Source: Aromatoleum buckelii
Lineage (GTDB): Bacteria; Pseudomonadota; Gammaproteobacteria; Burkholderiales; Rhodocyclaceae
Assembly (NCBI RefSeq): GCF_012910785.2
Contig: NZ_WTVH02000010.1
Span: 1,550,001 to 1,614,000, forward strand
Direction: 5' to 3'
DNA length: 64,000 bases
A model generated the notes under the pieces. That model did not search any database and was not told where the DNA came from. It saw only the letters and a list, made by a program, of their open reading frames with translations. The translations under genes were made by a program, and so were the position numbers. Shown one piece after another: positions 1-64,000 of this stretch (position 1 is the first letter of the stretch; each line of letters starts with the position of its first letter).

Positions 1-2
1 AG

Positions 3-641
3 GCCGACCGCAAACGCCTCGGCGAAGCTTTCATCAAGGTATGTCAGCACTGTGCCGTGGTGACCTTCCTGGTGTTCGGATGGATGGCGGTCATGGGACC
101 GGAGGTGGGTACGTTCGCTTATGGCGCCCGCTGGGCGGGCGCCGGCGAAGTGCTGTCCATCATTTGCTTCGTGGTGTTCCCCGCGACGCCGAATTACCTG
201 ATCGCCGTGCTGCTCAACGCCGTGGGACAGCCGGACCGCGTCTCGACGCTCTCGGCGGTGCAATCCGCACTCAGCGTGCTGTTCGCCGTCGTCGCCGTGC
301 ATTGGGGTATGACCGGGATTGCCATCGCCTTCGTACTTCGCGCGCTGATCACGACACCGCTGGGGTTCGTCTTCCTCAAGCGCAGCGCCGACGTCCGCGG
401 GCGGGATATCGGGCGCGCGCTGGCGGCGCCCGTCATCGCCGCAACCCTGACGATGCTGGTCATCGCGGCGGCCAAAAATTTCGCGCCGCAGTTCCACCCG
501 GTACTGCTGACCCTCATCGTTAGCGGCATTGCCGCGGTGGTGATCTACGGCGCAGCCCTGTTCCAGTTGCAGCGAGAATTGCTGATGAATCTGTGGTCCT
601 TGTTCAGCCACAAGCTGGGCCAAGCGAGCGTGCCGAAATGA
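3..641 (+). CDS. Polysaccharide/oligosaccharide flippase (Wzx-like), 3' part only
   Basis: The reading frame is open from the window edge, so the N-terminal half of the protein lies outside. The visible 212 residues form about five hydrophobic segments separated by short basic loops and end in a cytoplasmic tail, which fits the C-terminal half of a MATE/Wzx-type lipid-linked sugar flippase. Such proteins move undecaprenyl-linked oligosaccharides across the inner membrane for exopolysaccharide or O-antigen synthesis. The stop overlaps the start of the next gene (ATGA), a pyruvyl-transferase-like gene, so the two are probably co-transcribed in a surface polysaccharide operon. The assignment rests on topology and context; another polytopic polysaccharide exporter is possible. 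Confidence 0.65.
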   Translation, partial: ADRKRLGEAFIKVCQHCAVVTFLVFGWMAVMGPEVGTFAYGARWAGAGEVLSIICFVVFPATPNYLIAVLLNAVGQPDRVSTLSAVQSALSVLFAVVAVHWGMTGIAIAFVLRALITTPLGFVFLKRSADVRGRDIGRALAAPVIAATLTMLVIAAAKNFAPQFHPVLLTLIVSGIAAVVIYGAALFQLQRELLMNLWSLFSHKLGQASVPK

Positions 642-1708
642 AGCTGTTCCACTGGGCGTCGAGCGACGGCAATTTCGGCGACGACATGAACCTGTTCCTC
701 TGGGAACATTTCCTGCCCGGCGTGTTCGACAGGAATGACGATGCGCTCTTCATCGGCATCGGTACGATCCTGTCCGCCGATATTCCCAAGGCGCGTCACC
801 GTATCGTGATGGGCAGCGGTACCGGTTACGGACGCTTGCCCGCCGATCTCGGCGACGGCAGCTGGCACATCTATGCCGTGCGCGGCCCGCTCACTGCCCG
901 AGCGATCAAGGCGGATCCGGAGCTCGCGGTGGCCGATCCGGCGATTCTTCTGCCGCTACTGCCGGACTTCGTGTCGGCCTCGCGAGACGGTGTCGCCTTC
1001 GTGCCACATTGGACGACGGCCGAGGAAGGCATCTGGCAAACCGCCTGCGCTCGCGCCGGTTTCGATTTCATCGATCCGCGGCACGAAGCCAAGCGCGTGA
1101 TTCGGCAGATCGCCTCGGCGCAGCTGGTGATTGCCGAGTCCATGCATGGGGCGATCGTGGCCGACGCATTTCGCGTTCCGTGGATCGCGATCGTCAGCGG
1201 CCGCGACACGCCTTTGAAGTGGCACGACTGGGCGTTGGCGCTGGACATGGAATATCGGCCTTACGAGGTGGGACCGCTGAGCGTGATCCCGATGGTCCGC
1301 GGCGGCCGTCGAGAGGTATCTTCGGTCCGGGCCGAGATGAGTGCGCAGGAGTACACGTCGGGCGTCGATGCGGCGGTCAGCAGCTTCGTGGAACGTTCCT
1401 TACGGCCCGCGGCAGCCGTCCGGCCCGGAGCTGGAGCGCGCGCCAAGGCCCGCATTGGCCGCCTGCTCGATCGCGCGGGTCATTCCATGCTCGCGGATCG
1501 GGGAGCGCGGATGCTGACCCGGATCAGCAAGCTCCCGCCGCGGCTCAGCGCCGACGGTGTGCTGCGCGACAGGCAAACCGAGCTCATGAGGCGGATCGAA
1601 TCGTTTCACGAGGATTGGAGCGCGGGAGCGTTCTCCGCGTCGCGGCCTCCAGACCACCCGGGACGAGCGATGAACCCAGCGCCGCAGGTCTTGCAGAACG
1701 GACGATGA
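638..1708 (+). CDS. Polysaccharide pyruvyl transferase family protein
   Basis: A 356-residue protein starting at the ATG that overlaps the flippase stop codon by four bases; this start gives the typical N-terminus MKLFHWASSDGNFGDD. Motifs typical of the CsaB/WcaK (PS_pyruv_trans) family are visible: an N-terminal GNFGDD loop, AVRGPLTA near residue 85 and SMHGAIVADAF near residue 167. The family transfers pyruvate from phosphoenolpyruvate onto sugars of cell-surface polymers, although many members are uncharacterised. The last 80 residues, rich in Arg and Ala, look less conserved. Coupling to the flippase supports a role in exopolysaccharide decoration. The acceptor sugar cannot be told from the sequence. 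Confidence 0.75.
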   Translation: MKLFHWASSDGNFGDDMNLFLWEHFLPGVFDRNDDALFIGIGTILSADIPKARHRIVMGSGTGYGRLPADLGDGSWHIYAVRGPLTARAIKADPELAVADPAILLPLLPDFVSASRDGVAFVPHWTTAEEGIWQTACARAGFDFIDPRHEAKRVIRQIASAQLVIAESMHGAIVADAFRVPWIAIVSGRDTPLKWHDWALALDMEYRPYEVGPLSVIPMVRGGRREVSSVRAEMSAQEYTSGVDAAVSSFVERSLRPAAAVRPGAGARAKARIGRLLDRAGHSMLADRGARMLTRISKLPPRLSADGVLRDRQTELMRRIESFHEDWSAGAFSASRPPDHPGRAMNPAPQVLQNGR

Positions 1709-1761
1709 ACCTGTTGCCTGCCGAGCCGGTGCCATCGGGGCGCCGGCTGTCGTGCGCGGTT

Positions 1762-2634
1762 TCAGCTCCGGCTGGCAAGATAGGCGGCGAACTCTTCGCC
1801 GATCTCGGGATGTCGCAGGCCGAGTTCGATGGTCGCTTTCAGGTAGCCGAGCTTCGAGCCGCAGTCGTAGCGCACGCCCTTGAACTGGTACGACAGCACT
1901 GCCTCGTCCTTCAGCAACGCGGCGATGGCATCGGTCAGCTGGTACTCGCCTCCCGCGCCCGGCTGCAGCGCGCGGATGTGGTCGAAGATGCGCGGCGTCA
2001 GGATGTAGCGACCGACGACCGCTTGCGTCGTCGGCGCCTCTTCGGGCTTGGGTTTCTCGATGATCCCGGTCACCCGCTGCACGTCGCCCAGCTGCGCTTC
2101 GGTGCTGACGATGCCGTACTGGCGCGTCTCTTCGCGCGGCACGTTCATCGTGCCGAGCACCGAACAGCGGTTGTAGTTATAGACGCCGACCATCTGCTCC
2201 ATGATCGAGGCCGAGCCCGGGTTGTCGAGCAGGTCGTCGGCTAGGATCACCGCGAACGCTTCGTCACCGATGACCGGTGCAGCGCACAGCACCGCGTGGC
2301 CGAGGCCGAGCGCTTCCGATTGGCGAATGTAGATGCAGTTCACACCCTTCGGCACGGTGCGCTGCACCAGCGCGAGCATTTCCTTCTTGCCGCGGGCTTC
2401 AAGCTCGGTTTCGAGCTCGTAGGCCTTGTCGAAGTGATCCTCGATCGAACGCTTGGTGCGCCCGGTGATGAAGATCATGTCCGTGATCCCGGCCGCGACG
2501 GCTTCCTCGACCGCGTACTGGATCAGCGGCTTGTCGACGATCGGCAGCATCTCCTTCGGGCTCGCCTTGGTGGCCGGCAAAAAGCGCGTGCCCATGCCGG
2601 CCACCGGAAATACCGCTTTCGTGACTTTCTTCAT
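1762..2634 (-). CDS. galU: UTP-glucose-1-phosphate uridylyltransferase
   Basis: A 290-residue protein with the nucleotidyltransferase signature [20 protein letters not shown] at residues 9-28, followed by [13 protein letters not shown] and the [10 protein letters not shown] metal-binding segment. It makes UDP-glucose from UTP and glucose-1-phosphate, feeding polysaccharide and envelope synthesis. The length matches the bacterial GalU family. The start is the ATG of [10 protein letters not shown]; a longer in-frame extension upstream reads into the end of ligA and is discarded. It is the last gene of the zipA-ligA-galU strand and converges with the polysaccharide genes, leaving only about 50 bases between stop codons. 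Confidence 0.95.
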
Positions 2635-2680
2635 GTCGTGACTCTCCCTTTTGAATGATTCGGTGCAGGCGTCCGGCAGG

Positions 2681-5850
<3,170 letters not shown>

Positions 5851-5915
5851 CTTCATTCCCGTTGTGAACGCTTCGCCGCCGCAGGGCAGGAAGCGTCACC
5901 AGTTGATCCTGTAAA

Positions 5916-5949
5916 CAAAAGAATCGGTCCGCCGCCAGTGCGGCAGACC
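5916..5949 (-). terminator. Rho-independent terminator after smc
   Basis: Read on the minus strand, a GGTCTGCCGC / GCGGCGGACC stem with a four-base ACTG loop is followed by GATTCTTTTG. It lies directly downstream of the smc stop and upstream of zipA, so it probably separates the two transcripts. Confidence 0.6.
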
Positions 5950-5965
5950 GGGACCCGTTCGTGCG

Positions 5966-8900
5966 TCAGGCTGCCGCCGGCTCGGCCAGGCGCAGCGCCT
6001 CTTCGATATCCACTTCAACGACCCGTGAAACGCCCTGCTCCTGCATCGTCACGCCGACCAGCTGTTGCGCGATTTCCATCGTGATCTTGCTGTGGCTGAT
6101 GAAAACGAACTGTGTTTGCGATGACATGCGTTTTACCATCTGGCAATAGCGTTCGGTGTTGGTATCGTCCAGTGGTGCATCGACCTCGTCAAGCATGCAG
6201 AAGGGCGCCGGGTTGAGCTGGAACATCGAGAATACCAACGCAATCGCCGTCAGCGCCTTTTCGCCACCGGAAAGGAGATGTATCGAGGTGTTTTTCTTGC
6301 CGGGCGGCTGGGCGACGATCTGGATGCCGGCGTCGAGAATCTCGTCGCCGGTCAGCACCAGCCGGGCCTGGCCACCGCCGAAGAGCTGCGGGAACAGCGT
6401 GCCGAAATGCTGCGTGACGGCATTGTAGGTGTCCTGCAGCTGCTCGCGCGTTTCGCGGTCGATGCGGCGGATCGCGTCCTCGAGCGTGACGATCGCCTGG
6501 CTCAGGTCCTCGTTCTGCGCGTCGAGATAACCTTTGCGCTCCTGCGCGCTGCGCAGTTCGTCGAGGGCCGCGAGGTTGACCTGTCCGAGTTCGGCGATCT
6601 CGCGCGCGAGCCGTGCCACTTCGCGCACCAGCGCGCTCTCGCGCAAGTCGCCGGTCAGCAGCGGCTGCAGCGCCGCTTCGTCGGCCTGGGCTTCGACGAG
6701 GCGCTCGTCGAACTGCGCCACGGCAAGTTCCGCCGCCTGGACGCCCAGCCGCAGCTCGGCGATGCGAGTGCGCGCAGGCGCAGCCTCGCGCTCGGTTCGC
6801 AGGCGCAGCTCCTCGGTCTGCTTGAGCAGGGAAGCAGCCTGTTCCAGCGCGTCGCGCCGCGCGGAAAGCGCCGTCTCGCGGCTCTGGCGCAGCGTCAGCG
6901 CTTCCTGCAGGGCGTCGCGGCTGTGGCTGCAGTCGATCGCGCCGAGTTCATCCCGACAGGCGTCGAGCTCAGTGGTGATGCGGTCGAGCTGCCCGGCCGC
7001 AAGGGTGGTGTTGCGGGCGATGTCATCGAGCTTGCCGGCGCATTCGCGCTCGGAGAAACGCGCTTCCTGCAGATCCCGGGCCGTCGCCTGATCGAGCGCG
7101 CGCGTCTCGCGCAGCAGGTTGTCGCGCTCGGCGAGCACTTCCATCGCGGCGTCGAGCCGCTCGCGCTGCAGTTCGGCCAGCTCGGCTGAACGCGCCTGTT
7201 CGGTTTCGGCTCGCGCGAGCTGTTGGCGCTCGGCGGCTTCGAGGTGCACAAGGTCGTCGAGGTCACGCGTGAGCTGCGCGCGGCGCTCTTCGGCGCGCTG
7301 GCGTGCCTGCGTCAGCTTCAGCAGCCCGACCTGTTCGGCGTGGATCTGCTGCTGCATCGATTGCAGCTCGCGCCGCAGCGCGTTGCCGCGCTCCTGCAGG
7401 TCCGCCGCGATCGCTTCGGCTTCGAGCAGCGCGTCGTGCGCCTGCTGCGCCTCGGCTTCCAGCTCGCGCTGGCGATCCGCAAGGGTGTCGATTTCGCGCT
7501 GGCGTTCGATGACGCCGTGGGTGCGGCTGTCCGGCGCGTAATGGACGAGCGCATGGCGCGTCAGGATCTGCCCGCGCGGACTGACGAGGCAGGTGCCGGG
7601 CGCGAGTTCGGCGCGCCGGGCGAGCCACGGTTCGAGTGCGTCGACGGCAAAACAGCCGCGCAACCCCTCGGCCAGCGCGGGACGCAGCGCCGCTTCCGGC
7701 AGGTGCACGCGGTCGATCAGCGCCGTCGCGCCCGAAGGGGGGGCGACCGGCGGGAGCTGCGTGTCCGCGCCGGCGAACGCGACCGCGAACGCGGCCGGCG
7801 GGGCCTCGTCGAACATCGCGCGGGCAGCGTCGTCGACGGCGCCGGTGAGCGCGGCGAGGCGTTCGCGCAGCACCGCCTCGACCGCGGTTTCCCAGCCTGC
7901 GTCGACCCGCAGCGCACGCCACAGCGGCGCCAGCTCGGCGAGGCGGTGGCGCTTCAGCCAGTCGCCGAGCTGCCCCTGCGACTGCACTTTCGCCTGCAGT
8001 TGTACCAGCGCGTCGCGTCGCGCGCGCAGTTCGGTCAGCCGGCGCTGCACCTGACGTTCGCCATCGAGCGCGGTTTTCAGCGTCGCCTGGGCTTGCGGCA
8101 GGCGCGACTGCGTCTGCACGAGATCCTGCTGGCGGGCGTCGTGCTCGTCGCGCAGAGTGTCGAGCCGGGCTTCCTGCTGTGCGAGCGCCGCCTCATCCGG
8201 CCCGTCGATCGCGCCGCTGTCGCCGAGCAGCCGCGCCCGCCGTTGCGCGAGCGCATCGAGCGCGCGCACGGCGTTTGTGCGGTTCGCTTCGCCGACGCGC
8301 AGCTGTTGCTCGGTTTGGCCGAGTTCGCGGCGTGCGGCCGCGACGGTCGCCTCCGCTGCCTGGCGCGCCGACTCGGCCTCGGGCAGGCGCTCGGCGACTT
8401 CGGCATGGCGTGCTTCGGCCTGCTCGGCCCGCAGCGTGGCGTTTTCCAGCAGCGCGCTCCAGCGCTCGCGGTCGCTGCCGAGCGCTTCACTGCGCGCGCG
8501 CCAGTGCGCTTCGTCGATCGCGAGCTGGGCGAGACGGGCTTCGAGGCGCTTGCGCGCATCCTCGGCGTGCCGAAGCTCGGCTTCGAGGCGGCTGACTTCG
8601 GCGCAAATCGCGGCCAACTCGCTCTGTGCCGCGTGCGTCGCTTCGGATGCGGAAAAATGCGCTGCGCGGCCCGATTCGACCGCGTTTTCGAGTTCCTGCA
8701 GGCGAGCGCTGTCGGCTTCCATCTTCGCCGACAGCTGGTGGAGTTCGCTTTGCAGCCGCACCTGCTCGCCGCGCGCGTCGTTGCGCTTGAGCAGCCACAA
8801 CAGCTGCTGGCGCTCGGCATGCGCAGCGCTCAGCGCACGGAAACGGGCTGCGATCGCGGCCTGCGCGTCGAGGTGGCCGATGCGCTCGCCGAGCTCCATG

Positions 8901-9493
8901 CGGATGTCGTCGAGCCGGGTGAGGTTGTCGCGTGCATCGGACAGCCGGCCTTCGGTCTCGCGGCGCCGCTCGCGGTATTTGGTGACGCCGGCGGCCTCTT
9001 CGAGAAAGCCGCGGATTTCCTCGGGCCGTGCTTCGATGATGCGCGAGATCATGCCCTGTTCGATGATCGCGTAAGCGCGCGGCCCGAGTCCGGTGCCGAG
9101 GAACAGGTCGATGACGTCCTTGCGGCGCACATGGACGTTGTTGAGGTAATACGTCGATTCGCCGCTGCGGTCGAGCACCCGCTTGACCGAGATTTCCGCA
9201 TAGCGCGACCACTGCCCCGCTGCGCGCCCTTCGGCGTTGTCGAACACCAGCTCGACGCTCGCCCGCGACACCGGTTTTCTCGTCGTCGAGCCGTTGAAGA
9301 TCACGTCCTGCATCGACTCGCCGCGCAGCGCGCTCGCCCGCGTTTCGCCGAGCACCCAACGCACCGCGTCGATGATGTTCGACTTGCCGCAGCCGTTCGG
9401 CCCGACGACACCGACGAGGTTGCCGGGAGTGAGGACGGTGGTCGGGTCGACGAAGGTCTTGAAACCGGCGAGTTTGAGCTTGGAAAGACGCAC
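5966..9493 (-). CDS. smc: Chromosome segregation protein SMC
   Basis: A 1175-residue structural-maintenance-of-chromosomes ATPase. The N-terminal head carries Walker A (GPNGCGKSN), long Ala/Glu/Arg/Gln-rich coiled coils flank a central hinge around residues 500-640, and the C-terminal head carries the ABC signature LLSGGEKALTAIA and Walker B FCMLDEVDAPLDD. It compacts and segregates the chromosome with ScpAB. A GTG start is chosen because it gives the family N-terminus VRLSKLKLAGFKTFVD; the in-frame upstream ATG adds residues unlike SMC. The gene is divergent from dapC. The coiled-coil coding sequence produces long open antisense frames, which are not genes. Confidence 0.96.
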   Translation of the reverse strand: MRLSKLKLAGFKTFVDPTTVLTPGNLVGVVGPNGCGKSNIIDAVRWVLGETRASALRGESMQDVIFNGSTTRKPVSRASVELVFDNAEGRAAGQWSRYAEISVKRVLDRSGESTYYLNNVHVRRKDVIDLFLGTGLGPRAYAIIEQGMISRIIEARPEEIRGFLEEAAGVTKYRERRRETEGRLSDARDNLTRLDDIRMELGERIGHLDAQAAIAARFRALSAAHAERQQLLWLLKRNDARGEQVRLQSELHQLSAKMEADSARLQELENAVESGRAAHFSASEATHAAQSELAAICAEVSRLEAELRHAEDARKRLEARLAQLAIDEAHWRARSEALGSDRERWSALLENATLRAEQAEARHAEVAERLPEAESARQAAEATVAAARRELGQTEQQLRVGEANRTNAVRALDALAQRRARLLGDSGAIDGPDEAALAQQEARLDTLRDEHDARQQDLVQTQSRLPQAQATLKTALDGERQVQRRLTELRARRDALVQLQAKVQSQGQLGDWLKRHRLAELAPLWRALRVDAGWETAVEAVLRERLAALTGAVDDAARAMFDEAPPAAFAVAFAGADTQLPPVAPPSGATALIDRVHLPEAALRPALAEGLRGCFAVDALEPWLARRAELAPGTCLVSPRGQILTRHALVHYAPDSRTHGVIERQREIDTLADRQRELEAEAQQAHDALLEAEAIAADLQERGNALRRELQSMQQQIHAEQVGLLKLTQARQRAEERRAQLTRDLDDLVHLEAAERQQLARAETEQARSAELAELQRERLDAAMEVLAERDNLLRETRALDQATARDLQEARFSERECAGKLDDIARNTTLAAGQLDRITTELDACRDELGAIDCSHSRDALQEALTLRQSRETALSARRDALEQAASLLKQTEELRLRTEREAAPARTRIAELRLGVQAAELAVAQFDERLVEAQADEAALQPLLTGDLRESALVREVARLAREIAELGQVNLAALDELRSAQERKGYLDAQNEDLSQAIVTLEDAIRRIDRETREQLQDTYNAVTQHFGTLFPQLFGGGQARLVLTGDEILDAGIQIVAQPPGKKNTSIHLLSGGEKALTAIALVFSMFQLNPAPFCMLDEVDAPLDDTNTERYCQMVKRMSSQTQFVFISHSKITMEIAQQLVGVTMQEQGVSRVVEVDIEEALRLAEPAAA

Positions 9494-9605
9494 GTCGGAA
9501 CGAGGGTGAACGGTCGGGTTCAGGGCTGTCGAAAGCGCGCCATGATAACATCCCCGATCCACGGCCCCCGCGGCCGGCGTCCCGAAATATGCCGACACAA
9601 TTGAC

Positions 9606-10802
9606 GTGAATCCGAACCTCGACCGACTGCAGTCCTACCCTTTCGAAAAGTTGCGCAAGCTGTTCGAAGGACTCATCCCGCCCCCGGGCCTGGCCACGAT
9701 CCGGCTGTCGATCGGCGAGCCCCGGCACGCGACGCCCCCTTTCATCACGCAGGCGCTGATCGACAATCTCGACGGCCTCTCGGCCTATCCCGCGACCCAG
9801 GGCAGCGACGCGCTGCGCGGCGCGATCGCCGGCTGGCTCGAGCGGCGCTACGGGCTGCCCGCGGTCGACGTCGCGACCCAGGTGCTGCCGGTCAATGGAT
9901 CGCGCGAAGCGCTGTTCGCGTTCGCGCAGTGCGTCGTCGACAGCCGCGGCGGCGCAGCGAAAGTGCTGTGCCCGAACCCGTTCTACCAGATCTATGAAGG
10001 CGCGGCGCTCCTGGCCGGCGCCGAACCGGTGTTCCTCAACAATCTGCCTGAAAACCGTTTCGGCTCGGACTTCGATTCGCTGCCGGAATCGGTGTGGCGC
10101 GACGTCCAGCTGGCGTTCGTCTGCTCGCCGGGCAATCCGACTGGACGCGTGCTGTCGCTGCAGGAGTGGGCTCGCCTGTTCGAGCTTTCCGACCGCCATG
10201 GCTTCGTGATCGCCGCGGACGAGTGCTATTCGGAGATCTATTTCGACGAGAACGCGCCCCCGGTCGGCGCGCTGCAGGCCGCGCGCGAGCTCGGTCGCGG
10301 CGATTTCCGCAATCTCGTGACGTTCTCGAGCCTGTCGAAACGCTCGAATGTGCCGGGGATGCGTTCCGGGTTCGTCGCCGGCGACGCCGCCGTGCTGAAG
10401 GCTTTCCTGCGCTATCGCACTTACCACGGCTGCGCGATGAATCCGGCCGTGCAGGCCGCTTCGGTCGCGGCCTGGAACGACGAAGCGCACGTCGTCGACA
10501 ACCGCCGGCTGTACCGCGAGAAATTCGATCGCGTCACGCCGCTCGTCGCGCGCCACCTGAAAGTCGAGCGGCCCGACGCCGGTTTCTACCTGTGGGCGCA
10601 GACGCCGATCCCGGATACCGAGTTCGCCCGCCGCCTGCAGGGTGAATATAATGTCACGGTACTGCCGGGCAGCTTCCTCGCCCGCGAGGCGAACGGCGTT
10701 AATCCGGGCGCCGGCTTCGTGCGCATCGCCCTCGTCGCCCCGACTGCCGAATGCGTCGAGGCGGCCGAGCGCATCGCCGCTTTCTGCCAATCTCTCCCAT
10801 AA
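9606..10802 (+). CDS. dapC: Succinyldiaminopimelate transaminase
   Basis: A 398-residue fold-type I PLP aminotransferase starting with GTG ([20 protein letters not shown]). The segment YSEIYFDE precedes the Schiff-base lysine in [17 protein letters not shown], followed by the substrate-binding Arg in GFVRIALV. It transaminates N-succinyl-2-amino-6-oxopimelate with glutamate in the lysine and diaminopimelate pathway. The call is strengthened by dapD immediately downstream and dapE 2 kb further on, which cover the flanking steps of the same succinylase branch. Confidence 0.92.
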
Positions 10803-10815
10803 CGGAAAACTCCCC

Positions 10816-11637
<822 letters not shown>

Positions 11638-11734
11638 TCCCCGCACATTGGGCTGTCGCTGAGCCGGGCGGACGGGCGGTCCGGCCGGTTCAGCTGTCCG
11701 CCCCTCCCCTTTTCCGTTCCGGAGACCCGCGGCG

Positions 11735-14099
<2,365 letters not shown>

Positions 14100-14101
14100 A
14101 G

Positions 14102-15037
14102 ATGTCCGACCTCCACGACGACACCGAACACGAACACGAACACGAGCATGGCCCCCTCGGCGAACTGGTCACGCTGCGCGACTGGCTGCGCTACGCGGTC
14201 ACGCGCTTCAATCGCGCCGGCCTGTTCTTCGGCCATGGCTGCGGCGATGCCTATGACGAAGCGGTGTGGCTGCTGCTGCACACGCTGTCGCTGCCGCTCG
14301 ACCGGCTCGAGCCGTTCCTCGACGCCTGCATCACGGCCGACGAGCGGGAGTCGCTGTTCACGGTCATCGAACGCCGCGCCGCGGAGCGCGTGCCGGCTGC
14401 GTACATCACCGGGGAAGCCTGGCTGGGGGACTTTCGTTTCCAGGTCGATGAGCGGGTGATCGTTCCCCGCTCCTTTTTCGCCGAACTGCTCGAGGACGGT
14501 TTCGCCCCGTGGATCGACGATGCCGAAGAGCTCACTTCGGCGCTCGACTTGTGCACGGGCTCGGGGTGTCTCGCAATCCTGATGGCGCATGCGTTCCCGA
14601 ATGCGCAAATCGTCGGTGCCGATCTTTCCGACGACGCGCTGCAGGTCGCGCGCGCGAACGTGTCCGACTACGATCTCGACGGCCGCATCGAGCTGCTGAA
14701 AAGCGACGTGTTCGACAGGCTTGCCGGCCGTACCTTCGATCTCATCATCAGCAATCCGCCGTACGTCACCACAGACGCGATGGCTACGCTGCCGCCGGAA
14801 TACCTGCACGAGCCGCGCATGGCGCTTGCTGCCGGCGAGGACGGGCTGGACATCGTCCGCCGCTTGGTCGCAGGCGCGAAAGCGCATCTCAATCCGGGGG
14901 GCGTGCTGGCGGTCGAGGTCGGCCACAACCGCCACCTCGTCGAAGAAGCGTTCCCCGACCTTTCGCCGGTCTGGCTTTCGGCCAAGGGAGGGGACGACAT
15001 GGTTTTCGTGCTGCGCGCCGACGAATTACCGGAGTAA
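14102..15037 (+). CDS. prmB: 50S ribosomal protein L3 N5-glutamine methyltransferase
   Basis: A 311-residue SAM-dependent methyltransferase. The SAM-binding segment is ALDLCTGSGCLAILMA and the catalytic NPPY motif of the PrmB/PrmC family is present (ISNPPYVTTDAM). Length favours PrmB, which methylates a glutamine in ribosomal protein L3, over the shorter PrmC; there is no prfA nearby, which agrees. The N-terminus is unusual, with a run of alternating His and Glu (EHEHEHEHG) before the conserved start of the family. It is translationally close to dapE. Confidence 0.88.
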   Translation: MSDLHDDTEHEHEHEHGPLGELVTLRDWLRYAVTRFNRAGLFFGHGCGDAYDEAVWLLLHTLSLPLDRLEPFLDACITADERESLFTVIERRAAERVPAAYITGEAWLGDFRFQVDERVIVPRSFFAELLEDGFAPWIDDAEELTSALDLCTGSGCLAILMAHAFPNAQIVGADLSDDALQVARANVSDYDLDGRIELLKSDVFDRLAGRTFDLIISNPPYVTTDAMATLPPEYLHEPRMALAAGEDGLDIVRRLVAGAKAHLNPGGVLAVEVGHNRHLVEEAFPDLSPVWLSAKGGDDMVFVLRADELPE

Positions 15038-15040
15038 AAA

Positions 15041-15499
15041 ATGCCCGCTGAACGCCCGATCCTGCTCGTTGAAGACAACCCGGATGACGAAGCCCTGATG
15101 TTGCGGGCCTTCAGCAAGAACGGCATCCGGAATCCGGTCGTCGTCGCGCGCGACGGGGTCGAAGCGATCGACTATCTGTTCGGTACCGGCAGCTACGAGG
15201 GCCGCGACCTTTCGCTGATGCCGTCCGTGGTGCTGCTCGACCTGAAGCTGCCGCGGATCGACGGCCTCGAAGTGCTGCGCCGGATGCGGGCGGACGAACA
15301 CACCGGCTTGTTGCCGGTGGTCATCCTCACCACCTCACGCGAAAGGCAGGACATCCACGAAGCCTACCGGCTCGGTGCGAACAGCTACATCCGGAAGCCC
15401 GTGGATTTCGAGCGTTTCATCCACGCGGTCGGGCAGATCGTCACGTACTGGCTGGCGCTGAACGAAACCGCGGATCCTTCCGGCAACGGCCTTTACTGA
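15041..15499 (+). CDS. Single-domain response regulator (CheY/Rcp1-like)
   Basis: A 152-residue receiver domain with no output domain. The acidic pocket (LLVEDNPDDEALM), the phosphoacceptor Asp in VVLLDLKLPRIDG, the conserved Thr in VILTTS and the Lys in YIRKPVDF are all present. The loop insertion between beta2 and beta3 (YLFGTGSYEGRD) is typical of Rcp1-type regulators that pair with bacteriophytochrome-like or hybrid kinases. No kinase gene is adjacent, so the partner is unknown. It starts three bases after the prmB stop. Confidence 0.85.
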   Translation: MPAERPILLVEDNPDDEALMLRAFSKNGIRNPVVVARDGVEAIDYLFGTGSYEGRDLSLMPSVVLLDLKLPRIDGLEVLRRMRADEHTGLLPVVILTTSRERQDIHEAYRLGANSYIRKPVDFERFIHAVGQIVTYWLALNETADPSGNGLY

Positions 15500-15592
15500 C
15501 TGCTGACTCGCGTCGTTAGCTCCCTGTCACCCGGCTGGTTTCGAGAGACAGCGGGGCAACAGCCCAGGGCGCGGGAACGGAGCCCGCGCAAA

Positions 15593-16081
15593 CTACAGCA
15601 GCGCTTCGATCTCGCGTGCGATGCTTTCCGGTTTCGTCGCCGGGGCGAAACGCCCGACGATCTGGCCGTTGCGATCGACCAGGAACTTCGTGAAGTTCCA
15701 CTTGATCGCTTCGGTGCCGAGAATTCCGGGCGCGACCGACGTGAGATGCCGGTACAGCGGATGCGCATTGTCGCCGTTCACGTCGATCTTTTCGCCGAGC
15801 GGAAAGCTGACGCCGTAGTTCTTTGCGCAAAACGCCGCGATTTCTTCCGCACTACCCGGCTCCTGCGTACCGAACTGGTTGCACGGAAAACCGATCACCG
15901 AAAACCCCCGCGGCGCGAACCTGTCGTGCAGTTCCTGCAGCGCCGCGTACTGCGGCGTGAAGCCGCATTCGCTCGCAGTATTGACGATCAGCAGCACTCT
16001 GCCGCGAAACTCCGCGAGCGGCATCGGCGCGCCGTCGAGCCGCCTCGTTTCGAAATCGAACACGCTCGCCGGGGCGCTCAT
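15593..16081 (-). CDS. Glutathione peroxidase family protein
   Basis: A 162-residue thioredoxin-fold peroxidase. The catalytic Cys is in VNTASECGFTPQY, the Gln in GFPCNQFGTQEPG and the Trp in IKWNFTKFLVDRNG, the usual tetrad of bacterial BtuE/GPx proteins. The catalytic residue is Cys, not selenocysteine. It reduces hydroperoxides, probably with thioredoxin. It is read in the same direction as, and immediately downstream of, iscX, so it may be transcribed with the ISC operon. Confidence 0.9.
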   Translation of the reverse strand: MSAPASVFDFETRRLDGAPMPLAEFRGRVLLIVNTASECGFTPQYAALQELHDRFAPRGFSVIGFPCNQFGTQEPGSAEEIAAFCAKNYGVSFPLGEKIDVNGDNAHPLYRHLTSVAPGILGTEAIKWNFTKFLVDRNGQIVGRFAPATKPESIAREIEALL

Positions 16082-16082
16082 T

Positions 16083-16277
16083 TCAGGCGACCTCGTCGAT
16101 CCAGGCCTGCTGGATGGCTTCGAGCACGCGCTCGCCGCAATGCTTCGGGTCGTCGTCGAATTCCGGCAGCGCGATCGTCCACTGCATCAGATCGACGAAA
16201 TTGACTTTCGTCGGATCCGTTTCGGGATGGCGTTCGGAGAGCTGGATCGCGATCTCCTGCACTTCGGTCCACTTCAT
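16083..16277 (-). CDS. iscX: Fe-S cluster assembly protein IscX
   Basis: A 64-residue acidic protein ([20 protein letters not shown] ... FVDLMQWTIALPEFDDDP) with the size and sequence of IscX/YfhJ. IscX binds IscS and iron and modulates cluster assembly. Its ATG shares one base with the fdx stop (TGATG), the usual end of an isc operon. Confidence 0.95.
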   Translation of the reverse strand: MKWTEVQEIAIQLSERHPETDPTKVNFVDLMQWTIALPEFDDDPKHCGERVLEAIQQAWIDEVA

Positions 16278-16618
16278 CAGTGTTTGCCCTCCCGGGCCAT
16301 ATTGATCGTGTAGCGGGGAATCTCGATCACCAGCGCCGTCTCGCCGACGATTGCCTGGCACGACAGGCGCGACTGCGGCTCGAGTCCCCATGCCATGTCG
16401 AGGAGATCTTCCTCGGTTTCCTCGGCCTCGGGCAAGCTGTCGAAGCCTTCGCGGACGATGACGTGGCAAGTCGTGCAGGCGCAAGATTGTTCGCATGCGT
16501 GTTCGATCTCGATGCCGTGCTCGAGCAGGCTGCTGCAGATCGATTTGCCGGGCTCGGCCTCGATGACACTGCCTTCGGGACAGAGCTCGACGTGGGGTAG
16601 CACGATGATCTGGGTCAT
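16277..16618 (-). CDS. fdx: ISC-type [2Fe-2S] ferredoxin
   Basis: A 113-residue adrenodoxin-like ferredoxin. Cluster ligands are in [12 protein letters not shown] plus a Cys further downstream (LSCQAIV). It supplies electrons for Fe-S cluster assembly on IscU. It overlaps hscA by four bases and iscX by one. Confidence 0.95.
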
Positions 16619-18483
16619 ACCTGGATCTCATCAACCTTGTGACCGGCCAGCGCCGAACGGATGCTGTTGTCCATGCGGCGGGCAGCGAATTCATCGGTGG
16701 CACGGGCGAGCGCCTCGATGCCTTTCTTGACCGCACGCGGATCATCGCCCGTCACGAGCTGCTTCAGCGCGGCGATCGCCGCTTCGATGGCGGCGCGCTC
16801 GTCGGCATCGAGGAGCGCACCGTCCTGCTCCAGCGCGTGGGTCGTCGCCTCGATGACGCGTTCAGCCTCGACCTGCTGTTCGCGCAGCGCTCGCGCATGC
16901 ATGTCGTCCCCGACGTGCTCGACGCCTTCCTTCAGCATGCCAGCGATCTCGTCGTCGGTCAGGCCGTACGAAGGCTTGACCAAGACGCTGGCCTCGACTC
17001 CCGAGGACATCTCGCGCGCCGACACCGACAGCAGCCCGTCGGCATCGACCTGGAACGCGACGCGGATGCGCGCGGCTCCTGCGACCATTGGGGGAATGCC
17101 GCGCAGTTCGAAACGTGCGAGCGAGCGGCAATCCTTGACCAGCTCGCGCTCGCCCTGCACGACATGGAAAGCCATTGCGGTCTGCCCGTCCTTGAACGTC
17201 GTGAACTCCTGCGCCCGCGCGATCGGGAGCGTCGAGTTGCGCGGCACGACTTTTTCGGTCAGCCCGCCCATCGTCTCCAAGCCGAGCGACAGCGGAATCA
17301 CGTCAAGCAGCAGCCACTCGTCGTCGTCCTTGCGGTTGCCGGCGAGCACGTTGGCCTGGATCGCCGCGCCGAGCGCAACGACCTTGTCGGGGTCGAGGTT
17401 CGTCAGCGGCTCCTGGCCGAAGAATTCGGCGACCGCACGCTGCACATGCGGCATGCGAGTCGCGCCGCCGACCATCACGACCCCCTTGATGTCTTCGGGG
17501 TCGAGGTCCGCATCGCGCAGAACCTTGCGCATCGGCGTCATGGTCTTGGCGATCAGGTGCTGCGTCATCGCCGCGAACTCCTCGCGCGTGACGACCAGAT
17601 TGACCTCCTCGCCGGACGACAGCTTGGCCCGGATCGGAGCTTCCTCGCTCGCGGTCAGGAGTTCCTTCGCTTCGCGCGCCTTCATCAGCAAACGGCGGGA
17701 GTCGTCGCTCGTCGGCGGCTCGATCGCGGCTTTGTCGAGAACCCAGCAGAACAGGCGGTGATCGAAATCGTCGCCGCCGAGCGCGGCGTCGCCGTTGGTC
17801 GCGAGCACTTCGAAAATGCCGCGCGACAGTTTCAGGATCGACAGGTCGAACGTGCCGCCGCCCAGGTCGTAGATCGCATAGACGCCCTCGGAAGCATTGT
17901 CGAGCCCGTACGCAACTGCGGCCGCCGTCGGTTCGTTGAGGAGACGCAGCACGTTCAGGCCGGCGAGTTTCGCTGCGTCCTTCGTCGCCTGCCGCTGGGC
18001 ATCGTCGAAATAGGCCGGCACGGTGATGACCGCGCCGGTCAGCGGGCCGCCGAGGCTCGCCTCGGCGCGGGCGCCGAGCACCTTCAGGATTTCGGCAGAG
18101 ATCTCGACCGGCGTCTTCACGCCCTGCACGGTGCGCAGCCGCACCATGCCGCCGGCGTCGACGAAGTCGTACGGCGTCGATTCGACGTGCGATACGTCTT
18201 TCAGGCCGCGCCCCATGAAACGCTTTACCGACATGATCGTGTTCTTTGGGTCGGTGGCGTGGGCAGCGGCCGCAGTGTGGCCGACTTCGACCCGCCCATC
18301 GGCATGGTAGCGCACGATCGAAGGCAGCATCGAGCGGCCCGCCTCGTCGGCGAGACACACGGCGATGCCGTTGCGGACTGTCGCAACGAGAGAATTGGTC
18401 GTACCCAGGTCTATTCCAACCGCGAGCCGGTGCTTGTGCGGCTCGGCGGACTGGCCGGGTTCAGCGATTTGCAGAAGGGCCAT
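16615..18483 (-). CDS. hscA: Fe-S cluster chaperone HscA (Hsp70 family)
   Basis: A 622-residue DnaK-type chaperone. The nucleotide-binding domain shows [25 protein letters not shown] and [11 protein letters not shown], followed by a substrate-binding domain and helical lid. It helps transfer clusters from IscU to apoproteins by ATP-driven cycles stimulated by HscB. Position between hscB and fdx identifies it as HscA and not DnaK. Its start meets the hscB stop at the same base. Confidence 0.96.
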
Positions 18484-19016
18484 CAGGTCTCCAGCGCCTC
18501 GAGGGCGTCGTCGATCTCGTGTTGGATTTTTTCCATGAACATCAGCCGGCGGACGATTTCGGCAGCGGCCGCGAAGTCATGGCGCTCGTCGATGGTGCGT
18601 TCGAGTTCGTCGAACACTTCCCGCGCGTGATGACGCAGCCGGTGATGCAGTTGCGTGAGCTCGTGCCCCTCGCCGGCCGTGCGCGCCTCCTCGACCGCTT
18701 CGCGCCACTCCATCTGCTCCATCAGGAACGCGGAGGACATCGCGGTGTTGGTGTGCAGGCCGGCGTCAACGCCGGCGAGCTCGAGCAGGTATTGCGCGCG
18801 TGGAAGCGGCTTGCGCAGTGTCCGAAAACCTTCGTTCACCCGTGTCGCCCATTGCATCGACAGGCGTTTCTCCACGTCCGGCAGGTGCGCGAAACGGTCG
18901 GGATGAACCCGCCCCTGCAGATCGTGATAAGCCATCTCCAGCGCCGCTTCGTCAACGCGGAAACGTCGCGGCAGGCCGAAAAGGGCGAAGAAATCCTGTT
19001 GCAGGTCGACGCTCAT
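18483..19016 (-). CDS. hscB: Fe-S cluster co-chaperone HscB
   Basis: A 177-residue J-domain protein with the HPD motif ([12 protein letters not shown]) and a C-terminal helical domain ([21 protein letters not shown], then [17 protein letters not shown]) that binds IscU. It delivers IscU to HscA and stimulates its ATPase. The length is normal for HscB. Confidence 0.95.
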
Positions 19017-19032
19017 GGGCTTTGCTCGCAGC

Positions 19033-19356
19033 TCAGACGTTGAAGCTTTCGCCGCAACCGCAAGCGTCCTTGACGTTCGGGTTGTTGAACTTGAAGCCTT
19101 CGTTCAGGCCTTCGCGGACGAAATCGAGTTCGGTGCCGTCGAGGTAGGCGAGGCTTTGCGGGTCGACGATGACTTTGACGCCATGACTTTCGAAGATCAG
19201 GTCCTCGTCATGCATCTCATCGACGAACTCGAGCCGGTAGGCCATGCCCGAACAGCCCGAGGTCTTGACCCCAAGGCGGATGCCGACACCCTTGCCGCGC
19301 TTGGCCATGAATTCCGACACGTGCTTGGCCGCGTTGGTGCTCAGTGTGACGCTCAT
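19033..19356 (-). CDS. iscA: Iron-sulfur cluster assembly protein IscA
   Basis: A 107-residue A-type carrier with its three conserved cysteines: one in [13 protein letters not shown] and two in the C-terminal CGCGESF. It receives clusters from IscU and passes them to apoproteins. It lies between iscU and hscB, the standard order. Confidence 0.96.
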
Positions 19357-19372
19357 CGTTCAGTCTCCCGAA

Positions 19373-19753
19373 TCAGCCTTGCTTCTTCTTGTAGTCCGCC
19401 ACTGCCGCCTTGATCGCGTCTTCCGCAAGGATCGAGCAATGGATCTTGACCGGCGGCAGCGCGAGTTCCTCGGCAATCTGCGTATTCTTGATCTCCAGCG
19501 CCTGCTCGACGGTCTTGCCCTTGACCCATTCGGTCACCAGCGAGCTCGACGCGATCGCGGAACCGCAACCGTAAGTCTTGAATTTCGCGTCCTCGATGAC
19601 TCCGTCCTTGCCGACCTTGATCTGCAGCTTCATGACGTCGCCGCACGCAGGCGCGCCGACCATGCCGGTCCCAACTCCTTCGTCTTCCTTGCCGAAAGCG
19701 CCGACGTTGCGAGGATTCTCGTAGTGATCCAACACTTTTTCGCTATATGCCAT
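19373..19753 (-). CDS. iscU: Fe-S cluster scaffold protein IscU
   Basis: A 126-residue scaffold with cysteines in GAPACGDVM, YGCGSAIASSS and VKIHCSILAEDA, the LPPVK HscA-recognition motif and the conserved Asp of the family. It assembles [2Fe-2S] clusters from IscS-derived sulfur. The ATG gives MAYSEKVLDHYENPRNVG, the usual N-terminus. Confidence 0.97.
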   Translation of the reverse strand: MAYSEKVLDHYENPRNVGAFGKEDEGVGTGMVGAPACGDVMKLQIKVGKDGVIEDAKFKTYGCGSAIASSSLVTEWVKGKTVEQALEIKNTQIAEELALPPVKIHCSILAEDAIKAAVADYKKKQG

Positions 19754-19778
19754 GTTGTCTTCTCCTGGGGGATTTCGT

Positions 19779-20990
19779 TCAGTGTGCAGCCCACTGCACG
19801 CTGTCCAGATCGACGCCGTCCTGCACCATTTCCCACAGCGGGGACAGTTCGCGCAGCTTGCCGATCTTCTTGTGCAGCAGGTCGATCGTGTAGTCGACTT
19901 CTTCTTCGGTGGTGAAACGCCCGATCGTAAACCGGATCGAGCTGTGTGCGAGTTCGTCATTGCGGCCCAGCGCGCGCAGCACGTAGGACGGTTCGAGGCT
20001 CGCCGACGTACAGGCCGAACCGCTCGACACGGCCACATCCTTGATCGCCATGATCAGCGATTCGCCTTCGACGTATGCGAAGGAGATGTTCAGGTTGTGC
20101 GGCACGCGGTGTTCGACGTCGCCGTTGATGTAGGTCGCGTCGATGTCCTGCAGGCCTTTCATCAGACGGTCGCGCAGCGCGCCGACGCGTTCGTTCTCGG
20201 TCTTCATTTCCTCGCGCGCGATGCGGAAGGCTTCGCCCATGCCGACGATCTGGTGCGTCGCAAGCGTGCCGGAACGCAGCCCGCGCTCGTGGCCGCCGCC
20301 GTGCATCTGCGCTTCGAGGCGGGCGCGCGGCTTGCGCCGAACGTACAGCGCGCCGATGCCTTTCGGGCCGTAGGTCTTGTGCGCCGAGAAGGACATCAGG
20401 TCCACCTTCAGCGTCTGCAGGTCGATCTCGACCTTGCCCGTCGCCTGCGCGGCATCGACGTGGAAGACGATGCCCTTCTCGCGGCAGATCTCGCCGATCT
20501 GCGCGATGGGCTGGACCACGCCGATCTCGTTATTGACGAACATCACCGACACCAGGATGGTATCGGGCCGGATCGCATCCTTCAGTGCCGACAGGTCGAC
20601 AAGGCCGTTCTCCTGCACATCGAGATACGTCGCTTCGAAACCCTGGCGTTCGAGTTCGCGGAACGTGTCGAGCACTGCCTTGTGCTCGGTCTTCAGTGTG
20701 ATGATGTGCTTGCCCTTGCCCTTGTAGAACTGGGCCGCCCCCTTGATCGCGAGGTTGTTCGACTCGGTCGCCCCCGACGTCCACACGATTTCCTTGGCGT
20801 CGGCATTGACCAGCCGGGCCACCTGCTCGCGCGCGTCTTCGACGGCCTTCTCGGCTTCCCATCCATAAGCGTGGGAGCGACTGGCGGGGTTGCCGAAATG
20901 CTCGGTGAGCCACGGGATCATCGCCTGCGCCACGCGCGGATCGACCGGCGTCGTGGCGGAGTAGTCCAGGTAAATCGGAAACTTGAGCAT
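19779..20990 (-). CDS. iscS: Cysteine desulfurase IscS
   Basis: 403 residues from the ATG giving [20 protein letters not shown], almost the length of E. coli IscS. The PLP lysine is in [11 protein letters not shown] and the active-site Cys loop is [14 protein letters not shown]. It supplies persulfide sulfur to IscU and to tRNA thiolation and thiamine pathways. It is preceded by a second, shorter desulfurase gene of the same superfamily. Confidence 0.97.
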
Positions 20991-21013
20991 CGGGTTCCTC
21001 CGTCGATCTGCGT

Positions 21014-22168
21014 TCAAGATTGGACCGCCATTGCGGTCAGATTATTCAATTGGTTCGTCAGGCGTTCGAAGGCTGCGAGGAAGCCTTCAACGTCGGTCAG
21101 GGTCGTGTCGCGGCCGAGGCTCACGCGCACCGCACCCCGTGCGGCCTCGTGTTCGACGCCCATCGCGAGCAGCGTATGCGACGGCTCGGGATTGGCGCTC
21201 GAGCACGCCGACCCGCTCGCGCATGCGAAACCCGCGCGGTCGAGCTTCGCGACCAACGTTTCGCCGTCGAAACCGTCAGCAGCGAAAAACGTCGTGTTCG
21301 GCAGTCGCGGCGTATCAACCGAGAAAATTCTCATGCCGCTCGCGATTAGGCCCGCTTCGAGCCGATCCCGCAGACCGGCCAGCCGTCGTGCCTCGTCTTC
21401 GAGCCGCGCCGTCGCATGTTCGCATGCGGCGCCGAAACCGACGATCGCCGCGACGTTCTCGGTTCCGGATCGCAGGCCGCGCTCCTGACCGCCTCCGGCG
21501 ATCAGCGGCGCCAGTTCGATCCGCTTGTCGATCACCAACGCGCCGACACCGAGCGGACCGCCGATCTTGTGTCCGGAAAACGTCATCGCGTGCACGCCGA
21601 GCGCACGGAAGTCGACGGGAATCTTGCCGAGCGCCTGCACTGCATCGCTATGAAACCACGCCCCGGCCGTTCGTGCATCGCGCGCCAAGGCAGCCACATC
21701 CTGCAGCACCCCGGTCTCGTTGTTCGCCAGCATCACCGAAACCAGCGACGGCTTCGCCTCGAGCACCGCTTTCCAGTCGTCGCCATCGATCCGCCCGGCG
21801 GCATCGACGGCGATTTCGCGTAGCGACCAGCCTCCGCGCCGCAGCTGTTTTGCCGGCTCGCGCACGCAGGGATGCTCGATCGCGCTGATCGCCACCAGGC
21901 CTGGCTTCATCAGCGCCGCTGCACCCTTGATGAAGAGGTTGTTCGCTTCGGAACCGCAACTCGTGAAAATCACTTCGGTCGGATGCGCACCAACTGCCGC
22001 CGCCACCCGAGCACGCGCCTCGTCGATCGCCGCCCTCGCCTGCCGCCCGTACTCGTGCCGGCTCGACGCGTTGCCGAAACGTGCATCGAGCCACGGCAGC
22101 ATTGCCGCGCGCACGAGAGGGTCGAGCGGGGTCGTGGCGTTCCAGTCGAGGTAGACGGGCGCGAACAT
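21014..22168 (-). CDS. Second cysteine desulfurase (NifS/IscS-like)
   Basis: A 384-residue fold-type I PLP enzyme related to but distinct from the adjacent IscS. It has [12 protein letters not shown], the PLP lysine in [11 protein letters not shown] and an active-site loop with Cys, [14 protein letters not shown]. It lies between iscR and iscS, 23 bases before the IscS start used here, so it is a built-in part of this operon. It may act as a spare IscS or serve another acceptor such as nitrogenase or a molybdoenzyme pathway. NifS-like is the closest general call. Confidence 0.88.
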
Positions 22169-22184
22169 CGCTTGTGCTTCCGCT

Positions 22185-22667
22185 TTACGCGGCCGCCACT
22201 TCGCGCACCGAAATCATCGCGCGCCGCCGCACGTCCTTCAGCACGCTCGTGTCCGCTTCGGCCTTGACTTCGCGCATCACCAGCGCAGCGAGCGTGACCG
22301 AATCGAGGTACTCGTACATCCGCTTGTTCAGGTTCGCCCACAGGTCGTGGGTCAGGCAACGTTGTTCGTCGTGGCAATTCTGTCGGCCGCCGCATTGGGT
22401 GGCGTCGAGCGGTTCGTCGACCGCGACGATGACGTCCGCGACGGTGATCCGGCTCATGTCACGGGCAAGGCGATAACCGCCTCCCGGGCCGCGCACGCTC
22501 GACACCAGCTTGTGGCGGCGCAGCTTTCCGAACAGCTGTTCGAGGTAGGACAACGAAATCTTCTGACGCTCGGCGATTCCTGCCAGTGTTACGGGGCCTT
22601 CGGTCTGGCGCGATGCCAGATCGATCATGGCGGTTACCGCAAATCGTCCCTTGGTGGTGAGTCTCAT
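22185..22667 (-). CDS. iscR: Fe-S cluster regulator IscR
   Basis: A 160-residue Rrf2-family repressor. An N-terminal winged helix (MRLTTKGRFAVTAMIDLA) precedes the three cluster-binding cysteines in CGGRQNCHDEQRC near residues 92-104. The holo form with a [2Fe-2S] cluster represses the isc operon. The chosen ATG removes a short upstream extension and is the standard start. It is the first gene of the ISC operon and has its own operator-like site in its promoter. Confidence 0.96.
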   Translation of the reverse strand: MRLTTKGRFAVTAMIDLASRQTEGPVTLAGIAERQKISLSYLEQLFGKLRRHKLVSSVRGPGGGYRLARDMSRITVADVIVAVDEPLDATQCGGRQNCHDEQRCLTHDLWANLNKRMYEYLDSVTLAALVMREVKAEADTSVLKDVRRRAMISVREVAAA

Positions 22668-22725
22668 GTTAGCTCCTCGCATTGCGGAGATTGCCGCCCG
22701 GGTAAATACCCGAACGTTTCACTCG

Positions 22726-22754
22726 ACTATACGTAACCCGACAAAATCGGTCAA
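22726..22754 (-). promoter_or_regulatory. Sigma70 promoter of the isc operon with IscR-like operator
   Basis: On the minus strand, TTGACC (-35) and TATAGT (-10) are separated by exactly 17 bases. The -35 lies inside AGTTGACC-N6-GTCGGGTTA (to about 22757), which resembles type 1 IscR sites known from enterobacterial iscR promoters. Holo-IscR bound here would block RNA polymerase, the known autorepression arrangement. The iscR ATG is about 60 bases downstream of the -10. Confidence 0.75.
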
Positions 22755-22781
22755 CTACTCCGGGGGCGGATCGCGGCGCGT

Positions 22782-23549
22782 TCAATCAACCATCTTCGAC
22801 AGGCGCTGGGCATCGAATTCGTCGCTCTGCTCGACCTTCGAATCCAGCCTCACGCCGGCCTTTTCGAGCTGTTCGACGAGCATCTGAATACGACGATCGG
22901 TTTCGACTGCGTGATCCAGCAGACCGTGCATCGCCTTAGCGATCGGATCGTCCATCTGCCTCGTGACGCCATATGCCGAGAAGCCCATCTGCTCGGCCTT
23001 CTGCTCGCGCGCCTTGTCACGCGCATCGGTGCGCTCCGGGTCGATGATGCGGGCAGGATTGCCGACAGCGGTAGTTCCAGCCGGCACCGGCTTGACGACG
23101 ACGGCATTGGAGCCGATGCGTGCGCCATCGCCGACGGTAAAGCCACCGAGCACTTTCGCGCCAGCGCCGACGACGACGCCATTGCCGAGCGTCGGGTGGC
23201 GCTTGGTGCCGCGGTACAGCGAGGTTCCGCCGAGCGTCACCGCCTGGTAGATCGTGCAATCGTCGCCGATCTCCGCGGTCTCGCCGATGACCACGCCCAT
23301 GCCGTGATCGATGAACACACGTCGGCCTATCGTCGCCCCTGGATGGATCTCGATGCCGGTCAGGAAACGCGAGATGTGGCTGACGAAACGGCCGATCCAG
23401 AACAGCTCGCGGGTCCACGCCGCGTGCGCGAGGCGGTGGAACAGGAGCGCGTGCACGCCGGGATAGCAGGTCAGCACTTCCCAGGTCGAGCGGGCGGCGG
23501 GGTCGCGTTCGCGAACGCTGGCCAGGTCTTCGCGCAGGCGGCTGAACAT
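22782..23549 (-). CDS. cysE: Serine O-acetyltransferase
   Basis: A 255-residue hexapeptide-repeat acyltransferase. It shows [16 protein letters not shown], the catalytic His and Asp region [23 protein letters not shown] and the left-handed helix repeats [20 protein letters not shown]. It makes O-acetylserine from acetyl-CoA and serine, the cysteine precursor. Its position upstream of the ISC operon on the same strand places cysteine supply next to sulfur mobilisation, a recurring arrangement. Confidence 0.94.
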
Positions 23550-23599
23550 GGGTGATTTGCTCCAGGAAACTTCATTGCAGTAGTGAATTCCCGACTAGT

Positions 23600-24328
23600 T
23601 TAGTCGGGTTTGCGTTCGAGTGCACCCACGATGCCGCGGAGGATATTCACTTCCTCTTTTTCGAGCCGCACGCGCCCGAACAGGCGCCTGAGGCGCTGCA
23701 GCAAGCGCTTGGGATTGGCCGGATCGTAGAAGCCGCTCGCGGTCATCGCGCGCTCGAGATGACGGTGAAAGCCCTCGATTTCCTCGAAGGTCGCGAGATC
23801 GGGCAAGGGCTCGGCCGGCGGGGTCGGCGACAGTGCCGCCATCCGCAGTTCGTAGCACAGCAGCTGCACGGCTGCGCCGAGATTCAGCGATGAAAACGCC
23901 GGATTGGCCGGGATCGACACCGGCATCGAGCAGCGTTCGACTTCGTCGTTCGTCAGGCCGCTCATCTCGGTGCCGAACACCAAGGCCACGTCGCCCTTTT
24001 CGGCAAACGCGACGAGTTCGGGTGCCGCTTCGCGCGCGCTGCGAACCGACACGGACCGCTCGCGCCGCCGCGCGGTGATCGCCGCCGACAGGATCGTGCC
24101 GTGCAGCGCCTCGTCGAGCGAATCGACGACGCAGGCGCTCTCGAGCACGTCGGTCGCGCCCGAGGCGCGCGCATCCGCGACGGGGTCCGGGAACGCAGAC
24201 GGCGCGACGAGATACAGACGGGAGAGTCCCATCGTCTTCATCGCACGCGCGGCGGCGCCGATATTGCCAGGATGGCTCGTGCGTGAAAGCACGATACGGA
24301 TACGGTCAAGCGCGATGGCGCCGTTCAT
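23600..24328 (-). CDS. trmJ: tRNA (cytidine/uridine-2'-O-)-methyltransferase TrmJ
   Basis: A 242-residue SPOUT-class methyltransferase. It starts RIRIVLSRTSHPGNIGAAARAMKTM, with ALVFGTEMSGLTNDEVERC and PANPAFSSLNLGAAVQLLCYELR forming the knot region. It methylates position 32 of certain tRNAs. In many proteobacteria trmJ lies next to suhB and upstream of cysE or iscR, and this is the arrangement here. The start is the ATG facing suhB; a longer reading upstream is not supported. Confidence 0.93.
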   Translation of the reverse strand: MNGAIALDRIRIVLSRTSHPGNIGAAARAMKTMGLSRLYLVAPSAFPDPVADARASGATDVLESACVVDSLDEALHGTILSAAITARRRERSVSVRSAREAAPELVAFAEKGDVALVFGTEMSGLTNDEVERCSMPVSIPANPAFSSLNLGAAVQLLCYELRMAALSPTPPAEPLPDLATFEEIEGFHRHLERAMTASGFYDPANPKRLLQRLRRLFGRVRLEKEEVNILRGIVGALERKPD

Positions 24329-24406
24329 ATTAAAATCTTGTGTTTTTTCGAATTTTCTTAAGCGGAGGCCCCTTCCGGGCAACCTTCGCAAGCGAGACCG
24401 ACGCGC

Positions 24407-25213
24407 ATGCATCCCACCCTGACCATCGCAGTGAAAGCCGCCCGCCGTGCGGGTACCGTCATCAACCGGGCCTCGATGCAGCTGGACATCCTGACCGTCC
24501 AGACCAAGTCGCCGAACGATTTCGTCACCGAAGTGGACCAGGCCGCCGAGGCGGCCATCATCGAAGTGCTGCGCGACGCCTACCCGGAGCACGGCATTCT
24601 AGCAGAGGAGTCCGGAGAGTCCGCCGAGTCCGCGAACAGCGAATACCAGTGGATCATCGATCCGCTCGACGGCACGACGAACTTCATCCACGGCTTTCCG
24701 CAGTACGCAATTTCGATCGCGCTGGCGAAGAACGGAGTGCTCGAGCAAGCGGTCGTCTATGACCCGACGCGCAACGAGCTTTTCACTGCGACGAAAGGTC
24801 GCGGCGCCTTCCTCAACGATCGCCGCATCCGCGTTTCCAAGCGCACGCGGCTGAACGACGCACTCATTGGCACCGGCTTCCCGTATCGCGAATTCGACAA
24901 CATCGACGCGTACCTAGGAATGTTCAAAGACCTGACGCAGAAGACCGCCGGCATCCGCCGCCCCGGCGCCGCGGCGCTCGATCTCTCTTACGTCGCGTGC
25001 GGCCGGCTCGACGGTTTCTGGGAAATGGGCCTGCAGCCCTGGGATATGGCAGCGGGCGCGTTGATGATCCAGGAAGCCGGAGGCCTCGTCAGCGACCTTG
25101 CGGGCGAAGCTGCCTATATGGAAACCGGCAATGTCGTGGCTGGAACGCCCAAAGTGTTCGGCCAGCTGCTGCAGGTGATCCAGCCGCATCGCACGGCATC
25201 GACCCGGGCCTGA
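24407..25213 (+). CDS. suhB: Inositol-1-monophosphatase family protein SuhB
   Basis: A 268-residue Mg-dependent phosphatase. Metal-binding motifs are [25 protein letters not shown] and, near the C-terminus, [15 protein letters not shown]. SuhB-type proteins hydrolyse inositol monophosphate in vitro and act in rRNA transcription antitermination. It is divergent from trmJ with a 78-base AT-rich spacer that must hold both promoters. Confidence 0.93.
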
Positions 25214-25241
25214 AGAAAACGGGAAAAATCGTACGTGACCG

Positions 25242-25268
25242 ACGGGGCGAGAGGGCTCGCCCCGTTTG
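25242..25268 (+). terminator. Rho-independent terminator after suhB
   Basis: A ten-base stem ACGGGGCGAG / CTCGCCCCGT with an AGGG loop ends in TTTG, 28 bases after the suhB stop. The perfect stem makes this a good terminator despite a short T tract. Confidence 0.7.
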
Positions 25269-25529
25269 CGACTGTGCAGCATGGCCGAGTACACCTGTCC
25301 GAACATTCGTGTTTACACGCGAATCGGAGCTTTTACCGGCGTAGATTTCTTTCCTCCCTGCGAGTCAGCCACATTCCCAGTCACTCGCGCGAGACTACAT
25401 TCCGATCGGCGGCGTTTTCCTTCGTTTTCACCGCCTCAGAACGCTTGCGTTTTCCTTTTCCTGTCGGCACCGACAGCGACAGGCCAGCCGTGATCGACCT
25501 GTTTTCCCCAATGCTGCACGTCCGTTTGA
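25269..25529. other. Intergenic stretch without recognisable gene
   Basis: Short open frames here have no family features. The stretch separates suhB from a transporter remnant and is less GC-biased than neighbouring genes. No RNA gene or repeat was recognised. Confidence 0.5.
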
Positions 25530-25889
25530 AGGCCGAAGACGAAGGCCGCGCGCACTTACCGAATCACCAGCCAGATGTTCTTCGCTTCGGCGGACCGCTT
25601 CGTCGCGTCGTTCGACTTCCGGGACGCCATCGATAAGTTGTTCACCGACATTTCACGCGCGCATTTCTGGGACATCACGGGCGTACCCGCGCTCGGCAAG
25701 GTGGTCGTCAAGTTCCGCCACGAACGCGCCGAAGTCGAGGGCATAGGGCTCAACGAGGCGAGCGCGACGATGGCCGATCGCTTTGCCGTGCACGTCGGGG
25801 TGCCGTGCGCCGGGCTTCGTCCGGCTGAATCGTTTCCAGGAAGCAGCATGGCGATGTTCCAGTTCGTTTCCAAACCAATATGCAATTAA
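25530..25889 (+). pseudogene. Remnant of a SulP-family anion transporter (STAS end)
   Basis: The readable part gives YRITSQMFFASADRFVASFD, then DISRAHFWDITGVPALGKVV and GIGLNEASATMADRFAVH. This is the pattern of the STAS domain that ends SulP sulfate/bicarbonate transporters (normally QLFFASADRF ... SRAHFWDI ... GLNEASATMVDRFAVH). No membrane domain precedes it: the frame is closed by a TGA a few codons upstream, and the last 30 residues are unrelated. I read it as the broken 3' end of a SulP gene left by deletion or insertion. The family call comes from memory of the conserved motif. Confidence 0.6.
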
Positions 25890-26173
25890 CCGTCTGTAAA
25901 TGGATAAGACTACTGCTTCTCCCTCCTTGATTATCAGCTGCACTCAGCGGACAAATCGAGGTGTATCCTAAATAGTTGGACGGTTAATAGCATTTTCTTG
26001 CTCGATGCATCTGGTCTCACCAAACCCTACGGGTCGTTCGCACGGCCTAGAATAGGACCTCGGAAGTTAAGCCCTGCTGAAACAGCCTGAGTGACACGCG
26101 GAGCCTGTATCAGGCACTTCGTCGCCAACCACGACCTCGCGGACGGCGGCAACTTCGGCCCGAGTTGACGTGA
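25890..26173. other. AT-richer intergenic segment before the recombinase
   Basis: No coding frame with family features is visible. The first 110 bases are clearly less GC-rich than the surroundings and include short T- and A-runs. This fits foreign or junction DNA flanking the recombinase gene, but no attachment-site repeat could be identified by eye. Confidence 0.45.
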
Positions 26174-27166
26174 TTGCCCATGACTGCCCCGAATACCTCC
26201 CTCTTCGATTCCGACCAGGCTTGGCTGACGACCCCGCAGGAAGCGTTTGTCGCGTGGCTGATGGCCCCGGACTTCGTGGTAACGAAGTCCGGGGCCGAGC
26301 AGCCGCTGCGAACGTCCTCGGTGGTCGTATATCGAGCGATGGGGAACAAATTCGTCCGCGAGGTCCTGCTCGGCGAGGACGGAGGCCTGCGGAAAACCTG
26401 GCGTGACATCGACGCTGAAGACATCCACGCTTTCCTCGCCAAGAACGAACTGAAGCGCGGCATCCGCAACAGGTATGTGCGTCTCCTCGAGCGCCTCTTC
26501 GACCATTTGATGGCAAAGGGCATCGTTTCGGCCAACCCGGCCAGAGGGTTGGCGATCAAAGAACCCTCGAAATCCAACCAGTATCACGACAAGACGCAGT
26601 GGCTGACCGAGGCCCAGCAGGAAGCCCTTGTGGCCGCCCTGCCACAAGCTGAAGGATGGAAGGACGCGCGGAACCGGGCCCTGATCGCCACGGTTCTCGG
26701 GGGCGGCCTGAAGGTAAGCGAGGTCATCAAACTGACCAACGGTTGTGTCGGCCCGCGTCAGGAGGACGGCAGTCTCTACATCGACGTCTATCCGGCCGGG
26801 GCCGGGCGCCGGCACCGAACCCGAGTCGCGGTCTTCGCCGCGGCTATCCTGTTGGAATGGATGACGACCAGGAAGCAGCTGACCATCCCGAGCGAGCTGC
26901 TGTTCCCGGCCAAGCTGGCGGGCGGAGTGCTGCATCCGGCGACAGTGTATCGCCAAGTCGCCGCGGTGCTGGCTGAGGCCAGGATCGACCCGACCCTTAT
27001 CAAGCGTCGCGGAGCGAGGACCTTACGGAACACGTTCGCGATCAATGAGCTCGAGGAGGGCAAGCCGCCGGAGCTGGTGGGCGAATACCTCGGCCATCGG
27101 GCAGCTCGCTCGACCAGGTACTACACAGCGCTGGTACGCAAGCCTTCTCCCTTGCGTGGAAAATAA
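26174..27166 (+). CDS. Tyrosine recombinase-like protein with altered catalytic residues
   Basis: 330 residues. An N-terminal SAM-like DNA-binding domain (residues ~15-125) precedes a C-terminal catalytic-type domain with the layout of XerC/phage integrases. The second Arg (GARTLRNTF), the box II His (EYLGHRAARST) and the Tyr (RYYTAL) are recognisable. Two usual catalytic positions are changed: the first Arg is Lys (GGGLKVSEVIKL where GLRxSE is typical) and the His of the HxLR motif is Arg. It may be inactive or have a modified mechanism. It marks the border between core genes and the accessory island, next to a broken transporter gene. Confidence 0.7.
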   Translation: MPMTAPNTSLFDSDQAWLTTPQEAFVAWLMAPDFVVTKSGAEQPLRTSSVVVYRAMGNKFVREVLLGEDGGLRKTWRDIDAEDIHAFLAKNELKRGIRNRYVRLLERLFDHLMAKGIVSANPARGLAIKEPSKSNQYHDKTQWLTEAQQEALVAALPQAEGWKDARNRALIATVLGGGLKVSEVIKLTNGCVGPRQEDGSLYIDVYPAGAGRRHRTRVAVFAAAILLEWMTTRKQLTIPSELLFPAKLAGGVLHPATVYRQVAAVLAEARIDPTLIKRRGARTLRNTFAINELEEGKPPELVGEYLGHRAARSTRYYTALVRKPSPLRGK

Positions 27167-27204
27167 ACCCCGCGCACAGGAGCCGCCGGTGGTTGGACGA
27201 ACAC

Positions 27205-27597
27205 TTAAGGAGCTGTCGCAACCAGCTCCCGATGCCGCGACGCAGCTTCGTCAACTGCTTGTTCGAGGGGCATCCCCTGCTCCACTCCATCCATGATCAT
27301 CCGTTGCAGGATGGCCCCCAGCATCTCGACGTTGGCAGCCATGAGCGGTTCGACCTCGCGCAGAAATTCACATGCAGGCGGGTCGTAAGCGCACGATGCG
27401 AGAAACTCTTCAAGCATCCGACCAGTGGCGAGCGCATAGCACATGTCGTAGATCAGGTTGAACGTACGCTGAAACTGCAGCTCGTCGCTGTCGCCCACGT
27501 TTATGCGAATTTCCTCGCCAAGGTCACGCCGAAAATCCGCCAGCACGTAGCCCACCTTCGCCTTGACGACATCTTCTGCGGTGAATTCCCATTCCAT
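27205..27597 (-). CDS. Hypothetical protein, last gene of molybdoenzyme operon
   Basis: 130 residues, not recognised. It is acidic and largely helical (MEWEFTAEDVVKAKVGYVL at the N-terminus; a central FNLIYDMCYALATGRMLEEF) with no signal peptide or membrane segment. The ATG was chosen because it follows the preceding ferredoxin-like gene by 23 bases and has a GGAGAAG ribosome-binding site; a longer frame running back into that gene is rejected. Position as the final gene suggests an accessory or maturation role in the operon. Confidence 0.65.
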   Translation of the reverse strand: MEWEFTAEDVVKAKVGYVLADFRRDLGEEIRINVGDSDELQFQRTFNLIYDMCYALATGRMLEEFLASCAYDPPACEFLREVEPLMAANVEMLGAILQRMIMDGVEQGMPLEQAVDEAASRHRELVATAP

Positions 27598-27620
27598 GAC
27601 GACTTCTCCTTTGCCGGGTC

Positions 27621-28736
27621 TCAGCCAAAGATGGACGTGAACGCATCCTCGTCGTCGCGACAGATCGGACACGCTTCCTGCGGTGTATGTGAAACGAAGT
27701 GCCGGTCGCAACGCGCGCAGCGCTGCTTCGACATCGCCAGCAATACGCGGGCAGGCTGTTCCGGTCGAGCGTCGAAGATCGCATCGGCAGCAAGCACGCC
27801 GGGCTGGCAGACTTCCAGACAGACGGCGCAACCGACGCACCGGTCGAGGTCGAACTTGAGTTGCCAGTCGGCAGGCGACTCCTCGATCCCGATTGCACCG
27901 GTCGGACAAACCCGAAAACAGGCTTCGCAGGCAGTGCAGCCGGGCTGCAGCGACAATGCCATCAGTGGCAGCGCTTCGTGAAGGGGGATCGAAAACGGCT
28001 GATCATCGCGGCGCTTGCACACGATCTGCAACAGTTCGCGGCGCTCGGGCAGCGCGTACGCTCCCGGCCGTATCGCCTTGTCGGGTGTAGGCAGCGAAGA
28101 TGAGGCGGGTTCGGTCGCCTGAGCCAGCTCATCGGCCCGGCGACCGACGAGGCGGCGGAACCATTGCCGGCGGCTCGCTGCGAAGCCGCCGCCTCCCTCA
28201 ATGGTCGGCAGCGATGGACTTCGAGACTCCACCTCCGGGGCGACCCAGTCGACGCGGACATCTGCTGTTCCGGCGGCTTTTGCCAGAACTTCGCAGGCCT
28301 CCAGATTGAGTGCGAGTTGCGTAGCCCCCCGGGCACCATGCGCGCACTCGCTGCAATGGGTAGCGCCGCGTATTGTCATGGGAATTCGGCGCTTCGCCAG
28401 ATACGCGAGGCTGGCCGCGTCGACCGCACCAAGGCAGGGTACGACCGCATCGGCGACGGCGCCGGAAGGCGCACAGGCGATGGTGAAATGGTCCTGTCGA
28501 ATCGCCTGCCGCAACATGTCCACCGGTTTGAAACCGCCACTTGCCAAAGCATCGGTAGGGCACGCCGTCACGCACAGCGCGCAGTTCTGGCAACGAGCGG
28601 AGTCGATGGCGACGCCCTCGTCGGACAGGGCAATCGCGTCGTGCGGACAGGCCTCCGCACAACGCCGGCATTCGCTGTACCGAAAGCGGTAGCGGGTGCA
28701 GCGGCTGGCGCGAAACTCCGGGTAGGCGATGCTCAC
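27621..28736 (-). CDS. Cytoplasmic multi-cluster 4Fe-4S ferredoxin
   Basis: 371 residues. There are two ferredoxin pairs: an N-terminal one (CRRCAEACP and CQNCALCVTACP) and a C-terminal one (CTACEACFRVCP and CVGCAVCLEVC). They are separated by a middle domain with additional Cys residues (THCSECAHG). The protein ends in a zinc-ribbon-like CARCDRHF ... CPICRDDEDAF. No signal peptide is visible, so it is probably cytoplasmic and may pass electrons for cofactor assembly or from a donor pool. The start overlaps the rhodanese-like gene by four bases. Similar extra ferredoxins occur in arsenite-oxidase (arx) and other NrfD-type operons. Confidence 0.75.
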   Translation of the reverse strand: MSIAYPEFRASRCTRYRFRYSECRRCAEACPHDAIALSDEGVAIDSARCQNCALCVTACPTDALASGGFKPVDMLRQAIRQDHFTIACAPSGAVADAVVPCLGAVDAASLAYLAKRRIPMTIRGATHCSECAHGARGATQLALNLEACEVLAKAAGTADVRVDWVAPEVESRSPSLPTIEGGGGFAASRRQWFRRLVGRRADELAQATEPASSSLPTPDKAIRPGAYALPERRELLQIVCKRRDDQPFSIPLHEALPLMALSLQPGCTACEACFRVCPTGAIGIEESPADWQLKFDLDRCVGCAVCLEVCQPGVLAADAIFDARPEQPARVLLAMSKQRCARCDRHFVSHTPQEACPICRDDEDAFTSIFG

Positions 28737-29203
28737 TTCGGTGCCGTCCGCAGTTGCTGCAAGGCCGGCCCCTGCTCGCAGGTGTTCTTCGGTATGACGA
28801 ACTGGACCGCCCTCCCCCCGGGCGGCTCTGCGCTGAGGTCACTGAGGACACGCTCCCAGGCGTCGACACCCCCCTCGACCGCGAAGACGGTTTTGCCAAG
28901 GTGCGCAGCCGCAATTTTTTCGGCCACGCTCAAAGCCCTGTCATCATCGTCGGCAACCACCACGACCGAGGCGGTGGGGTCGATCCGGATGCCTTCGCGG
29001 TAGACCAGCGCCTCCGCGATCGCGCGGGATTGTCGCTGCGTGTTACTGCGCGCATCGATCACGCAACACGGGGGACTGGCACGCAATGCCAGCTTGAGCT
29101 GGGTCTCGTTGCGCAGGCTTGCCGCCGCCTGAGCGTGCGCGGTAACGCCGATGAAAGTGGCGACGATCAGGGCATGAACGATGAATTTCGCCCGCATGAT
29201 CAT
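28733..29203 (-). CDS. Exported rhodanese-like domain protein without catalytic Cys
   Basis: 156 residues. The N-terminus (MIMRAKFIVHALIVATFIGVT, then AHAQAAA) is a Sec-type signal peptide. The rest has a rhodanese-like layout: PPCCVIDARSNTQRQSRAIA (strand plus DxR), then a central strand SVVVVADDDDRALSVAEKIA where active rhodaneses carry Cys in a CxxGxRS loop, and the final AVEGGVDAWERVL, a standard rhodanese ending. Because the Cys loop is replaced by acidic residues, sulfurtransfer through the usual site is unlikely. It may bind a sulfur species or partner in the periplasm. It overlaps the neighbouring gene by four bases. Confidence 0.65.
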   Translation of the reverse strand: MIMRAKFIVHALIVATFIGVTAHAQAAASLRNETQLKLALRASPPCCVIDARSNTQRQSRAIAEALVYREGIRIDPTASVVVVADDDDRALSVAEKIAAAHLGKTVFAVEGGVDAWERVLSDLSAEPPGGRAVQFVIPKNTCEQGPALQQLRTAPK

Positions 29204-29889
29204 GCATCCTCGACAGCAGGTGAGACCGCGTCGGATGGCGACAAGGCTGGCAGCAACTCGGTACGTCGCGCAAAGAGGCCCGGCGACAGCGCGATCTGCG
29301 CTGCCTTGCCGTATGCCGCCCAGTCGGCGAGCGCCGGGACGGACTGCCGACGCGGGGCAATCCACAGACGTTCGCCAAGATCCTCTACTAGGCCTGCGCA
29401 CAGGTTGAGATCGGTGTCGTCGACGATGTCGACCTGCACGAGCGCGATCGAGACGCCCCGCTTCTTTATCTCGCCGAGCCACCAGTTCACCCGGACACCA
29501 GTTGCACTGCCGTCTGCGCGCAGGATCTCCCAGCCCGCTTCGCACAGCGATGGCGTCACGACGCGAAAATCGGCATTCGATACCGTGTCGAATGACCACG
29601 TAACCTCGATGCGACGCGCGGGAACGAAAACACCGATCCGCTCGGCGCCAAACCGCGCAACGAGCCTCGGAATCAGGTCCGAGTCGCGCAGTGCGGCCTC
29701 TCCGAGCAACACCCGTGCAGCGCCGGCGGCGAGCAGCTCACTGGCCCGGGCCTCGCCTTCAGCGGGCAGGATGATCGCAGCGGCCGAGGCGAGCCGCGTG
29801 TCAACGGCATCTCCATCGATGACGAACAGCTCTGCATCGACATCAGCCGGAGCCTCAGAGGCGCCGGCAAGACATGCGCATCGGATCAT
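29200..29889 (-). CDS. HisA/HisF-like TIM-barrel protein of unknown role
   Basis: 229 residues without signal peptide. The stretch FGAERIGVFVPARRIEV ... GWEILRADGSATGVRVNWWL ... RGVSIALVQVDIVDDTDLNL follows the pattern of the second half of HisA/HisF phosphoribosyl isomerases (FGxxRIVVxxDAR, GWEVxxxG...TG, ILLTSIDxDGT). It lacks a complete set of phosphate-binding glycines and is shorter than HisF, so histidine synthesis is unlikely. It is embedded in the molybdoenzyme operon with four-base overlaps on both sides. A role in the operon is therefore likely, but its nature is unknown. Confidence 0.55.
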   Translation of the reverse strand: MIRCACLAGASEAPADVDAELFVIDGDAVDTRLASAAAIILPAEGEARASELLAAGAARVLLGEAALRDSDLIPRLVARFGAERIGVFVPARRIEVTWSFDTVSNADFRVVTPSLCEAGWEILRADGSATGVRVNWWLGEIKKRGVSIALVQVDIVDDTDLNLCAGLVEDLGERLWIAPRRQSVPALADWAAYGKAAQIALSPGLFARRTELLPALSPSDAVSPAVEDA

Positions 29890-30338
29890 GACGGCAGCGC
29901 TCCGCTGTGCTCGAACTTCGCGTAAACAAAGGGAATCATAGGGTTCTCGCCGCCCGCCGGCAGCGATGCGATCAGCGGGCGCAGTTCCTGGAGCGAGCCG
30001 ATGATCGGATCGATCTGCACACCCAGAAAGTGCGGCCGGTACTTGCCGAGCACCACGAGCGCGTCGTCCAGCAACAGCAGCGCGCCCTCCTGGTTGCGGT
30101 TCTGCGTGAAGAACAGCGCTAGCGTGGCAAACGCAAGCCCCTGCAGGAACTCGGCCTCGGGGTCACGCGTGCCCAACACGCTGTTGCGGATCAACCTCGA
30201 CCAGCGCTCATTGAGCAGGTCGTGCAGCGCGCCGAGTTCGTTGCCGTTCCACAGCGCGGCGACTTGCGTCCAGTCGATTTCCGACAGCACCTGACGATCG
30301 GGGGGAAAAATAGGCCGGGTTTGAAGATCGAGCAGCAT
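29886..30338 (-). CDS. DUF309-like small helical protein
   Basis: 150 residues, cytoplasmic. The segment LWNGNELGALHDLLNERWSR followed by EFLQGLAFATLALFFTQNRNQ and a second helix pair resembles the DUF309 fold (FNxGxFxEAHExxExxW, then LxGLIQxAxA). No enzymatic residues can be named. It lies 17 bases downstream of the TorD-like chaperone gene and overlaps the next gene by four bases, so it is co-translated with the cluster. It may be a second assembly factor. Confidence 0.55.
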   Translation of the reverse strand: MLLDLQTRPIFPPDRQVLSEIDWTQVAALWNGNELGALHDLLNERWSRLIRNSVLGTRDPEAEFLQGLAFATLALFFTQNRNQEGALLLLDDALVVLGKYRPHFLGVQIDPIIGSLQELRPLIASLPAGGENPMIPFVYAKFEHSGALPS

Positions 30339-30355
30339 GGTCGGTTTCCTCGCGG

Positions 30356-31192
30356 TCAGCGCAGGTCGTGAAGCGTATGCACGCCGGTCGCACGTCTCGG
30401 GCCCGCTGGAACCCCTTCGCAACTGTTGCAGACGGGCTCGTCGGGGTTGAACTCCACGCGGATCTCGGCCTTCGGCACGACTGCCCGGCCGTGGTCGAGA
30501 TCGTCGATGCGCAACCCCATCGCCACGATTTCCTCGTCCGCGAACCCACCCAGGAAACGCGCCATCTCGCGATAGAACGAGTGCTCCGCGGCCTGTTCGA
30601 TCAAGCGCGCATAGCCGCGCACCCAGCGCCCCAGGTGCTGCGTCCAGAATCGCTTCACCTCGCGTTCCAAACGCCGGTAATCGGCCTCATCGCCGCGCGC
30701 GAGGGCCAGGCTGCAGCGCTCCAGCAACTCGGCAACGAACATGAGCTCGACTCCGAGCTGGTCCGGAAACACCTCGAAGCGGCCCTTGTGCAACGCGAAG
30801 CCCCACTTCGCGTAGGTCTGCCGGACCTTGAAATGCGGGTCCTGCTTGTAGCGTCCGGTCAGCCGCACCGACTCGACCGGCGGAAAGCCGCCGGTCGCCG
30901 CGAACAGCGTCGCGTACTCGCACGCCAGACGCTCGACCAGGGACTCGGTGTCCGGCAAGGTGAAATCCGTATCGAATCGCACCCCCGCATCGGCAAGGCT
31001 TTGCAGCACATCCGGCCGACGCATCGCCTGCACGAACGACGGCCCCGGCTCCTCGACGAAAGCGCCCGACAGCAGCCGATATACGTCCGCGCGAGCGGCG
31101 CACTCGGCGCCCAGTTCGGCGGACGAAAGGCGGGGACCGGCGGGGTCCACCGAGACGCCGTCGTCTTCGAGGGCAAGAAAGGTTTTTAGCAT
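30356..31192 (-). CDS. TorD/DmsD-family molybdoenzyme chaperone
   Basis: 278 residues, all-helical and without signal peptide. Conserved features of the TorD family include RADVYRLLSGAFVEEPGPSF, LACEYATLFAATGGFPPVES, YAKWGFALHKGRFEVFPDQLGVELMFVAELL and a C-terminal FWTQHLGRWVRGYARL. These proteins bind the twin-arginine leader of a molybdoenzyme and hold it until cofactor insertion. The neighbour upstream (catalytic subunit) has such a leader. Length exceeds E. coli TorD by about 80 residues because of a C-terminal extension with two Cys. Confidence 0.85.
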   Translation of the reverse strand: MLKTFLALEDDGVSVDPAGPRLSSAELGAECAARADVYRLLSGAFVEEPGPSFVQAMRRPDVLQSLADAGVRFDTDFTLPDTESLVERLACEYATLFAATGGFPPVESVRLTGRYKQDPHFKVRQTYAKWGFALHKGRFEVFPDQLGVELMFVAELLERCSLALARGDEADYRRLEREVKRFWTQHLGRWVRGYARLIEQAAEHSFYREMARFLGGFADEEIVAMGLRIDDLDHGRAVVPKAEIRVEFNPDEPVCNSCEGVPAGPRRATGVHTLHDLR

Positions 31193-31204
31193 GGTGGCTC
31201 CTGT

Positions 31205-33838
31205 TCAGTGTCCGCCGGATGCCTTGGGCTTCACGCTCTCCGGCCCCGCCCACGACGCCATCTCGGGGTGCATCTTGCGGTGCATATCCCCGGTGTACGC
31301 GTAGCGCATAGTTTCCTTGTAGGCCGCGTAATGCCTGTCCCAGTCGCCATGGATGTCGCCGTACTTGTCGTCCGGCCCCGCCTTGCTGACCTTCACGACG
31401 GTGTCGTACCAGCCCTGCGAGCCGCCGATCGGATCGGCGACCACCGGGATGATCGCGTTCGGATGCACGCCGCGGTCGTCCCACCACACGTTGTCGAGGT
31501 CGGGATCCTCGGTGCCACCGAAAGCCGGCTTGTCCTTCAGCTTCAGCGTCGCGAGCCGCCCGTATTCCCAGTGCCCGAACCCGGTCGCGATCGAAATGAC
31601 TTTCGGATGAATGCCTTCAGTGACGTAGGCCTTGGTGACGAGATAGCCGACCGGGCTCTCGACCCGCACCAGGTCGCCGGTCTTCACGCCGAGCTTCTTC
31701 GCCGTCTCCGGGTTCATCCACGCCGGGTTGCTGTGCGCGATCTCGGCCAGCCACTTCACCGCCGCCGTGCGCGACTGCTTGTGCACGTTCAGCTTGAAGG
31801 TCGACAGGATCATCTCGTCGTCCTTCATGGTTTCGTGCCACGGGATGCGCTTGAAAGTCGGCATCGGATTGAAGCCGTACTCCGCCCACTCATCGACACG
31901 TACGTTGATCAGCCGATTGCCCGTCGGGAAGCCCACGTAGTCGTGACCATCGCGGCGGATGCCGATCGCCTTGCCGTTCTTCGTGATCAGCCCGTGCGCG
32001 TCCACCATCGCGCCTTCGATGTCGGCGCCCGACAATTCCTTCTTGTACAGGCCGTACTCGGCTTGGATCTCGCGCCCGGTCTTGTCGGTGACCTTGCCGG
32101 TCCTGGGGTCGAGCGTGCCGTAGATCGGCCACACGCCGTGCTTCTTCAGGAAGTCGAGCCCGCCCGCCTCCTTCAGTCCGGGCACGTTGTCGAAGTGGTG
32201 GCGCATGTAGTCCTCGCCATCCTTGAACTCCCAGAACTGTTTCATGCCGCGAGAGCCGTCCGGGTCGAGCTTCCAGATGATGTCGCGCAGCAGCACGCGG
32301 TTCTCGCGCGATTCGCCGAGCGACTTGTGCACCGGCTGGCGAATGCCCAACCATGGCCACAGCGAGTTCGGCATCGACTCCGGTTCCCAGCGCTCGAGGT
32401 AGGGGCAGTCGGGCAGGATGATGTCGGCGAGCGCGGTCTCCTCGCCCATGTGTGAGCTCATCGAGATGAAATAGGGGATCAGCTTCTCGTCGCGGTAAAG
32501 CTTGCCCCACACCGCTTGAGCGCCCGGGTTGGTGTAGACCGGGTTGTCCTGGTAGGTGAAGGCGACGTTGATCTTCTGCCGCCCCTCCGCGATCCAGAAT
32601 GGCACCAGGTGGCTGACCTTGTGCGCGGCGAGCGGATACTCCGGCGGGTGCGCGAGCACCGAATCCTGCTTCGGCCCCGACGGCTGCGGCATCGGCTGCG
32701 GCCACCCCATGCCGCGCGGCAGACAGTACCCGCCACGCTTTTCCACGTTGCCGGTCATGATCGGCAGCATCATGCACGCCTTCTCGTTGTACGAGCCGTA
32801 CAGGTGCTTGGCCGGGCCGCGGTAGGTGAATAGCGTCGCCGGCTTGGTGGTTGCGAACTCGCGCGCGATGCGCTCGATCGTTTGCACCGACACGCCGGAG
32901 ATCTTGGCCGCCCATTCCGGCGTGTATTGCGCGTAGTGCGCCTTCAGCTCATCGACCGTAACGTTCGTCCAGGTGTCGATGAATTCGCTGTCCTGCAGGT
33001 CCTCGCGCAGGATCACGTGGCCGATCGCCAGCGCCACTGCGCCATCGGTCGCGGGGAACACCGGGATCCACTCGTCCGAGAAGCCGGCAGTGTTCGACAG
33101 GCGCACATCGAAAGTGACGATCTTCATGTGGTTGTCCACCCGGCCTTCGGTCACGCGCTGCGACAGCGGATTGTGGAAGTAGGCCGCCTCGAGGATGTTG
33201 GAGCCGAAGTTCAGCACGTACTTGGCGTTGGCGAAGTCGGGCGTTTCGATGTCCGGCCCCCAAGTCGGCTCCTGCCCGACCTTCTTCGACGACTCGCACA
33301 CCGAAGTGTGGTTGAGCACGGTCGCCGAGCCGAGCGTCTTCATGAAGCGTTCGAGCGTACCGCCGGTGCGGTTGCGCCCGTACTTCAGCATGATCGTGTT
33401 GGGATCCTCCTTCAGCGCGGCATCGAGCTTCCCGGCCACCTCGGTCAACGCCTCGTCCCAGGTGATGCGCTTCCACTTACCCTCGCCCCGTGCACCGACT
33501 CGCTTGAGCGGATAAAGGATGCGGTCGGGGTCGTAGCTGTACCACATGCCGGAATTGCCCTTCGCGCACAGGCGGCCACGCGTCGACACGTGTTCCGGAT
33601 TGCCTTCGAGTTTCACCACACGATCGTTTTCGACGTAGGCGATGGCGCCGTCCTGGATGTTGCAGACATGGCAGTTCACCGGGATCGCCTTGCGCTCGGC
33701 GGCGTTTTCCGGGCTGAAATCCTTGCCTCCCAGTTCGTTTTCCATCGCGTGCAGCAATCTGGGGGCGACTGCTACTGCGGCCGTGGTGCCGGCACTGACC
33801 TGCAGGAAGGTGCGGCGGGTGATTTTCGGGAAGTCCAT
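31205..33838 (-). CDS. Molybdopterin oxidoreductase catalytic subunit (DMSO reductase family)
   Basis: 877 residues. The N-terminus has a twin-arginine leader (KITRRTFLQV, hydrophobic to about residue 30), so it is exported folded. The Fe-S motif is unusual, C56-x2-C59-x3-D63 ... C91: Asp stands where the third Cys normally is. The likely molybdenum ligand is C181 in NHTSVCESSKK, a Cys-type active site shared by tetrathionate, polysulfide and arsenic enzymes. The C-terminal molydopterin-dinucleotide domain (MNPETAKKLGVKTGDLVRVE) is complete. Gene order Fe-S subunit, NrfD anchor, catalytic subunit is that of ttrBCA and srdBCA. Substrate is unknown: tetrathionate, polysulfide, selenate and arsenic oxyanions are candidates. 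Confidence 0.85.
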   Translation of the reverse strand: MDFPKITRRTFLQVSAGTTAAVAVAPRLLHAMENELGGKDFSPENAAERKAIPVNCHVCNIQDGAIAYVENDRVVKLEGNPEHVSTRGRLCAKGNSGMWYSYDPDRILYPLKRVGARGEGKWKRITWDEALTEVAGKLDAALKEDPNTIMLKYGRNRTGGTLERFMKTLGSATVLNHTSVCESSKKVGQEPTWGPDIETPDFANAKYVLNFGSNILEAAYFHNPLSQRVTEGRVDNHMKIVTFDVRLSNTAGFSDEWIPVFPATDGAVALAIGHVILREDLQDSEFIDTWTNVTVDELKAHYAQYTPEWAAKISGVSVQTIERIAREFATTKPATLFTYRGPAKHLYGSYNEKACMMLPIMTGNVEKRGGYCLPRGMGWPQPMPQPSGPKQDSVLAHPPEYPLAAHKVSHLVPFWIAEGRQKINVAFTYQDNPVYTNPGAQAVWGKLYRDEKLIPYFISMSSHMGEETALADIILPDCPYLERWEPESMPNSLWPWLGIRQPVHKSLGESRENRVLLRDIIWKLDPDGSRGMKQFWEFKDGEDYMRHHFDNVPGLKEAGGLDFLKKHGVWPIYGTLDPRTGKVTDKTGREIQAEYGLYKKELSGADIEGAMVDAHGLITKNGKAIGIRRDGHDYVGFPTGNRLINVRVDEWAEYGFNPMPTFKRIPWHETMKDDEMILSTFKLNVHKQSRTAAVKWLAEIAHSNPAWMNPETAKKLGVKTGDLVRVESPVGYLVTKAYVTEGIHPKVISIATGFGHWEYGRLATLKLKDKPAFGGTEDPDLDNVWWDDRGVHPNAIIPVVADPIGGSQGWYDTVVKVSKAGPDDKYGDIHGDWDRHYAAYKETMRYAYTGDMHRKMHPEMASWAGPESVKPKASGGH

Positions 33839-33862
33839 TTCGAGATCTCCTTGCCTGACCGG

Positions 33863-34717
33863 TCAGTACAGGGTCTGCAACTGTTGCGGGCCCATCAGCA
33901 GCGCGTAGCGCAGCGCCGCCCCGCCTGCGAGCACGAGCATCCCGGCGAGCACCACACCGAGCTGCTGGCGGCCGAAAGGCGCGAGCAGCAGCGCGATCGG
34001 CGCTGCGGTGCCGGCGACGATGCCGATCCCGACGAAGATCAGTCCCATCGTGCCCGTCGTGAGGATCAGGTAAGTCAGCTCCTGCGCCGAGCCGCCGTGG
34101 TGGGTCGTGCCGAGGATGGACACCAGCATCACGCCGACCGCGCCGGTCGACCACAGCAGGTACTGGCGCAGCGTGGCGCGGGTTTCAGCGTTGCTGCCGG
34201 CCAGCAGGGACGCCGCTGCGGAGCCCGATGCGATTGCCATCGCAACGAACAGCACCGGAATGATCGGCGTGTTCCATACCGGCCGCGACTGATGCACGGT
34301 GAGGTCGAAGCCGGTGTAGATCGGCAGGCCGAGCGCCAGCAGCGCTGCAATCCCCGCCATCCACCTGCCGCCTCCGCCGCCCTTGCGCAACATGAACAAA
34401 TAGACCACCAGCACGATGCCGAAGCTGACGATATTCAGCGCCCCCCAAGCCAGCGGCGAGCCGAAATTGAGATAGAACGGATTGAGGATGTTGAAAAAGC
34501 GCAGAGGCTGGGACAGGTCCGCGATCAACAGCAAGCCGCCGATCGCCAGCAGCACGAACGCCCCCCAGGCCGAACTCGCCCGGATCGGCCTCAGCGCCTC
34601 GTTGTGCCACGACAGAAAGGACAGGAAGGTCAGGCCTGCAACGATGCCGATGATGAAGAAGTAGATCGCGTAGGTCGCGTGCCACGACACATCGTGGAAC
34701 CAGACGAAATCGCCCAT
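33863..34717 (-). CDS. NrfD/PsrC-type membrane anchor of molybdoenzyme
   Basis: 284 residues with about eight hydrophobic helices and little else. The N-terminal FHDVSWHATYAIYFFIIGIVAG and the repeated helix pattern match NrfD/PsrC quinol-interacting subunits. Such anchors exchange electrons between the quinone pool and the periplasmic Fe-S and catalytic subunits, with no heme. It sits between the ferredoxin subunit and the catalytic subunit genes with 10- and 24-base gaps. Confidence 0.85.
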   Translation of the reverse strand: MGDFVWFHDVSWHATYAIYFFIIGIVAGLTFLSFLSWHNEALRPIRASSAWGAFVLLAIGGLLLIADLSQPLRFFNILNPFYLNFGSPLAWGALNIVSFGIVLVVYLFMLRKGGGGGRWMAGIAALLALGLPIYTGFDLTVHQSRPVWNTPIIPVLFVAMAIASGSAAASLLAGSNAETRATLRQYLLWSTGAVGVMLVSILGTTHHGGSAQELTYLILTTGTMGLIFVGIGIVAGTAAPIALLLAPFGRQQLGVVLAGMLVLAGGAALRYALLMGPQQLQTLY

Positions 34718-34727
34718 GTTTGTCTCC

Positions 34728-35438
34728 TCAGATGTCGAAGTGGCGCTTGAACGCCGAGCGTTGGAGTTCCATCACGTCGGGCTTGCGGTAGGCATCGCGA
34801 CCGAACTCGGTCTGGTTGCGATCGGCGCCGATGTAGAACACGTGCGGCTTCGTGCCTTCCTCCGGACGCAGCACCTGCGTGGCATTGGTCGCGACCAGAT
34901 AGGAAACCTCGCTGTTTGGATCATTGAGGTCGCCGAAGACACGCGATCGGCCGATGCAGGTCTGCACGCAAGCCGGCACCAGGTTCTGCGTGACGCGGTG
35001 GAAGCAGAAGGTGCACTTGTCGACGACATTCGTGATCGGCGTGTAGGTGCGGTGCGAAGGCAGCATGAAGCGCGCGTTGTACGGGCAGGCCGCCATGCAG
35101 CTGCGGCAACCGATGCAACGCTCGTAGCGCTGCAGCACGAAGCCCCCGTCCTCGACCTTGTAGGTGGCTTCGACGGGGCAGTTGCGCACGCACGGGGGAT
35201 CGTCGCAGTGATTGCACAGTCGCGGCAGGAACTGCTTTTTTACGTTGGGATACTTGCCGACGACCTTGTACGGCACCCAGGTGCGATTGACTCCGAGCGG
35301 TGTGTCGTACTCCGCCTTGCACGCCACCTGGCAGGCCATGCAGCCGATGCAGCGACGGGTATCGACCACCATCGCAAATCGACGCTTGCCCGGCGCCTCC
35401 CTGGTCTCGATGGGCGAGACCCTGAGTTCTTCACTCAT
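34728..35438 (-). CDS. Four-cluster 4Fe-4S electron transfer subunit
   Basis: 236 residues of the DmsB/PsrB/TtrB type. Four cluster motifs with 16 Cys are visible: CIGCMACQVAC, CNHC-x4-CVRNC, CIGCRSCMAAC and CTFC ... CVQTC. It passes electrons between the NrfD anchor and the molybdenum subunit. There is no leader, so it probably leaves the cell together with the twin-arginine subunit. It is the first gene of the minus-strand operon, downstream of a sigma54-type promoter. Confidence 0.9.
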   Translation of the reverse strand: MSEELRVSPIETREAPGKRRFAMVVDTRRCIGCMACQVACKAEYDTPLGVNRTWVPYKVVGKYPNVKKQFLPRLCNHCDDPPCVRNCPVEATYKVEDGGFVLQRYERCIGCRSCMAACPYNARFMLPSHRTYTPITNVVDKCTFCFHRVTQNLVPACVQTCIGRSRVFGDLNDPNSEVSYLVATNATQVLRPEEGTKPHVFYIGADRNQTEFGRDAYRKPDVMELQRSAFKRHFDI

Positions 35439-35548
35439 GCTTTCACCTCCGTTGAATGCCGCGGCGTGCTCCGCATTCGAGATGGCGATTCACGGCTCGC
35501 GGTCACCTTGCCGCGAGCGCATAGCGCCTCCCTTCACACCCGGACAGG

Positions 35549-35564
35549 TGCAATAACCGGGCCA
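35549..35564 (-). promoter_or_regulatory. Sigma54 promoter of the molybdoenzyme operon
   Basis: On the minus strand the sequence is TGGCCCGGTTATTGCA, matching the consensus TGGCACG-N4-TTGCW at all but one position and keeping the essential GG-N10-GC. It is about 110 bases upstream of the Fe-S subunit ATG. The adjacent divergent operon encodes a sigma54-dependent response regulator. Confidence 0.8.
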
Positions 35565-35641
35565 TGAACAGGGAAATAGGCGAAAGGTCCTGGCGGGCAA
35601 GGGATTGCGAAAACCGCAGCCCAGATACCCTCGTGACCGGC

Positions 35642-35704
35642 GTTACGAAGTCGTAACATCGCTAGCGATTGCTGCGCTGCAAGCCGTTACCGTTGCGTAA
35701 CGGC
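35642..35704. promoter_or_regulatory. Paired palindromes GTTAC-N6-GTAAC, likely activator sites
   Basis: Two inverted repeats share the same half-sites and spacer: GTTACGAAGTCGTAAC at 35642-35657, and GCCGTTAC-N6-GTAACGGC at 35683-35704. Their centres are 45 bases apart, about four helical turns. They lie roughly 80-150 bases upstream of the sigma54 promoter, the normal distance for enhancer sites of NtrC-type activators. They probably bind the response regulator encoded downstream. Confidence 0.7.
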
Positions 35705-35758
35705 GCCCTCTCGCACCTCTGCTGACAGGACGCAGGTTCGGCGCCTATCATCCTCGGC

Positions 35759-36631
35759 ATGGACAGGGACGTTGCCCTTCTTGAAGCCTGCGGCCGGCGC
35801 GCATTCCTGCGCGGCGTCGGGGCTTTGGCAGCACTGACGGTGCTGCCTTCCCATGCCGCAGACATCCCGGTGCGCATCGGCCTGACACCGGTCTTTCTCG
35901 ACGACCAGATGGGTTTCCTGAGCCAGTGGAGACGCTGGCTGGAGGTGAAGCTCGGGCGCACCGTCGTGTTTGTCCAGCGCGGCAGCTATCGCGAAATCAT
36001 GGATCTGCTCCGCGCGGGCAAGCTCGATTTTGCCTGGGTGTGCGGTTATCCCTATGTGCGCCACCGCCAGGAACTGAAGCTGGTGGCTGTGCCGCTGTGG
36101 CGGGGTGAGCCGTGCTACCAGTCCTACTTCATCGTGCCGGCCGACGACCCCCGAACGGGGACGCTCGCCGAGCTGCGCGGCAAGGTATTCGCCTACTCCG
36201 ATCCCGACTCGAATTCCGGCTATCTCTACCCCCGCTACCTGCTCACCACGCAAGGTGAGAATCCCGACAACTTCTTCTCGCGCAGTTTCTTCACTTGGGC
36301 GCACCGCAAGGTGGTCGAGGCAGTCGGCATTGCGCTGGCCGACGGCGGGGCGGTCGACGGCTATGTCTGGGAGACGCTCGCCGAATTGCACCCGGACCTT
36401 ACCCGGGCCACGCGAGTGATCGAGCGCTCGCCGCCGCTCGCTTACCCGCCTTTCGTCGCCCGGTCGGATATTCCGGCAGTCGAACTGGCAGGCTTTCGTG
36501 GCGTTCTGCTCGACATGGCGGCGGACCCCGAAGGCATGGACCTGCTCCTGCGTCTGGACGGCTTCATCCCGGGCAAATCGGAGCTGTTCGACGAAATTGC
36601 ACGCATGGCCGCGCGCGTGAGAAATCCATGA
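35759..36631 (+). CDS. PhnD-like periplasmic binding protein, sensor component
   Basis: 290 residues. An N-terminal RRAFLRGVGALAALTVL region with an AHAAD-like cleavage site suggests export, possibly by the Tat route. The body follows the phosphonate/oxyanion binding fold (IGLTPVFLDDQMGFLSQWRRWLE, YREIMDLLRAGKLDFAWVCGYPYV, GTLAELRGKVFAYSDPDSNSGY). It overlaps the histidine kinase by four bases and has no transporter genes, so it is likely a ligand sensor. The same domain is fused to the kinase in tetrathionate sensor TtrS and separate as ArxX in arsenite-oxidase clusters. Confidence 0.8.
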   Translation: MDRDVALLEACGRRAFLRGVGALAALTVLPSHAADIPVRIGLTPVFLDDQMGFLSQWRRWLEVKLGRTVVFVQRGSYREIMDLLRAGKLDFAWVCGYPYVRHRQELKLVAVPLWRGEPCYQSYFIVPADDPRTGTLAELRGKVFAYSDPDSNSGYLYPRYLLTTQGENPDNFFSRSFFTWAHRKVVEAVGIALADGGAVDGYVWETLAELHPDLTRATRVIERSPPLAYPPFVARSDIPAVELAGFRGVLLDMAADPEGMDLLLRLDGFIPGKSELFDEIARMAARVRNP

Positions 36632-38059
36632 GGACGCTCGCCGATCTGTCACTGCGCTGGAAGATTCCGCTGCGCGTCGTGGCGGCAGTCCTGGGCACGG
36701 CGCTCGCGGTCACGGTCGCACTGGTCGCCCGCGACTACGACATCGTGCGCCAGAACCTCGAAGGCCACGCGCGCAGCATGGGACGAGTGCTGGCGCATAC
36801 GCTCGTCATGCCTGTGCTGCATGACGACATCTGGCGTGCCTACGAGATCCTGCAGTCGGCTCATGAGCCCAACCCCGCCGCACCGGAACTGCAGGCGCTG
36901 GTCGTGCTGGTGACGGATGCGGATTACCGCGTCTTCGTATCGACCCGGCCGCGCGCGTTTCCCATCGGCACCAGCGCCGCTGCGCCAGGGGGCGCCTACG
37001 GCTTGTTGCGCGCTGAACTCTCGCGCGGCAGCCCCGCCGATCAGCGCATCCTCGAGCCTGGCGACAGCCCGCTGTTCTTCATCATGACACCGCTGATCGC
37101 CGACGGCATCGCACTCGGCCATGTCATCCTCGCCTACGCCAGGCCGGCGCTGCTTCCCCGTTTCCTCGGCCAGGTCGGACGGGCAGCCTGGGTCACCCTG
37201 GTGGTGCTTCTCATCCTCCTCCCCGTGTCCTGGGTGTGGGCCCGCCGCACCGCCCAGCCCCTGCTGCGCTTGGCCGGAGCGATGAAGCAGATCCCGCTCG
37301 AGCTCGAGGCGGCCCGGCTCGCGGACCTTCCGCGCAGCGACGACGAAATCGGCCAGCTTGGAGAAGCCTTTCGCCGCATGGTGGCCGAGATGCAGGTCAA
37401 ACCGGAGATGGAGCGACAGATGCTCAGCTCGGAGCGGCTCGCCGCGATCGGTCGACTGACCGCCGGCATCGCACACGAGATCAACAATCCCCTCACCGGC
37501 ATGCTCACGGCGATCAACACTTTCCAGCGCCACGGGGGGGATCCGCAGCGCACCGAGCGCACGCTATCGCTGCTGCAGCGCGGGCTGACGCAGATCCGCA
37601 ACACCGTCAGCGCGCTGCTGGTGGAAGCGAAAGTCGAAGACCGCTTTTTCGCCCCCGAGGATATCGACGACCTGGTGATTCTGGTCGAAGCCGAAGCCCA
37701 TGCGCAGGCCGTGCGCATCGTCGTCGACGGGCGCATTGCCGAACCAGTTCCGCTCCCGGCGACCCTGCTGCGGCAGATCGTGCTCAATCTGCTGCTCAAC
37801 GCGGTGGCGGCGGGCGAAGGCGGCACGGTGCGCCTCAACGCATACACTTCGCCGCAACAGCTGATGCTCGCCGTCTTCAACGATGGCGCGCATATCGAGC
37901 AGCGGGACATGGCCTACCTGTTCGAGCCCTTCGCGACCGGGCGAGAGACCGGACACGGTCTGGGGCTGTGGATCGTGTACCAGATCACCCGACAGCTCAA
38001 CGGCGAGATCGCGGTCGAAAGCGAGCCCGGCGCCACGACTTTCACCATCGAGATTCCCT

Positions 38060-38073
<14 letters not shown>
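36628..38073 (+). CDS. Sensor histidine kinase
   Basis: 481 residues. A first membrane helix (about residues 15-33), a periplasmic domain of about 150 residues and a second helix (about 195-214) precede HAMP. The phosphoacceptor is H283 in AGIAHEINNPLTG, followed by N-box LNLLLNAVAAG and G-box GHGLGLWI. It probably reads the state of the PhnD-like protein encoded just before it and phosphorylates the regulator encoded just after it, with which it overlaps by 14 bases. Confidence 0.9.
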
Positions 38074-39412
<1,339 letters not shown>

Positions 39413-39414
39413 AA

Positions 39415-39624
39415 TCAGTCGCCCCCCCTTTCCTGCTCTACCTCCGCCAGCATGGCGGCAAGCGAATGCAGGCCTTCCGACTCTGCCGCCTCAGAAATTT
39501 CCTCAAGGGATGCTTTCGCATGGATCAGTTGGGCGGTCCTGCAATCAGGCGGCAATTGCGGCCGAAACTCCTGCAGGCGTGACGCGACCATCGCTGAGTA
39601 AGCGCGGCCCCTAATCCTGGGCAA
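39415..39624 (-). CDS. Possible small hypothetical protein
   Basis: 69 residues, mostly helical and acidic at the C-terminus (HAKASLEEISEAAESEGLHS). It is antiparallel to, and ends within three bases of, the response regulator stop. No family was recognised. Its composition is more protein-like than typical shadow frames, but there is no other support. Confidence 0.3.
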   Translation of the reverse strand: MPRIRGRAYSAMVASRLQEFRPQLPPDCRTAQLIHAKASLEEISEAAESEGLHSLAAMLAEVEQERGGD

Positions 39625-39808
39625 GGCTTTCCTCGCACGCTTTGAGTCAGCGATTGCGGGTTAGCGTCGACGAAGCCGCAGGTGTGAGCGAGAGCAGCGC
39701 CCGTGATCCGCGCCCTGCAGGACGGCGGTTTGCACGCGCTGTCGGAATCCTTTACATCCCCCACCTCGACATCCTCATAAGCTCTTGATCTTGCTTGACG
39801 CCGCCCTT
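39625..39808. other. Upstream region of the multicopper oxidase
   Basis: No gene is seen. The GTTAC-N6-GTAAC palindrome of the divergent molybdoenzyme promoter was looked for and not found, so any enhancer here is different. A sigma54-type promoter follows directly. Confidence 0.5.
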
Positions 39809-39824
39809 TGGCTCTGTTCTTGCA
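39809..39824 (+). promoter_or_regulatory. Sigma54 promoter of the multicopper oxidase
   Basis: TGGCTCTGTTCTTGCA matches TGGCACG-N4-TTGCW, with GG-N10-GC intact and two mismatches in the less conserved positions. It lies 52 bases before the ATG. A GGAGG ribosome-binding site is also present just before the start. Confidence 0.75.
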
Positions 39825-39875
39825 GCATGTAATTTTCCCTGAGCAGTCTTCGCCGGCAGCAGCCAAGGAGGGGCC

Positions 39876-41825
39876 ATGATCACCCGACGGTTGTTCCTGA
39901 AAGCGACTGTATGGATGGGTGCCCTGCTGCTGCCATGGAAATGGGGCAGCCGGCATGCATCTGCCGCCCCTATTCCCGGCGGCACCCTCGATCCGACGAC
40001 GATCTCCAAGTACCGGATGCCGCTGGTCATCCCGCCGGCGATGCCGCAGACCCCGCCGCCCACGCCTACGGTCGACGTCGACTACTACGAAATCGCCGTC
40101 CGCCAGTTCCAGCAGCAGATCCTGCCGAGGGGCATGCCGATGACGACGGTGTGGAGCTACGGCTCCGTCAACCATTCCGACACGTTCCACTACCCCGCCT
40201 TCACGATCGAGGCCCGGTACGGTGCGCCGGTTCGGGTGAAGTGGATCAACGGCCTGGTGGACGAGCACGGCCGGTACCTGCAGCACCTGCTACCAGTCGA
40301 TGCGAGCCTGCACTGGGCGAATCCTGCCGGGGGCCCTACGGGGCGCGATGCGCATCCGGTCGTCGACGCGACACCCGGACCCTACACCGGCCCGGTTCCC
40401 ATCGTCACTCATCTCCACGGCGGGCACACCCATGACGACAGCGACGGATTCCCGGAGGCGTGGTATCTACCGCACGCGAGCAACATTCCCGGCGGTTTCG
40501 CCCGCTTCGGCTCCGAATACCAGCGGTTCCGCGCGAAGGCCCAAGCGCGCATGGGACAGGCATGGACGACCGGCTCGGCGGTATTCGAGTACGAGAACGA
40601 CCAGGATGCGGCGACGCTGTGGTACCACGACCACACGCTCGGCATGACCCGGCTCAACGTCTATGCGGGACCGGCGGGCTTCTATCTGATCCGCGGCGGC
40701 GACCGCGACGTGCCGGACGCCGTGCTCCCCGGACCGGCCGCCGGTATGGGCGCCGATCCCTTCGGACGGCATTACGAGATTCCTCTCGCGATCCAGGACC
40801 GCTCGTTCAACGCCGACGGCTCGCTGTTCTACCCGGACAGCCGCACGTTTTTCGACGGCTACGAGGGGCCGTACTTCCCTCACACCGAGGTGCCGCCGAT
40901 CTGGAACCCGGAATTCTTCGGCAACACCATCGTCGTCAATGGCCGCACCTGGCCCTACCTGGAAGTCGAGCCGCGCCGATATCGCTTCCGGCTTCTGAAC
41001 GGCTGCAACTCGCGTTTCCTCATCCTCGAGTTCGACGACCCCGCTCTCGCCTTCTGGCAGATCGGCGGGGACGGCGGCTTCCTGCCTGCCGCAGTGCAAC
41101 TCCGCCGCTTGCTGCTGGCGCCCGCCGAGCGGGCCGACGTGATCGTCGACTTCACGGGGCGGACGGTCGGCGTAGAGATCACCTTGCGGAACCTCGGGCC
41201 GGACGAGCCGTTCGGCGGCGGCGTGCCGGACGACGACTTCGCGGCCGCCGATGCTGGCACCACCGGCCAAGTGATGCAGTTCCGGATCGTTCCCCTCACC
41301 GCTGCGGATCCGAGCACGCCGCCCGCCGAACTCCTGCTGCCGGCGTTGAGGCCGCTCGGACTGGCAACTTTCACGCGGAAGGTGGCGCTGAACGAGAAGA
41401 CGGCCGGATCGCCGGATTTCGACGGACCCGTCGAGGCGAAGCTCGGGATCATCGACGAGAACGGCGTGAACATCCCCCTCGACTGGCAGAACGAGGTCAC
41501 CGAGAACCCCGCGCTCGAGTCGATCGAGACCTGGGAGATCCACAACTTCACCGAGGACGCGCACCCGATCCATATCCACGAAGTGCAGTTCGAGGTGGTC
41601 GATCGGCAGCCGTTCGACGGCGCCCCGTACGGGCCGGAGCCCGGCGAGACTGGCCCCAAGGACACGGTCATCGCCTATCCGGGCGAGATCACCCGGGTGA
41701 AGGCGTTGTTCGATCGTCCGGGGCTATACGTCTGGCACTGCCACATCGTCGAGCACGAGGACAACGAGATGATGCGGCGGTACGTCATCGGGCCGATGAG
41801 CGCGGGCGATGCCGGTCACCGCTAG
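39876..41825 (+). CDS. Exported multicopper oxidase
   Basis: 649 residues with a twin-arginine leader (MITRRLFLKATVWMGALLL). All copper-binding motifs are present: HLHGGH near residue 173, WYHDH near 250, HPIHIH near 566 and the type 1 site HCHIVEHEDNEMM near 622. It resembles bilirubin-oxidase/CotA-type laccases. Such enzymes oxidise phenols or metal ions (Cu(I), Mn(II)) with oxygen. Its position beside the regulatory trio and a sigma54-type promoter suggest shared control with the molybdoenzyme, which would be unexpected for an oxygen-using enzyme. Substrate cannot be given. Confidence 0.88.
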   Translation: MITRRLFLKATVWMGALLLPWKWGSRHASAAPIPGGTLDPTTISKYRMPLVIPPAMPQTPPPTPTVDVDYYEIAVRQFQQQILPRGMPMTTVWSYGSVNHSDTFHYPAFTIEARYGAPVRVKWINGLVDEHGRYLQHLLPVDASLHWANPAGGPTGRDAHPVVDATPGPYTGPVPIVTHLHGGHTHDDSDGFPEAWYLPHASNIPGGFARFGSEYQRFRAKAQARMGQAWTTGSAVFEYENDQDAATLWYHDHTLGMTRLNVYAGPAGFYLIRGGDRDVPDAVLPGPAAGMGADPFGRHYEIPLAIQDRSFNADGSLFYPDSRTFFDGYEGPYFPHTEVPPIWNPEFFGNTIVVNGRTWPYLEVEPRRYRFRLLNGCNSRFLILEFDDPALAFWQIGGDGGFLPAAVQLRRLLLAPAERADVIVDFTGRTVGVEITLRNLGPDEPFGGGVPDDDFAAADAGTTGQVMQFRIVPLTAADPSTPPAELLLPALRPLGLATFTRKVALNEKTAGSPDFDGPVEAKLGIIDENGVNIPLDWQNEVTENPALESIETWEIHNFTEDAHPIHIHEVQFEVVDRQPFDGAPYGPEPGETGPKDTVIAYPGEITRVKALFDRPGLYVWHCHIVEHEDNEMMRRYVIGPMSAGDAGHR

Positions 41826-41912
41826 CCGACAGCTTCGCCGCTGACCGGGAGTTGCCGGCGGTCCTCTCGGTCGAGCGCGCTAGCATGCAGTAAAACGCGT
41901 CCAAGTCTTGAA

Positions 41913-42722
41913 TCAACTGTGCCCCATCCATGCCCGTAGGCGGTCGCTCAGCGCGTCGACGGCGAGCACCAGCACGAACATCGCGATCAGCACCGTGGCT
42001 GCCTGTGCCTGCTGGAAGATCGACAGGTGGAAGTACAGCATCTGCCCGAGGCCACCGGCGCCGACGAAGCCCAGCACTGCGGCCATGCGGATATTCATCT
42101 CCAGTCGGTAGAGCCCGTACGCCACGGATTGGGCCCACACCAGCGGCAGGGTTCCATAGAGGAAGGCCGGCACTCCGCCGCTGCCGGTTTCCAGAAGGCT
42201 TTGCTCGGGCTGCGGCGGGGCGTTCTCGATCGCTTCGGCGAACAGCCGGCCGAGCACGCCCGTGGTGTGCAGCGCCAGCGCCAGCACCCCGGCAAACGGG
42301 CCGAGCCCGGCGGCCAGCACCATCAGCGTCGCCCACACCAGTTCGGGCACGCTGCGCAACAGGTTGAGCAGGAAACGCGACAGGCGTTCGGCCGCGGCGC
42401 CGTGGCGCCCTGCCGCCGGCAGCGCGAGCAGCAACCCGGCGGCCGCGGCGAGCAGCGTACCGATCATCGCCACCGCGAACGTCTGCAAGGCTCCGTAGGC
42501 GGTCTTGCGCAGGAAGTCGGGTTCGAGATCGGGCGGGAAGAACGACGCTGCGAAGCGCGCCATGTCAGCCCCTGCGCCGACCGAGAAGAGCGTTCCGAAG
42601 TCGATTCCGAGATAGACAAAGCTCCCCGCTACCGCGGCGGCGACCAGCGCGCAGGTCAGCACGCAACTCAGACAGAAGTCGGCCGCGCCTCGCGGGGCGC
42701 AGGGCTCGCGGGTCTCGTTCAT
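41913..42722 (-). CDS. PhnE-type ABC permease 2 (putative selenium oxyanion uptake)
   Basis: 269 residues, about six membrane helices, with an EAA-like loop near the C-terminus (GFVGAGGLGQMLYFHLSIFQQ). It pairs with the preceding PhnE-like permease, overlapping it by four bases, as the last gene of the operon. The PhnCDE family imports phosphonate, phosphite or similar oxyanions. No C-P lyase or phosphite dehydrogenase gene is present. Linkage to SenB/SenA-like genes suggests selenate or selenite as substrate. Confidence 0.75.
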   Translation of the reverse strand: MNETREPCAPRGAADFCLSCVLTCALVAAAVAGSFVYLGIDFGTLFSVGAGADMARFAASFFPPDLEPDFLRKTAYGALQTFAVAMIGTLLAAAAGLLLALPAAGRHGAAAERLSRFLLNLLRSVPELVWATLMVLAAGLGPFAGVLALALHTTGVLGRLFAEAIENAPPQPEQSLLETGSGGVPAFLYGTLPLVWAQSVAYGLYRLEMNIRMAAVLGFVGAGGLGQMLYFHLSIFQQAQAATVLIAMFVLVLAVDALSDRLRAWMGHS

Positions 42723-43561
42723 GCGAGCGCCCTGCGCAGGGTCGCGCTCAGTGAGTCGGCGAACAACACCAGCACGAGGAAGACGAAGAGAATCGTCGCC
42801 GCTTCACCGCCGTTGAGCATCTTCATCGACTGGTCCATCAATTGTCCGAGCCCGCCCGCACCGACAAAACCCATGATCACCGAGGCGCGCACCGCGCATT
42901 CCCAGCGATAGACCGTGTACGAGGTCAGCTCCTGCGCGGCGTTGGGCAGCAGCCCGTAAGCGAGGGCGGCGAAGCGCCCGCCGCCGGCTTCGAGGATCGC
43001 GCGCGCGGGGCGCGTGTCGATCGATTCGAGGATCTCGGTGTAGACCTTGCCGAGCATTCCGCCGTAGGTGATCGCGAGCGCCAGCACGCCGGCCGCAGGG
43101 CCGAGGCCGAGCACGCGCACGAACATCAGCGCCCAGACGATCTCCGGAATTGCGCGCAGGAAAGTCAGTAGCGCTCGTCCTGCGGCGCGCGCCATCCTGT
43201 CGCCCAGGCGCCCCGGCCCCGGGCCGATCTTCGACACCGCCAGCGCGCGCGTGCTCAGGATCGAGAGGGGCACCGCCAGCAGCAGCGCGAGCGCGATGCC
43301 GGCGGTGGCGATCGCCATCGTTTCCAGCGTCGCATCGAGGAGGTAACCGAGAAACTCGGTCGAGGTGGCCGGCGGCAGAAAGCCGCCGAGAAAGCTGCCC
43401 ATGACCCGCAGATTGCCGGCGTCGAACAACGCCCAGGGGCGGAACTCGGCCAGCACCAGCAGCGGCCACAGCAGCACCAGCGCCACGAGCGTCCAGCCCA
43501 GCCGCGCACGGGTGTCCGGGTCGCGATGGGGCGGCGAGAGCGCTTGGGTCGATGCGCTCAT
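42719..43561 (-). CDS. PhnE-type ABC permease 1 (putative selenium oxyanion uptake)
   Basis: 280 residues. A first helix near residues 25-40 and five more follow, with the loop GFVGAGGLGQLMDQSMKML contacting the ATPase. It is similar to the second permease (shared FVGAGGLGQ segment) and was probably duplicated. The start ATG lies two bases after the ATPase stop; a longer frame running through the ATPase gene is rejected. Confidence 0.75.
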   Translation of the reverse strand: MSASTQALSPPHRDPDTRARLGWTLVALVLLWPLLVLAEFRPWALFDAGNLRVMGSFLGGFLPPATSTEFLGYLLDATLETMAIATAGIALALLLAVPLSILSTRALAVSKIGPGPGRLGDRMARAAGRALLTFLRAIPEIVWALMFVRVLGLGPAAGVLALAITYGGMLGKVYTEILESIDTRPARAILEAGGGRFAALAYGLLPNAAQELTSYTVYRWECAVRASVIMGFVGAGGLGQLMDQSMKMLNGGEAATILFVFLVLVLFADSLSATLRRALA

Positions 43562-43563
43562 GT

Positions 43564-44406
43564 TCAGCGTCCGCGGGAGGTGTCGAGGCGAATGACCTTC
43601 GCGTCCGCCTCGGGATCGGTCGTCGCGCCGGCCGCGGCGTCCCGGGCTTGCACCGGCAGCATGGCGCCCTCGGCGGCATAGAGTTCGTGCAGCATCGAAT
43701 CCGTGAGGCGGGCGGTTGGCAGGTCGAACACCACTTCGCCGCCGCGCAGGCCGATGATGCGCGGAAACCACTTGAGCGCCAGGTCGACCGCGTGCAACGA
43801 CGCGAACAGGCTGGCGCCGCTGCGCGCCGATTCGGCGACCAGCTCGCCGAGCGCCGCATCGGCGAGCGCGGGGTCGAGCGCGGAAACCGGCTCGTCGGCG
43901 AGGATCAGGTCGGGCTGCTGATAGAGCACGCGGGCGATGCCGACGCGCTGCAACTGCCCGCCCGAGAGCCGGTCGCAGCGCTCGAACAGGCGGTCGGCGA
44001 GGTCGAAGCGCGCGAGCGCCGCGTGCGCTCCGGCGACGTCGACCGGATAGAGCAGCGACAGCAGGCCTTTCCACGCCGGCCAGCGGCCGAGCCGTCCGGC
44101 GTGGATCGCGGTGACCACGCGCAGGCGCGGCGGGATCGGCGGGCTCTGGTGGATCGTGCCGATGCGCGCCCGCAGGCGCCGCAGCGCGCCCGCCGACAAC
44201 CGCCAAGGGTTGGCGCCGAGAACGTCGAGCCGCCCTTCGGTCGGGCGCAGCGCGGTGCCGAGGAGCCGGATCAGGCTGGTCTTGCCGGCGCCCGACGGGC
44301 CGATCACCGCGACCCGCTCGCCTCGGCCTACGCGCAGCGATACGCGCTGCAGCGCGCGAAAGCCGTTGCCGTGGGTCAGCCCGGCGCTTTCCAGTTCAAA
44401 TCCCAT
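43564..44406 (-). CDS. PhnC-type ABC transporter ATPase (putative selenium oxyanion uptake)
   Basis: 280 residues. Walker [10 protein letters not shown], signature [13 protein letters not shown], Walker [14 protein letters not shown] and the switch His (SLHAVDLAL) are complete. It drives the two PhnE-like permeases with the PhnD-like binding protein encoded 19 bases upstream. Specificity cannot be derived from the ATPase; context points to selenium. Confidence 0.8.
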
Positions 44407-44425
44407 TCGCGCGCTCCGCGGGGGC

Positions 44426-45289
44426 TTACTTGATCAGCCCGGCACTGCGCGCCGCACGCTCGATGGCGTCGTAATTGGCGCTGGTGGTGGGCACGTATTT
44501 CGAGGCTCGCTGCAGCGTCATCAGTTCCTTGTGGACAGGATCAGACGGATCGAGCTTCAGGAACGCATCGGCGATCTTTTCGCGCAGCGCCGCGTCGAGG
44601 CCGGGGCGCACCGTCCAGTTGTAATCGTAGTAAGGCGGCGTCGTGGCGATGACCCTGACGCGGCCGGCGTTGGCGTCGCCCTTCTCGAGCAGCTTGTCCA
44701 GCACCGAGGCGCTGAGCACGCCCGCTTCGGCGCGACCGGAGGCGACGAACGCGACGGTCGCGTCGTGCGCCCCGGAGAAGGCGATGCGCGTGAAGTCCTT
44801 GTCGGGGTCGATGCCGTCCTCGAGCAGGAAGAAGCGCGGCATCAAGTGTCCCGAGGTCGACGAGGGCGAACCGAAGGCGAAAGTCTTGCCCTTCAGCTCG
44901 GAAAGCGATTTGACTGGGCTGTCGGCCGGCACGATGAACTTGCTGGTGAAGACTTCGTCTTCGACGCGCTGGACGATCGGCAGCGCCTCGCCGTGGGTGC
45001 GCAGTCTGGCCTGCACGAAAGTGAATCCGCCAAGCCAGGCGAGATCGATCTTCTTCGCCGCCAGGCCTTCGACCACGGCCGCGTAGTCGCTGACGGGGGT
45101 GAACACCACTTCGAGGCCGGTCTCCTTTTCAAGATACTCCCCGAGCGGCTTGAACTTGCGCTGCAGCTCGGTCGGCGCCTCGTCGGGAATCGCCGATACG
45201 CGCAAGACCTGCGCGTGGGCCGCGGCCGCACCGAGCATCAACGTAAACGCTAGCGCGCAGCGGGAAATCAGGTTGGATATCGGAATCAT
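44426..45289 (-). CDS. PhnD-type periplasmic binding protein (putative selenate)
   Basis: 287 residues with a signal peptide ending in AAAHAQ. It has the PhnD-like pattern [41 protein letters not shown] and [20 protein letters not shown] family of PhnD-like proteins found beside selenium genes is annotated as putative selenate-binding; this match is from memory of that annotation and was not checked. The gene follows SenB in the same direction and precedes the ATPase and permeases, giving a SenB-D-C-E-E order. It is a paralogue of the sensor protein about 9 kb away. Confidence 0.75.
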
Positions 45290-45356
45290 CGGGTTCTCCA
45301 CTCTCCAGTGACGCTTCGCGGGCGGCACGATGCGGCACGGAGCCGCCGGGAGGGCT

Positions 45357-45459
45357 GTTATATCAGAAGCCGGGCCGCTTCGAGGGCCGCTTCGAGGGCA
45401 GCGTCGGGGGCGGCAAAGGAGGCGGGGTCGTGCCCGATCGTCTTCATCAGCGTCCGCAT
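45357..45459 (-). CDS. Possible 33-residue small protein after senB
   Basis: Immediately after the senB TGA an ATG (TGAATG) opens a 33-codon frame (MRTLMKTIGHDPASFAAPDA, then two AALEA repeats and a TAA). It could be translated by reinitiation. It might equally be a decayed remnant. No family recognised. Confidence 0.3.
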
Positions 45460-46470
45460 TCAGCTCGTTCCCGCGGGTCGCGACAGCAGATCGCCGACCA
45501 GCCGGCGCAGCGCCGCACGCTCGCATTCCGGTGCGAACAGCGGTGCACGCTGCCGGCACTGTTCGGCCAGCCGTGCGATCAGCCTGTCGCCCTCTCCCAC
45601 GAGCGATTCCCGACAGCGTAACAGCAGCGCCGCCAGCGCCTCGGCGTCGCCCCACGGAAAGTAGCCGGCATAATCGGCACCGAGCATCCCGACGTTTCCG
45701 TCGATGCGCGATGCGAGCACTGGCGTGCCGCTCGCGACCGCTTCCATCACGACGTGCGCGCCGCCTTCCATGCGACTCGCGTGGATGAGCAGATGCGCGC
45801 GCTGGATGTGGCGGCGCACCGCCTCGTGCGGTTGCCCGCCGAGCCAGCGGTAGTTCGGTGCCGCAGCCATTGTCGCTCGCGCGGCCTTGCCGAGCGCCGG
45901 ATCGAGCGGATCGCCGATGTGGTCGATGAAGATGTCGCGCCGCTTGGCGAGCAGCCGTGCGGCGGCGAACAGCGTCTGCGGCGACTTTTCCTCGCGCAGG
46001 TGGCCGACCATCACCGCCCGCAGATGAAGCGACGACTTCGCGAGCGCCTTTCGCGCAGTGGTGGACTGGAAAATCACATGCGCCTTCGCGCGCACCGCTT
46101 CCGGCAGCGCGTGCGGCGCGCATTCCTGCAGCACGACGAGCGCCTGCGCGAGATCCAGCGAGCGCCGCGCCGCAGCGTCGGTAATGACGTCGCGATACAG
46201 GTCGGTCCCGGTGAGCACCACCGCCAGGCCCTTGCCCGGGCGCGCGCTGGCCCAGGCCGCGATCGATTGCGCCGACCGACGCGCATGCAGGGCGATCATC
46301 GCGGCGTCGCCGGTGGCCAGCGCATCTGGCCAAGCCTTGACGATGCGCACATGGCAGTGGCCCGCGAGGTGCCGCTGCCAGCGCCGCGCCGTCTGCCAGT
46401 TGCCGTTGTTCGCATCGCGCAGCGCCGGACTGACGATCACCAGTTGCGGCATACTCGTGGCACCGGTCAT
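45460..46470 (-). CDS. senB: SenB-like selenosugar synthase (glycosyltransferase family)
   Basis: 336 residues. A GT-B glycosyltransferase with VIVSPALRDANNGNWQTARR at the N-terminus, TGTDLYRD mid-protein and the C-terminal nucleotide-sugar site HASRMEGGAHVVMEAVASGT. This sequence style matches the selenium-linked glycosyltransferases known as SenB, which transfer selenium from selenophosphate to a UDP-sugar to make a selenosugar. The partner SenA-like gene is divergent and adjacent. The ATG used has an AAGGGG site nine bases upstream; an internal ATG six codons later is possible. Confidence 0.8.
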   Translation of the reverse strand: MTGATSMPQLVIVSPALRDANNGNWQTARRWQRHLAGHCHVRIVKAWPDALATGDAAMIALHARRSAQSIAAWASARPGKGLAVVLTGTDLYRDVITDAAARRSLDLAQALVVLQECAPHALPEAVRAKAHVIFQSTTARKALAKSSLHLRAVMVGHLREEKSPQTLFAAARLLAKRRDIFIDHIGDPLDPALGKAARATMAAAPNYRWLGGQPHEAVRRHIQRAHLLIHASRMEGGAHVVMEAVASGTPVLASRIDGNVGMLGADYAGYFPWGDAEALAALLLRCRESLVGEGDRLIARLAEQCRQRAPLFAPECERAALRRLVGDLLSRPAGTS

Positions 46471-46487
46471 TACACGTCGCCCCTTCC

Positions 46488-47642
46488 ATGAACGTCGACG
46501 CCGCCCGCTCCGAAGCCGCCCGTCGTGGCGGCCGCCAGGTCCTCGCCGCCGCGCTTGCCGACGGCCGCGCGCGCACGCTGGCGCTGCTCGATGCTTACGC
46601 CGCCGCGCTCGGCGAGTCGCTGGCGGTTCCCTGTTCGCCGCAGCTCAACCCGCCGCGCTGGGAAGCCGGGCATATCGGCTGGTTCCAGGACTACTGGATC
46701 GCGCGCAACCGGCAGCGCGCGATGGGCGTCGCCTGCGACCCCGACCATCAGCGCCTCGCCGGGCGCTTCGCGCAGGCCGACGCGCTGTACGACTCGAGCA
46801 AGGTACCGCATTCGACCCGCTGGCAGCTCGACCTGCCCGACCTCGCCGCGACCCGCGCCTATCTGGCCGAGAGCCTGGCGGAGACGCTGGCGCTGCTCGC
46901 CGCGACGCCCGAGACCGACGCGGACCTGTATTTTTTCCGCTTGGTATTGTTTCACGAGGACATGCACGGCGAGGCCGGGATCTACATGGCGCAAGCGCTC
47001 GATATCCCGCTGCCCGAGCCGCTGCTCGGGCCGGAGAGTAACATGTCGGAGGCTCGCGCACTGCGGGTCGCGGCGCAGAGCTCGACGCTCGGCTGGCACG
47101 GTGACGGCTTCGCCTTCGATAACGAAGTGACGGCCCACGAGGTCGCGGTGCCGGCCTTCGAGATCGATTCCGAGGTGGTGAGCTGGCGCCGCTACCTGCC
47201 TTTCGTCGAGCAGACCGGCGCCGCGCCCCCGCGCTATCTGCGCCGGGACGACGGCGGCTGGCAGCGCTGCGTTTTTGGCCGCTGGGAGGCGCTGCCGCTG
47301 GATGCTCCGGCCGTGCATCTGCGCTGGGACGAAGCCGACGCGTGGTGCCGCTGGGCAGGGCGGCGCCTCCCCCGCGAAGCCGAATGGGAAGTCGCCGCGC
47401 TGACGCATCCGGCATTCCGCTGGGGCGAGGTCTGGGAATGGACCGACAGCCGCTTCGCGCCCTACCCCGGTTTCGTCCCCCACCCGTACCGAGACTACTC
47501 GGCGCCGTGGTTCGGCGACCGCTACGTGCTGCGCGGCGCGAGTCGGGCGACAAGCCCGCGCATCGCGCATCCGCGCTACCGCAACTACTTCACTCCCGAG
47601 CGCAATGACCTGCACAACGGCTTTCGCAGTTGCGCATGCTAG
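46488..47642 (+). CDS. senA: SenA-like selenoneine synthase (EgtB family)
   Basis: 384 residues. A DinB-like domain carries the iron-binding His set, H62 (EAGHIGWFQ) and H156/H160 (FHEDMHGEA). It is followed by a formylglycine-synthase-like domain (CRWAGRRLPREAEWEVAA, then a FRSC ending). EgtB-type enzymes join a sulfur donor to hercynine; SenA uses selenosugar from SenB. The adjacent SenB-like gene favours SenA over EgtB, and no egtD is beside it, so hercynine must come from elsewhere. The start codon is only 17 bases from the senB start. Confidence 0.8.
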   Translation: MNVDAARSEAARRGGRQVLAAALADGRARTLALLDAYAAALGESLAVPCSPQLNPPRWEAGHIGWFQDYWIARNRQRAMGVACDPDHQRLAGRFAQADALYDSSKVPHSTRWQLDLPDLAATRAYLAESLAETLALLAATPETDADLYFFRLVLFHEDMHGEAGIYMAQALDIPLPEPLLGPESNMSEARALRVAAQSSTLGWHGDGFAFDNEVTAHEVAVPAFEIDSEVVSWRRYLPFVEQTGAAPPRYLRRDDGGWQRCVFGRWEALPLDAPAVHLRWDEADAWCRWAGRRLPREAEWEVAALTHPAFRWGEVWEWTDSRFAPYPGFVPHPYRDYSAPWFGDRYVLRGASRATSPRIAHPRYRNYFTPERNDLHNGFRSCAC

Positions 47643-47997
47643 GGCCGGCGATTGCGCCACGAGTTCGGGGCCGGGCGACGAACACCACGCGTTGGATGCC
47701 AATTCGCCTTCCGCAATGAAATTGAGGGCAGTTTGAGAGACGTGCTCGATGTGGAGCATCCCTGCCCTGGACTCCCTCGAGCTTGCCCGTTCCGCTAACC
47801 GCCTCCCCAATGTCGCTATCGTGCGGGACCGGTCTGCCCTCCACGTCGCGCTGAACGCGGCGCTCAGTACAGACCGCTCGGGTCATAGAATGCGATGACT
47901 GCGACACCGCCACACTCTCGATGCGGGTGACAGCGAAGATGTCGCCGAGGCATGCGAGCATGCGCTCTATCCAACGGCGACGAGACTGCTGCGAGCG
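47643..47997. other. Intergenic stretch between senA and the Cache-domain gene
   Basis: About 350 bases with no convincing gene or RNA. The overlapping short frames have no family features. Both flanking genes end here (convergent). Confidence 0.5.
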
Positions 47998-48882
47998 TTA
48001 CCGCTTGTAGTAGCCGACGCCGACCATCGTTTCACCTACGCGTCGGATATAGCTGCGTTTCGACTCGATCTTTCCCGAAACGGGATTCAGCCACTTGTAG
48101 TCGAGCTTGCCACTCGTGCTCTGGCCCAGTTGGGCGATCATCTCGCTGACGATGTGCCGCCGGGTCGGATCGACGAGTCGGTGTGAATCGGTGCCGACGA
48201 GACCCGGTTGAGCGGCGTAGGCGACGAAACGCCGGCTGCGCAGGTCGACCGCGAACACGTACAAGTCGTCGCGCACGAAGCGCCCGTCGATCCGCTGGAA
48301 TGCGGCGAACGCGATGGCCTCATCGGCTTTCACCGCTTTCGCCGCCGCATCGACCATCGCCTTTGCGTCGGCCGGCGTCGCGCGGGGAGAAAAGTAGCCG
48401 ACGGCGACAATCAGGCCGCCCACTTTGCGGAACAGCGTCACCTTCGGCTCGCCGCGGCTGTCGGCGGGGTTGAACCATTTATATTCGACCCGTCCGCCGC
48501 CCTGCTCTTTCGCGAGCCGAACGATCTCGTGGAAGAACGGCTTACCCTCCGCGTCGGTGTAGTCGAGCACGTTGGTCCCGACGAGAGCGGCGGAAAAACC
48601 GCAGCTCGCGAGGAAGCGCCCGTCGGTGCGCAGCGCATACGCGTAGAGGTCGCGGTCGACGAACTGCTCCTCGCGAGCGAAGGCCTGGACGCCGGCTTCG
48701 CCGTGCGCCTGGACGTGGCGCACGGCCCGCTCGAGGAGCACAGCCGCGCGTTTTTCGGCAGCGGTCACGATGCGCGGCCCATCCGCACGGGCCCGGCCCA
48801 CGTCCTGCGGCAATGCGGTCCCGGCCCACAGCGCGAAACCACCGAGCACGAGGGCGCGAACGATACGGATTCTGGTAAACAT
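47998..48882 (-). CDS. Secreted double Cache-domain protein
   Basis: 294 residues. An N-terminal signal peptide (RALVLGGFALWAGTALPQ) is followed by two similar Cache-type modules (about 45-155 and 165-290), each with a Y(K)W-N/P strand (EYKWFNPAD, DYKWLNPVS) and GYF/GYYKR end. There is no second membrane segment or signalling output. Cache domains bind small ligands in chemoreceptors and kinases; here it is free and last in a TRAP transporter operon. It may act as an additional binding protein. Spacing to dctM is 31 bases. Confidence 0.75.
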   Translation of the reverse strand: MFTRIRIVRALVLGGFALWAGTALPQDVGRARADGPRIVTAAEKRAAVLLERAVRHVQAHGEAGVQAFAREEQFVDRDLYAYALRTDGRFLASCGFSAALVGTNVLDYTDAEGKPFFHEIVRLAKEQGGGRVEYKWFNPADSRGEPKVTLFRKVGGLIVAVGYFSPRATPADAKAMVDAAAKAVKADEAIAFAAFQRIDGRFVRDDLYVFAVDLRSRRFVAYAAQPGLVGTDSHRLVDPTRRHIVSEMIAQLGQSTSGKLDYKWLNPVSGKIESKRSYIRRVGETMVGVGYYKR

Positions 48883-48913
48883 GGCTCGATCTCTCCTTTG
48901 CGGCGAATGCCGC

Positions 48914-50254
48914 TCAGTAGCCCATCATCCGCGGCAGCCACAGTGACAGATCCGGCATGAACGCGATGAGGAACAACGCGATCGTCGAAGCAATCACGAA
49001 CGGGTGGATGCGCGCGACGATCTCCTCGACGGTCGAGCCGCCTATGCCGGACGCAACGAACAGGTTCTCGCCGAGCGGCGGCGTCTGGAAGCCGATGGAC
49101 AGCGCGCAGATCACGACGATGCCGACGTGCGTCGGGTCGGCGCCCATCATGTACATGACCGGGAGCAGGACCGGCACCAGGATCATGATCGCCGCGAGCG
49201 TTTCCATGAACATGCCGACGAACAGCAGGAACATGATGATCAGCGCCCAGATCAGGTACAAATTGTCGGTGAGGTTCAGCAGCGACTCGGCGATCGTCGC
49301 CGGAATGCGCTGTTCGACGAGCAGGCGCCCGAACACCGTCGCCGCGAACAGGATCAGCAGCACGCGGCCGGTGATCCAGGTCGTCGTTTTCAGCGAGTTG
49401 AACAGCGCCTCGAACTTGAGCTCGCGATGCAGCACGAGGCCGACAAACAGCGTGTAGAAGATCGCGACGATTGCCGATTCGGTCGGCGTGAAAAGCCCCG
49501 TGTAGATGCCGCCGAGGATGATAACCGGCGCGAGGATCGACCACACGCCGCGTCGCAGCGCTGTCTTGATTTCGTCCGTCGACCACTTCTCGGTCAGGCC
49601 GCGATAGCCGCGCTTGCCCGAGATCATGTAGTTCACCACCAGCAGGCTGCCGGCCATGATCAGGCCGGGGATGACGCCGGCGACGAAGAGCTTCGGGATC
49701 GACAGCGACTCGAACGCCCCGAACTTCTCGATCGCCTCGGCCGGCGGGTTCATGCCGAGCGCCGAGATGCCGAAGATCACCATCGGGATGGACGGCGGAA
49801 TGATGATGCCGAGGCCGCCCGACGCGGCGGTGACCGCCGACGCGTAGCTGCGCTCGTACTTGCGCTGCGTCATCGCCGGGATCATCAGCATGCCGACTGC
49901 GGCGGTCGTCGCCGGGCCGGAGCCCGAAATCGCGCCGAAGAAGAGACACGCAAGCACCGTCGCCGCGCCGAGCCCGCCGGTGATCGGGCCGGCGAGCGAT
50001 TCGGCGATGTCGACGAGCCGCTTCGAGATGCCGGCCGCTTCCATCAGCGCCCCGGCGAGCACGAACGCGGGCAGCGCCATCAGCGGGAAGCTGCCGACCG
50101 ACGTGAACGCGATCTGCACGAACGCGATCGGGTTTTTGTCGAGCACGATGAAGGCGCCCATCGCTGCGCCGGCGAGCGACACCGTGATCGGCGCACCCAG
50201 CAGCAGCAGCACGAAGAAGCCACCGAACAGGATTTCGAGAATGTAGGCATCCAT
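48914..50254 (-). CDS. TRAP transporter large permease (TauM/DctM-like)
   Basis: 446 residues, about 12 membrane helices, with the DctM N-terminus MDAYILEILFGGFFVLLLLG and FGAISGSGPATTAAVG. It is the channel subunit of a three-component TRAP importer together with the small permease and binding protein just upstream. Location downstream of TauXY-like genes suggests taurine or a similar sulfonate as substrate. Confidence 0.88.
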   Translation of the reverse strand: MDAYILEILFGGFFVLLLLGAPITVSLAGAAMGAFIVLDKNPIAFVQIAFTSVGSFPLMALPAFVLAGALMEAAGISKRLVDIAESLAGPITGGLGAATVLACLFFGAISGSGPATTAAVGMLMIPAMTQRKYERSYASAVTAASGGLGIIIPPSIPMVIFGISALGMNPPAEAIEKFGAFESLSIPKLFVAGVIPGLIMAGSLLVVNYMISGKRGYRGLTEKWSTDEIKTALRRGVWSILAPVIILGGIYTGLFTPTESAIVAIFYTLFVGLVLHRELKFEALFNSLKTTTWITGRVLLILFAATVFGRLLVEQRIPATIAESLLNLTDNLYLIWALIIMFLLFVGMFMETLAAIMILVPVLLPVMYMMGADPTHVGIVVICALSIGFQTPPLGENLFVASGIGGSTVEEIVARIHPFVIASTIALFLIAFMPDLSLWLPRMMGY

Positions 50255-50269
50255 TTTCGCGACTCCGGG

Positions 50270-50815
50270 TCAGGCATGCGCGGCAGCGACGCGCTTGAGG
50301 TTCTCGATTTCCTCGGCCTCGGGATCGACGATCTCGACACCCTTGAACAGCGAGAGGTAGTTGTTCCACAGGATGCGCACCGACATCAGCAGGAACGCGG
50401 CCGGCAGGATCATGTAGAAGTACTTCATCGGCAGGCCGATCGTCTGCGACTTCCAGAAGACGTTCATACGGTTGAACACGAAGTCGTAGCTGAGCCAGAC
50501 GAAATACAGGTTGAACGCGACCCAGATCAGGTCCGCAGTCGCTTCGCTGACTTTCTTCACGATCGGCGGGAAGAAGCGGAAATGGAAGGACACGCGATTG
50601 TGCGCGGACATCTTCGCCGCGACGACCGAGCCGAGGTAGGCGAACCACACGAAGAGGTAAGTCGCGAGCTCTTCGCCCCACGGCAGCGAGTACTGGAAGA
50701 ACTGGCGCAGAAGGATCTGCACGAAGAGCAGGAGCACGAAGAACGCGAGCAGCGCCTCGCACAGGTACTCCTCGATATTGGAAACGAATTTGACGAGAAC
50801 GCGCGATACGGACAT
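50270..50815 (-). CDS. TRAP transporter small permease (TauL/DctQ-like)
   Basis: 181 residues with four helices (for example EALLAFFVLLLFVQILLRQF and LATYLFVWFAYLGSVVAAK), normal for DctQ. The ATG giving MSVSRVLVKFVSNIEEYL was chosen over a longer frame that has no membrane features. It is separated by 15 bases from dctM. Confidence 0.85.
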   Translation of the reverse strand: MSVSRVLVKFVSNIEEYLCEALLAFFVLLLFVQILLRQFFQYSLPWGEELATYLFVWFAYLGSVVAAKMSAHNRVSFHFRFFPPIVKKVSEATADLIWVAFNLYFVWLSYDFVFNRMNVFWKSQTIGLPMKYFYMILPAAFLLMSVRILWNNYLSLFKGVEIVDPEAEEIENLKRVAAAHA

Positions 50816-51003
50816 GAGCGACTCCAGAATTCGGGGGCGGGGCGGTTCCGCTCGCGCGGCGCTCGGGCGGGCGCAGCGGGCGCGGAACTGAAGTGGCGTG
50901 AGCGGATGATTTGCTCGGAGCTTTCGGCGATTCGCGGACGCGTTTCGGCGGGCGGCGCGCACTGCCTGCGCGCCGCCTCCGCATCGCGAAGCGCTACGGA
51001 CGA

Positions 51004-52002
51004 TTAGCGGCCGAGCGTCTGCAGCGCGCGGTCGAGCTTCTCCTTGCCGCCGATGCTCTTGTAGAACTTCGGCCACACGGTGGTCGTCGCCTTCGCGATC
51101 CACTCCTTTTCGCCGTCGGCAGGCTCGGTGATCTGCAGGCCCCGTGCGACGAGATCCTTCTTGATCTTCTCTTCGGTCTCGAGCAGATACTTGAAGCTGT
51201 GCTCGGTCGCTTCATGGCCGGCATCGAGGATTGCCTTCTGCACCTCGGGCTTCTGGTCCTTGAACACCGACTCGCTGACGACGAGCGGCTCGAGCGAGAA
51301 GATGTAGCGCAGGTTCGTGACGTACTTCTGCACCTCGTAGAACTTCATCGCCGAAACGGTGATGTACGGGTTGTCCTGGCCGTCGACGACGCGCTGCTGC
51401 AGCCCGGTGAAGGTTTCCGACCACGACATCGGCGTCGGATTGACGCCCCACGCCTGGTACGACGCGATCATGATCTCGTTCTTCGGCACGCGAATCACGA
51501 GGCCCTTCAGGTCGTCGAGCGTCGTCACCGGCTTCTTCGAGTTCGTCAGCACCCGGAACCCGGAATACGCCCAGCCGACGATGCGCACCCCGGCGTCGCG
51601 GATCGTGTTCTCGGTCAGCTCCTTGCCGACCTCGCCCTGCGTGAGCTTCTTCGCGTCATCGGCGCTCTGGATCACGTACGGCATCGTCAAGAGGCCGACG
51701 GTCGGCGAGAACGGCGTGATGTTGTTCACCGCGAGGATCGAGAAATCGAGCACGCCCATCGCCGCGTTGTTGACCGTGTCTTCCTCACTACCGAGCTGCC
51801 CGTTCGGGAACAGGTCGACCTTGTGCTTGCCGCCGGTCTTCTGCTCGAGGTTCTTCGCGAACGAGCTGCCGAGCTCCCACTGCGTGCCACCGGCGGCATC
51901 CCCGATCGCCATCTTGAAAGTCGTCGCGAGCGCGGCCGGGGCGGCGGCGATCAGGCTTGCGGCGGCGACGAACGAAAGCAGTACGTTCTTGCGGAATTTC
52001 AT
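51004..52002 (-). CDS. TRAP transporter substrate-binding protein (TauK/DctP-like)
   Basis: 332 residues with a signal peptide (MKFRKNVLLSFVAAASLIAA, then APAALA). It carries the DctP-type features DLFPNGQLGSEEDTVNNAAMG, the substrate-contact Arg in GLVIRVPKN, and GLQQRVVDGQDNP. It delivers an organic anion to the membrane subunits. Neighbouring taurine-dehydrogenase-like and xsc genes favour taurine; R. sphaeroides uses such a TRAP system (TauKLM). Confidence 0.85.
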   Translation of the reverse strand: MKFRKNVLLSFVAAASLIAAAPAALATTFKMAIGDAAGGTQWELGSSFAKNLEQKTGGKHKVDLFPNGQLGSEEDTVNNAAMGVLDFSILAVNNITPFSPTVGLLTMPYVIQSADDAKKLTQGEVGKELTENTIRDAGVRIVGWAYSGFRVLTNSKKPVTTLDDLKGLVIRVPKNEIMIASYQAWGVNPTPMSWSETFTGLQQRVVDGQDNPYITVSAMKFYEVQKYVTNLRYIFSLEPLVVSESVFKDQKPEVQKAILDAGHEATEHSFKYLLETEEKIKKDLVARGLQITEPADGEKEWIAKATTTVWPKFYKSIGGKEKLDRALQTLGR

Positions 52003-52171
52003 CTTTGTCTCCTCGATCTCTTTCTAATGGGTGTTGCGGCTTTGCTGCGCTACGGCCCGCACCCCTTGGGATCGTGCGGGGGACGGACCGGGTGCTACGG
52101 GTATCAGGCTACGGGTCTGGCGGTCGGCTCTTTACCGGTCCGTGCTCCGCCGCCGCCAAACGGCCGGACGG

Positions 52172-53608
52172 TCAAAGCACTTCATCCTTGAAGGTGTACC
52201 AGCGGTACAGCCACCACTGGCCGAAGCGGCGGAACGGCGCGAAGAGTTCCGCTTCGACCATTTCGCGCACGTTCGGGAACGGCAGACGCGAGCGGAAGAT
52301 CGGCAGCTCCGGCGTGCGCACCCCGGCGATGTTCTCGGCGAGCCGGCGGCCGGCCTGCGCCGAATACATCACGCCGTTGCCGCCATAGCCGAGCGCGTAG
52401 TAGATCGAAGTCTTCGGGTCCGGCTGCACGATGCGCGGCATCATGTCGTGGCTGACATCCACCCAGCCCCACCACGAGTAGTCGATCGGGATGCCCGCGA
52501 GCGCCGGAAACTTGCGGTGCAGATCGCGGATCAGGAACTGCCTGTATTTGTCCTGCGGCGCGTCGCGGCCCGTGATCGCGCTGCGGCTGCCGATCTGCAC
52601 CCGGTTGTCGGGCAGGAGCCGGTAATAGTGGCGAAGAATGCGCGTATCGGTGATGACCTGCGTCGTGCGGAAGTTGCATGCATCGATCTCGGCCGGCGTC
52701 AGCGGCCGCGTGACGATCGAGTTCGACAGGATCGGCAGCAGCCGATTCCTGAATTCACGGTGCAGGCTGTTCGACGTGTAGCCGCCGGTCGCGACGCCGA
52801 CGGCGCGGGCGCGGACGATGCCGCCCGGCGTCTTCAGGTAATGCACGCCGTTCTTCGTTTCCCAGCCCATCACGGGGCTCGCCGGGTGTACCTTCACGCC
52901 GAGCGCGCGCGCTTTACGCAGGTAGCCGAACGCGAGCTTGCCCGCGTGAATGCCGATGCCTTCGGGCTCGTGCATCGCGCCCGCCGCTTCCTTGTCGTCG
53001 ACGTAGTCGCGTTTGACGGTGGCAGCGTCGAGGATGCGGGCGTCGTACTTGAAGACGTCGCGCAGGAGTTTCGCCTCCTTCTCGAGCGTCGGCATCACGC
53101 GCGGCTTGTGCGCGATGTAAAGGTGACCGCCCGGCTGCGGCTCGCAGTCGATGTCGCGGATCAAGCCCTTGAAGGTCTGCATCGCGTCGCAGATTTCCTC
53201 GTGCAGGCGCAGCGCGGTGTCGAGGCCGTAGCGCTCGATCCACTGCGAGCGCTTGAGCCGCCCCGACGCACACTGCGCCTGGCCGCCGTTGCGCGTGCTG
53301 CAGCCCCACGCGCTGCGGTTCGCTTCGAGCACCGTCGCCTTGATGCCGTGCTTCTCGGCGAGGAAGATCGCCGCCGTCAGCCCGGTGAAGCCGGAGCCGA
53401 TGATCGCGACGTCGACGTCGATGTCGTGCGTGACCGGCCCGTCGTCGGCCGGCGGCTCGCCGGCGGTGCCGATCCAGTACGTCGGCGCGTAGTCGCGGCC
53501 CTGCCCCGGCGTCGCCGATACCAGCGGATCGTAGGCGGGGTCGTACGGTTGGGCGGCGGCAGTCGCGCGCGCGTTCGTGACGATCCGCTTTTCTGCTATG
53601 GCTTCCAT
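52172..53608 (-). CDS. tauY: FAD oxidoreductase, taurine dehydrogenase large subunit-like
   Basis: 478 residues of the DadA/GlpO-type FAD oxidases. The dinucleotide site is VDVAIIGSGFTGLTAAIFLAE with the FAD-binding GCSTRNGGQAQCASGRLK following, and a C-terminal YYALGYGGNGVMYSAQAGRRLAE. It should oxidise an amine to an aldehyde and ammonia; in TauXY, taurine becomes sulfoacetaldehyde. The SnoaL-like small gene directly upstream and xsc nearby support TauY. A glycine or putrescine oxidase would be the alternative if context is ignored. Confidence 0.8.
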   Translation of the reverse strand: MEAIAEKRIVTNARATAAAQPYDPAYDPLVSATPGQGRDYAPTYWIGTAGEPPADDGPVTHDIDVDVAIIGSGFTGLTAAIFLAEKHGIKATVLEANRSAWGCSTRNGGQAQCASGRLKRSQWIERYGLDTALRLHEEICDAMQTFKGLIRDIDCEPQPGGHLYIAHKPRVMPTLEKEAKLLRDVFKYDARILDAATVKRDYVDDKEAAGAMHEPEGIGIHAGKLAFGYLRKARALGVKVHPASPVMGWETKNGVHYLKTPGGIVRARAVGVATGGYTSNSLHREFRNRLLPILSNSIVTRPLTPAEIDACNFRTTQVITDTRILRHYYRLLPDNRVQIGSRSAITGRDAPQDKYRQFLIRDLHRKFPALAGIPIDYSWWGWVDVSHDMMPRIVQPDPKTSIYYALGYGGNGVMYSAQAGRRLAENIAGVRTPELPIFRSRLPFPNVREMVEAELFAPFRRFGQWWLYRWYTFKDEVL

Positions 53609-53637
53609 GTCCCGACTCCTGAGGGTTCCTTCCGCGT

Positions 53638-54054
53638 TCAGGCCGCCTTCGCGACCGGCGGACGGTCCTTGCGGTACGCGTTCTTCACCGCGATCCTGCC
53701 GTCGCGGAACGTGAAGACATCGACCATGCGCGCCTCGATGCGCGTGCCGTCGGCCTTCGTGCCGCTGAACGTCGATTCCGAGACGCCGCGGTCGCCGCAG
53801 ACGAAGTGCTCGCCGTCGCGCCACGCGGCGTCGGGGAAGGTCTGCCACGCGAGCTGGAAGCCCGCGCGCACTGCCTCGCGGCCTTCGAAGGTCTTGCCGA
53901 ACAGGTCGGGGCCGGCTACCGCGTGGAACACGCAGTCGTCCGTCATGAAACTCATCAGCGCGTCGAGGTCATGCCGGTTCCAGGCGTCCGAGAAGGCTGC
54001 GAGGGTCTCGGCGGTGGCTTCGCTGCGGGGCTCGATGGCGGTTGCGGTATTCAT
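53638..54054 (-). CDS. tauX: SnoaL-like protein, taurine dehydrogenase small subunit-like
   Basis: 138 residues with the NTF2/SnoaL fold (FSDAWNRHDLDALMSFMTDDCVFH, FEGREAVRAGFQLAWQTFPDA). The small subunit TauX of taurine dehydrogenase belongs to this fold. It is the first gene of the operon, with its own promoter and a GGAGACC ribosome-binding site before the ATG, and is 29 bases upstream of the tauY-like gene. Confidence 0.75.
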   Translation of the reverse strand: MNTATAIEPRSEATAETLAAFSDAWNRHDLDALMSFMTDDCVFHAVAGPDLFGKTFEGREAVRAGFQLAWQTFPDAAWRDGEHFVCGDRGVSESTFSGTKADGTRIEARMVDVFTFRDGRIAVKNAYRKDRPPVAKAA

Positions 54055-54125
54055 GAGTTCGGTCTCCTTTCACTCGTTTTATCGTTTATACGAAACTTCT
54101 TGTACCGTTTTTCGGAACTTGATCA

Positions 54126-54154
54126 ACATTAGGCTGGACACCAAACGTTGTCAA
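54126..54154 (-). promoter_or_regulatory. Sigma70 promoter of the tauX operon
   Basis: On the minus strand TTGACA and TAATGT are 17 bases apart. Downstream comes TGATCAAGTTCCGAAAAACGG, shared with the xsc promoter. The segment upstream of the -35 (to about 54201) holds the direct-repeat element described for this regulon. Confidence 0.75.
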
Positions 54155-54201
54155 TACATATTTCGTTTTCCGGTACGTTACGATTCTCTTTCTGAAATTT
54201 A
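54155..54201 (-). promoter_or_regulatory. Operator region of the tauX promoter (direct repeats)
   Basis: Reading on the minus strand, GTACCGGAAAACGAAATA abuts the -35, with a second related element (TTTCAGAAAGAGAA) further upstream. Both recur with the same layout before xsc and the permease gene. Confidence 0.6.
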
Positions 54202-54221
54202 GCCCGATGGACCCTTGCGGT

Positions 54222-55049
54222 TCACACGATCCGGCCGGCCATCGGCGACGACGGCGCCGCGGCGAAGCGGCGTGGAATGCGGCCGGCGAGGTAGGCATCG
54301 CGCCCCGCTTCGACAGCGAAGCGCATCGCCCGCGCCATCCGGATCGGATCGCGTGCGCCCGCGATCGCCGTGTTCATCAGCACGCCGTCGCAACCCAGCT
54401 CCATCGCGATCGCCGCGTCCGACGCGGTGCCGACTCCGGCATCGACGATCACCGGCACTTTCGCCTGCTCGATGATCAGCGACAGGTTCCACGGGTTGAG
54501 GATGCCCATGCCCGAGCCGATCAGGCTCGCGAGCGGCATCACCGCGACACAGCCGAGGTCCTCGAGGATGCGCGCCTGGATCGGGTCGTCGCTGCAATAC
54601 ACCATCACGTCGAAGCCGTCCTTCACGAGCGCCTCCGCCGCCTTCAGCGTCTCGGGCATGTTCGGGAACAGCGTCCTGTCGTCGCCGAGCACTTCGAGCT
54701 TGCACAGCGGGTGACCGTCGAGAAGCTCGCGCGCGAGCTGCAGCGTGTAGACGGCATCCGCCGCGGTGTAGCAGCCGCCGGTGTTCGGCAGGATCGTGAA
54801 CCGGTCCGGTGGCACCGCGTCGAGCAGGCTCGGCTCGTTCGCGTGCTGGCCGATGTTCACGCGGCGGATCGTCACGGTGACGATCCCGGTGCCGCTCTCA
54901 TCGACCGCCGCGCGCGTTTCGTCGAAATCGCGGTACTTGCCGGTGCCGACCAGGAGGCGCGACGCGTAGCTCCTGCCGGCGATCGTGAATCCTTCGTCCG
55001 CCTGCGGCGCGGCCCGCAAGGAGTCGTCCGGCGTGTCGTTCGGCTTCAT
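54222..55049 (-). CDS. thiG: Thiazole synthase ThiG
   Basis: 275 residues. A TIM-barrel protein with [22 protein letters not shown], where Lys forms the imine with deoxyxylulose phosphate, then [25 protein letters not shown] and [16 protein letters not shown]. It makes the thiamine thiazole with sulfur from ThiS thiocarboxylate. thiS is 27 bases upstream. The rest of the thiamine set (thiC, thiE, thiO) is not in the window. It lies between xsc and tauX. Confidence 0.95.
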
Positions 55050-55075
55050 GTTCTCGCTCCTTTTCTGATTGATTC

Positions 55076-55285
55076 CTAGCCGCCGCCAATGGCGACGACA
55101 ATCTCGACGCGGTCGGCGACGCATAGCGCGCGCTTGCCCCAGCGAGGCGCCGGCACGACTTCGCGGTTCACCGCGACCGCGACGCGCTTGCCGACGAGCT
55201 CGAGGCTTGCGATCAGGTCGTGCAGCGTCGCGCCCGCGCCGAGCTGGTATGCGGCGCCATTGAGTTCGATCGTCAGGGATTCCAC
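55076..55285 (-). CDS. thiS: Sulfur carrier protein ThiS
   Basis: 69 residues with the ubiquitin-like fold and the essential C-terminal GlyGly ([10 protein letters not shown]). It carries sulfur as a thiocarboxylate to ThiG. Its gene precedes thiG in the same operon. Confidence 0.95.
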
Positions 55286-55396
55286 TTCGGGACCTCCGGT
55301 AAAACTTGGCGCCGCGTCGATGGGCGCGTTCGTGATGACTTTTCGGGGGCGTTCATGCGGTTCCTGTTGAGGGAGTCGTTGCGGATCGAACGAGTC

Positions 55397-56434
55397 TTAC
55401 GCGAGCGCGCGGCTGACGAAGACCATCGCGAGCATGTAGGCGGCGACGAACAGCGCTTCGCCGGACAGCAGCGCGATCGGCTTCCAGCCGAGCTCGGCGA
55501 GCTTTTCGAGCGAAGTTTTCACGCCGAGCGCGGCGATCGAGATCACTAAGCACCAGCGCGAGACGTCCGAGCTGAGTGCGACGACCGGTTCGGGAATCCA
55601 GCCGAGACTGTTCAGCGTCGCAAGCGCGGCGAACGCGACGAGGAAGAGCGGCAGCACAGGGGTCTTCTTGCCGTTCGCGCCGTGCTCGCGCTTGCGCTCG
55701 GCGTGGAACATCATCGCGAGCACGACGACGACCGGCATCAGCATCGCGACGCGGAACATCTTCGCGAGCGTCGCCGCGTCGCCGACTTCGGGCGAAATGA
55801 TCAGGCCCGCACCGACGACCTGCGCGACGTCATGGATCGAGCCGCCGAGGAAGAGGCCGGCCTCGCTGACGGACAGCCCCGCCGCCTTGACGACGAGCGG
55901 ATAGAGCACCATCGCGACGGTCGAGAAGATCGCGACGCCGATCGCGGTCAATAGCGTGTAGCGCTCGTTGTCGCGCGTCGCCGGCAGCGTCGAGGAGATC
56001 GCGAGCGTCGCCGAGATCCCGCAGATCCCGGTGCCGCCGCCCGACAGCAGGCCGAGCATCGGCGGCAGGCCGAGGAGCCGTGCGAACAGCAGGCCGAACG
56101 TGATCGTCAGCACGACCGCGCCGACGAGCGCGCCGACGCCGACGAGACCGAGATCGCTGACGTCGGTCGCGACGATGCGGGCGCCGAGCAGCGCGACGCC
56201 GAAGCGCACGAGCTTTTTCGCGGAAGCCTCGATGCCCGGGATGCACTTCTCGCTGTCGGCGAGGAAATGGAATGCGATGCCGATCAGCAGCGCATAGAGA
56301 AACTGGGGTCCGCCGTAGTGATCGGACACGAAAGTCGCGGTGATCGCGATCACGGTGCAGAGCATGAAACCCGGCATCAGCACGCGCACCCCGTGGAACA
56401 TCGCCGGTGGCGCGAAGGTGGTGTGAGTGGTCAT
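55397..56434 (-). CDS. tauZ: YeiH-family putative sulfate/sulfite exporter (TauZ-like)
   Basis: 345 residues with about ten membrane helices, including RFGVALLGARIVATDVSDLG and GGGTGICGISATLAIS, the UPF0324/YeiH pattern. The family is found in taurine and sulfonate clusters (TauZ) and is thought to export sulfite or sulfate released by Xsc. It is 80 bases after xsc on the same strand. Confidence 0.8.
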   Translation of the reverse strand: MTTHTTFAPPAMFHGVRVLMPGFMLCTVIAITATFVSDHYGGPQFLYALLIGIAFHFLADSEKCIPGIEASAKKLVRFGVALLGARIVATDVSDLGLVGVGALVGAVVLTITFGLLFARLLGLPPMLGLLSGGGTGICGISATLAISSTLPATRDNERYTLLTAIGVAIFSTVAMVLYPLVVKAAGLSVSEAGLFLGGSIHDVAQVVGAGLIISPEVGDAATLAKMFRVAMLMPVVVVLAMMFHAERKREHGANGKKTPVLPLFLVAFAALATLNSLGWIPEPVVALSSDVSRWCLVISIAALGVKTSLEKLAELGWKPIALLSGEALFVAAYMLAMVFVSRALA

Positions 56435-56514
56435 GGGATCGAGCTCCGAAGTGGGATGTCGGGTAGGGACGCCGGCGCGCGAAGTGCCGTCGGCGTCCCG
56501 GCAGTCAGAACCGG

Positions 56515-58326
56515 TCAGACGTAGTCCTTGTACTTATCGAGGAGGCGCACAGGCTTGGACAGCGCGTCACGGCGGAATGGATCCCCGAGTTCGCGTGTGC
56601 ACATGATCTCGATGATGCAGGTCTTGCCCTGAGTCATCTGCAGGTCGATCGCGCGCTGAAGCGCGGGGCCGACATCCTCGAGCCGATCCACAGTGATGCC
56701 CTCCGCGCCCATCGCACGGGCGATCGCCGCGAAGCTCTGGTTGTCGAGCTCGCCGGCGACGAAGCGGCGGTTGTAGAAGTCCACCTGGTTCTTCTTCTCC
56801 GCGCCCCACTGCCGGTTATGGAACACGACCGCGGTCACCGGAATGTTGTGGCGCACGCAAGTCATCGTCTCCATCAGGCTCATGCCCCACGCGCCGTCGC
56901 CGGCGTACGACACCGCCGGACGGTGCGGCGCGGCGACCTTCGCGCCAATGATCGTCGGGAACGCATAGCCGCAGTTGCCGAAGCTCATCGCAGCGAAGAA
57001 GCTCCGCGGCTTCTCGAAGCGCAGGTAGCTGTTCGCAACCGAGTTGATGTTGCCGATGTCGGTCGACACCATCACGTCGGGAGGCATCGCCTTTTCCAGC
57101 TCGCGCAGCACTTGGCGCGGATGCAGGTACTCGCCGCCGGAGAACGGACGCTCGTTCGCGTTCTCCTCGATCATGTCGAGGCTGAACGGGTCGCGCTCGT
57201 GCGTCCATTCGTCGAGCTCGCGCTCCCACGCCGCCTTCTCGGCGGCGATCTTGCCGGCGCGCTGCGCCTTCGTGGCGTCGCATTCGAGGGCACGGTCCGC
57301 CAGACGCTGCGTGAGCGCGACGGCCGCTGCCTTCGCGTCGCCGCAGATGCCGACGGAGATCTTCTTCACGAGGCCGAGCATCTTGTTGTCGGCGTCGATC
57401 TGGATGATCTTCGCGTTCTTCGGCCAGTAGTCCATGCCGTGCTGCGGCAGCGTGCCGAAAGGTCCGAGGCGCGAGCCGAGCGCGATCACGACATCCGCCT
57501 GGCTCATCAGCTTCATCGCCGCCTTCGAGCCTTGGTAGCCGAGCGGACCGCACCACAGCGGGTGGCTCGCCGGAAACGAGTCGTTGTGCAGGTAGCTATT
57601 GACGACCGGAGCCCCGAGCCACTCGGCGAGCGCCTTGCACTCCTCGATCGCGTCGGCCATCACGACGCCGCCGCCGGAGATGATCACCGGGAACTTCGCG
57701 GTCGCGAGGATCTCCGCCGCTTCGTTGAGGCTCTGCTCGCCGCCGGCGCCGCGATCGAGACGCGAGGGCTGCGGAATCTCGCACGTGATCTCGCCGTAGA
57801 AGTAATCGCGCGGAATATTGAGCTGGGTCGGCCCCATCTCACTCATCGCGCGATCGAAGCAGCGCCCGGTGAATTCGGCTATCCGCGCCGGGTTCGTCAC
57901 GTGGCCCTGGTACTTCGTGAACTCTTGGAACATCGGCAACTGCTTGCACTCCTGGAAGCCGCCGAGGCCCATCGTCATGGTGCCGGTCTCGGGCGTGACG
58001 ATCACGACGGGGCTGTGCGCCCAGTACGCCGCGGCGATCGACGTCACGCAGTTGCTGATGCCGGGGCCGTTCTGGCCGATCACGACGCCGTGGCGACCCG
58101 ACACGCGTGAGTAGCCGTCAGCCATGTGCCCCGCGCCCTGCTCATGCACCACCGGAATCAGGCGGATGCCGGCCGGCGCGAAGATGTCCATCGCATCCAT
58201 GAACGCCGATCCCATGATGCCGAACATGTCGGTCACGCCATTGGCAACCATCGTTTCGACGAAAGCCTCCGAGGGGGTCATCTTCTGCGGGCCGCTCACG
58301 ACTTGGCGGGGGTCTTTTTCGCTCAT
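56515..58326 (-). CDS. xsc: Sulfoacetaldehyde acetyltransferase
   Basis: 603 residues, a thiamine-diphosphate enzyme of the acetolactate-synthase fold. It carries the N-terminal catalytic Glu (PVVHEQGAGHMADGYSR) and the diphosphate/Mg site GDGAWGMSLMETMTCVRHN. The opening SEAFVETMVANGVTDMFGIMGSAFMDAMD is typical of Xsc. It splits sulfoacetaldehyde with phosphate to acetyl phosphate and sulfite. It is the key desulfonation step after TauXY. No pta follows. It has its own shared-type promoter and a GGAG ribosome-binding site. Confidence 0.92.
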   Translation of the reverse strand: MSEKDPRQVVSGPQKMTPSEAFVETMVANGVTDMFGIMGSAFMDAMDIFAPAGIRLIPVVHEQGAGHMADGYSRVSGRHGVVIGQNGPGISNCVTSIAAAYWAHSPVVIVTPETGTMTMGLGGFQECKQLPMFQEFTKYQGHVTNPARIAEFTGRCFDRAMSEMGPTQLNIPRDYFYGEITCEIPQPSRLDRGAGGEQSLNEAAEILATAKFPVIISGGGVVMADAIEECKALAEWLGAPVVNSYLHNDSFPASHPLWCGPLGYQGSKAAMKLMSQADVVIALGSRLGPFGTLPQHGMDYWPKNAKIIQIDADNKMLGLVKKISVGICGDAKAAAVALTQRLADRALECDATKAQRAGKIAAEKAAWERELDEWTHERDPFSLDMIEENANERPFSGGEYLHPRQVLRELEKAMPPDVMVSTDIGNINSVANSYLRFEKPRSFFAAMSFGNCGYAFPTIIGAKVAAPHRPAVSYAGDGAWGMSLMETMTCVRHNIPVTAVVFHNRQWGAEKKNQVDFYNRRFVAGELDNQSFAAIARAMGAEGITVDRLEDVGPALQRAIDLQMTQGKTCIIEIMCTRELGDPFRRDALSKPVRLLDKYKDYV

Positions 58327-58406
58327 CTTGCTGTCTCCTGCTCACAGGGTGGTGGGGAAGTTATCGATTCCGGCACTCTTCGTTCCGTTTTTCGATACTT
58401 GATCAC

Positions 58407-58435
58407 AATGTAGCTGGAGGCCAGGGCGGCGTCAA
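58407..58435 (-). promoter_or_regulatory. Sigma70 promoter of xsc
   Basis: TTGACG and TACATT are 17 bases apart on the minus strand. GTGATCAAGTATCGAAAAAC follows, as before tauX. The ATG of xsc is about 80 bases downstream. Confidence 0.75.
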
Positions 58436-58480
58436 TACGTTATTTCAATTTTTAGAACTTATTGTCTCTTTATTCGAAAT
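58436..58480 (-). promoter_or_regulatory. Operator region of the xsc promoter (direct repeats)
   Basis: On the minus strand GTTCTAAAAATTGAAATA abuts the -35, and TTTCGAATAAAGAGA lies one repeat unit upstream. It matches the elements before tauX and the permease. Confidence 0.6.
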
Positions 58481-58575
58481 CATCATGAGCAAATTGGAGG
58501 CTCTCCCGCGACGAGTTCGCCGTGCGCCCGAGGATCTCGCCCGCCCCGAGCAGCACTGGCGGATGGGCGAAGAAT

Positions 58576-58602
58576 GAAAACGGCACCCGAAACGGGTGCC
58601 GC
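58576..58602 (-). terminator. Rho-independent terminator after the permease gene
   Basis: A seven-base stem GGCACCC / GGGTGCC with a five-base loop, ending in GTTTTC on the minus strand, about 60 bases after the permease stop. A good candidate. Confidence 0.7.
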
Positions 58603-58662
58603 CAAACAAGCGATCGGACGAACGCGAATCGCGGCCCGGAATCCGCCCGGGTGCGCGACGCG

Positions 58663-60090
58663 TTACCGCTTCTCGAATACCTGCATTTCCATCACGACCG
58701 GTTCGAACTGCGGTTTCGACCCCCAGAGGCATTTCGCCGCGTACGCAGCGAGCAGGATGCCGAGGCTCACGACGCCGAGCAGCAGCGGCGTGCGTTGCTC
58801 GGGAATGAAGGCCATCGCGACGACGATCGAAAGCATGCCGACGATCGCGACCCACGTGAGGTACGGGTAGCACCACATTTTCACGCGCAGCCGCGCCGGA
58901 TCTTCCTTTTCGAGGCGGGCACGCAGGCGCAGCTGCGATACGGCGATCGACACATAGACGAAGATCGCGACGGTGCCGTACGAGTTGACGAGGAACGCGA
59001 AGACGGTGTCGGGCGACACGTAGGACATCACGACTGCGCCGTAACCGAACAGCGTCGCGGCGAGGATCGCCGGCACCGGCACACCGTTGCGGCTGACTTT
59101 CGCGAGCGTTTTCGGGGCGTCGCCGCGCTGCGTCAGCGCAAACAGCATCCGCGACGATGCATAGAGACCGGAGTTCAGCGCCGACAGCACCGCGATCAGC
59201 ACGATCGCGTTCATGATGTGGGCGGCCGCCGGAATGCCCATTGCGTCGAGCGCGCTGACGTAGGGCGTCGCGATGCCGGCCGAATTCCACGGGATGAGGC
59301 AGACGACGAGCAATACCGATCCGACGTAGAAGCACAGCACCCGCGTGATCACCGAGTTCGTCGCCTTCGCGACCGCGCGTTGCGGCTCCGAGGTTTCGGC
59401 CGCAGCAACGGTGACGATTTCGGCGCCGAAGTAAAAGGCAGTCGCGGCGACCGCTCCGGTCAGCACCGGCACGATGCCGTTCGGCATGAAGCCGCCGTGC
59501 GCGGTGAGGTTCGACACGTTCGCTGACACGTCGGGCCACATGCCGAACACGTAGAGTCCGCCGAGGAACAGGAACACGACGATCGCCGCGACCTTGATCG
59601 ACGCGAACCAGAACTCGAACTCGCCGAACGACTTCACCGACACGAGGTTCGTCATCGTCAGCGTGACGAGCAGCACGAGGCTGATGATCCACGCCGGCAC
59701 GTCCGGCAACCAGTAGCGCACCAGCTCGGCCCCGGCGACCGCTTCGAGCGCGACGACGATGACCCAGAAGTACCAGTACATCCAGCCGGTGAGGAAACCG
59801 GCGAGATTGCCGACGACGGGTCGATCCGACCACGCGGCGCGCGCGAATTCGTAGAAGGCCCCGGTGGCGGGCATCGCCGTGGCCATCTCGCCGAGCATGC
59901 GCATCACGAGCACGACGAGTCCGCCGGTGAGCAGGAAGGACAGCACCGCGGCCGGCCCCGCGGACTTGATCACGACGCCGCTGCCGACGAAGAGTCCCGC
60001 ACCGATGACGCCGCCGAGCGCAATCATCGTCATGTGCCGCTGCTTGAGGCCGTGCTGCAGCCCGCCCGAATTTACCGCTTTCGATTCCAT
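58663..60090 (-). CDS. Amino-acid permease (GABA permease-like, APC family)
   Basis: 475 residues with about 12 membrane helices. It opens with LKQRHMTMIALGGVIGAGLFVGSG, the APC substrate-binding loop, and continues with GEMATAMPATGAFYEFARAAWS. The ATG chosen has an AGGAGAGA site before it. It is most like GabP/AnsP-type amine and amino-acid importers. Its promoter shares the tauX/xsc elements, so taurine or a related amine is a plausible substrate, next to the TRAP system. Confidence 0.85.
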   Translation of the reverse strand: MESKAVNSGGLQHGLKQRHMTMIALGGVIGAGLFVGSGVVIKSAGPAAVLSFLLTGGLVVLVMRMLGEMATAMPATGAFYEFARAAWSDRPVVGNLAGFLTGWMYWYFWVIVVALEAVAGAELVRYWLPDVPAWIISLVLLVTLTMTNLVSVKSFGEFEFWFASIKVAAIVVFLFLGGLYVFGMWPDVSANVSNLTAHGGFMPNGIVPVLTGAVAATAFYFGAEIVTVAAAETSEPQRAVAKATNSVITRVLCFYVGSVLLVVCLIPWNSAGIATPYVSALDAMGIPAAAHIMNAIVLIAVLSALNSGLYASSRMLFALTQRGDAPKTLAKVSRNGVPVPAILAATLFGYGAVVMSYVSPDTVFAFLVNSYGTVAIFVYVSIAVSQLRLRARLEKEDPARLRVKMWCYPYLTWVAIVGMLSIVVAMAFIPEQRTPLLLGVVSLGILLAAYAAKCLWGSKPQFEPVVMEMQVFEKR

Positions 60091-60230
60091 GTCTCTCTCC
60101 TCGTTGGCTGCGGGCTTCGAGGCCACGCTCCGAAGTGCCAGGTGCGGCGCGGTCGTGACGGCCCATCATGCGGCCGGCGCGACGCCGGCCCTGTGCTGCG
60201 CCTTATCTGTTCATCCAGCGCTTTTATCGA

Positions 60231-60259
60231 AATCTAGGACGGGTCGGTGAGTTCGTCAA
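60231..60259 (-). promoter_or_regulatory. Sigma70 promoter of the permease gene
   Basis: TTGACG and TAGATT are 17 bases apart on the minus strand. It is the third promoter of the shared design and is divergent to the CobS-like gene. Confidence 0.7.
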
Positions 60260-60304
60260 TATCTTATTTCTATTTTCGGAACCCCTTGTATCTTTAATCG
60301 GAAC
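60260..60304. promoter_or_regulatory. Operator region between permease and cobS-like gene
   Basis: Minus-strand reading shows two close direct repeats, GTTCCGATTAAAGATA and GTTCCGAAAATAGAAATA, starting 22 bases apart (two helical turns), and the second touches the -35. This is the clearest copy of the element and may also control the divergent cobS-like operon. Confidence 0.65.
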
Positions 60305-60347
60305 GTCCTTATCATGAGCCGAATAGAAAACCCAGGAGACCGCCGTG

Positions 60348-61325
60348 ATGGAACTCGCGCTCGACCAACCTAACTGCCACGTGTGCGTGCGCTCGGTGTT
60401 CGGTATCGATTCGGACCTCGAAGTCCCGGCCTTCGCGATGCGCGACGACCACGTGCCGGAGATCGACCCGGCCTACCGCTTCAACCCCGACGTGACGCTC
60501 GCGATCCTCGCGGGCTTCACCCGCGACCGGCGCGTAATGGTTCAGGGCCTGCATGGAACGGGAAAGTCGACGCATATCGAGCAGGTGGCCGCGCGGCTGA
60601 ACTGGCCATGCGTGCGCGTGAACCTCGACGGCCACATCAGCCGGCTGGACCTCGTCGGCAAGGACACGATCGTTGTCCGCGACGGCAAGCAGGTCACCGA
60701 ATTCCAGGAAGGCATCGTCCCGTGGGCGCTGCAGCGGCCGATCGCGCTGATCTTCGACGAGTACGACGCCGGCCGGCCCGACGTGATGTTCGTGATCCAG
60801 CGCATCCTCGAGCGCGACGGCAAGTTCACGCTGCTCGACCAGAACCGCGTGATCCGCCCGCATCCGTACTTCCGCCTGTTCGCGACGTCGAACACTGTCG
60901 GTCTCGGCAACCTGTCGGGCCTCTATCACGGCACGCAGGTGCTCAACCACGCGCAGATCGACCGCTGGAACATCGTCGCGACGCTGAACTACCTGCCGCC
61001 CGCTGAAGAAGTCGCGATCGTGCTCGCGCGCGTGCCGGCGAAGAACTGCGAGAGCGGCCGCAAGCTCGTCGCCGCGATGGTCGCGGTTGCCGATCTGACG
61101 CGCAAAGGCTTCGCCGCCGGCGACCTGTCGACGCTGATGTCGCCGCGCACGGTGATCACGTGGGCCGAGAACTGCGAGATCTTCCGCAACCCGGCGCTCG
61201 CATTCCGGCTGTCCTTCCTCAACAAGTGCGACGAGGTCGAGCGGCCGATCGTCGCCGAGTACTACCAGCGCTGCTTCGGTGAGGAGCTCGCCGAATCGTG
61301 GATGCTCGACCCGGCGGCGCAGTGA
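60348..61325 (+). CDS. CobS-like AAA+ ATPase
   Basis: 325 residues (a GTG one codon earlier is an alternative start; AGGAG lies just upstream). Walker [11 protein letters not shown] near residue 67, Walker [15 protein letters not shown] and sensor [11 protein letters not shown] are complete. It is very similar in style to CobS, the ATPase of cobaltochelatase CobNST, and a member of the MoxR group. No cobN is present. It forms a pair with the VWA protein encoded next, sharing a TGATG junction. Confidence 0.85.
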
Positions 61326-63055
61326 TGCCGAGCGTTCAGGAGTCGGCTCGGCGCCAGCAGAAAGTCGAGGCGCTGTGCGCCGCGATGTTGCGCGCGCTGA
61401 CCGGCAAGCCGGCACTGCATTACCGCGGGCGGCGCCTGTACGCGGGCGAGCGGCGGGTGCCGGTGCACGCGCCGCACCTCGCGGTCGATCCCGGCGCCGA
61501 CGGTTTCACGGACTGCCGCGCGGCCGCCGACGGCGTTGCGCTGCGCCTGCTGCATTCGGATGCGACGCTGCACGCGAGCCTGTGCCCTGCCGATCCCGTC
61601 GAGCGCCTCGTGTTCGAGCTCGTCGAGCAGTTGCGCGTCGAGACGCTTGCGCCTGCGCAGATGCCGGGCCTCGCGGCGAACCTGCATGCGCGCTTCGCCA
61701 ACTGGTCGCGCGCGTTCCACCGCTCCGGTCTCACCGAAGGCAGCGTCGGCATCCTGCTCTACACCGTCACGCAGATGTGCTGGTCGCGGCTGAACTCGCG
61801 CCGCGTGCTCGAAGAGACCGAGGATTACATCGAGAGCACGCGGATGTCGCTCGTCGCGGCGCTCGGCACCTCGCTCGCGGGCATCCGCCGCGAGCGGCGC
61901 GAGCAGCGCGCCTATGCGACCCACGCGCTCGAGATTGCACGCGTCGTCGGCGAGCGCGTGTGCGCCGAGCGGGCGGCGGCGCAGGACGGCGACGCCGAAA
62001 CGCAGGACAAGGATGACGTGAAGCGCGGTTTCGCGCTGCTGCTCGACTTCGACGATGGCGACGCCGCCGGCGACGGCATCGCCGCGGCGACGACCGGCGC
62101 GAGCAAAGTGTTCGAGGACGCCGCGCTCGCGTACCGCGTGCATACGACGCGCTTCGACACCGAGATCGCCACCGCCACGCTCGTGCGCCGCGCGTTGCTC
62201 GCGGAATACCGCGAGCAACTCGACCGGCGTGTCGCCGAACAGGGCGTCAATCTCGCCCGCCTCGCGCGCGGACTCGCCGCGGTGCTCGCGCGTCCGGCAC
62301 AGGAGGGCTGGCGCTTCGGCGAGGAGGAAGGCCACATCGACGGGCGGCGCCTCGCCCAGCTCATCAGCTCGCCGGGCGAGCGCCGCGTGTTCCGCCGCGA
62401 GCGCCACGTCCCGCAGGCCGACTGCGTCGTGAGCTTCCTGCTCGACTGCTCCGGGTCGATGAAGACGTACATCGAGCCGGTTGCGGTGATGCTCGACGTG
62501 CTGATCCGCGCGCTAGGGATGATCGACGTCGCGACCGAGCTGCTCGGGTTCACGACCGGCGCCTGGAACGGCGGCCGCGCATATCGCGACTGGATGAACC
62601 GCGGTCGCCCTCGCCATCCCGGGCGACTCAACGAGGTCTGCCACCTGGTGTTCAAGGAGGCCGATCGCGGCTGGCGCCGCGCACGCGCCGACATCGCCGC
62701 GCTGTTCAAGGGCGACCTGTTCCGCGAAGGCATCGACGGCGAGGCGGTCGACTGGGCATGCAACCGGCTGCTCGCGAGGAGTGCGTCGCGCCGCATCCTG
62801 GTCGTGATCTCCGACGGCTGCCCGTCCGACAGCGCGACCGGCCTCGCGAACGACCCGTTCTACCTCGACAACCACTTGAAAGATGTTGTCGCACGGCGCG
62901 AACGCGAAGGCCAGGTCGAGATCGTCGGCATCGGCGTCGGGCTCGACCTGAGCCCGTTCTATCGCCGCAGCCTCGCGACCGACATGACGCAGGGGCTCGA
63001 CAACGCGCTCTTTGCCGACATCGTGCAACTCATCGGCGGGTCGCGACGGCGCTGA
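61325..63055 (+). CDS. CobT-like VWA-domain protein
   Basis: 576 residues. The N-terminal region resembles CobT and the C-terminal VWA domain has the metal-ion-dependent adhesion motif LLDCSGSMKTY near residue 380, followed by GFTTGAWNGGRAYRDW, a CobT-type stretch, and the second MIDAS Asp in VVISDGCPSDSA. With the CobS-like ATPase it should form a ring complex. In CobNST that complex helps insert cobalt; other AAA+/VWA pairs (CbbQO, NorQD) activate enzymes. Start is the ATG overlapping the cobS-like stop by one base. Confidence 0.85.
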   Translation: MPSVQESARRQQKVEALCAAMLRALTGKPALHYRGRRLYAGERRVPVHAPHLAVDPGADGFTDCRAAADGVALRLLHSDATLHASLCPADPVERLVFELVEQLRVETLAPAQMPGLAANLHARFANWSRAFHRSGLTEGSVGILLYTVTQMCWSRLNSRRVLEETEDYIESTRMSLVAALGTSLAGIRRERREQRAYATHALEIARVVGERVCAERAAAQDGDAETQDKDDVKRGFALLLDFDDGDAAGDGIAAATTGASKVFEDAALAYRVHTTRFDTEIATATLVRRALLAEYREQLDRRVAEQGVNLARLARGLAAVLARPAQEGWRFGEEEGHIDGRRLAQLISSPGERRVFRRERHVPQADCVVSFLLDCSGSMKTYIEPVAVMLDVLIRALGMIDVATELLGFTTGAWNGGRAYRDWMNRGRPRHPGRLNEVCHLVFKEADRGWRRARADIAALFKGDLFREGIDGEAVDWACNRLLARSASRRILVVISDGCPSDSATGLANDPFYLDNHLKDVVARREREGQVEIVGIGVGLDLSPFYRRSLATDMTQGLDNALFADIVQLIGGSRRR

Positions 63056-63136
63056 GCGCCGGCCTCGCCCGAGCAATCAAAGCGAAGGACGAAGACTGGA
63101 GTGCCGCCTGAGCGGACCGCCGGGCGAGGCTGAAGC

Positions 63137-63511
63137 TCAAGCCGCCGCGCCGCCGGCCGCGCCCCTTCTCGACTGCCGCCCGCCGTCGTCCCGCTGGTCG
63201 GCGCGGCGCGCGAGCGACGCGTCAAGCGCCGCGCGATCGTCGGGCGACAACGCGAGGCCGAGGGCCCCGAGGCGACGCAGCGTGTCGTCGAGCTCCCACG
63301 GCGCCGCGATCATGCGTTTCCTCCCGCTCCGCATCTGCACGTGCAGCCAGTAGCCGTCGGCCTCGGCTGCAGCGCGAAGATAAAGCCGCGCGACATTGTC
63401 CGGCTGCGCTTCGACCCACGCGAGCCCTTCGTGCTTGCGCCGCCGCCCGGCCACCCATGCAAGCGTCAGTGCGACGATGACCGCAGCAGCGGCGAGGATC
63501 AGTTCGAGCAT
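63137..63511 (-). CDS. Small membrane-anchored hypothetical protein
   Basis: 124 residues. One N-terminal membrane helix (MLELILAAAAVIVALTLAWV) is followed by a soluble domain (WVEAQPDNVARLYLRAAAEADGYW) and an Arg/Gly-rich tail. No family recognised. It converges with the cobT-like gene. Confidence 0.6.
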   Translation of the reverse strand: MLELILAAAAVIVALTLAWVAGRRRKHEGLAWVEAQPDNVARLYLRAAAEADGYWLHVQMRSGRKRMIAAPWELDDTLRRLGALGLALSPDDRAALDASLARRADQRDDGGRQSRRGAAGGAAA

Positions 63512-63758
63512 CGGATTCTCCTTTCGCAAATGACTTGCCATACCCGGCAAGGGAGCGGGCATCGCAACCACGGAACGGAGAATAAGACCGGATGCGGTTA
63601 TAAGGAGCGTATATCCTTAGCGCCTCTTTTCATATGGACCCCACGGCGCCCGTGCGGACGTGCCGCGCAATCGTGCGTAATTGCGACCCGTCGTGAAACG
63701 AGCCGGAGCGCGGACGTCGTCGCGCTCGCGTTCCTGTTGCCCCTGTCGCTGCGCGCAG
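63512..63758. other. Intergenic stretch without recognisable gene
   Basis: No family-bearing frame is seen. The segment around 63580-63650 is AT-richer (TTATAAGGAGCGTATATCC) and could contain the promoter of the small minus-strand protein gene or another element. Confidence 0.4.
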
Positions 63759-63788
63759 ACGAAAACGCCGGGAGGCGCGAGCCCCCCG
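63759..63788 (-). terminator. Rho-independent terminator after the MFS gene
   Basis: On the minus strand GCCGGGGGGC ... CTCCCGGC folds into a stem and is followed by GTTTTCG, 50 bases downstream of the truncated transporter stop. Confidence 0.6.
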
Positions 63789-63837
63789 GCATGAACGACC
63801 CCGCTGAAACCGGCGAAGGACGCGGCCGCGCGCTCCG

Positions 63838-64000
63838 TCAGCGCATGTCGACCGCCGGTTTCAGCTGCGCGACTGCCCGCTTCCTTCGGCCGATCCACGC
63901 AGCCGAGAGTGCGCTCACGAGCCCCGCGAACAGCACGTACGCGCACACCAGCCACGGCTCGCCGCCGCCTTTCTGCAGTAGGTAGGTCGCGATGATCGGC
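63838..64000 (-). CDS. MFS transporter, C-terminal end only
   Basis: The last 54 codons are visible; the gene runs out of the window. IIATYLLQKGGGEPWLVCAY followed by VLFAGLVSALSAAWIGRR gives the final membrane helix and basic tail of a major facilitator transporter, most like the metabolite:H+ symporter group. Substrate unknown. Confidence 0.6.
   Translation of the reverse strand, partial: PIIATYLLQKGGGEPWLVCAYVLFAGLVSALSAAWIGRRKRAVAQLKPAVDMR

Follow-up and report, generated by a model that had tools for sequence, protein, structure and literature searches.

A selenoneine gene cluster with a putative selenium importer in Aromatoleum buckelii, and a candidate leader RNA upstream of related importers

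What does the ABC importer carry that is encoded directly behind the selenosugar synthase gene of Aromatoleum buckelii? According to the accessible part of a 2026 review, a selenium transport system that is both specific and of high affinity has yet to be identified in any prokaryote (PMC13188914), and the available text of a study of a methanogen reports that five candidate selenium transporters proved dispensable (PMC11097638). We analysed the locus within a window of 64,000 nucleotides, to which the coordinates below refer. Our reading, to which sequence comparison leads us to assign a probability of roughly 0.7, is that this selenoneine cluster brings along a dedicated importer for selenium, the ligand of which is most likely selenite.

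The initial annotation described a minus-strand run from a SenB-like gene into a PhnD/PhnC/PhnE/PhnE-type transporter, with a SenA-like gene directly divergent. All six genes (41913-47642) were confirmed at the positions, in the order and on the strands first given:

41913..42722, minus strand: ABC permease 2, PhnE-like, 269 aa
42719..43561, minus strand: ABC permease 1, PhnE-like, 280 aa
43564..44406, minus strand: ABC ATPase, PhnC-like, 280 aa, with Walker A GPSGAGKT at 36 and LSGGQ at 147
44426..45289, minus strand: binding protein, periplasmic, of the putative selenium importer, 287 aa; its start resembles a signal peptide (TIGR04553, PhnD1 alignment)
45282..45346, minus strand: possible degenerate leader-RNA remnant, non-significant (model R2)
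45460..46470, minus strand: senB, selenosugar synthase (Se-glycosyltransferase), 336 aa (TIGR04348, PDB 8k5u/8fbx/8jjq, residues)
46471..46487, strand not applicable: 17-bp gap between the start codons of senA and senB, which are divergent
46488..47642, plus strand: senA, selenoneine synthase, 384 aa, a non-haem iron enzyme of the EgtB family (NF041186, PDB 8ryz/8k5i, residues)

The four-gene importer spans 41913-45289 on the minus strand and is tightly packed, with intergenic spacings of 19, 2 and -4 bp; 170 bp lie between the senB stop codon and the start of the binding-protein gene. A plain sigma-70 promoter scan of positions 44300-48100 returned 0 sites. We infer that senB and the importer are co-transcribed.

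The two sen genes are ordinary members of their families. SenA scored 482.5 bits against NF041186 (cut-off 420), and stayed below the cut-offs of the EgtB model TIGR03440 (207; cut-off 360) and of OvoA (59.8; cut-off 400). Among solved structures it scored 403 bits against SenA (8ryz/8k5i), 137 against OvsA and 117 against EgtB, and the proposed iron ligands H62, H156 and H160 are all present and align with those of 8ryz/8k5i. The profile cut-offs and structure-relative scores rule out an EgtB or OvoA identity, so that the concern raised with the initial annotation, that the protein might be nearer to ergothioneine or ovothiol enzymes, was answered in favour of SenA. The assignment of the glycosyltransferase to SenB held equally well, with 447.5 bits against TIGR04348 (cut-off 300) and 408-430 bits against PDB 8k5u/8fbx/8jjq. 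Residues N24, T27, H62, R65, T87, T89, R159, K162 and E235 are kept together with the EGGAHV motif; in the available text of PMC10891094 the Variovorax SenB counterparts are N20, T23, H58, R61, T83, T85, R155, K158 and E231.

No senC/selD lies within the cluster, and it had been predicted that selD would be found elsewhere. A search of the genome for selD and egtD recovered both: selD (430 bits), lying about 0.34 Mb from the cluster at C2:1257042 and adjoined by selU, and egtD (414 bits), likewise outside the cluster. The genome thus encodes the selenophosphate synthase and the hercynine source that a complete sen pathway calls for. Neither selB nor phnJ (C-P lyase) had a match in this genome.

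In the mechanism that we propose, the periplasmic protein (44426-45289) would capture a selenium oxyanion, most likely selenite, which the two permeases and the ATPase would carry into the cytoplasm, where it would be reduced to selenide. SelD would convert selenide to selenophosphate and, by analogy, SenB would turn this into the selenosugar, which SenA would join to hercynine supplied by EgtD, giving selenoneine. The interesting parts are the importer and, in relatives, the leader RNA; selenium transport, and selenite as its ligand, we infer from the comparisons that follow.

The binding protein scored 352.1 bits against TIGR04553 (cut-off 250), whose 'putative selenate' label is the name of a hypothetical family, and 198.3 bits against the phosphonate PhnD model TIGR03431 (cut-off 261.1). 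The best model for the ATPase was PhnC, yet its score fell below the cut-off (199.6 vs 266.1), and the permeases gave 204.8 and 227.7 against the PhnE model (cut-off 216.7), which one of the two passes (PhnE2). A phosphonate importer of the PhnCDE type was rejected on the failed PhnD and PhnC cut-offs, the lack of a phnJ match in this genome and the lack of phnJ linkage elsewhere. Among solved structures, the closest are those of PhnD1 proteins from picocyanobacteria, crystallised with phosphite, methylphosphonate or phosphate; two of these (7s6g and 5lq5, with 41 and 36% identity to the window binding protein in the alignment) also pass TIGR04553, at 338 and 303 bits, and the phosphite protein PtxB fails it (164; cut-off 250). 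The suggestion that the transporter groups with selenate-type rather than phosphonate importers thus stood as far as the profiles are concerned, but it did not separate the protein from crystallised phosphite and phosphate binders. Because PhnD1 also passes TIGR04553, sequence grouping alone does not settle the ligand, and the case for it leans mainly on genome context.

That context was drawn from 250 genomes of the order, in 54 of which an importer binding protein exceeded the cut-off. selD was present in 50 of these 54 genomes and in 133 of the 196 others (p 1e-4), and SenB in 30/54 against 43/196 (p 6e-6) or, among selD-bearing genomes, in 28 of 50 with the importer against 43 of 133 without it (p 0.004), all p-values given here being optimistic because the genomes are related. 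Of the 54 order loci, 12 had at least one of SelD, SenA, SenB, SelU, SelA and SelB near the importer, against 0 of 40 control loci around sub-cut-off paralogues, which are related binders (p 0.001); at the named loci, one or more of these core genes accompanied the importer in 30 of 80 cases. A fetched locus reached up to about 8 kb per side, 15 of the 53 fetched order loci being shorter than 16 kb, and 42 of the 54 order loci held no core selenium gene within this range. All four importer genes were present in 47 of the 53 fetched order loci and in 75 of the 80 named loci. Four importer genomes gave no selD match (G002, G150, G183 and G190), and the last of these, with a binding protein of 282 bits, gave no ATPase or permease match either.

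Complete SenA-SelD-importer-EgtD-SenB clusters occur at four loci (L090, L149, L150 and L151), and SelD-SenB-SenA-importer clusters at three Variovorax loci (L133, L136 and L140). The SenA of L090 scored 376.5, below the cut-off of 420 and far above its own EgtB score of 194.7. Distant tblastn matches to SenA at two further loci (L068, L081) proved to be EgtB over its cut-off; the core linkage count is unaffected, since both loci also hold SelD. SelA, SelB, SelU, FdhD and formate dehydrogenase N (with an in-frame TGA) were confirmed as importer neighbours in single representatives. On the protein tree the linkage to selenium genes requires 12 changes, at least 9 of them by well-supported branches. 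PhnJ showed no association with the importer (7/54 vs 19/196, p 0.46), and the importer lay beside the C-P lyase in 0 of the 7 genomes with both, whereas 17 of 81 sub-cut-off paralogues lay within 16 kb of phnJ. The importer is linked to selenium genes beyond chance, and comparative genomics supports selenium import as the probable function of the TIGR04553-type importer.

Aligned with PhnD1, the window protein presents a pocket of D36, Y69, T90, S143-S144-T145-S146, H175 and D222 under the cap Y223, so that the ligand and cap residues of PhnD1 are kept except N174 (S in the window). This is a phosphite-type (PtxABC) pocket with a tyrosine cap, a feature that earlier work links to phosphite (PMC5700983), and the capping tyrosine is shared by every one of the 24 aligned rows of the TIGR04553 type. 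Such a pocket would also suit an importer of phosphite or phosphate, adjacent to senB incidentally or through a shared phosphate-like intermediate, and both the identity of the nearest structures and their passing of TIGR04553 agree with that explanation. In vitro, Prochlorococcus PhnD1 binds phosphite with a Kd of 0.051 µM and phosphate with one of 182 µM, a preference of about 3,500-fold; the in vivo function of Prochlorococcus PhnDCE, however, is unknown (PMC5700983). The authors of the Synechococcus study, in the part of their text available, favour a constitutive medium-affinity phosphate transporter with fortuitous phosphite affinity, and strain WH8102 is said there to induce PhnDCE under phosphorus shortage, but the Synechococcus strains tested can use neither phosphite nor methylphosphonate and are without known genes for either (PMC10284923). 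A phosphite or phosphate importer is also hard to square with the failure of PtxB, a true phosphite protein, against TIGR04553, with the missing PhnJ link, and with the way in which selD, selA, selB, selU and sen genes recur near the importer, as they do at 0 of 40 controls; we consider it unlikely. The string 'selen' occurs 0 times in the available text of PMC10284923 and PMC5700983, so selenium was seemingly not tried on PhnD1, and the literature searched yielded no published measurement of a TIGR04553 protein binding or taking up any selenium compound.

Among selenium compounds, selenite is favoured over selenate as the predicted ligand because the pocket keeps phosphite-type (XO3) residues. 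Import of tetrahedral selenate (SeO4), or of several selenium oxyanions, would be a version of the main explanation rather than a competitor to it; the NCBIfam name of TIGR04553 and the tetrahedral phosphate in the Synechococcus PhnD1 crystal point that way, but the preference of Prochlorococcus PhnD1 for XO3 phosphite over XO4 phosphate and the invariance of the capping tyrosine make it rather unlikely. Import of organic selenium, or of a product resembling ergothioneine, would fit the clusters that EgtD and SenA share with the importer, and also SBP2, a related binder behind the same leader RNA. We nevertheless judge such a ligand highly improbable, as the pocket with its closed tyrosine cap matches small oxyanion binders and the importer also adjoins selAB and selU, which need inorganic selenium only.

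Unexpectedly, a covarying folded 5' RNA, without an Rfam match and seemingly undescribed previously, lies upstream of the importer in some relatives. It is about 100 nt long. Its hairpin P1 reads GCGGU-CUGNGU-ACCGC, P2 is variable, and P3 covaries and has a loop that can pair with the ribosome-binding site. Searches with covariance models in 249 genomes of the family placed it before importers and before genes in selA-selB operons, including a Tat-type flavoprotein gene between selA and selB, and also before a thioredoxin-transglutaminase operon and SBP2; in the A. buckelii genome it occurs once, upstream of the thioredoxin operon. Changes on both sides were seen at 12 of 13 pairs in an alignment fitted to the covariance model (that count was reached in 2 of 500 shuffles, the covariation score in 0 of 500), and at 5 of 13 pairs in an unfitted alignment. 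Thermodynamic z-scores of five single leaders were weak (-0.2 to -1.7), and the pairing of the P3 loop with the ribosome site was modestly above shuffles (3.96 vs 3.69). One genome hit of the initial RNA model (G010:C53, 30.1 bits) ran antisense over an unrelated gene start; it was judged false and excluded when the model was retrained. Rfam held no element over threshold in the window at 38-52 kb or in 8 loci, and one leader gave nothing even at E up to 1; an sRNA match in another leader (E 0.43) is at chance level. At the window importer itself, model R2 gave a score of 9.6 bits at E 0.27, the second best of 33 over 18 kb with filters switched off. This is at most a non-significant remnant, in which GGAG and the binding-protein ATG come after a hairpin GCGGC-UCCGU-GCCGC, and folding of 45289-45351 gave a z of -0.47.

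Relatives thus show the structural and positional features expected of a riboswitch, a conserved covarying structure in the 5' leaders of one regulon. selD was found in 77 of 80 RNA-bearing genomes, which we do not count as evidence since 8 of 8 genomes of the same family have selD anyway. selB had no match in 44 of the 80 (40 of 68 among those at least 90% complete), which makes a SelB-bound, SECIS-like role unlikely as the general mechanism. The broader proposal, that TIGR04553 importers belong to a selenium regulon under a candidate selenium-sensing riboswitch and would be, the PhnD1 systems of Prochlorococcus and Synechococcus included, the missing bacterial high-affinity selenite importer, is one we put forward tentatively, at slightly less than even odds.

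The window importer is a concrete candidate for a selenium transporter, open to cloning and linked to a selenium product already known. As TIGR04553 includes marine PhnD1, whose in vivo role is debated, selenite binding could bear on that role as well as on the search for a bacterial selenium importer, and the leader RNA, if selenium-sensing, would represent a new class of riboswitch and a convenient means of reporting selenium status.

The closest known system is the Variovorax senABC selenoneine cluster (Kayrouz 2022, through the available text of PMC9814287 and PMC10891094), to which the window corresponds in a SenA and a SenB that pass curated cut-offs and keep their catalytic residues, and from which it differs in the remote selD beside selU, the divergence of senA and senB and the four-gene importer after senB. 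That importer resembles the putative selenate transporter of TIGR04553 in score and in its conserved four-gene unit; beyond the family name, the selenium link was here checked against control loci and the pocket speaks for selenite. Picocyanobacterial PhnD1 belongs to the same family by score and has the same pocket letters bar N174, and differs as an in vitro phosphite and phosphate binder proposed by its authors, in the text available, to serve a constitutive phosphate transporter. PtxB, phosphonate PhnD and the arsenic proteins AioX/ArrX are sequence-related binding proteins of known structure, PtxB lying below the TIGR04553 cut-off, unlike the window protein; of the sub-cut-off paralogues of the order, 17 of 81 lie beside phnJ. 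Lastly, E. coli selAB has a SECIS-like leader. The leader RNA described here appears to have a different fold and is carried by many genomes without a selB match (44/80), but the two are alike in being RNA elements placed near a start codon in a selenium operon.

The window probably holds, at roughly 70% in our estimate, a set of selenoneine genes with their own putative selenium importer. Its components are:

46488-47642, plus strand: senA, scoring over the cut-off of NF041186
45460-46470, minus strand: senB, scoring over the cut-off of TIGR04348
41913-45289, minus strand: tightly packed ABC unit behind senB (binding protein, ATPase and two permeases)

The gene identities and order proposed in the initial annotation (senA, senB and a four-gene transporter) were borne out. 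With curated profile models, SenA, SenB and the binding protein exceeded their own cut-offs and stayed below those of models for ergothioneine enzymes, ovothiol enzymes and phosphonate binders. The nearest solved proteins are selenoneine synthases for SenA and Se-glycosyltransferases for SenB, which keeps all the residues named for Variovorax SenB in the available text of PMC10891094. Both senA and senB are unremarkable new members of known families, and the importer, lying 3′ of senB, may be expressed together with it. The starts of the divergent genes senA and senB lie only 17 bp apart (46471-46487), which means that either the promoters overlap coding sequence or the start codons are misjudged; senB is preceded by the ribosome-site-like GGAAGGGG, and inspection by eye showed no such stretch before senA. 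A multicopper oxidase gene (39876-41825), on the strand opposite to the permeases, stops 87 bp short of the last of them; its best partial match, below cut-off, is the O-aminophenol oxidase PhsA.

The prediction that SenC (SelD) would be encoded outside the cluster was correct, as selD is located at C2:1257042, about 0.34 Mb away from the cluster (430 bits), adjoined by selU, encoding tRNA 2-selenouridine synthase (537 bits). The gene egtD, sought alongside selD, is also present (C2:1152031, 414 bits). Neither selB nor phnJ had a match in this genome and, because selB is missing from the matches, the organism appears from its gene content to put selenium into selenouridine and selenoneine rather than selenocysteine.

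The binding-protein model TIGR04553 (‘putative selenate’, cut-off 250 bits) split its matches into two classes in a sample of 250 genomes from the order, with scores of either at least 282 bits or at most 220 bits, one of the latter a partial match. The 54 genomes over the cut-off carried selD (50/54 versus 133/196 others) and SenB (30/54 versus 43/196) more often, with p-values that are optimistic because the genomes are related. The surroundings of all 54 importers were examined, as 53 fetched loci and the window; all four importer genes were found in 47 of the 53, the set being incomplete in L095, L102, L103, L110, L115 and L116, some of them at contig ends. Core selenium genes, taken as SelD, SenA, SenB, SelU, SelA and SelB, occurred at 12 of the 54 order loci, window included, and at 30 of 80 named loci, which are the best 80 of at least 595 stretches and biased to close relatives, including several Variovorax. 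None occurred at 40 control loci of like length around related binders below the cut-off, hand-picked from the same profile search. Loose gene clustering, followed by curated models on one representative each, showed that SelA, SelB, MnmH/SelU, formate dehydrogenase N and FdhD also recur nearby; at the two loci inspected for it (L132, L254), the gene for the alpha subunit of formate dehydrogenase N contains an in-frame TGA. One locus, L144, is a 3.5 kb metagenome contig holding SelD and the importer, whose title, Bordetella parapertussis, seems to reflect binning and not the actual species.

In a tree built from 120 binding proteins, after 14 near-copies had been dropped, selenium linkage needed 12 changes, at least nine of them by well-supported branches. 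The window protein, whose closest named relative among the matches listed is from Candidatus Accumulibacter necessarius (87%), was placed in a group of 31 rows, and selenium linkage holds for 26 of these. The C-P lyase gene phnJ was unassociated with the importer (7/54 versus 19/196 genomes) and lay within 16 kb of the over-cut-off protein in none of the seven genomes having both; it lay that close to 17 of 81 sub-cut-off paralogues taken from the profile search. From this genomic context, the suggestion that the transporter supplies selenium is probably right, transport itself being putative. A selenium role for the binding protein is an earlier idea, already in its NCBI name, and an ABC ATPase in the neighbourhood of orphan selD was pointed out in a survey from 2016 (available text of PMC5029168). 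We found no literature on TIGR04553 by name, and recognized no experimental work on the family as a selenium importer, judging from titles and the starts of abstracts. With this importer, the named hypothesis becomes testable.

The most novel lead, mostly outside the window, is an RNA regulon. In some relatives, the leader of the binding-protein gene contains shared hairpins (P1, P2 and P3), and a sequence-based alignment of 17 leaders gave 13 pairs, five with changes on both sides. A covariance model matched 33 of the 80 named loci at E ≤ 0.04, all just upstream of the binding-protein gene; 20 lay outside the training set, two of these being near-copies of members. There was no match at E < 1 in the 40 control loci. 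The 54 order loci yielded only four leaders, all training members, so most importer operons in the order are without the RNA.

Genome searches are less biased than importer leaders, because the leaders were the first place inspected. With the first model, seven of the 250 order genomes had nine matches in total. Four stood upstream of the importer and another four upstream of different genes (own genome, G202, G108, G173); one, in G010, was judged false. Retrained with the four non-importer matches, it gave 96 matches in 87 of 249 genomes of the window's family. We examined 92, leaving out four at E 0.006-0.01.

Genes downstream of the leader RNA at 92 family sites
Importer gene: 34
Flavocytochrome-c-sulfide-dehydrogenase-like flavoprotein: 23
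TlpA-like thioredoxin, then transglutaminase-like gene: 18
Transglutaminase-like gene alone: 3
Second binder of the same superfamily (L309, L312, L313, L314, L320, L335): 6
Ergothioneine EgtB gene (L311:3534-3642; 578 bits): 1
None of these: 7

The second binder scores about 125-140 bits against the window protein and has similar pocket letters; the one tested reached 225 bits with TIGR04553, just below the cut-off. Of the seven sites with none of these genes, L261 seems by eye to be a leader ahead of what is left, at its two ends, of a deleted importer operon; L331 is truncated where its contig stops, and L263 has a gene of the acyl-CoA-dehydrogenase family downstream. Within fetched stretches with flanks of 3 to 16 kb, SelA, often with SelB on the opposite flank, accompanied 17 of the 23 flavoprotein sites and five of the 18 thioredoxin sites. 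The flavoprotein, 3′ of the RNA, lies behind selA and often before selB in L254, L257, L294 and other family loci; a single selA operon in L294 carries the RNA twice. Seven of 250 genomes from the family of genome G127 had matches: the five strong ones all lie upstream of the importer gene, and for the two weak ones no gene among those sought lies downstream.

The structure itself was assessed on 100 aligned sites (98 distinct), in an alignment that was fitted to the model and is therefore biased towards the structure. Pairing holds in 96.5% of cells, both-side changes occur in 12 of 13 pairs (reached by 2/500 shuffles), and the covariation score is 0.509 versus 0.215 in shuffles (0/500 reach 0.509), with a maximum of 0.172 when slid. 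Upstream of P1 there is a -10-like box (best TATAAT matches 4.1 versus 2.8 in shuffles, from 71 of the 92 sites), which makes it likely that the RNA begins close to that hairpin. SelB is unlikely to be its general partner, since 44 of 80 tested RNA-bearing genomes had no selB match. No Rfam family exceeded its threshold in the stretches tested, and searches of the available literature turned up no paper on a selenium riboswitch. We tentatively propose, at somewhat less than even odds, that the importer family belongs to a selenium regulon run by an undescribed cis-regulatory RNA, a putative selenium-sensing riboswitch.

The only significant copy in the window's own genome (G000:C5:513753-513866, equivalent to L253:7754-7867, minus strand) stands before a thioredoxin operon, and scored 57.9 bits with the first model and 68.6 bits with the retrained one, of which it was by then a training member. 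Behind it lie a TlpA-like thioredoxin gene, Tat-type by eye, and a transglutaminase-like gene whose signal-peptide sequence is followed by an in-frame stop. The window importer has only a weak, correctly placed match at its 5′ side (9.6 bits, E 0.27), possibly a remnant of the leader.

As to the ligand, the solved structures nearest to the window binding protein are picocyanobacterial PhnD1 proteins, which pass TIGR04553 (338 and 303 bits); the true phosphite protein PtxB fails it (164 bits). Since phosphite and selenite have the pyramidal XO3 shape in common, selenite is favoured by analogy as the importer's putative ligand. For Prochlorococcus PhnD1, the available text of PMC5700983 gives 0.051 µM for phosphite and 182 µM for phosphate. 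Against selenite, the authors of PMC10284923, in its available text, regard Synechococcus PhnDCE as, in all likelihood, a constitutive phosphate transporter of medium affinity whose phosphite affinity is fortuitous. They add that the tested strains are unable to use phosphite and that genes for its use are missing from most picocyanobacteria. The string ‘selen’ occurs in neither of the two PhnD1 papers; picocyanobacteria have a selD-like gene and ybbB, according to the available text of PMC1273633. Compared with the Synechococcus PhnD1 ligand and cap residues, as listed in the available text of PMC10284923, the window protein keeps D36, Y69, T90, SSTS 143-146, H175, D222 and Y223, the last a cap residue invariant in 24/24 aligned rows, and differs solely at N174, which is S in the window protein.
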